IMG/VR virus record: IMGVR_UViG_3300013120_000070
Span: 1 to 25,259 of that record
Length of the DNA stretch: 25,259 nucleotides
Direction: 5' to 3' (one strand)
From: a virus
Shown: positions 1 to 25,259 of the stretch, in pieces
How the letters are laid out: the number at the start of each line of letters is the position of its first letter
How positions within the stretch are numbered: position 1 is the stretch's first letter
Translations under genes and position numbers: made by a program
The notes under the pieces: model-generated
What the model was told of the DNA's origin: nothing
Databases searched by the model: none
What the model saw: the letters and a program-made list of their open reading frames with translations, nothing else

Positions 1-12
1 ATCGCGAAGCAG
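1..12. repeat. Terminal 12-base direct repeat, left copy
   Basis: The first twelve bases (ATCGCGAAGCAG) are identical to the last twelve of the window. A suffix that equals the prefix is what a circular or circularly permuted molecule gives when it is linearised with a short overlap. Removing one copy leaves a circle of 25,247 bases. It could also be chance or a trimming artefact. Confidence 0.6.
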
Positions 13-56
13 GGCGAAAAACGTATAGACTGACAAGGTTTTAGAATAGGTGAATA

Positions 57-299
57 ATGGCTAATTCAATGTTTGGAGTCTTAACATGGATGACCGTGGG
101 AATAGTAAATCTACGTTCGAGGGAAAATCAACTTGAAGCTTGTAAAGTAACCGTTCAAAAATGGTGGAATTACGGTCATTTTCATATTGGGTATGTACGA
201 ATAATTTTAGTGATTGTATTATTGGCACGGTTCTTTGGTCATCCGGTCGATGGTGTTTTGAACCATGCCACTATACAAAATTATCCAGATTTGTACTGA
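57..299 (+). CDS. Small hypothetical protein with one hydrophobic segment
   Basis: I do not recognise this 80-residue product. AGG sits 6 bases before the ATG, which favours this start. The protein has a hydrophobic stretch around residues 48-57 (IILVIVLL), so it may be a small membrane protein. It overlaps a second ORF (161-343) in another frame that has no ribosome binding site but joins directly to the next gene. Only one of the two is likely real and sequence alone does not decide. Its position just upstream of the large terminase is where a small terminase subunit would sit, but no helix-turn-helix is visible. Confidence 0.4.
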   Translation: MANSMFGVLTWMTVGIVNLRSRENQLEACKVTVQKWWNYGHFHIGYVRIILVIVLLARFFGHPVDGVLNHATIQNYPDLY

Positions 300-343
300 A
301 AGATATATTAGATTTTATCAAACGATTAAAATGGGATAAATGA
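161..343 (+). CDS. Alternative small hypothetical protein overlapping the previous ORF
   Basis: This 60-residue ORF is rich in Trp and Cys and ends in a charged helix-like tail (KDILDFIKRLKWDK). Its stop lies 1 base before the ATG at 345, an arrangement usual in this genome. Against it, no Shine-Dalgarno sequence precedes the ATG and it competes with the ORF at 57-299. A shorter ORF in the same frame (86-136) also ends upstream, so a frame error in this stretch is possible. I keep it as an alternative reading. Confidence 0.3.
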   Translation: MVELRSFSYWVCTNNFSDCIIGTVLWSSGRWCFEPCHYTKLSRFVLKDILDFIKRLKWDK

Positions 344-344
344 A

Positions 345-548
345 ATGCCTAAATGTTTAGAATGTAGTTTTACGGCAACGGCAAACAGGTTTAATGCTTG
401 TTGTTCAGCTTATCACGATTTGTGTTGCCCAAAATGCAAAACAACACATATTGATACTGCTGATCTTAATTTAGATTGGCAAAAAAAGGGTGAGATTTAT
501 AGGTATGGAAATCATAACACTTTAAAACACTTTCATAAACCTAAATAG
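345..548 (+). CDS. Small Cys-rich zinc-binding protein
   Basis: The 67-residue protein begins MPKCLECSF and carries a second cluster CCPKC near residues 27-31, so two CxxC pairs could hold one zinc ion as a zinc ribbon. A basic, His-containing tail follows (HNTLKHFHKPK). Such small ribbons are common in phages and usually bind nucleic acid or a host protein, but nothing here fixes the target. It lies 1 base after the preceding stop and 37 bases before the terminase gene. It is one of several unrelated Cys-rich mini-proteins in this genome. Confidence 0.65.
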   Translation: MPKCLECSFTATANRFNACCSAYHDLCCPKCKTTHIDTADLNLDWQKKGEIYRYGNHNTLKHFHKPK

Positions 549-585
549 AAGTTAGAATTTTTCGGCGGCCTAGAACGGATTCACT

Positions 586-2640
586 TTGTCGAAAAATTTG
601 TTCGGTGCTAACCAAACTGAAGAAGATAAAGACCGGAAATACCACCGCGAATATCGTGTGATTCGTCGAGGTGATGAACGCGATATCGAGGTTGATTTTT
701 CACGTCGCGACATGGATCGCGTCAAGGCCGGGGAAGATCCGGTTCAATTCTGCAGGATCTATTTTCCAAACATTTTTTATTATCCGTTCACCGACGACCA
801 ACTTGCGATGATCAAAGCGATCGCCGATCGAATTCACTTCGGCGGTCAACAAGCGATCGCGGCTGAACGCGGCGGCGGCAAATCGACGATCACCAAAGTT
901 GTCGGCGGCATTTGGGCGATGGTATATGCCTTGATTGATTGGGTTGTGATCGTTCGGGCGAACGCACGGTTCGCGCGTGATACACTTGACGATATCAAAA
1001 CACTCTATGAGGAATCTGAACTTCTTGCCGATGATTTCCCGGATATCGTTCAACCGATCCAAGTTCTTGAAGGTGTTGCACAACGAGCGAAGGCCCAGAC
1101 CGTTGACGGTGAACGATCGCGGCTGATCTGGAAACAAGATGAAGTTGTTCTTCCGACGGTGGAAGGATCGCCGGCGTCGGGTTCGGTGATCACGGCGATC
1201 GGCGTTGACGGAGCGATTCGCGGATTGGTGCGCGGGGCCAGAAGGCCGCGTTTGGTGATTGGTGACGATATCGAAACAACCGAAACGGCATATTCCGACG
1301 CGGCCAACAAGAAGAACCGGGATATTCTCGATAGGGATATTGGCGGCCTTGCGGGGCCGGGCCGGACAATGGCGGTGGTTTTGCTTTGCACAATTATCAA
1401 TCGCCGTTGTATCGCCGCCGAATTCACCGACAAGACGATTCGACCTGAATTCCATGGAATTCGCCAACGTTGGATCAAGCATTTTCCTGATCATCCCGAT
1501 CTTTGGGAACGATATATCGTGATCATGCGTGACGGTATGACCGCCGGCGATCCATACGGCCGCGACGCGATGAAATATTATCTTGAACATCGTGCCGAAA
1601 TGGATCAGGGCGTCGAAGTCAGCAACGTCAATCGATATATCCGCAAGGAACTTGAAGACGGATCACCGATCGAGATATCGTCGATTCAATCGGCATATAA
1701 TATCATCGCGAACAAAGGTCTTGAAGTTTTTGCGGCTGAATATCAGAACGAACCGCCGGCCGCCGCGGTCGAGGCTGAACCTATCGAGCCGAAGGACGTT
1801 CAGGCACGTTCAAACGGTTCGCCGCAAAAGCTGATTCCTTCGTGGGGTGATTTCGTCACGGCCGGGATCGATATCGGCGGCCGTCAAATCCATTATGTTC
1901 TTGTCGCATGGCGCGAAGGCCTTGTCGGTCACATTTTCGATTATGGAATTGAACGTGTTCATTCGCCGGCCGGCGATCTTCGGAATCCATCGAAACGTTT
2001 GGCAATTGAACACGCGATAATGAACGCGCTTGTCATTATCAAGGATCGGTTCGATTCCGGATTCAAGATCGATCAATCGGAAAAGAACCATCACGTTGAT
2101 TTGGTGAACGTTGACGCCGGTTATATGGAACAGGCGATCTATCAGTTCTGCCGAACGCACGGTCGTCAAATGTTCATGGCGGTCAAAGGGTATGGATCGA
2201 ATCAGCAAATCTATCGTCAACCGGATAAGCCGGGCGGTGCGCGAAAAATCGGTTATCAATTTTGGGGGAATCTTCTTGTCAACGAGCGAATGTGGTTGTA
2301 TCACGTGAATTCAGACTACTGGAAGAAGGCCGTTCAAGATGGTTTCCTTTTGCCGGTTGGTGAAAAAGGATCGTTGACGATCTTCGGTAGCAAATTCGAA
2401 AACGGCGTCTTTGCAAATCAGATTTGCGCCGAACAATGGGAACGCGAATTCAAAACCGGCAAAGGAATCATTGAAGGGTTCAAAGCGAAGTCGCACGATA
2501 ATCATTATCTTGACGCGCTTCATTATGCGGCCGTCGGCGCTTCGATGTTGGGTGTTGCATTGATCGGAGCGCCGGAAAATGTTGTCACGCAAAAGAGTAT
2601 TTCACTTGCCGCACTTCAAAAAATGAAAAGGAAATTATGA
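586..2640 (+). CDS. terL: Terminase large subunit (packaging ATPase and nuclease)
   Basis: This is the motor that pumps DNA into the prohead and cuts it. The 684-residue protein has a Walker A-like loop AERGGGKST at residues 93-101, a Walker B LVIGDDIE at about 223-230, and a C-terminal RNase H-like nuclease with acidic residues in TAGIDIGG (D429), VNVDAG (D510) and HDNHYLDALHYA (D643). Length and domain order fit a complete terminase. The start is TTG at 586; the product begins MSKNLFGANQ. No ATG lies close by and the ribosome binding site is weak. Its stop overlaps the next start (ATGA). The following gpW and portal homologues match the lambda A-W-B order. No small subunit could be recognised upstream. 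Confidence 0.95.
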   Translation: MSKNLFGANQTEEDKDRKYHREYRVIRRGDERDIEVDFSRRDMDRVKAGEDPVQFCRIYFPNIFYYPFTDDQLAMIKAIADRIHFGGQQAIAAERGGGKSTITKVVGGIWAMVYALIDWVVIVRANARFARDTLDDIKTLYEESELLADDFPDIVQPIQVLEGVAQRAKAQTVDGERSRLIWKQDEVVLPTVEGSPASGSVITAIGVDGAIRGLVRGARRPRLVIGDDIETTETAYSDAANKKNRDILDRDIGGLAGPGRTMAVVLLCTIINRRCIAAEFTDKTIRPEFHGIRQRWIKHFPDHPDLWERYIVIMRDGMTAGDPYGRDAMKYYLEHRAEMDQGVEVSNVNRYIRKELEDGSPIEISSIQSAYNIIANKGLEVFAAEYQNEPPAAAVEAEPIEPKDVQARSNGSPQKLIPSWGDFVTAGIDIGGRQIHYVLVAWREGLVGHIFDYGIERVHSPAGDLRNPSKRLAIEHAIMNALVIIKDRFDSGFKIDQSEKNHHVDLVNVDAGYMEQAIYQFCRTHGRQMFMAVKGYGSNQQIYRQPDKPGGARKIGYQFWGNLLVNERMWLYHVNSDYWKKAVQDGFLLPVGEKGSLTIFGSKFENGVFANQICAEQWEREFKTGKGIIEGFKAKSHDNHYLDALHYAAVGASMLGVALIGAPENVVTQKSISLAALQKMKRKL

Positions 2641-2831
2641 AGTTCAAGAAAAAGCATAAAGGAATCATTTGTCCGAAATGCGGTTGCAAGGATTTCTACG
2701 ATCAGGCCGGTCGGCCGTGGATTACGACCCACACAATCAATCTTCCGGGTTCAATCAAGCGGCATAGAATCTGCCGGTTGTGCGGCAAGCGAATTATCAC
2801 ACGTGAAAGCATAATAAAGCCGCTAAAATAA
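2637..2831 (+). CDS. NrdR-like zinc ribbon protein (no ATP-cone)
   Basis: The 64-residue protein has CPKCGC at residues 12-17 and CRLCGKRIITRE at about 46-57. The pattern of two CxxCG pairs, an intervening basic segment and the ending 'C..CG.R..T.E' is that of the N-terminal zinc ribbon of NrdR, the ribonucleotide reductase repressor, but the ATP-cone domain is absent. It is translationally coupled to the terminase gene by ATGA. It could be a DNA-binding partner of the terminase or a small transcription factor; the family resemblance gives fold, not function. Confidence 0.7.
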   Translation: MKFKKKHKGIICPKCGCKDFYDQAGRPWITTHTINLPGSIKRHRICRLCGKRIITRESIIKPLK

Positions 2832-2837
2832 AAAATA

Positions 2838-2853
2838 ATGCTATATATAGCAT
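2838..2853. promoter_or_regulatory. Perfect 16-bp palindrome, possible operator
   Basis: ATGCTATATATAGCAT reads the same on both strands. It lies in the 56-base gap between the zinc ribbon gene and the gpW-like gene, one of the few gaps in the head module. It is followed at 2862-2877 by a small inverted repeat (CAAAA, six-base loop, TTTTG). Either a dimeric regulator binds here or the mRNA folds ahead of the next gene. No clear promoter elements could be assigned. Confidence 0.4.
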
Positions 2854-2887
2854 ACTATTTCCAAAATGGGGGTTTTGTAGTTGAAAA

Positions 2888-3133
2888 ATGACCGCGGCGC
2901 GCCATTTTGCGATTATGGTAACTTCATATCAATCGATTCTTGACGCGATCGACGCCGAAATGTTGACCGCCGTCGATAAGCCGGGATCATTAACGGTCGC
3001 AGGTCGAACAATTGTCTATCGTTCCTTGACGGAACTAAGCGCAACGCGTGAATATTACAAAGATCTTTTGAATCAATCGACAACGATTCGTGATTCCATC
3101 AAATTCGCAAAAATCAAATCGGGTGCGCCATAA
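2888..3133 (+). CDS. Head completion protein, gpW-like
   Basis: In lambda, gpW binds the portal after packaging and allows tail attachment. This 81-residue product has the gpW layout: an N-terminal helix (SILDAIDAEML), a short beta-hairpin (SLTVAGRTIVYRSL) and a second helix (ELSATREYYKDLL). Lambda gpW is 68 residues. It sits exactly where W sits, between terminase and portal, and its TAA overlaps the portal ATG (TAATG). The start is uncertain: ATG 2888 has no good ribosome binding site, and ATG 2915-2917 (MVTSYQSIL) would remove the first nine or ten residues and give a length closer to gpW. Confidence 0.75.
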   Translation: MTAARHFAIMVTSYQSILDAIDAEMLTAVDKPGSLTVAGRTIVYRSLTELSATREYYKDLLNQSTTIRDSIKFAKIKSGAP

Positions 3134-4638
3134 TGAAATTTTGGAAAAAACTTAAGAGTTCCTTCCGGAATCGTGCGTCGGGCGTTGAGGGCACTCCGTT
3201 CGGCGCACGGAATTATGAAATTGGTCAATCGAATCGGCACGTTGACAAGCATTTCACCAATGCAACGAACAAAGACGCCGATTCACTTATCAACGCCGAC
3301 CTTGCAACGTTGCGTAATCGTGCGCGATACGAAGTTCGAAATAATTCATACGCGACCGGAATCCTTCAGACAAAAGCGAATGATATTGTTGGTCACGGGC
3401 CGCGGATTCAAATCAAAACAAAAAAGCAAACATTGAACCGGTCAATCGAGGACCGTTTCGGTGAATGGCAATTCAATTGCGACCTTGCCGGCAAGTTGTG
3501 TTTTGCCGAATTCCTTCGTTTGGTGGGTTCGGTTCAGCTTGACGAATCCGGCGAAAGCTTTACCGTTCTTCAGAGCGATGATTCGGTGCGCAAGCAACCA
3601 AAGATCCGTCTTCTTGCCGTCGAATCTGATCGGGTAACAACGCCGTGGAATCTGTCGGGCATTTCCGGGGTGAGTTTCGACGGTAGTATTCGGTATGGAA
3701 TCGAAACTGATCTATTTGGCAAACCGAAAAAATACTGGATTCTAAAAAAACATCCCGGCGCCGACAACGCATATATCAGTTATACGACAAGCGATTATGA
3801 TCAAGTCCCGGCGAATCAGGTTATTCACTTGTACCGTATCGACCGGCCGGGCCAGACACGCGGCGTTCCGTGGATCACTCCGGCCTTGCCGTTGTTCGCG
3901 ATGTTGCGGCGATATTCTTTGGCGGTTCTTGCCGCGGCCGAAACGGCCGCCAACATTGGCGGCGTCATCTATTCAGATTCACCGACGTTGACCGCCGATA
4001 ATGTTGACGCGCTTGAGGAAGTTGAGATCGAGCGGAATATGCTTTTAACAATGCCGAAGGCGTGGAAAATCCAGCAATATGAAGCCAAACAACCTACCAC
4101 AACTTACAAAGAATTCAAGGCCCAGATCTTAAACGAGATTGCGCGTTGTCTTAATATGCCGTACAACGTGGCGGCCGGCAATTCGGCCGGGTACAACTAC
4201 GCGTCGGGGCGTTTGGATTGGCAAGTGTACTATAGATCAATCAAGACGAATCAAACTTGGTTGGAAAAACATTTCTGCAACACCATCTTCAAGATGTGGT
4301 TGGCCGAAGCGCGGTTGGTTCCGGGATATATTGACGGCGATGATTATCGGCCGATTCCGTTATCTGAGATCATTTGGTATTGGCCGGGGCAACAACACGT
4401 CGATCCGCAAAAAGAAGCGCAGGCACAAAAGATCCGGTTGGAAAGCAACACCACAACATTGTCGGCCGAATATGCCGCGCAGGGATTGGATTGGCAGAGA
4501 CAACTTGAACAACTTGCCGCCGAAAAGAAGGAAAAGGAACGATTGAAATTATCGGGAGTTATTAAAGATGAAAAAAAGGAAGACAAAGAACCGACCGGCC
4601 AACCGGTTGGCACAAACAAGCCTTCAGACGAGGACTAA
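3133..4638 (+). CDS. Portal protein, lambda gpB type
   Basis: The portal is the twelve-fold ring at one capsid vertex through which DNA passes. The 501-residue protein shows family hallmarks: ARYEVRNNSYATGIL near residues 64-78, IVGHGPRI at 85-92, and RIDRPGQTRGVPWITPALPL near 235-254, followed by the long Ala-rich helix with AAAETAANIGG. Length matches the gpB family (about 500). The ATG overlaps the preceding TAA. The last 71 bases are shared, in another frame, with the start of the capsid polyprotein. The C-terminus is highly charged (EKKEKERLK and similar), as is common in portals. Confidence 0.93.
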   Translation: MKFWKKLKSSFRNRASGVEGTPFGARNYEIGQSNRHVDKHFTNATNKDADSLINADLATLRNRARYEVRNNSYATGILQTKANDIVGHGPRIQIKTKKQTLNRSIEDRFGEWQFNCDLAGKLCFAEFLRLVGSVQLDESGESFTVLQSDDSVRKQPKIRLLAVESDRVTTPWNLSGISGVSFDGSIRYGIETDLFGKPKKYWILKKHPGADNAYISYTTSDYDQVPANQVIHLYRIDRPGQTRGVPWITPALPLFAMLRRYSLAVLAAAETAANIGGVIYSDSPTLTADNVDALEEVEIERNMLLTMPKAWKIQQYEAKQPTTTYKEFKAQILNEIARCLNMPYNVAAGNSAGYNYASGRLDWQVYYRSIKTNQTWLEKHFCNTIFKMWLAEARLVPGYIDGDDYRPIPLSEIIWYWPGQQHVDPQKEAQAQKIRLESNTTTLSAEYAAQGLDWQRQLEQLAAEKKEKERLKLSGVIKDEKKEDKEPTGQPVGTNKPSDED

Positions 4639-6703
4639 AAAACCTTCAAACGGCGATTTGACGTGCCGAACGTTCAGATTGAATATTGAATCTGTCAACG
4701 AGGAAGAACGAACGGTTGAAGCGGTCATCGCAACGGAAGATCCGGTCACGGTTTTTGATTTTGGTCGATATGAAAGAATTGATGAAATCTTACTCATGAG
4801 CGGCGTCAAGTTTCCGATGAGCCGTCAATTGCCGTTACTCGACGCGCACAATAGATGGTCAGTTGGCGATCAGCTTGGATCAACAAGGAACATCCGGGTT
4901 GAAGATGACAAGCTTGTTGGCACGAATTATTTTTCAACAACACCGTCGGCTGACGCGGCGTTTTCATTGATAAAAGAAAAACATTTGACTGACAATTCCG
5001 TCGGGTATCGCGTCAAAAAATACACGACGATCGAGCCGGGCCAAAAGGCAAAAGTTGCCGGTCGATTATTTACAGCAAATAAAGGTCAAAGATTACGAAT
5101 CACTACAGACTGGGAAGTGGTTGAAAATTCCGTTGTAGCAATCGGAGCCGACAAGAATGCAAAAAACCGTTCCGATAATAATGACGGTCGAATTAGAAGT
5201 CTAATTATGAAAGGGACTATTACTATGAAATTCGAAGAATGGCTGAAGAAACGCGGGTTTGACGTCAACGAAATGACCGACGATCAGATCAGCGCCTTGC
5301 GTTCGGACTATGACGCCGAAACGGCAAGGGAACAATCTGCCGCCGCCGGGGCCGGTCAAGTCGGCGACGACGAACAACTTGCAAACGCACACCGAAAAGG
5401 CAAGGAAGAAGAACGCAACCGGCGCGACGCGATCAGGAAACTTGCCGGTGACGATATTGACGCCGATCTTGTTGATCGTTGTATCGAACAGAATTTGTCG
5501 GTCGAGGAAAGTCAACGGCAAATGTTGGAACACTTGAGAGCGAAGAACGCCGTTCGAACCGGCGGCCCGGCGATCGTGGTTCGCGACGCGGCTGCCGCAA
5601 CCGAAGATCTGCAAAACGGCGTCTTATTGCGTGCCGGCGGTGAGTTTGAAAAGGGTTTGGAAAAAGAAAAAGACGCCGATCAGAAGATCGAACGTGCAAA
5701 ACGATTCCGTGACGTTTCCTTGACGGAAATGTGCCGGATGGCACTTCAGATCGACGGCGTGGAACCGCCAATCGGCCGCAACGAGATGATTCACCGTGCC
5801 ATGAGTACATATACACTTCCGCAACTATTAGGTGCAGTTGCCAACAAGGCGCTTCTTGCCGGGTACAACGCGGCGCCGGCGTCGTGGCGCGCTTGGTGCA
5901 ACATCGGAAGTGTACCGAACTTCCAAACACAAACACGAATCCGGTTGACCGATACCGGAGGATTGACGGAAGTTCCGAATTCCGGTGAAGTAGGTCACGG
6001 AACACAACAGGAAGAATACGAGCAGTTCAATGCAAAGACCTATGCAAAGCAGTTCGGGATCACGCGCAAAGATATCATAAACGATAACATCGGCGCGTTC
6101 ACTTCGGTTCCGCAAAAGATGGGTCAAAAAGCACAAAACAGAATTTCACAACTTGTTTATGAGCATTTCATGGCGAACGGTTCAATGACCGACGATTCGG
6201 TTGCGTGTTTCCATGCGAACCATTCGAATCTCAACACGTCGAATGCACTTGATCATGATGGATTAAAAGCCGCATTGATCGAATTCGACAAACAGACCGA
6301 CAAAGATTCTGAGTTACTTGATATTCCGGCCGCGTGGTTGATTGTTCCGGTCGATCTGAAGGTTGTTGCGCAGGAACTTATGAAATCGAAGGTGATGTTA
6401 TACGGCGCCGACGATGAATCGAAGATTCCGGCCGCAAACGTGTTCGAAGGAACATTGGGTATCGTTGCCGATCCGCGGTTGTCAAATTCCGCATACACAA
6501 ACTATTCGGCGACAACGTGGTATTTGAGCGCTTCACCATCGCAAGGTCAAACACTTGAAGTTTCGTTCCTGAATGGAAAGCAAACACCGACGATCGAGCG
6601 ATTCGCAAACGATCCGAATATTTTAGGCGTGGTTTTCAGAGTATATATTGACGTTGCAACGAAGGTTCTTGATTTCCGCACAATGAGCAAAAATACAGCT
6701 TAG
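4568..6703 (+). CDS. Prohead protease-scaffold-major capsid fusion protein
   Basis: One 711-residue polypeptide appears to combine three head functions. Residues about 30-200 resemble the HK97-type prohead protease, with a candidate catalytic His in PLLDAHNR (H94) and Ser in DNSVGYRV (S144). Residues about 220-380 are charged, helical and low in hydrophobics, as expected of a scaffold (delta) domain. Residues about 385-711 are the capsid domain; the stretch CFHANHSNLNTS (548-559), followed by the conserved IPAAWLIVPVDLK, resembles Mu gpT-like/HK97-fold capsid proteins in known protease-capsid fusions. The family is expected to cleave itself during maturation. GGGAG-like bases lie 9 bases before ATG 4568, and the gene overlaps the portal by 71 bases. 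An internal ribosome binding site at 5210-5227 could give scaffold-capsid without protease. Confidence 0.9.
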   Translation: MKKRKTKNRPANRLAQTSLQTRTKKPSNGDLTCRTFRLNIESVNEEERTVEAVIATEDPVTVFDFGRYERIDEILLMSGVKFPMSRQLPLLDAHNRWSVGDQLGSTRNIRVEDDKLVGTNYFSTTPSADAAFSLIKEKHLTDNSVGYRVKKYTTIEPGQKAKVAGRLFTANKGQRLRITTDWEVVENSVVAIGADKNAKNRSDNNDGRIRSLIMKGTITMKFEEWLKKRGFDVNEMTDDQISALRSDYDAETAREQSAAAGAGQVGDDEQLANAHRKGKEEERNRRDAIRKLAGDDIDADLVDRCIEQNLSVEESQRQMLEHLRAKNAVRTGGPAIVVRDAAAATEDLQNGVLLRAGGEFEKGLEKEKDADQKIERAKRFRDVSLTEMCRMALQIDGVEPPIGRNEMIHRAMSTYTLPQLLGAVANKALLAGYNAAPASWRAWCNIGSVPNFQTQTRIRLTDTGGLTEVPNSGEVGHGTQQEEYEQFNAKTYAKQFGITRKDIINDNIGAFTSVPQKMGQKAQNRISQLVYEHFMANGSMTDDSVACFHANHSNLNTSNALDHDGLKAALIEFDKQTDKDSELLDIPAAWLIVPVDLKVVAQELMKSKVMLYGADDESKIPAANVFEGTLGIVADPRLSNSAYTNYSATTWYLSASPSQGQTLEVSFLNGKQTPTIERFANDPNILGVVFRVYIDVATKVLDFRTMSKNTA
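5210..5227 (+). promoter_or_regulatory. Internal ribosome binding site and in-frame ATG
   Basis: AAAGGG at 5210-5215 is followed nine bases later by an in-frame ATG (5225) that would start the product at residue 220 with MKFEEWLKKRGF. This falls at the junction between protease and scaffold domains. The same AAAGGG with an 8-10 base spacer precedes the genes at 6791, 7929 and 12012 and, as AAGGG, those at 7617, 12953 and 15917, so this is the genome's usual start signal and not a random purine run. Confidence 0.6.
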
Positions 6704-6722
6704 TAGTTGAGGCCCTGGGCGG

Positions 6723-6748
6723 CGGCACTTTGCCGAATGCCGGGCATT
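6723..6748 (+). promoter_or_regulatory. Two adjacent small hairpins after the capsid gene
   Basis: CGGCA-CTT-TGCCG (6723-6735) is followed without a gap by AATGC-CGG-GCATT (6736-6748). Both are perfect 5-bp stems with 3-base loops in the 87-base gap between capsid and decoration genes. No T-run follows the second stem beyond TTT, so this is more likely an mRNA stability or partial attenuation element than a full terminator. Confidence 0.35.
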
Positions 6749-6790
6749 TAAAACTGAAACTAAAATTATTTGATAAAGGGATTTTGAATT

Positions 6791-7513
6791 ATGGAAGCAC
6801 AACATTTCCAAGAAGGCGATCTTCAGGATTATACGCCGGCGGCGGCCGTTACAGGTGGTCAAGTGATCAATCTGGCCGGTGAAGGTGTTTATGCTCCTGT
6901 CGATATTGCCGCAAACGTAAAAGGCGCAGTTCGCCGACGTGGAATTGCAAAAATAGCCGGAACAAGCGCCGTCGGTAACGTGGGCGACCCGGTTTGGTGG
7001 GATGACGACGGCGATCCGGTTGGTGGCACGGCCGGAAGCGGGGCCGCGACAACGTTGGCGTCGGCCGGCGATTATCCGATCGGTTCATTGGCGGCGGCAA
7101 AGGCCGCGGCTGATACACACGCATACGTCCGAATGAATCAGTACGATGTTGATCCGCGTGTGTGGTTCGGTAAAACGCACGAAACGAAATCGGCTAACTA
7201 TACGATGGACGCGCAGGACGTCGGTAAGGTCATTCACATTGATACCGACGCGTTCACGATCACGTTGCCGGCGACCGTTGTCGGGTATGATTACATATTC
7301 GTTAATGACGCCGCCGATGGCGGTGCGTTGATAACAATATCGCCAAACGCAAACGACAAAATTATGGGGCCGGATGTTGCCGGCGTCGATAATAAGGATC
7401 GTTTGAATACCAAAGCAACGGCGATTCGCGGCGACTGGTTGCAAATACTAGGCGACGGAGCCGACGGTTGGTTTGTTAAAAACGAGCGTGGAATTTGGGC
7501 GGCTGAAGCATAA
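6791..7513 (+). CDS. Capsid decoration protein, DUF2190-type with C-terminal extension
   Basis: The 240-residue protein follows the capsid gene, where lambda-like phages keep the stabilising decoration protein. Residues 1-115 match the DUF2190 pattern: an early FQEGDLQDYTPAAAVTGGQV, then APVDIAANVKGAVRRRGIAK and VGDPVWWDDD. Residues about 125-240 form an extra beta-rich domain (FTITLPATVVGYDYIFVNDA) that standard short decoration proteins lack; such domains trimerise or protrude on virions. AAAGGG lies 10 bases before the ATG. High expression is expected from that site and from hairpins on both sides of the gene. Confidence 0.75.
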   Translation: MEAQHFQEGDLQDYTPAAAVTGGQVINLAGEGVYAPVDIAANVKGAVRRRGIAKIAGTSAVGNVGDPVWWDDDGDPVGGTAGSGAATTLASAGDYPIGSLAAAKAAADTHAYVRMNQYDVDPRVWFGKTHETKSANYTMDAQDVGKVIHIDTDAFTITLPATVVGYDYIFVNDAADGGALITISPNANDKIMGPDVAGVDNKDRLNTKATAIRGDWLQILGDGADGWFVKNERGIWAAEA

Positions 7514-7517
7514 AAGA

Positions 7518-7554
7518 CGCAAGAAAGTTTCCTCCGTTTTCTTGGCGCTTTTCC
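7518..7554 (+). terminator. Probable intrinsic terminator or attenuator after the decoration gene
   Basis: CGCAAGAAA (7518-7526) pairs with TTTCTTGGCG (7538-7547) with one bulged base and an 11-base loop, followed by CTTTTCC. The T-run is short, so read-through is expected, consistent with the same-strand genes downstream. Confidence 0.5.
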
Positions 7555-7556
7555 TG

Positions 7557-7586
7557 TCGCGGCCGGTTGTCTCCGGCCGGCCGCGA
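7557..7586 (+). promoter_or_regulatory. Perfect 10-bp GC-rich hairpin
   Basis: TCGCGGCCGG (7557-7566) is the exact reverse complement of CCGGCCGCGA (7577-7586), with a 10-base loop between. It lies nine bases after the attenuator-like hairpin and about 20 bases before the ribosome binding site of the next gene. No T-run follows on either strand. It may block 3'-exonucleases, shielding the capsid/decoration mRNA, or lower expression of the downstream insert. Confidence 0.5.
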
Positions 7587-7616
7587 TGAATTATACTTCA
7601 GTTAAGGGATTCCGCG

Positions 7617-7916
7617 ATGGCGAATGCTGTAAAAGAACAATGTGTAAAATACGGTCAGAAATTAGGGATTCCGACCGTTATTCAGTTAGCGATTCTTTTA
7701 GTGGCGATCGTTGGGGGATGGACTTCATTTCGCGATAGAATTCATCAAAACGAAAAGAATATCGCCAAAAACGAAGTATGCGACGCGGCACAAACACAGG
7801 AAATAAAAACAATCTCCGACGGTCAAGCAATTGTGCGATCTGATATCCGCGCAATAAATATTCAGCAGGAACATATTGTCAAAGGCATTGATGAAATCAA
7901 AGAGAAGTTAAAATAA
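7617..7916 (+). CDS. Small membrane protein with coiled-coil tail
   Basis: The 99-residue product has one transmembrane segment at about residues 19-35 (TVIQLAILLVAIVGGW) after a basic N-terminus, then a long charged helix (residues 38-99) with heptad-like spacing, ending GIDEIKEKLK. AAGGG lies 8 bases before the ATG. The layout resembles small lysis-associated or XhlA-like phage membrane proteins, but the order (membrane segment first, coil second) and the position inside the head genes do not fix a role. A holin-like function is possible. Confidence 0.6.
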   Translation: MANAVKEQCVKYGQKLGIPTVIQLAILLVAIVGGWTSFRDRIHQNEKNIAKNEVCDAAQTQEIKTISDGQAIVRSDIRAINIQQEHIVKGIDEIKEKLK

Positions 7917-7928
7917 AGGGATTGAATT

Positions 7929-8318
7929 ATGGGAACGATGACTGTACCGGATAAACCGTCGGTTATCAGGCACGAACCAGCAAACAAAGAATATAAGATA
8001 AAGAAAATCACTTTCACTTTTCCGGGAACCGCGGCAAGTGAAAACGCAACAACGACGTTTGATCTTAACGGAACCTTGTTGGCATGGGAATCGACCGGCG
8101 GTGACGCGGCTTGGGATTTCACATTGAACGACGGAACGGCAGATATTTTCACAAAAACCGGAATCACCGCGACCGCGACGATGGGAGCAATTGTTCTGTC
8201 GGACGGTGCGGCGAACCATTTAGGCGCGCCGATTTCCGGAACGTTGAAATGCACAACGGCGAATATCGCCGGCGGCGGCGAATCCGGAACGGTGACTATA
8301 TATTATAAAGAGGAATAA
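7929..8318 (+). CDS. Putative virion beta-sandwich protein, paralogue 1
   Basis: The 129-residue product is rich in Thr, Gly and alternating hydrophobics and has no helix-forming stretches, as expected of an all-beta domain. It shares an ordered set of motifs with the next gene: STGGDAAW, VLSDGAANHLGAPISGTL and the C-terminal TVTIYYKEE. The two are therefore tandem duplicates. AAAGGG lies 8 bases before the ATG. Such small beta proteins in a head-tail cluster are usually minor capsid or fibre components; I do not recognise the family. Confidence 0.65.
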   Translation: MGTMTVPDKPSVIRHEPANKEYKIKKITFTFPGTAASENATTTFDLNGTLLAWESTGGDAAWDFTLNDGTADIFTKTGITATATMGAIVLSDGAANHLGAPISGTLKCTTANIAGGGESGTVTIYYKEE

Positions 8319-8323
8319 ACACT

Positions 8324-8704
8324 ATGGGTACACCGGCAATTACTAACGGCGTTGTGCGTGCCGAACCGGGCAATAAAGCGCGGCTGATGAAATGGGTCAA
8401 ATTCACATTCGACGGCGTGGGAACCGGAACCGTCGTGACGGATTTCAGTATTGCCGGCATTTTGATCGGTTGGCGAAAAACCGGCGGCGACGCGTCTTGG
8501 CGCGCAAGACTATCCGACGGTGGTACTTATTTAACCGGGCCGATTATATTCAATCAACTGATAACAACCGCGGCCGGGCCGTTGTATCTATCGGACGGAG
8601 GGGCGAATCATTTGGGAATCCCGATTGTAAACACTTTAGGATTTACTGTCAGCTTGGCCGGTGGAACTGCCGGAACGTTTACAGTTTTTTATCAAGAAGA
8701 ATAA
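8324..8704 (+). CDS. Putative virion beta-sandwich protein, paralogue 2
   Basis: This 126-residue protein is the duplicate of its upstream neighbour: KTGGDASW, YLSDGGANHLGIPIVNTL and TFTVFYQEE line up in order and at similar spacing. The middle third differs most, so the two copies have diverged and may bind different partners or sit at different virion positions. GAGGA 9 bases before the ATG, inside the end of the upstream gene, gives translational coupling. Function is unknown. Confidence 0.65.
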   Translation: MGTPAITNGVVRAEPGNKARLMKWVKFTFDGVGTGTVVTDFSIAGILIGWRKTGGDASWRARLSDGGTYLTGPIIFNQLITTAAGPLYLSDGGANHLGIPIVNTLGFTVSLAGGTAGTFTVFYQEE

Positions 8705-8705
8705 T

Positions 8706-8906
8706 TTGCAAAAACTATGCGAACTTTTGAGCAACGTCGAAAAACTTGTAGATCTTATGAATTGCCGGCCGGTAAGTCAAAGATTTGACGTATCGGTCGC
8801 AATCAATTTACTGAGATATGCCATATACGAAGCGCGAAAAATATTTGACAAGATTTTGACTGAACAGAATGACGACCGAACGCATAAAACTGATGGTAAT
8901 AAGTGA
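8706..8906 (+). CDS. Small helical hypothetical protein
   Basis: From TTG 8706, one base after the preceding stop, the product is 66 residues (MQKLCELLSNVEKLVDLMN...). It is almost entirely predicted helix with regular Leu/Ile spacing. An ATG at 8661 in the same frame would add 15 residues but lie inside the upstream gene; a TTG at the stop fits this genome's habit better. The 3' end overlaps the metallophosphoesterase start by 38 bases. No family is recognised. Confidence 0.45.
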   Translation: MQKLCELLSNVEKLVDLMNCRPVSQRFDVSVAINLLRYAIYEARKIFDKILTEQNDDRTHKTDGNK

Positions 8907-9864
8907 TACACACCGAAGCACAACTTCAGAAAATGAAGGTATGCAAACTTACGGTGACTATCCCGGTTATCGGATTATACATAATGAATCGTCGGCCGTT
9001 TCAATCGCCGCCGCCGTTGCGCAATCTAACGCCGACAGTTGCGACGCGGCAATTTTCAACGGCGATATTTTAGCTAGCGTTTCCGACGACGCCGCGATGG
9101 TTTTAAACGCACAATCATTAGTGACGTTACTTGCCGGATTAACGGCGCCGTTTTATTTTACATTGGGTCATCACGATTTGACCGGAACCGACGGCGTGGG
9201 AACGGCCGCGCAGTTTACACGGATTTTTGACAACACCGATGGTTTGGGATCATTGATTCCGGGCGGCGATGACGCGCCGGAATTGCATTGGTGGCATGAC
9301 AACGCCGCCAACGATTCGCCGTGTGCATATTCGGTCACTATCAAGGAATATAAGTTGATATTCCTTTTCAATACATACGCCGGTATCGGAACAATGGAAA
9401 CAACCGGCAAGAGCGATGACGAAGGTGACAACACGGCGATCACTCAATTAAACTGGTTGATCTATAGGTTGGCCGAAGCCGAAGCCGCAAGCCAGCAAGT
9501 GATTATATTTACACATTGGAACGTCAAATCAAATTATGACGCGACCTACACAAAATCGACTGGAACGGTTCCCGGTTCGGCCGCCACAATTACACAACTT
9601 GAAGCACAGACAATCCCACCGATCATTTTTGGCGGTCATGTTCACGGTGACGACGAAGTTATAATTCTGAATAATGTGATGTACGTCAATATTCAAGGTG
9701 ACGTGTATGGAACCGAAGAAGGCGATACCGATAGATTTTCGCATTCAATTGTCGAAGTTATTCCCGGCGCCGTGGTTTCCGGTTCCACAAAGGTCGCAAA
9801 CGTGGCGATCACCGGGTACGGTTATCAATCAAGCAAATCATTCACCGGGTACGGAGTTTTTTAA
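8869..9864 (+). CDS. Calcineurin-like metallophosphoesterase
   Basis: The 331-residue protein carries the metal-binding motifs of this superfamily in order: SDTH (D13, H15), NGDIL (D66), GHHD (100-103), IIFTHWN (H216) and GGHVHGD (H257, H259). The family hydrolyses phosphomonoesters or phosphodiesters with a two-metal centre. The third motif is normally GNH[DE]; here the Asn, usually a metal-bridging and catalytic residue, is His, so substrate or metal may differ. There is no signal peptide. It lies among virion genes and its stop abuts the next start, so it may be a virion component acting on phosphate-containing surface polymers; that role is inference. ATG 8893 is an alternative start but would leave only one residue before the first motif. 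Confidence 0.88.
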   Translation: MTTERIKLMVISDTHRSTTSENEGMQTYGDYPGYRIIHNESSAVSIAAAVAQSNADSCDAAIFNGDILASVSDDAAMVLNAQSLVTLLAGLTAPFYFTLGHHDLTGTDGVGTAAQFTRIFDNTDGLGSLIPGGDDAPELHWWHDNAANDSPCAYSVTIKEYKLIFLFNTYAGIGTMETTGKSDDEGDNTAITQLNWLIYRLAEAEAASQQVIIFTHWNVKSNYDATYTKSTGTVPGSAATITQLEAQTIPPIIFGGHVHGDDEVIILNNVMYVNIQGDVYGTEEGDTDRFSHSIVEVIPGAVVSGSTKVANVAITGYGYQSSKSFTGYGVF

Positions 9865-10569
9865 ATGAAACAAATTGCCGCCGGAACAAATACAGGACTA
9901 GACTTAACAAGCGCTCAATATATCAACCTTGTCGATACCACAAACAACTATGTGAACGCGACAACAAAACCTATGCGTTGTCGAATAATGACGCGATTCA
10001 CGTCGGGTGTTGCCAATGGTAGCACAATCACCGTCAAGGTGCAATTGGGCCAAACGCCGGTATCATCGAAATCAATATTGAATTTGACTACAAACGTGAC
10101 GACGGATTCGGCCAATAATAATGTATGGTTGAGCGATGACGTTTTCATTCTGGAATCAGGCACGATGTTCGATTCGATCAGAGTTCAAATGATTTCCGAC
10201 GGCGGCGCTGACAATGACGTGGATCTTGTCACATACATTTATGATATCGACGGATTCGACGAAAATAACCGCGTTGACGTTGCGGCGGTCGGCGGTGCAA
10301 CACCGATCACGGTTGCCGATATCGCCGACGGCGTTCTTGACGAACTGGTCGCCGATCATTCTGTTTCCGGGTCATTGTCGGCGATCTTGGACTGGGTTCG
10401 CGATGTTCTTGAGGCCGATTGGAAAATTGACACCGGCACAACACCGTATAATCTTGTCGGCTATATCAAAGATACGTCAACTGAATTGATCCGGAAGAAT
10501 CTCAAAGATGTTAATGGAGTTGATTTAGCATCGGCCGGCACGATTGCCGGTCAAGCTTTGGAATCATAA
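9865..10569 (+). CDS. Putative virion structural protein
   Basis: The 234-residue protein has a Thr/Asn-rich beta N-terminal half (to about residue 135) and then ITVADIADGVLDELVADHSV (about 147-166), a helix motif of the 'AD.VLDEL...H...GSL' kind that recurs at the junction of head or tail fibre proteins in many phages. The C-terminus (DLASAGTIAGQALES) is compact. It starts immediately after the phosphoesterase stop, implying coupled synthesis, and the two may assemble together. No precise family is claimed. Confidence 0.6.
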   Translation: MKQIAAGTNTGLDLTSAQYINLVDTTNNYVNATTKPMRCRIMTRFTSGVANGSTITVKVQLGQTPVSSKSILNLTTNVTTDSANNNVWLSDDVFILESGTMFDSIRVQMISDGGADNDVDLVTYIYDIDGFDENNRVDVAAVGGATPITVADIADGVLDELVADHSVSGSLSAILDWVRDVLEADWKIDTGTTPYNLVGYIKDTSTELIRKNLKDVNGVDLASAGTIAGQALES

Positions 10570-10570
10570 T

Positions 10571-10981
10571 ATGTGGAATCCGATGATGGGTTTAGGAATA
10601 GGGTTTGGAGCGCCGGTCGTTGAGGCGCCGACGCCGACGTTATCGGATAATGAATCGAATATGGCTGAGGCGTTCGATCAGATATTGACTGAATTTGGTG
10701 AAACCGTCAATTATATTCCGCGTGTCGGTCAAAATCGTTCGATCACGGTACTCGTTGATCGTGAATCGGTGACGGATGTTGCCGGTCTTAATTATGGTAG
10801 GGCGCCGGAACTTACGATTCTTGTTAAGAATTCAGCAACGGCCGGGATCACGGCCGATGAAATTGATACCGGCGGTGACAAAATTGAACTTGCAATTCGC
10901 GAAGGCGAATCGGCACAAGAACGCCGGATAACAAATATATCATTCAACGACGCAACGTCGTTGACAATTGGATTGCAATAA
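10571..10981 (+). CDS. Head-tail joining protein, lambda FII-like
   Basis: The start at 10571, one base after the preceding stop region, gives 136 residues; an upstream ATG at 10544 would add nine residues inside the previous gene. The layout is an N-terminal helix (MAEAFDQILTEFGE) followed by short beta strands, as in lambda gpFII, which seals the head for tail binding. It is followed directly by gpZ-like and tail-terminator genes, the lambda FII-Z-U order. Sequence similarity alone is weak; order and length carry the call. Confidence 0.55.
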   Translation: MWNPMMGLGIGFGAPVVEAPTPTLSDNESNMAEAFDQILTEFGETVNYIPRVGQNRSITVLVDRESVTDVAGLNYGRAPELTILVKNSATAGITADEIDTGGDKIELAIREGESAQERRITNISFNDATSLTIGLQ

Positions 10982-11538
10982 TGCCGCCATTGGTGACAGT
11001 ACAATTTGAAAAAAAGAAATTGAAACGGATAGAAAAGATTCTGTCAGGTATCCCGCGCGCCATGCCGCGCGTGATGACGTCGGCGATTAACAAAACCGTC
11101 GGTCTTGCAAATACCGATATATCAAAAAGAATTCGGAGCGTATTAGCGCTAAAGGCGGCCGCCATCAAAAAAGCTATGCGAAGACGAAAAGCAAATTATC
11201 ATTCTTGGCGCGGCGATATTTGGGTCAGTAAAAAACGGTTGCCGTTGATCCAGTTCGGCGCGCGGAAAACGGCAAGGGGAACTTCTTACAAGATCGAAAA
11301 AAGCGGCGGCCGCAAGGTGTTGTCACACGCGTTCATCGCACGAATGCCGACAGGTCACGAAGGCGTGTTCATGCGGCGCGGCAAAAAGCGACTGCCGTTG
11401 ACCGCCGAAAAGCGCGGGCCGTCGATCGGTGAAGTTTTCGAATCCGGGCCGATGGTTGCCGCGGCCGTTTCGACGGCGCTGAAGAATCTTGAACGGAACA
11501 TTGATTCACAAGTTGAGAGGATATTGTTGAAAAGATGA
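10981..11538 (+). CDS. Minor tail protein, gpZ-like
   Basis: The 185-residue basic protein resembles prophage minor tail protein Z, needed at the head-proximal end of the tail. Typical features are the N-terminal helix with MPRVMTSAINKT, the RIRSVLALKAAAIKKAM segment, and the late motif LSHAFIARMPTGHEGVFMRR followed by LPLTAEKRGPSIGEVFE. The ATG overlaps the preceding TAA (TAATG), and the 3' end overlaps the next gene by four bases. Its position between the joining protein and the terminator matches lambda. Confidence 0.8.
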   Translation: MPPLVTVQFEKKKLKRIEKILSGIPRAMPRVMTSAINKTVGLANTDISKRIRSVLALKAAAIKKAMRRRKANYHSWRGDIWVSKKRLPLIQFGARKTARGTSYKIEKSGGRKVLSHAFIARMPTGHEGVFMRRGKKRLPLTAEKRGPSIGEVFESGPMVAAAVSTALKNLERNIDSQVERILLKR

Positions 11539-11999
11539 GTACGCCGATTATCGAAACAATTGCCGAATTCATAAAAGACGCGATCAACGATATCACGACC
11601 GGCAACGGATTCAATCAAACGTTGACCGCGATCCGGCCGAAAAGGATTCATCTTGACGAAGCGATCAATCAGAATTGTCAAGTTCTTGTAAGTCAAGATA
11701 CGCCGGAACCGGCAACACCGGTCGAAGGCACAAGCGCGACAACTTGGATTCAACCGTTCGTCATCGAGGCGGTCGCCGTTGAAACCGACGCCGTTGCAAC
11801 CGCGATCGAAACCAAACTGAATCAGATGGGTTCAGATATTATCAAGAAGATTCTGGAAGATGAAACGTGCGATTCAAATGCACATCACATTGAAATTCGG
11901 TCGGTCGAAATAAATCACGGCCCGGAAGTTTCGGTCGTGCGCGTGACAATAGCGGTTCAATATCGGGTCGCATACGGCGATCCATACACTTCTGCATAA
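11535..11999 (+). CDS. Tail terminator protein, gpU-like
   Basis: The 154-residue product follows gpZ with an ATGA overlap and precedes the tail tube gene, the position of lambda U, whose ring stops tail growth. It has the alpha/beta pattern of terminators: an N-terminal helix (IIETIAEFIKDAIND), a strand region QPFVIEAVAVE and a closing strand VVRVTIAVQYRVAYGDPY, which is the usual ending 'v.v.Y.t..gdPy'. Assignment rests on this pattern plus gene order. Confidence 0.7.
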   Translation: MSTPIIETIAEFIKDAINDITTGNGFNQTLTAIRPKRIHLDEAINQNCQVLVSQDTPEPATPVEGTSATTWIQPFVIEAVAVETDAVATAIETKLNQMGSDIIKKILEDETCDSNAHHIEIRSVEINHGPEVSVVRVTIAVQYRVAYGDPYTSA

Positions 12000-12011
12000 A
12001 GGGAAAAAAGA

Positions 12012-12935
12012 ATGAGCTTATTAAGCAAAAAAAAGGTGATTAAGGTCAAACTGGAAGCGACAAAAGGCACGAAAATCGCCGGGGATCAGGCGGTGCTTGT
12101 CTATGATCTTGAAATCAATCCGACGTCGCCGTTCATTCAGCGGCCGGGATCGGGTTTGTATCTGGGCAATACCGTTGCCGGCACGGTCGGTCAGAGGATG
12201 GGAACTTGCACATTCTCAAAAGAACTTCAGGGAACCGGTTCGGGCGGTGCGGATTTGGGCCTTGCGATTCTTCTGCAAGGTTGCGGCCTTGCACAAACCG
12301 GGCAAGTCTATCAGGTGCATTCGTCTTATGCAAGTCAGGAAACGATTTCCATCGACGTCTTTGAAGATGGTCTTCAAAAAACATTATACGGCGCCATGGG
12401 GAACGTGACGTTTGAAGGCGAAGTCGGTCAGCGCGTCATATGCAACTTTGAATTCACCGGGATATATGACACGGTTTCCGACGTTGCACTTCCGGCATAC
12501 GCGCCGGCAACAACCGCCGCCAAGATTCTGTCATCGGGAACTTTCACGATGGGCGCGGTCGGTCTTATGATAAGTCGTTTCTCGATCAATATGCAAAACA
12601 ACGTTGTTCTTCGGCCCGACGTTGACGGGCCGGGCGGTGCGATCAACGCGATCATCACGAACTTTGACCCGGAAGTATCATTCGATCCGGAACAAGAACT
12701 TGTTGCGACTTATGATTATTATGGTATATGGATTGCGGCGACCGAAGGCGCGTTTGCACTTTCGGTCGGCGACGGAACCGACGACAAGTTCGCATTTAGT
12801 TGTCCGAAGGTTCAACCGAAATCGTTGACCGAAGCTGATCGCGACGGTATCGCGTCTTATGATTACGTCGGTCAGGCCAACATGAATACTGGCGACGATT
12901 CGGTTGTGTTGACCGTGACCGATGACAATCCGTAA
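12012..12935 (+). CDS. Major tail tube protein
   Basis: The 307-residue protein sits between tail terminator and assembly chaperone, where siphophages encode the tube subunit. It has a basic N-terminus (SLLSKKKVIKVKLEATKGT), a central MGNVTFEGEVGQRVICNFEFTG-type strand pair typical of tail tube proteins, and a Gly/Asp-rich C-terminus. AAAGGG lies 8 bases before the ATG, in line with a highly made structural protein. At 307 residues it is longer than many tube subunits, suggesting an extra surface domain. Confidence 0.75.
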   Translation: MSLLSKKKVIKVKLEATKGTKIAGDQAVLVYDLEINPTSPFIQRPGSGLYLGNTVAGTVGQRMGTCTFSKELQGTGSGGADLGLAILLQGCGLAQTGQVYQVHSSYASQETISIDVFEDGLQKTLYGAMGNVTFEGEVGQRVICNFEFTGIYDTVSDVALPAYAPATTAAKILSSGTFTMGAVGLMISRFSINMQNNVVLRPDVDGPGGAINAIITNFDPEVSFDPEQELVATYDYYGIWIAATEGAFALSVGDGTDDKFAFSCPKVQPKSLTEADRDGIASYDYVGQANMNTGDDSVVLTVTDDNP

Positions 12936-12952
12936 AATTAAGGGATGTTAAT

Positions 12953-13315
12953 ATGCCATTAGCGCTTGATCCGAAGTTGACGTTTGAAATTGTTCTTGAT
13001 TCCGACAAGTTCAAGGAAAAGCCGCCGACGTTCACATATAGATATTTGAACGGCCGTGAATGGCGAAGGGTCGGCCAGATTCAGGATCAGCTTGAAAAGG
13101 CCGGCGGCGCCGATCAGGTGGTTGATCTTGTTTTAGAGGCCGCGTCGGTCGGTTTGATCGGTTGGTCGGGTATGATTGAACCGTCAACCGGGGCCGAAAT
13201 TCCGTTTGATCTGGAAAGTCTCGATCTGGTTGTCGGTATGCGCGAAGCGAACGAACTGATCGTCAAAATGATGGAGCAACTACCGTCAATTGCGGATAAA
13301 AAAAAATTAGACTAG
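12953..13315 (+). CDS. Tail assembly chaperone, gpG-like
   Basis: The 120-residue acidic-helical protein precedes the tape measure gene, the place of lambda G. Together with its frameshifted longer form it would coat the tape measure and recruit tube subunits. Its last codons read through an A9 run (GAT AAA AAA AAA) and then stop at TAG 13313-13315. AAGGG lies 8 bases before the ATG. The unusual run at the end marks the frameshift site for the GT form. Confidence 0.82.
   Translation: MPLALDPKLTFEIVLDSDKFKEKPPTFTYRYLNGREWRRVGQIQDQLEKAGGADQVVDLVLEAASVGLIGWSGMIEPSTGAEIPFDLESLDLVVGMREANELIVKMMEQLPSIADKKKLD
13298..13306 (+). promoter_or_regulatory. Programmed -1 frameshift site (A9 slippery run)
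   Basis: Nine A residues contain A AAA AAA in the zero frame. The -1 frame is closed by TAA at 13297-13299, just at the run, and then open to 13659, so slipping here bypasses the TAG at 13313 and fuses G to T. This is the conserved device used by many long-tailed phages to make a minor G-T fusion. The fusion would have 118 residues from G plus 117 from T, 235 in all. Confidence 0.8.
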
Positions 13316-13659
13316 CGATCGGATTGTGGTTCGGCGCTGTTTGCAAGAAGTGTAAAGGGCCGGCAAAATGCACGAACAAACCTTCAGCGGCCGAACCGAT
13401 TGAAATGCAATGTTTTGTTTGTGCCGGCCGCGGTTGCGACGTGTGCTTGTATATCGGATGTTATCCGGTCGTTGATTGTCCGATCAAATATATCGACGAT
13501 GAAATTTGGAGCGTGATTGAATATGCGATGTTGTATGAAAAAGGATTGCCGCCGATCGCCGGCGGCGCACTTGATCAGGCGCACTCGTTTGTTGACGCGG
13601 CCCGGTTCGTTCACAACGAAATGAATTATTGGAAAAAGAAATTGAAAATTCTGGAATAA
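13306..13659 (+). CDS. T part of the G-T tail assembly chaperone, Cys-rich
   Basis: This reading frame has no ATG near its beginning; only a TTG at 13324 without a ribosome binding site exists, so expression by -1 frameshift from the upstream gene is the better model. After the junction KKK-IRLAIGLWF come CKKCKGPAKC, CFVCAGRGCDVC and CYPVVDCP, enough cysteines for one or two zinc sites, then a helical region ending EMNYWKKKLKILE. Three bases later the tape measure gene starts. The zinc-binding T domain is notable, as the lambda T is not Cys-rich in this way to my knowledge. Confidence 0.75.
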   Translation: MRLAIGLWFGAVCKKCKGPAKCTNKPSAAEPIEMQCFVCAGRGCDVCLYIGCYPVVDCPIKYIDDEIWSVIEYAMLYEKGLPPIAGGALDQAHSFVDAARFVHNEMNYWKKKLKILE

Positions 13660-13662
13660 ATT

Positions 13663-15036
13663 ATGGCAACACACGCGGTGAATGTAGTGGTTAAGGCGCG
13701 CGACGACGCGTCAAGGAAGTTTCGACGAATCGGCAGTTCGGTCAAGCGGTTGTCGGGCGTTCTAAAAGGTGCGGTCGCCGGTATGGCGGTCTATTTCGGA
13801 GCGCGACAAATCTTCCGGTTCGGCCGGGATATTATTGACCTGTACGGCAAGCAGGAACTTGCGGTCAAGCACGTCACCGACGCGTTGAATCTTTTGGGTA
13901 AAGGCGGCGACGAAGCGGTTGAATCAATGAAGACGTTCGCGCGTGAGATTCAGGCCGTTACAACATTCGGCGACGAAGCGGTTCTTGAAATGGCGGCGAT
14001 GGGTGCGTCGATGGGAAAGCTTGCCGGGGATGATCTAAAAAAAGCTACGATCGCCGCCATTGGATTGTCAAAAGCTTACGGCGTCGATACCGTTGCGGCT
14101 ATGCGGTTAGTTGCAAGAGCGGCGGTTGGTGATACAGCAACACTCACAAGATACGGAATCAAACTTGGCGAAGGTCTTGACGCACAGGAAAAATTCAACA
14201 AGGTTCTTGAAATCGGTGCAACAAATTTCGAACTTGCCAAAGGCGAAACCGATACATTCTCCGGGGCCGTTGCACAACTGCAGAACGCGTGGGGTGACGC
14301 AAAAGAAAAATTGGGATCGTATATTGCCGGATCTGAAAATTTCCGCAAGGTGATCAAATTCACTCAAAATCTGATTCAGAATTTCGGTGATTACATGGCG
14401 ATCGCGTGGGCAAAATATAAGCTGACGTGGGTCGAATTGTTTGAAGGAACGCGGCATTTGTTCACGGTTCAGATTCCGCAACTTCTGAAGTGGTTACTTG
14501 CCAACTGGAAAGATACGTTTACAACGTTGTGGAGCGGCACGAAAGCAATCTTCGTCAATATGGGAAAAAACATCGCCGACTTTTTCAAGGGATTTTGGTC
14601 GTGGCTGAAGGGTGAAGGATTCGATTTCAAATGGACTGGTCTTCTTGACGGATTCGAATCGACCTTGCAGGAACTTCCGAAGATCGCAAAGCGCGAATTG
14701 TCATCGGTTGAAAAAAACCTGAACGCACAAATTAACGACCTGAATCAGAATATCGCCGATAAGATTCTTGCCGGGCAAAAGACCGCCGGTCTTGGCTCCC
14801 TGGCCGGCGGTGAAATTAAAGTCACTACGGCCGCAAAGGCCGGCGCCGATCAGAAACTGGCCGCACGTCAATCGCGTTTCCTTGCGTTTGCGCCGGGTTC
14901 CTATCAAGACCCGGCGCAAGCTACAAAGAAGAACACTTCGAAACTGGTTGCGCTTATGACCGAATCGGTTGATTTGTTAAGGAAGGTTGCCGAACCGGGC
15001 GGCGGTGCGGCGGTCGCGGTCACAAATATCACATAG
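13663..15036 (+). CDS. Tail tape measure protein
   Basis: The 457-residue protein sets tail length and is ejected ahead of DNA. It starts with the usual basic amphipathic part (VVVKARDDASRKFRRIGSSV), has a hydrophobic segment around residues 33-50 (LKGAVAGMAVYFGARQIF), long helical stretches with FAREIQ and MAAMGASMG patterns common in tape measures, and Trp-rich helices (SGTKAIFVNMGKNIADFFK). Using about 1.5 angstrom per residue, the rule for this family, the tail would be near 70 nm, short for a siphophage. No lytic transglycosylase or peptidase domain is seen. Confidence 0.88.
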   Translation: MATHAVNVVVKARDDASRKFRRIGSSVKRLSGVLKGAVAGMAVYFGARQIFRFGRDIIDLYGKQELAVKHVTDALNLLGKGGDEAVESMKTFAREIQAVTTFGDEAVLEMAAMGASMGKLAGDDLKKATIAAIGLSKAYGVDTVAAMRLVARAAVGDTATLTRYGIKLGEGLDAQEKFNKVLEIGATNFELAKGETDTFSGAVAQLQNAWGDAKEKLGSYIAGSENFRKVIKFTQNLIQNFGDYMAIAWAKYKLTWVELFEGTRHLFTVQIPQLLKWLLANWKDTFTTLWSGTKAIFVNMGKNIADFFKGFWSWLKGEGFDFKWTGLLDGFESTLQELPKIAKRELSSVEKNLNAQINDLNQNIADKILAGQKTAGLGSLAGGEIKVTTAAKAGADQKLAARQSRFLAFAPGSYQDPAQATKKNTSKLVALMTESVDLLRKVAEPGGGAAVAVTNIT

Positions 15037-15043
15037 GAATATT

Positions 15044-15901
15044 ATGATTATATCAGTGAAGGAAAATTGGGAAGCGATGACGGCCAACATTGTCGCCGGG
15101 ATCACTCACAGCGACGTTTCGGCGATCCGTGAATTCGACGTTGTGTTTGATAACAACGATGATCCGGCCGTTCGGCCGTTTATGGCACTTGCGTCGCATT
15201 ATATTCCTTCCCCTTATGACGAACATCCTTACAATGCGTTTATTTATGTGAAGTCGAAATCGGTTAAGCCGGGCGGTGGGCCTTGCCGGTTCATCGTCAC
15301 GGTCAATTATGAATCAATCGGAAATCCTCTTGACAACGAACCTGAGTATGAATGGAGTTTTGCCAATTCAAATGAACCGATTGATCATACACTTGACGCC
15401 GAAGACAACAAAACGCCCATCACTAATTCGGCCGGTGAAACATTTGACCCACCGGTCACAAAGGATATCGAAGATTTGGTCTTCAGAATTACACGGAACG
15501 AAGAAACGTTCCGGGAAGATATTGCAGAATATATCAACGCGGTCAATGATGACGAATTCTTCGGATATCAACCGGGAATCGTCAAATGCACTCAAGTCAC
15601 CGGCCGGCCGGCGAAGGCCGCGGCGATGGATTACTGGATTATTACTTATGAATTCCAATTCCGGCGTGACGGTTGGAAACTAAAAGTTCTTGATGAAGGG
15701 TTCCGGGAGAAGACCGGCGATGACGGCGGTTCGCCGGCCAAACCGACGTATGCGGTAATGGTTGACGACAATGACAAACCGTTGTCGCAACCGGTGCTTT
15801 TAGATGGGGCCGGCGTCAAGCTTGCCGACGACGGTGATCCGGTCTTCTTGGAATTCGAACTGTACCGTAAAAAGACTTTTGCCGATTTGGCACTTGCATA
15901 A
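15044..15901 (+). CDS. Distal tail protein of unknown family
   Basis: ATG 15044, preceded by AGGA, gives 285 residues; an ATG at 14987 in the same frame would run into the tape measure gene and lacks a ribosome binding site. The protein is mixed alpha/beta with many acidic residues, contains a recognisable MDYWIITYEFQFRRDGW segment and ends in a small beta domain (DGAGVKLADDGDPVFLEFEL). It lies right after the tape measure, where distal tail or baseplate hub proteins are encoded. I recognise no specific family. Confidence 0.6.
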   Translation: MIISVKENWEAMTANIVAGITHSDVSAIREFDVVFDNNDDPAVRPFMALASHYIPSPYDEHPYNAFIYVKSKSVKPGGGPCRFIVTVNYESIGNPLDNEPEYEWSFANSNEPIDHTLDAEDNKTPITNSAGETFDPPVTKDIEDLVFRITRNEETFREDIAEYINAVNDDEFFGYQPGIVKCTQVTGRPAKAAAMDYWIITYEFQFRRDGWKLKVLDEGFREKTGDDGGSPAKPTYAVMVDDNDKPLSQPVLLDGAGVKLADDGDPVFLEFELYRKKTFADLALA

Positions 15902-15916
15902 AGAAGGGATAATATT

Positions 15917-17131
15917 ATGGCAGATGTACGATATACTGGAAACGCGGCGGCGGTCGCACAAGTTGACACATTCACTCCGGCGAACGTCGAAGTCGGTGAT
16001 ATATTCACATTGACCGTGACAGGGCTTGACGGTACGTCACACGCGATCAATTTCACGGCGACGGCCGCAACCGTAGCGAACGTCACCGCCGGTCTTACGG
16101 CGGCGTGGAACGCGTCAACGAACGTTCTATGTACGCCGATGACCGCGGCCGATGGAACAACCGAAATGACGTTGACCGCCGATACCGCCGGCGACGCATT
16201 CTCCGTCGCGTCAACCGCCGTTAATGGCGGGGCCGCCGATACACAAACATTGACGCGCGCGGCAACGACGGCGAACGCGGGGCCGAAGAATTGGAACGAT
16301 ACCGGCAATTGGTCGGGCGGTGCGGTTCCGGGCGGCGCTGCAAATCAGGACGTTTTCGTCGAAGGTGCGACAATTCTTTACGGCCTTGATCAATCAGGAA
16401 TTGCAAACACACTTGATTCGTTGAATATCAGCGAATCGCAAATCGGTTCGAATCCGGCCGAAGGATATCTTGCAACAAACTTGCAGATAAAAGCAACGGT
16501 GATCAATATCGGCGAACATTATGGCCCGTCGTCGGCGGCACAATCAGCGCCGATCAATATCGACGCCGGGGCAACGGCGTCAACAATAACCGTCTGGAAT
16601 TCCGGTTCGAATGGAACAATGCCGGCCATCCGGCTGAAGGCGAATCAGGCCAACACGACGATCACGGTTCTAAAAGGCAAAGTGGGTATCGCGTATGAAG
16701 ACAGCGAAACGACGACGATCGGAACGTTGACCGTATCTTACTTGACGAACGTGACGACCGACGCCGATGTTTATGTTGGTTCCGGATTGACGGTCACGAC
16801 GATCATTAAATACGGCGGCGATCTGATTCTAAGATCGGCGGCAACGACTATCACCAACACGGCCGGAACGTTTAAGACTTACGGTTCCGGAGCAATCACG
16901 ACGATATATGTGAAGGGTGGAACCGTTGAACTGAATTCGACCGGCACAATCACAACGTTGGAAGTAACAAAAGGTGATGTTGACTGCACAAAATCAACGG
17001 CGGCCCGAACGATCACAACACCGAAGGTTGATCCGGGCGGTTCATTCAAATATGATCCGTCGATTGTGACGTTGACAAACAAGATTCAACCGGTGATCAC
17101 GGCCGGCCATGTAAAATACACGGCGGCATAA
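15917..17131 (+). CDS. Beta-rich tail protein, probable beta-helix fibre
   Basis: The 404-residue protein has an N-terminal beta domain (residues 1-115) with the pattern DIFTLTVTGLDGTSHAINFT, a joining segment GPKNWNDTGNWSGGAVPGG (122-140) like that in extracellular passenger proteins, and then about 240 residues of Thr/Val/Ile-rich repeats (TITVLKGKVGIAY, TIGTLTVSYL, TITTLEVTKGDVD) typical of a right-handed beta-helix. AAGGG lies 8 bases before the ATG. Position and fold suggest a tail fibre or adhesin part; no catalytic motif for polysaccharide lysis is evident. Confidence 0.65.
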   Translation: MADVRYTGNAAAVAQVDTFTPANVEVGDIFTLTVTGLDGTSHAINFTATAATVANVTAGLTAAWNASTNVLCTPMTAADGTTEMTLTADTAGDAFSVASTAVNGGAADTQTLTRAATTANAGPKNWNDTGNWSGGAVPGGAANQDVFVEGATILYGLDQSGIANTLDSLNISESQIGSNPAEGYLATNLQIKATVINIGEHYGPSSAAQSAPINIDAGATASTITVWNSGSNGTMPAIRLKANQANTTITVLKGKVGIAYEDSETTTIGTLTVSYLTNVTTDADVYVGSGLTVTTIIKYGGDLILRSAATTITNTAGTFKTYGSGAITTIYVKGGTVELNSTGTITTLEVTKGDVDCTKSTAARTITTPKVDPGGSFKYDPSIVTLTNKIQPVITAGHVKYTAA

Positions 17132-17520
17132 TGGCAAAAAGCTATTTATTAAGCGAACGCGACCGCAACACATTCGCGTCGATGGTGCGTTGGTGGAGTC
17201 GAAACCGTCAAGCAAAACCGTTCCGGCGCCGGCCGGTTTATTCCGGGGCCGGTGCGGCCGGTAGTATTTATTATGCTTGGATCGCAGAGAATCCGCACAA
17301 CGACGCGACAATTCTGATCGATCTTGCCGGCCCGGACGGCGTTCGCCAAACGACCGGTGATCAGGCCGGGATCGAGGCACAAGCACTTATCGCCAATGGA
17401 ATCCGTCTTGATCAAGCTTGGCCGAAGTTATCGCAGGATCAACCGGTTCTTGTCGCAAAATTATCGGGAACATATTACTTGATACCGCCGTTCAATACGG
17501 CCGTTTCACATACAACTTAA
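17131..17520 (+). CDS. Small tail-associated hypothetical protein
   Basis: The 129-residue protein starts at an ATG overlapping the upstream TAA and stops two bases before the receptor-binding gene. The first 40 residues are very basic (RWWSRNRQAKPFRRRP); the rest is a small alpha/beta domain with an Ala/Gly strand (GAGAAGSIYYAWIAENPHND) and a Pro-rich end (LIPPFNTAVSHTT). It may connect the fibre proteins to each other or to the tail tip; this is inferred only from position. Confidence 0.55.
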   Translation: MAKSYLLSERDRNTFASMVRWWSRNRQAKPFRRRPVYSGAGAAGSIYYAWIAENPHNDATILIDLAGPDGVRQTTGDQAGIEAQALIANGIRLDQAWPKLSQDQPVLVAKLSGTYYLIPPFNTAVSHTT

Positions 17521-17522
17521 CT

Positions 17523-19736
17523 ATGACCGCACAAGAAAGCGATATTGTCGGGGCCGTTGATATATCAACAAGCGAAGTTGTTGCCGGGCCGCGGCGTCTT
17601 GCACACACTCACACAGATCATCACGCATACGGCACACATATAACAATCGCAAAATCAAATCTGACATGGTTCGGATCGTTGGCGCTCAATACTCCGGAAG
17701 CACAGGGCGGCGACGTTTATTCAGATTGCAAATATGACCGATCCGGGAATCTGTATGTTGCAACCGATACGAATTCCGATTCACAAATCTTCAAGTTTTA
17801 TCCCGACGGTACGATCGCGTGGGAAGTTGATATTGGATATGATTGCTACGTTTGCGTGTTGTCGCCGGATCATCAATATTTATACGTCGGCGCCGACAGC
17901 GACGCCGGAACGCCGAAAAATAATATCTACAAAGTCCGATGTTCCGATGGTGTGATTATGTGGTCAAATGCCGTCGGCGTTGACGACGTGCGGGGAATTG
18001 ACGTTGATCCGGACGGCAATATATATATCGGCATTGAAGGCGCGGTCGCCGCGGCCGTTGTTCTTGCAAAGTTATCGCCGGCCGGCGGTGTTTACTGGTC
18101 GAAGGTTCACAACGATTTCGGCGGTGGGGTATATACCGGGTTCGAATGCCGTTGTGCGGTGAATCAATACGGCGAAGTATATTATTTTGGAACACAAGCT
18201 GATTTCGGCGGCGTCACTTATCATCAATTCAAGTTAAGCACGACGGGGATCATTATCAAACGGATCGTTCAGACCGGTTCGGTTTTCGGTCTTGCGATTG
18301 CAAAGGACGGAACCGACGAACGTGCCGTCGGATCATCAACTGCTTGGTTGAAATATTATGACGCCGATGACAATGAGCTTTGGTCAATCACTCCACAAAA
18401 TTCAACAAGAATCGTCGCAATAACATTTCATCTTGACAAGCTATATTGTTCGGCCCGGACGGCCGGGGCCGACGAACTGCAGGTCTATAAACGATCGGAT
18501 GGATCACTATATGACTACGTTGCAACCGGCGGCGTGGATTATGATCAGCGGGGGATTGCGGTATATCAAACTGAAGGTTATCTGTCACCGAATTCAAGAT
18601 CGAAACCGGATTTCGGGCCGGACTGCGGTTTGTTCCTTGATCCAACGTTGGTGAATATTCAAGATGAAACATACAACGGCGGCGGTGGATCAGCGTCGGA
18701 CATGATTCATACGGCCGACGATATCCGGCCTTCAGATCACCGGGCCGCAAGCGGTGATCCGTTTCACGACGGCATATTCAAATGCTTGATATCGCACACA
18801 CAACATCCTCCATACACATACGGAACAATGCCGGACGCGCCAATGAACTATTGGAAGCGCATTTCGTGGGTTGTGCCGCGACCGTTCAGGCCGTGGGTCT
18901 ATGTTGAAGATTCGTATTGGGTGATAAATGAACTATGCTATTATGACGGCGTGTATTATCGATGTTTGCAAACGCACGCGTCAACTTGGACGTCCGATCC
19001 GCAAACCATCTATGAGCCGGGCGTTGCCGGTGCGCATTGGGCCGTCGTCACGTCGCCGACAGTACAATGGAACAAATACACCGGGTTCGGCGGTATGGGA
19101 TTCGGCGATGACCCAAACACAACGCCGTTGTATTACACGGTTGCAATCAGAAACACAACACCGCCGGAGCTTGACGGCGTGTATCACCTGGTCAAGACGG
19201 AAGGTGATTTTGACGGTCTTTGGGAATTCGTTCGTCACCGGCCCGGCCGGGCCAACATCAAGATCACATTGAATCTTTGCGCCGGTGCATATCCGACGGC
19301 ATATTCCGAACTTGAAATGAAACATAGCGAAATCGCCGATGACTACAATGCCGCCGATGATTATGCGGTCGGCGATATTGTTGTATATGATGATTCGTGG
19401 TTCGAATGTATTCAGGCCAACGGCCCGGCGGCGCCGAAGACGCCGGATAGTGAGCCGACGTATTGGACGGAATATGAATCGGGATTTGCAACGCCGTTGA
19501 CCGCGTTCAAATACGATACAACCGACAACTATGGGATCAATTGTGATCTTCAGAATATCGAAGCCGAAACCGGAACCGGATTCGCGTCATATTATCCCGG
19601 CGATATCGCCGAATGGAGCGCGGCCGTTGATTATACCGCCGGCGATCTGGCCGCATTTGCCGGCCGATTCTACCGGGCCTTGAATGATCACCGAAACAGC
19701 GAACCGCCATCGGAACGGTGGGAAATTCTTCAGTAG
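17523..19736 (+). CDS. Receptor-binding protein: beta-propeller plus carbohydrate-binding modules
   Basis: The 737-residue protein starts at ATG 17523, two bases after the previous stop (re-initiation, no ribosome binding site). Residues about 65-355 form repeats of the kind 'D..GN.Y......I.K...DG...W' (YDRSGNLYVATD; SPDHQYLYVGAD; DPDGNIYIGIE), as in PQQ/YVTN-type beta-propellers. Four later segments look like small Trp/Tyr carbohydrate-binding modules of the CBM5/12 kind: about 413-447, 457-508 (VINELCYYDGVYYRCLQTH), 607-651 (YAVGDIVVYDDSWFECIQAN) and 697-735 (DYTAGDLAAFAGRFYRALND). It is the last gene of the tail module and most likely the host-binding protein. Confidence 0.75.
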   Translation: MTAQESDIVGAVDISTSEVVAGPRRLAHTHTDHHAYGTHITIAKSNLTWFGSLALNTPEAQGGDVYSDCKYDRSGNLYVATDTNSDSQIFKFYPDGTIAWEVDIGYDCYVCVLSPDHQYLYVGADSDAGTPKNNIYKVRCSDGVIMWSNAVGVDDVRGIDVDPDGNIYIGIEGAVAAAVVLAKLSPAGGVYWSKVHNDFGGGVYTGFECRCAVNQYGEVYYFGTQADFGGVTYHQFKLSTTGIIIKRIVQTGSVFGLAIAKDGTDERAVGSSTAWLKYYDADDNELWSITPQNSTRIVAITFHLDKLYCSARTAGADELQVYKRSDGSLYDYVATGGVDYDQRGIAVYQTEGYLSPNSRSKPDFGPDCGLFLDPTLVNIQDETYNGGGGSASDMIHTADDIRPSDHRAASGDPFHDGIFKCLISHTQHPPYTYGTMPDAPMNYWKRISWVVPRPFRPWVYVEDSYWVINELCYYDGVYYRCLQTHASTWTSDPQTIYEPGVAGAHWAVVTSPTVQWNKYTGFGGMGFGDDPNTTPLYYTVAIRNTTPPELDGVYHLVKTEGDFDGLWEFVRHRPGRANIKITLNLCAGAYPTAYSELEMKHSEIADDYNAADDYAVGDIVVYDDSWFECIQANGPAAPKTPDSEPTYWTEYESGFATPLTAFKYDTTDNYGINCDLQNIEAETGTGFASYYPGDIAEWSAAVDYTAGDLAAFAGRFYRALNDHRNSEPPSERWEILQ

Positions 19737-19744
19737 CGTCGAAA

Positions 19745-19840
19745 ATGGCTTATCAGGATCGCCACACAGGCCCGATCGTAAAATTTCCGGTCAAATGTAC
19801 CGGCTTAATCAATCTAAGCGATCTGATAGGGGGGTTATGA
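19745..19840 (+). CDS. Tiny ORF after the receptor-binding gene, possible truncated gene
   Basis: ATG 19745 begins a 31-residue ORF, MAYQDRHTGPIVKFPVKCTG... ending LIGGL. Its codon use and composition resemble the tail genes upstream. It ends just where the minus-strand gene begins its 3' end (overlap of six bases). It looks like the start of a longer gene cut short by insertion of that minus-strand cargo, but a real mini-protein cannot be excluded. No clear ribosome binding site is present. Confidence 0.35.
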   Translation: MAYQDRHTGPIVKFPVKCTGLINLSDLIGGL

Positions 19841-20038
19841 TTTCTTGGTTTTACAACCACAAGCACTACAGCGCCAACCGCCGATCTTAATGGAACATAA
19901 TATCCAAATAATTATCCAAAATCCGGCAGTTACAATAGACAATAAAAGGTGCAAAACATGATTCGTACCTTTGCGCTTAATCATAACTTGTTTTTCACAA
20001 ATTTTGCAGTATCCAGTATTTTCTTGTATAGGTGACAT
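19835..20038 (-). CDS. Zinc-ribbon membrane protein on the opposite strand (cargo gene)
   Basis: This 67-residue protein is the only convincing minus-strand gene. It has CKICEKQV at residues 11-18 and CSACGCK near 57-63, which together make a zinc ribbon split by a hydrophobic segment (VLHLLLSIVTAGFWIIIWILC, about 28-48). The same build, ribbon-membrane-ribbon with GTNH before the helix, occurs in small proteins of many phages and bacteria. On its strand GGAAGGG followed by six T precedes the ATG, a strong start. Its T/A-rich surroundings differ from the neighbouring tail genes. Independent orientation and expression suggest a moron, perhaps for superinfection exclusion; that function is inference. 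Confidence 0.75.
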   Translation of the reverse strand: MSPIQENTGYCKICEKQVMIKRKGTNHVLHLLLSIVTAGFWIIIWILCSIKIGGWRCSACGCKTKKS

Positions 20039-20345
20039 AAAAAACCCTTCCAGAATTAAAAATATTTTTCAATATAAACACCTATATAACAAGGGCTTTG
20101 TGGATTTTAAAGGAAAAATATATCAGATTGAGGAAAAATCTTCTTGCAGAATAACAACTTGACCGATAAGAATAATAGCCGATCATAACGGAAGGGATAA
20201 CACAGAGCTACTTTTCAAAATTTCATAGATCAAGGACGATTGGTTGTAAACTAAATATTCAACGTCCCATAACATATCCTATGTTGTGGTAAGTCCTTGC
20301 AACACAAGGGTTTAGAAATCCCCTGTTCCAACGGAAGGAATTTTC
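20039..20345. other. AT-rich non-coding stretch
   Basis: About 300 bases separate the minus-strand gene from the next + strand gene. No ORF with a ribosome binding site is seen. It should carry the promoter of the minus-strand gene; AT-rich segments (AATTAAAAATATTTTTCAATAT near 20056) lie just upstream of it. A TTGACC at about 20158-20163 could be a -35 box for rightward genes, but no good -10 follows at 16-18 bases, so I assign none. Confidence 0.4.
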
Positions 20346-20468
20346 ATGAAAATCAAGCGAATATTTACTGCATTATTGTGGATGACAATTGCATTGTTCA
20401 GTTTCAAGGCCGTGAAAAAATACTGCGGCGATCCAAGATATTGCGGCGACGGAGAGGGGGAAGATTGA
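20346..20468 (+). CDS. 40-residue single-pass membrane protein
   Basis: AAGGA six bases before ATG 20346 starts a 40-residue product with a basic N-terminus (MKIKRIF), a hydrophobic helix (TALLWMTIALFSF, about 8-20) and a Cys-containing polar tail (KYCGDPRYCGDGEGED). The stop TGA overlaps the TTG start of the next gene. Size, layout and closeness to a spanin-like gene would suit a small holin or lysis regulator; equally it may be a secreted or envelope peptide. No family is recognised. Confidence 0.6.
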   Translation: MKIKRIFTALLWMTIALFSFKAVKKYCGDPRYCGDGEGED

Positions 20469-20698
20469 CAAGACAATATAGCCACATCAGGTATTTGCGT
20501 TTGAACCGAAATCCGTGGAGTACAGGTGCGCGCGATCCATTGTATTTGGTAAGGACTAATAGCGGAGATTACTTGAACGCGATTTGTCGATTTCAATTTG
20601 AACGATTATTCCCGGCATTCACACTTGAACCGGGCCAACGGTGCAAAATAAAAGTCACTTATTTCAAAAACGGAAAATTGAAGATGGAGCGAATATGA
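20465..20698 (+). CDS. Small basic hypothetical protein
   Basis: A TTG at 20465 with GAGGGGG just upstream and a TTGA-type overlap with the preceding stop gives a 77-residue protein (MTRQYSHIRYLRLNRNPW...). It is basic, with likely strands (DPLYLVRTNSGDYL; QRCKIKVTYFKNGKL), which would fit a small beta-barrel. An ATG at 20297 in the same frame would make a longer protein but it would run through the 40-residue gene and has no ribosome binding site. Function unknown. Confidence 0.55.
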   Translation: MTRQYSHIRYLRLNRNPWSTGARDPLYLVRTNSGDYLNAICRFQFERLFPAFTLEPGQRCKIKVTYFKNGKLKMERI

Positions 20699-20865
20699 GC
20701 GAAACGAAATGTAAAATCTACTTTATTCACGTCATATTCCGTGATCGAAATTCACTTCCATCACACACAATTCACACGTCACCAACAAAGGATATTCCAA
20801 CGGCAGAAGAACGCAAGACGTTAAAGAAGTACGGTTATGAATTAGTCGGAAAAGAAATTCTTTAA
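20695..20865 (+). CDS. Small hypothetical protein
   Basis: ATG 20695 overlaps the previous stop (ATGA) and has GGAG upstream. The 56-residue product starts MSETKCKIYFIHVIFRDRNS with an apparent strand, and ends in a helix (TAEERKTLKKYGYELVGKEIL). An ATG at 20641 would only lengthen it into the upstream gene. No family is recognised. It is followed after 13 bases by the spanin-like gene. Confidence 0.55.
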   Translation: MSETKCKIYFIHVIFRDRNSLPSHTIHTSPTKDIPTAEERKTLKKYGYELVGKEIL

Positions 20866-20878
20866 TGAAAGGGCGCTT

Positions 20879-21364
20879 ATGGATCTATGGCATACAATTT
20901 CGAAGGTTCTTGATCACGATCGATATAAAGTCGTTGGTTTGCTTATCGTGATCGGCGTTGTATTTTACTTTGCCGGTTGCGAATCAACGACGAAATCAAT
21001 AAGTGATTCAGGAACGAAAGTTGGTCGATCAGAATTCCTGATCGAATCACAAATTGCAAGATCGGATCTTGCAAAAAGAAGGATCGCACTTGACGCGGAT
21101 ATTGCGATTTTCAACGCCGACGCCGAACTTGTCAATAAAAGGATTGACGCCGGCGTCGCAGACCTTGAGCGACAGGATGTTATCAAGGCTGATTTGTTTG
21201 ATCTAGTTGGATCGGCCGTCACCGGATGGATTTCGGACGGCGCAAGCACGGCAGGGATTGTCGGCACATTGATCACGGCATTGTCAATTGCCGGGTTCGG
21301 TACAAGCTACGCCGACGGCCGTCGCAAGGATCGCGAAATCGCAAAAATCAAGGATGGAAAATAG
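20879..21364 (+). CDS. Spanin-like envelope protein (lipobox and C-terminal membrane helix)
   Basis: The 161-residue protein has a hydrophobic segment at residues 18-33 ending in FAGC (Cys34), a possible lipobox, although Phe at -3 is unusual. Residues 45-110 are a charged helical stretch (SQIARSDLAKRRIALDADI), then a second hydrophobic helix at about 122-142 (GIVGTLITALSIAGFG) and a basic tail (GRRKDREIAKIK). Lipobox, periplasmic helix and C-terminal membrane anchor in one chain is the plan of unimolecular spanins such as T1 gp11, which fuse inner and outer membranes at lysis. AAAGGG lies 5 bases before the ATG. A two-helix holin is the main alternative. It is the last gene before the terminator. 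Confidence 0.6.
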   Translation: MDLWHTISKVLDHDRYKVVGLLIVIGVVFYFAGCESTTKSISDSGTKVGRSEFLIESQIARSDLAKRRIALDADIAIFNADAELVNKRIDAGVADLERQDVIKADLFDLVGSAVTGWISDGASTAGIVGTLITALSIAGFGTSYADGRRKDREIAKIKDGK

Positions 21365-21372
21365 GCCGCGCT

Positions 21373-21426
21373 CCCGGAACCGGCGTCGTCTTAGCTTCTT
21401 TCACCGGCGCCGATCCGGGTATTTTT
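21373..21426 (+). terminator. Strong rho-independent terminator
   Basis: CCCGGA (21373-21378) pairs with TCCGGG (21414-21419) and, inside, CGGCG (21381-21385) with CGCCG (21408-21412), giving an interrupted GC stem of 11 pairs, followed by TATTTTT. It lies between the spanin-like gene and the replication gene and marks the end of the structural/late transcription unit. Confidence 0.8.
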
Positions 21427-21447
21427 CTATGAGAGGAAATACTCAAA

Positions 21448-22287
21448 ATGGAATCACTTAAGCAATCACTTTTGGGGCCAGATATTATGCAACCAGCGCG
21501 CACTCGACCGTCATTTGCCTTCTTCATCGTGGATTGGCTAGCGCTTTACGAGGTAAACAGGCGGCAAACCGTTTCCAACAGCGCGACCGACCTTGCACAA
21601 CTGCGCAATCGCGCGCACAAATGGATTCCGCTAAAGGTTCACGGTCACTCCATTGGGGAAGGCTGGACAAGACTTGTTGAGCTTTCTTGGAAACCGGGTG
21701 AGATCAACGAATTGGCAGTTTTCGGATTGTTCTGTAAACTGCTTGAAATCGCCGGTGATCAAGCTGAACCGGCACTTCGGGGATGGATTCTCGATGGAAA
21801 CGGCGTTCCTTACGACGTTCGGGGAATTGCAAAATTATTGAAAATTGCCGAAGAAACACGCGCCGCCGAAGCGATGGATTCACTCATAAATCTGAATTGG
21901 ATTTGCCGGGTCAGTTTCCGAACGTTTCGGAAACGTTCCGAATCGTTCCGAAAGCTTCGGAATTCCTTTTCGAAACGAAACGAAAACGAAAGTAAAGGAA
22001 ATATAAACGATCGCATGGGAATCGAAACGGAAAGCGAATCGGACGAAATCCATCCAGATATCAAGTCGGTCAACGGATTTGCTCTCATGGTACATTCGGC
22101 ATTCAAGGATTCGACAAGATCGGACGCGATCACATTCAATCGGATCGGGATGAAACTAAAAGAAAAATATCCGAACGATCCGTTCATCTTCGATAAAGCA
22201 ATTCAAGTCATCGGAAAATGCAGATCAGCAACGAACCAAAGAGCATATTTCACAAAATTGGTTCAGGAAATATTTAAGATCGAATAA
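21448..22287 (+). CDS. Replication initiator / replisome organiser, lambda O-like
   Basis: The 279-residue protein has an N-terminal part with a winged-helix pattern (ELAVFGLFCKLLEIAGD, GVPYDVRGIAKLLKIAEE, AMDSLINLNWICRV; residues about 87-154) as in phage replication proteins, a hydrophilic linker rich in Arg, Ser and Asn (155-200), and a C-terminal helical domain (KSVNGFALMVHSAFKD to the end). Such proteins bind the phage origin and recruit the host helicase loader. GAGAGGA precedes the ATG. Its gene contains a five-fold phased repeat exactly in the linker, as lambda O contains ori-lambda. It is the first gene after the terminator and no phage polymerase was found, so host enzymes are probably used. 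Confidence 0.7.
   Translation: MESLKQSLLGPDIMQPARTRPSFAFFIVDWLALYEVNRRQTVSNSATDLAQLRNRAHKWIPLKVHGHSIGEGWTRLVELSWKPGEINELAVFGLFCKLLEIAGDQAEPALRGWILDGNGVPYDVRGIAKLLKIAEETRAAEAMDSLINLNWICRVSFRTFRKRSESFRKLRNSFSKRNENESKGNINDRMGIETESESDEIHPDIKSVNGFALMVHSAFKDSTRSDAITFNRIGMKLKEKYPNDPFIFDKAIQVIGKCRSATNQRAYFTKLVQEIFKIE
21916..22010. repeat. Candidate replication origin: five phased iterons plus A-rich tract
   Basis: TTCCGAA or TTCGGAA starts at 21916, 21926, 21936, 21946 and 21956, exactly 10 bases apart, so all five sites face the same side of the helix. Ten is not a multiple of three, so the repeat is read in all three phases and cannot come from a peptide repeat. Immediately after (21967-22010) the + strand is strongly A-rich (TTTTCGAAACGAAACGAAAA..., then GGAAATATAAACGATC), suited to melting. 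The combination inside the initiator gene mirrors ori-lambda. Confidence 0.65.
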
Positions 22288-22475
22288 ACGAAACGAAAAA
22301 AACGAAAGCGAAAAAAACGTCAACATACAATTGTCACAAGTGTAATAAGCCGGCCGCCGTCGGCGATCCTTTGCGGTGTTGGTTGCATTGGATCGGTCAC
22401 GCGGCATATAAGAAGAAATTCGGGCGGCACAAATTGACGTTCAGAACAAAAAGCAAATTTGAGGATATACTTTGA
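22278..22475 (+). CDS. Zinc-knuckle ORF without a normal start codon
   Basis: This frame opens after TAA 22275-22277 and runs to TGA 22473-22475 with no ATG, GTG or early TTG. It encodes a basic run and then CHKCNKPAAVGDPLRCWLHW, a Cys/His pattern also seen in the gene at 25005 (CGIKGCDLPA...CWLH), then a basic tail (KKKFGRHKLTFRTK). The stop overlaps the next TTG start (TTGA). Codon content looks genuine. Possible explanations are a rare start (ATA or ACG), a -1 shift from the initiator gene, or a sequencing error in the A7 runs near 22296-22317. Confidence 0.45.
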   Translation, partial: DRINETKKTKAKKTSTYNCHKCNKPAAVGDPLRCWLHWIGHAAYKKKFGRHKLTFRTKSKFEDIL

Positions 22476-22771
22476 AAATATTCAAAATCAACATATTGTC
22501 AAACACACAACTAGAAAAGATCATTAACATGTCATCAAGGGCCGCATGGCGGCGCGGTCGAGATAAGGGAATTCGTGAATACCGGAAGTTCACGAGCAAA
22601 ACAATCCATCTACTACTAGAGCGCAAATTTGCGCGGGAAGGAATTCTTAAAGATGTATCAAATAAATGCTACAATCAAAGGAATGGTTCCGTCAATGCAC
22701 GACCGATATCCGATCGAGCAAATGAAACCGGGAAAAAGGACGACGAAGAAAAAGTCAGCACAGGATCTTGA
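22472..22771 (+). CDS. Small basic hypothetical protein
   Basis: TTG 22472, overlapping the stop of the zinc-knuckle ORF, starts a 99-residue basic protein (MKIFKINILSNTQLEK...). The first 60 residues look like an ordered helical domain with SSRAAWRRGRDKGIREYRK; the remainder is polar and overlaps the next gene by 119 bases in another frame. That overlap is long for this genome, so the functional part may be the N-terminal half. No family is recognised. Confidence 0.45.
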   Translation: MKIFKINILSNTQLEKIINMSSRAAWRRGRDKGIREYRKFTSKTIHLLLERKFAREGILKDVSNKCYNQRNGSVNARPISDRANETGKKDDEEKVSTGS

Positions 22772-23240
22772 AAAAGAAGTTGCAAGAAAATGCTACATTG
22801 ACAACGAAGGCTTATATATCCCGGCTGACAATCTCCGGATGATGTTGATAGGGAACACGTTCAGAAAAGGTGCGGCTGAAATTCTTGGAAGCTACATTGA
22901 GAGTAAGAAGGGAACCGAATATAAGAATTTTGCAAAAGCTTGTATTTGGGTGTTGGGGCCGAATAGCGATTCGGAAAAAGTTCATTATTTGCCTTTACGG
23001 AAAAATTATGACGTCTATAAAAATACGTTTGTGACGTCAAACAAAAAACGCGATGTTTGTCATCGGCCGATTGTTACAATCCCGTGGAAATTAACTTTTG
23101 TTGTTCATGTTTACGACGACAATTTCGAATCCGGCAAGGTCAAGGAATTGTTCGAAGTCGGCGGCCTTCGTTGCGGAATCGGAGCATACGGCCCAAAGTT
23201 TGGCCGGTTCACGGTTGACAAATGGGAAGTGAATAAATAA
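22653..23240 (+). CDS. Conserved phage protein of unknown function
   Basis: The ATG at 22653 gives 195 residues; an upstream start at 22629 lacks support, while GGGAAGGA lies about 10 bases before this ATG. The sequence has the pattern of a recurrent phage family: an opening strand (YQINATIKGMVPSMHDRYP), a LYIPADNLRMMLI segment, a central RPIVTIPWKLTFVVHVYDD and a Gly-rich ending GLRCGIGAYGPKFGRFTV. I know this pattern from uncharacterised phage proteins beside replication or recombination genes. The fold may be ferredoxin-like with a Gly-rich nucleic-acid-binding loop, but that is inference. Confidence 0.6.
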   Translation: MYQINATIKGMVPSMHDRYPIEQMKPGKRTTKKKSAQDLEKEVARKCYIDNEGLYIPADNLRMMLIGNTFRKGAAEILGSYIESKKGTEYKNFAKACIWVLGPNSDSEKVHYLPLRKNYDVYKNTFVTSNKKRDVCHRPIVTIPWKLTFVVHVYDDNFESGKVKELFEVGGLRCGIGAYGPKFGRFTVDKWEVNK

Positions 23241-24109
23241 CACTTTGACTTGATCGAAAGAAAGAAGATTCGATTGAACGGGAATGAAACATATCAGAAT
23301 TGATTTCAAAAGCACAAAGCACAAACGGATTCGAGCAGAATTAAACTTCTATCAGGAAAGGAAAAAGGCAAAAAACACTATAACATGAGATTTGATTCGA
23401 ACAAACTGAACATGAACGCAAGAAAGGCAATCAGATTAAAACACAACTAGATCTGACCGGACGGGCGCAGAAGCGAGAAAAACAGCTTTGATAAGAACGA
23501 CACACAACCTGATATGATGAGATTTAACTGGAAGGAAGTCAACTAGACCGGAAAAGATTTGAACACACAAGAAACATACTTGATACGATGAAATCTGAGC
23601 GAAAAGAAGGGAACCAAACTGAAATAAACTGAAAAAGATTTGAACACACAAAAACAGGAAGTGATTAAAGGTGAGCCGATGGGAACTGAAAAGTATAAAA
23701 CAGAATACAAATTCAACCGATCTGATCCAACCGGAATTAAGTGACGAAGACAAGAAACACATAAAACACAAATGAAACTGAATGGATAGAAATGAAAAAA
23801 AACGAAGGAAAAACCATTCGATATGATTCGAAGTGAGAAGAAACAAAAACACATGAAGAAGCAAAGATTCGATTTTATACGAACTGAGCCAAACGAACCG
23901 GCGCTGAGCTTACTAGAACAAAACTAAAAACACGTGGAATCGAACTGAACGGAACGAATCTAATGACAAGAAACAGAACAGGAAAAGCACAAAGCACAAA
24001 GGGAGTCAAGGGGAATCCATGCGAACGGAATTGTTTACATTAAACGGGAAAAGAAAAGAGTAGAAGAAATTGGAATAGAAATAAACACTTTTTTTTGGAA
24101 GGAATTACA
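23241..24109. repeat. A-rich degenerate repeat array without credible genes
   Basis: About 870 bases carry no ORF with a ribosome binding site beyond a few dozen codons. The + strand is extremely A-rich and T-poor: in 23761-23820 I count 35 A and 8 T. An 18-mer AAAAGCACAAAGCACAAA occurs at 23308 and again at 23983, bracketing the region, and a 19-mer AAAAGATTTGAACACACAA occurs at 23552 and 23633. GATTYGA starts at 23267, 23328, 23389 (61 apart each), 23394, 23556, 23637, 23825 and 23866. Many AACTGA and ACACAA words recur, giving blurred units of about 60-70 bases. Open frames on the minus strand are explained by the T-rich composition. It may be a replication, partition or packaging locus, or a decayed array. 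Confidence 0.7.
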
Positions 24110-24400
24110 ATGGTAAATTTAGAGATTTCAGAAACGAAGGAAAAAAAGCTTGATGAACTGGAAAGTCAAGCAATAACGATCATTGGTGAAACGCTAAAAG
24201 AGCAAAGAGATTTTGACGATCTTGCAAAGACGGCAATCAAGTTATTAGGTGTTGTAGCAAAGAACCGCCAAACACTCACGGCCAGATCGGCACTTGGTTT
24301 TAATATGGCATGGACTATCGGAACGGATAAAGAGATTGCCAATTATATCAAGGTAACAAATCCGGTTATCAGAAGGCAACTGCAAGGGAAAAAAGGTTGA
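24110..24400 (+). CDS. Small helical hypothetical protein
   Basis: AAGGA six bases before ATG 24110 starts a 96-residue acidic-helical protein (MVNLEISETKEKKLDELE...). It appears all-alpha, with a central segment DDLAKTAIKLLGVVAKNRQT and a basic C-terminus (IRRQLQGKKG). A T8 run and a TTG lie just upstream but are not needed. The stop overlaps the TTG start of the next gene. It is the first gene after the repeat array. No family is recognised. Confidence 0.6.
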   Translation: MVNLEISETKEKKLDELESQAITIIGETLKEQRDFDDLAKTAIKLLGVVAKNRQTLTARSALGFNMAWTIGTDKEIANYIKVTNPVIRRQLQGKKG

Positions 24401-24567
24401 CAGATCCAGAGGAAAAACTTTTGGCAGATTATATTTATGGTGATTTAGAAATCTGCCGAAAATGCAACAACTGGAATCCAGCACACGAAGAATGTATGTT
24501 TTCTTATTTGTGGGATGACAGCTTTATGTGTTGTGAATTTGTTGCAAGGGAAGAAAGGAGCTTATGA
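24397..24567 (+). CDS. Small Cys-rich protein starting at TTG
   Basis: A TTG at 24397 overlapping the upstream TGA, with AAGGG and AGG just before it, begins a 56-residue product. It has CRKCNNW at about residues 20-26, Cys39 and a CC pair near residues 50-51, enough for a zinc site, and an acidic, aromatic composition (DYIYGDLE; FSYLWDDSFM). The stop overlaps the next ATG (ATGA). I do not recognise the family. Overlaps on both sides support that it is translated. Confidence 0.6.
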   Translation: MTDPEEKLLADYIYGDLEICRKCNNWNPAHEECMFSYLWDDSFMCCEFVAREERSL

Positions 24568-24821
24568 CTATGAGCGATGTTGAGAAAATTATGCTTGTTG
24601 TGCAGGAAGAATTCCTTGAGGCAACTTATAAAAACGGTGTGTTTAATGGCGGTCACGAAGGGTATGCCGTTATCAAAGAGGAACTTGACGAACTATGGGA
24701 GGAAGTCAGGCACAACAATACGGCGAAGGCTTGCAGAGAAGCGGTGCAAGTAGCGGCGATGGCAATAAGGTTTATTTATGATCTTGCACACAATCTCAAT
24801 AATCTAAGGGAGAATAAGTAA
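24564..24821 (+). CDS. MazG-like nucleotide pyrophosphohydrolase family protein
   Basis: The 85-residue all-alpha protein has GGHEGYAVIKEELDELWEEV (residues 29-48) and then REAVQVAAMAIRFIYDL (58-74). This EExxE helix followed by a second helix with conserved Glu is the core of the MazG/all-alpha NTP pyrophosphatase fold, which cleaves NTPs or ppGpp-like nucleotides with Mg2+. The usual ExxD of the second helix reads E59xxQ62, as in some small phage members, so activity is not certain. AGGAG upstream serves ATG 24564 or, with better spacing, ATG 24570. Confidence 0.7.
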   Translation: MTMSDVEKIMLVVQEEFLEATYKNGVFNGGHEGYAVIKEELDELWEEVRHNNTAKACREAVQVAAMAIRFIYDLAHNLNNLRENK

Positions 24822-24822
24822 T

Positions 24823-25008
24823 ATGCCAACAGTATTTGAACGGTTGAATATTATTGAATCCATTGTGAAGAATTTACAGGAACAGCACATTGACGGTGAT
24901 ACTGAAGATAGAGGCGAATATCAAAAATTACTCCAGATCATTGTTAATGTACAATCTATTAGAACGAATCTTGTTTTATTTCGTCAAACGCTGGATGATT
25001 CAGAATGA
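24823..25008 (+). CDS. Small coiled-coil hypothetical protein
   Basis: AAGGGAG ten bases before ATG 24823 gives a 61-residue product with two predicted helices (FERLNIIESIVKNLQEQH and YQKLLQIIVNVQSIRTNLVLF) separated by an acidic loop. Leu/Ile spacing suggests a helical hairpin or coiled coil. The stop overlaps the next start (ATGA). No family is recognised. Confidence 0.55.
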   Translation: MPTVFERLNIIESIVKNLQEQHIDGDTEDRGEYQKLLQIIVNVQSIRTNLVLFRQTLDDSE

Positions 25009-25220
25009 TGTGTGGAATTAAAGGTTGTGATCTTCCTGCTACAACTTTTTGGCACAAACGGCCGGTGTGTTGGTTGCATTTAAGCAGGCAATATGACAAC
25101 GGCGATTGGTTTGATCTGAATAAATTAGACAATTGGAAGGATGAATCACATATTATCGAACCGATCGACGATAATACGCTTTGGGGAACCGAACCGCCGC
25201 CGAATATATCAACGCGATAG
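25005..25220 (+). CDS. Small zinc-finger protein
   Basis: The 71-residue protein opens with MMCGIKGCDLPATTFWHKRP and continues CWLHLSRQ, a C-x4-C ... C-x2-H arrangement that should bind one zinc ion. The same build, including the CWLH end, appears in the ORF at 22278-22475, so the two are probably diverged copies or members of one family. The C-terminal half is acidic (EPIDDNTLWGTEPPP). It overlaps the upstream stop by four bases and is the last gene of the window. Confidence 0.65.
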   Translation: MMCGIKGCDLPATTFWHKRPVCWLHLSRQYDNGDWFDLNKLDNWKDESHIIEPIDDNTLWGTEPPPNISTR

Positions 25221-25247
25221 GTTCTTCCGAGCGTATAAGCTAATACG

Positions 25248-25259
25248 ATCGCGAAGCAG
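25248..25259. repeat. Terminal 12-base direct repeat, right copy
   Basis: The last twelve bases are identical to positions 1-12. See the left copy for interpretation. The join would read through CGATCGCGAAGCAGGGCG, and the gap between the last and first genes would be about 80 bases with no gene across it. Confidence 0.6.

What the first reader, a model, noticed from the sequence alone, without database searches (positions are those of the whole stretch)
21916..22010. Five TTCSGAA sites at exact 10-bp phasing inside the initiator gene, next to an A-rich tract
Sites start at 21916, 21926, 21936, 21946 and 21956. One helical turn apart, they face one side of the DNA. The 10-base step changes codon phase each time, so selection is on DNA, not on protein. 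Adjacent A-rich DNA could melt. This repeats the logic of ori-lambda within gene O with a different, near-palindromic iteron.
Basis: partly seen in the sequence, partly recalled or inferred. Interest (0 to 1): 0.72.

Follow-up and report, generated by a model that had tools for sequence, protein, structure and literature searches.

The report
Helix-phased origin-like array inside phage gene
An uncultured phage carries five identical short DNA-binding-type sites spaced exactly one DNA turn apart inside one of its own genes, most likely its replication start point written into the gene for the protein that reads it, a layout I also find in many other phage replication-starter genes.

Summary
It is the strongest 10-bp periodicity in the window. 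Recoding the gene with synonymous codons reproduces a five-site run in 2 of 200,000 trials. The outer six core bases are 100% identical between units while the spacers are only 20% identical, so the DNA sequence is what is conserved.

The protein matches no family, so "initiator" rests on layout. A 10-bp array followed directly by a 5-bp A-rich tract is otherwise an initiator signature. In 80 viral relatives of annotated phage replisome organisers, the linker between the N-terminal domain and the C-terminal part repeatedly carries a 10- or 11-bp array, then a 5/6-bp AT-rich tract (27 of 27 in that order). The joint signature occurs in 20 of 66 such genes and 0 of 339 neighbouring ORFs. The window gene has it; 27 other window ORFs do not.

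Best reading: a lambda/pSK41/SPP1-style origin inside its initiator gene, with one-turn iterons. This is a new variant of a known kind. Binding, melting and origin activity are inferred. TTCSGAA arrays in other phages look like operators, the main rival.

The parts
21448..22287 (+). 279-aa ORF, proposed replication initiator (replisome-organiser-like layout)
   Evidence: ORF; no family hit; only window ORF with phased array plus short-period tract
21691..21912 (+). Region coding a possible winged-helix-like segment (inferred helix-strand-helix-helix order)
   Evidence: Secondary structure of a low-confidence single-sequence model (pLDDT 41); inference only
21916..21922 (.). Site 1 TTCCGAA
21926..21932 (.). 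Site 2 TTCGGAA
21936..21942 (.). Site 3 TTCCGAA
21946..21952 (.). Site 4 TTCCGAA
21956..21962 (.). Site 5 TTCGGAA
21966..22015 (+). A-rich tract with 5-bp (CGAAA-type) repetition at 21971-21991, candidate unwinding/loading tract
   Evidence: 66% AT, 87th percentile of weak stacking; lag-5 p=0.0005; tandem repeat
22042..22284 (+). Region coding the C-terminal part, predicted mostly helical; candidate helicase/loader contact
   Evidence: Low-confidence model; inference
22286..22319 (+). Second A-rich CGAAA-type tract, at the end of the gene
   Evidence: Tandem repeat period 5/15; direct repeat of 21973-21986

Best explanation
The five sites are iterons of a phage replication origin that lies inside the gene of its own initiator. 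The N-terminal DNA-binding part of the 279-aa protein would bind the five near-palindromic sites, which lie on one face of the helix, and build a bent multimer. Strain from this complex would open the adjacent A-rich repeat tract at 21966-22015. The C-terminal part would then recruit a helicase or its loader onto the opened strand. The array and tract are translated as the flexible linker between the two parts, which tolerates almost any peptide. Shown: the array, its DNA-level conservation, the tract next to it, and the recurrence of this two-part layout in verified phage initiator genes. Inferred: that this protein is an initiator, that it binds the sites, that the tract melts, and that replication starts here.
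For: Exact phasing with changing codon phase. Synonymous recoding gives the run in 2/200,000. Cores identical, spacers randomised, unlike a fresh tandem duplication. Array followed directly by a 5-bp A-rich tract, the only window ORF with both. In 63 dereplicated relatives of phage replisome organisers (all 24 tested N-terminal domains hit phrog_1701 DnaD-like helicase loader and phrog_6251 replisome organizer), the linker is enriched at lag 10 (24 genes) and lag 11 (17 genes) against 0-2 for lags 7, 8, 13, 14, 16 and 17. Among initiators versus other ORFs of the same loci: lag 10, 26/67 v 3/279; lag 11, 14/67 v 2/279. Array upstream of tract in 27/27. Joint signature 20/66 v 0/339. TTCNGAA itself occurs at 10-bp pitch in such linkers in L015, L097 and L100; L097 belongs to the family by hhalign (E 8e-6). 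Published precedents: ori-lambda in gene O (PMC7466680), SPP1 oriL in gene 38 (PMC6316719), pSK41 ori in the rep linker (PMC5703833).
Against: No sequence or profile homology of the protein to any initiator; its structure model is poor. No helicase or loader gene was recognised next to it among the proteins scanned. The tract is only moderately unstable. The same TTCSGAA geometry occurs intergenically in other phages in an operator-like position. About half of the verified initiator genes show no significant phased array (33 of 64), so the layout is common but not universal. GC skew gives no support.
Confidence: 0.66

Rival explanations
1. The array is a repressor or regulator operator, for autoregulation or an internal promoter, bound cooperatively by the gene product or another phage HTH protein, and is not an origin.
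For: In a group of Burkholderiales phages an identical 4-site TTCSGAA array at 10-bp pitch, arranged as a dyad, lies between a divergent repressor region and an early gene upstream of primase/helicase genes. HTH genes in mobile elements of Verrucomicrobia and Thiosymbion carry such arrays in their own N-terminal codons.
Against: Here the array lies mid-gene with the same-strand genes continuing; the promoter scan finds no promoter-like site at it (nearest + strand candidate 21712-21740, weak). It does not explain the adjacent 5-bp A-rich tract or the initiator-specific joint signature.
Confidence: 0.16
2. The array is a neutral minisatellite: slippage or duplication of a 10-bp unit in a linker that tolerates it.
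For: 10-bp TTCNGAACCN minisatellites are abundant and dispersed in some MAGs, and L015, L033 and L054 carry near-perfect tandem copies.
Against: In the window the spacers have diverged to chance level while every core is intact. Synonymous test p about 1e-5. Phased arrays are concentrated in initiator linkers and nearly absent from 279 neighbouring ORFs.
Confidence: 0.07
3. The array is a packaging site (pac/cos) or another phage DNA-processing site read by a terminase small subunit.
For: Some TTCNGAA repeats lie in or beside small HTH genes whose identity as terminase small subunit I could not exclude (L089, L091, L095).
Against: The terminase/portal module of the window is about 20 kb away at 586-4635. 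The array is in the opposite module, in a gene with initiator-type layout.
Confidence: 0.04
4. Origin-type or partition-type array read by a different protein (a host factor or another phage protein), the ORF being incidental.
For: The protein has no detectable homology. The same motif occurs in unrelated contexts, so different HTH proteins can read it.
Against: In-gene placement directly after the putative DNA-binding region parallels initiators that read their own gene.
Confidence: 0.07

Closest known systems
ori-lambda inside gene O (Phage_rep_O initiators)
   Same: Multiple initiator-binding sites plus an adjacent AT-rich region in the middle of the initiator gene, between DNA-binding and helicase-recruiting parts (PMC7466680)
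   Different: Phage_rep_O-type genes fetched here show roughly two-turn units (24-bp repeats x4 in L111, 24-bp similarity in L116 and L117) rather than 10-bp units; no homology of the protein
pSK41-type RepA_N plasmid initiators
   Same: Rep boxes centrally within rep; the ori-encoded segment is a dispensable linker between a winged-HTH NTD and a CTD that contacts primase (PMC5703833). Foldseek places entries titled as initiators (4pta, 4pt7) among weak winged-helix matches of the replisome-organiser NTD (no match at E <= 0.001)
   Different: Plasmid rather than phage; four Rep boxes of another sequence; no homology of the window protein
SPP1 gp38 / oriL
   Same: Phage origin with direct repeats and AT-rich unwinding element within the gene of the origin-binding protein (PMC6316719)
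   Different: Different repeats; SPP1 has a second origin; no homology found
Phage replisome organisers of phrog_1701 / phrog_6251 (Geobacillus E2, Psychrobacillus PVJ1, IMG/VR L125-L204)
   Same: 10/11-bp phased array followed by 5/6-bp AT-rich tract in the linker; some arrays share TTCGGAA/TTCCGAA units (L125, L202)
   Different: Window N-terminal domain is not detectably homologous (hhalign E 0.33)

Membership tests
Phage replisome organisers (phrog_1701/phrog_6251) | Sequence/profile similarity of the N-terminal domain | tested here: not met
   No PHROG hit at E<=10; hhalign to A2 prob 0.2, E 0.33
Phage replisome organisers (phrog_1701/phrog_6251) | Recurrent (not universal) linker DNA layout: 10/11-bp phased array then 5/6-bp AT-rich tract | tested here: met
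   lag 10 and lag 5 both significant, array first; 20/66 family genes and 0/339 other ORFs show it
Lambda O family (Phage_rep_O, PF04492) | Match to Phage_rep_O domain | tested here: not met
   No Pfam hit even at E<=10
Origin-in-initiator (ori-lambda-like) elements, as a kind | Repeated sites inside the initiator gene | tested here: inconclusive
   Repeats inside a gene shown; that the gene is an initiator is inferred from layout only
Origin-in-initiator (ori-lambda-like) elements, as a kind | Adjacent AT-rich region | tested here: met
   21966-22015, 66% AT, weaker than 87% of windows
Origin-in-initiator (ori-lambda-like) elements, as a kind | Gene product binds the repeats and replication starts there | not testable with these tools
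   Needs binding assay and replication mapping
RepA_N plasmid initiators (pSK41) | RepA_N winged-HTH domain | tested here: not met
   No Pfam hit for the window protein; no PDB sequence match
Repressor operator arrays (Burkholderiales phages L003-L017) | Intergenic position in a divergent promoter region | tested here: not met
   Window array is mid-gene; no promoter-like site at it

The most novel reading that the evidence does not exclude
Many tailed phages write their replication origin into the linker of the initiator gene as arrays of short near-palindromic sites at one-helical-turn pitch (10 or 11 bp by lineage) followed by a 5/6-bp AT-rich tract. This is a compact origin class distinct from the two-turn iterons of lambda, it can be recognised from DNA periodicity alone even when the protein has no homologue, and the iteron sequence is in some lineages also present in the codons of the winged-helix recognition region.
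Probability: 0.42. Interest if true: 0.75.

Novelty: new variant of a known kind. Interest (0 to 1): 0.57.

Why it matters
Origins of most uncultured phages are unknown and their initiators too divergent for homology search. If helix-pitch periodicity plus a short-period AT-rich tract marks initiator genes, both the gene and the origin could be called from sequence alone, with a directly testable binding site. It would also explain the odd repetitive linkers (SEGFGRVRK, LNLNSN, VEVEVE and similar) in phage replication proteins as DNA elements that happen to be translated.

Tried and rejected
Close homologues of the 279-aa protein: none in IMG/VR, GTDB species contigs, INPHARED phages or 780 genomes from two phyla (those of a Limisphaerales and a Planctomycetales MAG) (one marginal hit with an internal stop, E 0.005, not pursued). 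AlphaFold2 on the single sequence gave pLDDT 41 and was not used for fold search. GC skew: no minimum. Hairpin: ssDNA fold z -1.3, not notable. A DnaD-recognition-element idea (repeated TnnT in the AT-rich tract, PMC10201434) was checked and is inconsistent: several tracts have none. Pitch class (10 v 11 bp) follows the N-terminal-domain tree (6 changes, shuffled mean 10.5, 8 of 2000 as low), but vertical inheritance of the whole gene explains that as well as DNA recognition. Lag-10 signal inside the N-terminal codons (17 of 63) first looked like a failed control; it is partly a second copy of the same iteron motif. In one search other-ORF hits at lag 10/11 were 3 and 2 of 279, near the chance rate. 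VIA-align 2 listing of CRP-type winged helices shows only a common fold. The structure comparison has no match at E <= 0.001. Literature searches found no description of one-turn arrays in phage initiator linkers, but only an open-access library was searched.

Full report
Observation. Five TTCSGAA sites start at 21916, 21926, 21936, 21946 and 21956 and lie inside the 279-aa ORF 21448-22287 (+). The motif as such is at chance frequency in the window, 10 against 9.9 expected; the phased cluster is what is unusual. Lag 10 at 21914 gives the highest short-lag self-match of the whole window, 29 of 40 bases. With codons permuted within the gene, p is 0.0005 for lag 10 at 21913 and for lag 5 at 21971. 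When the codons around the array are replaced by synonyms drawn from the phage's own usage, a five-site phased run appears in 2 of 200,000 trials. The codon phase of the sites changes at each step, giving FR, FRK, SE, FR and LRN, so no peptide repeat can explain them. The outer six core bases are identical in all units, while the 3-base spacers agree at only 20%, about chance. A recent tandem duplication would have similar spacers, so the cores look maintained.

Context. The record is an IMG/VR fragment of 25,259 bp with terminase, portal, capsid and tail genes. Directly after the array comes an A-rich tract, 21966-22015, with 5-bp CGAAA-type repetition, 66% AT, weaker in stacking energy than 87% of windows. 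A similar tract lies at the end of the gene, 22286-22319. GC skew rises steadily and has no minimum. No promoter-like site lies at the array.

The protein. It has no match in Pfam, PHROGs, NCBIfam or PDB sequences, no relative in phages, IMG/VR, GTDB contigs or about 780 genomes of two phyla, and only a poor single-sequence structure model. Calling it an initiator therefore cannot rest on homology.

Where else the array occurs. A scan for four TTCSGAA at 10-bp pitch found 16 viral contigs; the TTCNGAA version found 66 stretches in GTDB contigs and a three-site version 34 in viral contigs. They fall into classes. (a) An intergenic four-site dyad between a divergent repressor region and an early gene, upstream of primase and helicase genes, in Burkholderiales phages; this looks like an operator (gene roles here are my reading of the sequences, not family hits). 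(b) The linker of replisome-organiser-like genes: L015, L097, L100. (c) N-terminal codons of HTH genes in mobile elements, some next to replication-type genes. (d) Dispersed minisatellites in some MAGs. So the geometry suits more than one kind of protein, and the operator reading is the main rival.

The initiator comparison. The N-terminal domain of L100 was aligned with relatives and used to fetch 80 viral loci. Members are annotated as replication proteins or replisome organisers in isolated phages, and all 24 aligned N-terminal domains hit phrog_1701 (DnaD-like helicase loader) and phrog_6251 (replisome organizer). L097 belongs to the same family by hhalign, E 8e-6. A confident model of the domain (pLDDT 87.5) has winged-helix order. 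Foldseek lists entries titled as replication initiators (4pta, 4pt7) among many weak winged-helix matches, none at E <= 0.001.

The linkers of these genes have a repeated two-part DNA structure. First comes an array of units at 10 bp (for example GGGTTCGGAA in L125, GCCCCTTGAA in L150, GGTTCGAAAG-type in L202) or 11 bp (GGTATGGATAT in L164, CACTCGTATAC in L182). Then comes a 5- or 6-bp AT-rich tract, translated as LNLNSN, VEVEVE, DSDSDS and the like. Across 63 dereplicated genes, codon permutation gives significant linker periodicity at lag 10 in 24 and lag 11 in 17, against 0-2 for lags 7, 8, 13, 14, 16 and 17 and almost none in the C-terminal region. Compared with 279 other ORFs of the same loci, lag 10 is significant in 26 of 67 initiators and 3 others, lag 11 in 14 and 2, lag 6 in 41 and 0. 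The array starts upstream of the tract in 27 of 27 genes that have both. The joint signature is present in 20 of 66 initiators and 0 of 339 other ORFs; the window gene has it and 27 other window ORFs do not. Isolated phages with an 11-bp array before the tract include Geobacillus E2 and Psychrobacillus PVJ1.

Modularity. L111 shares the C-terminal part of L100 but has a different N-terminal domain, of lambda-O type by eye, and four perfect 24-bp repeats in the same linker position. Phage_rep_O genes from Bacteroidota (L116, L117) also show 24-bp similarity there. So iteron pitch appears to go with the DNA-binding half: two turns with Phage_rep_O, one turn with the replisome-organiser type. This rests on few Phage_rep_O genes. 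Among replisome organisers, 10- v 11-bp pitch follows the N-terminal-domain tree, which also fits plain inheritance.

Mechanism. Best supported: the N-terminal part binds the five sites on one face of the helix, the complex opens the A-rich tract, and the C-terminal part brings a helicase or its loader. This is how ori-lambda in gene O (PMC7466680), SPP1 oriL in gene 38 (PMC6316719) and the pSK41 ori in rep (PMC5703833) are described; in pSK41 the ori-encoded segment is a dispensable linker. In the window, array, DNA-level conservation and tract are shown; initiator identity is inferred from layout; binding, opening and loading are inferred from precedent.

Membership. By sequence the protein is not a member of phrog_1701/6251, Phage_rep_O or RepA_N. 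It shares the layout, so it probably works like them. I call it a new variant of a known kind: an origin inside its initiator gene with one-turn near-palindromic iterons in a protein of unknown family.

Noticed in passing
window 23240-24095: About 850 bp without a convincing gene, strongly A-rich on the + strand (399 A, 144 T), with scattered imperfect repeats such as AAAAGCACAAAGCACAAA (23308, 23983) and AAGATTTGAACACACAA. Function unknown; could be a regulatory or replication-related region.
   Followed up: partly
L125, L202, L141, L192, L188, L183 (nt about 150-235 of the initiator gene): The codons of the winged-helix region carry a second copy of the same iteron motif as the linker array (21 of 22 bases in L125 and L202); 11 of 64 genes at p<0.05 by synonymous recoding. 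Suggests the array arose from, or is shared with, the DNA-binding-helix codons.
   Followed up: partly
L111 5001-5294 region; L116, L117: Initiator genes with 24-bp repeats in the linker; L111 has four perfect copies and shares its C-terminal part with L100, which has a 10-bp array instead.
   Followed up: partly
L003-L017, L046, L072, L074, L079, L085: Burkholderiales phages share an intergenic four-site TTCSGAA dyad array at 10-bp pitch upstream of an early gene (MYDDELDAAK...) before primase and helicase genes; probably an operator or early-region control site.
   Followed up: partly
L035, L037, L047, L052 (Bacteriovoracaceae): TTCNGAA arrays at 10-bp pitch in or beside an HTH gene; in L035 and L047 it lies just upstream of an Avd-like gene and a reverse transcriptase, resembling a diversity-generating retroelement.
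   Followed up: no
L039, L040, L042, L055, L061, L063, L065, L071: HTH genes (TLTVREVARMFE...ERSIINWC) with TTCNGAA arrays in or beside their N-terminal codons, some divergent from a replication-type gene in what look like mobile elements of Verrucomicrobia and Thiosymbion/Thiocapsa.
   Followed up: no
L020-L084 (Acidobacteriota E14, Planctomycetales CSMAG_3057, Prevotellaceae RUG465 MAGs): Many dispersed TTCNGAANNN 10-bp minisatellites in single genomes, a different phenomenon from the diverged-spacer arrays.
   Followed up: no
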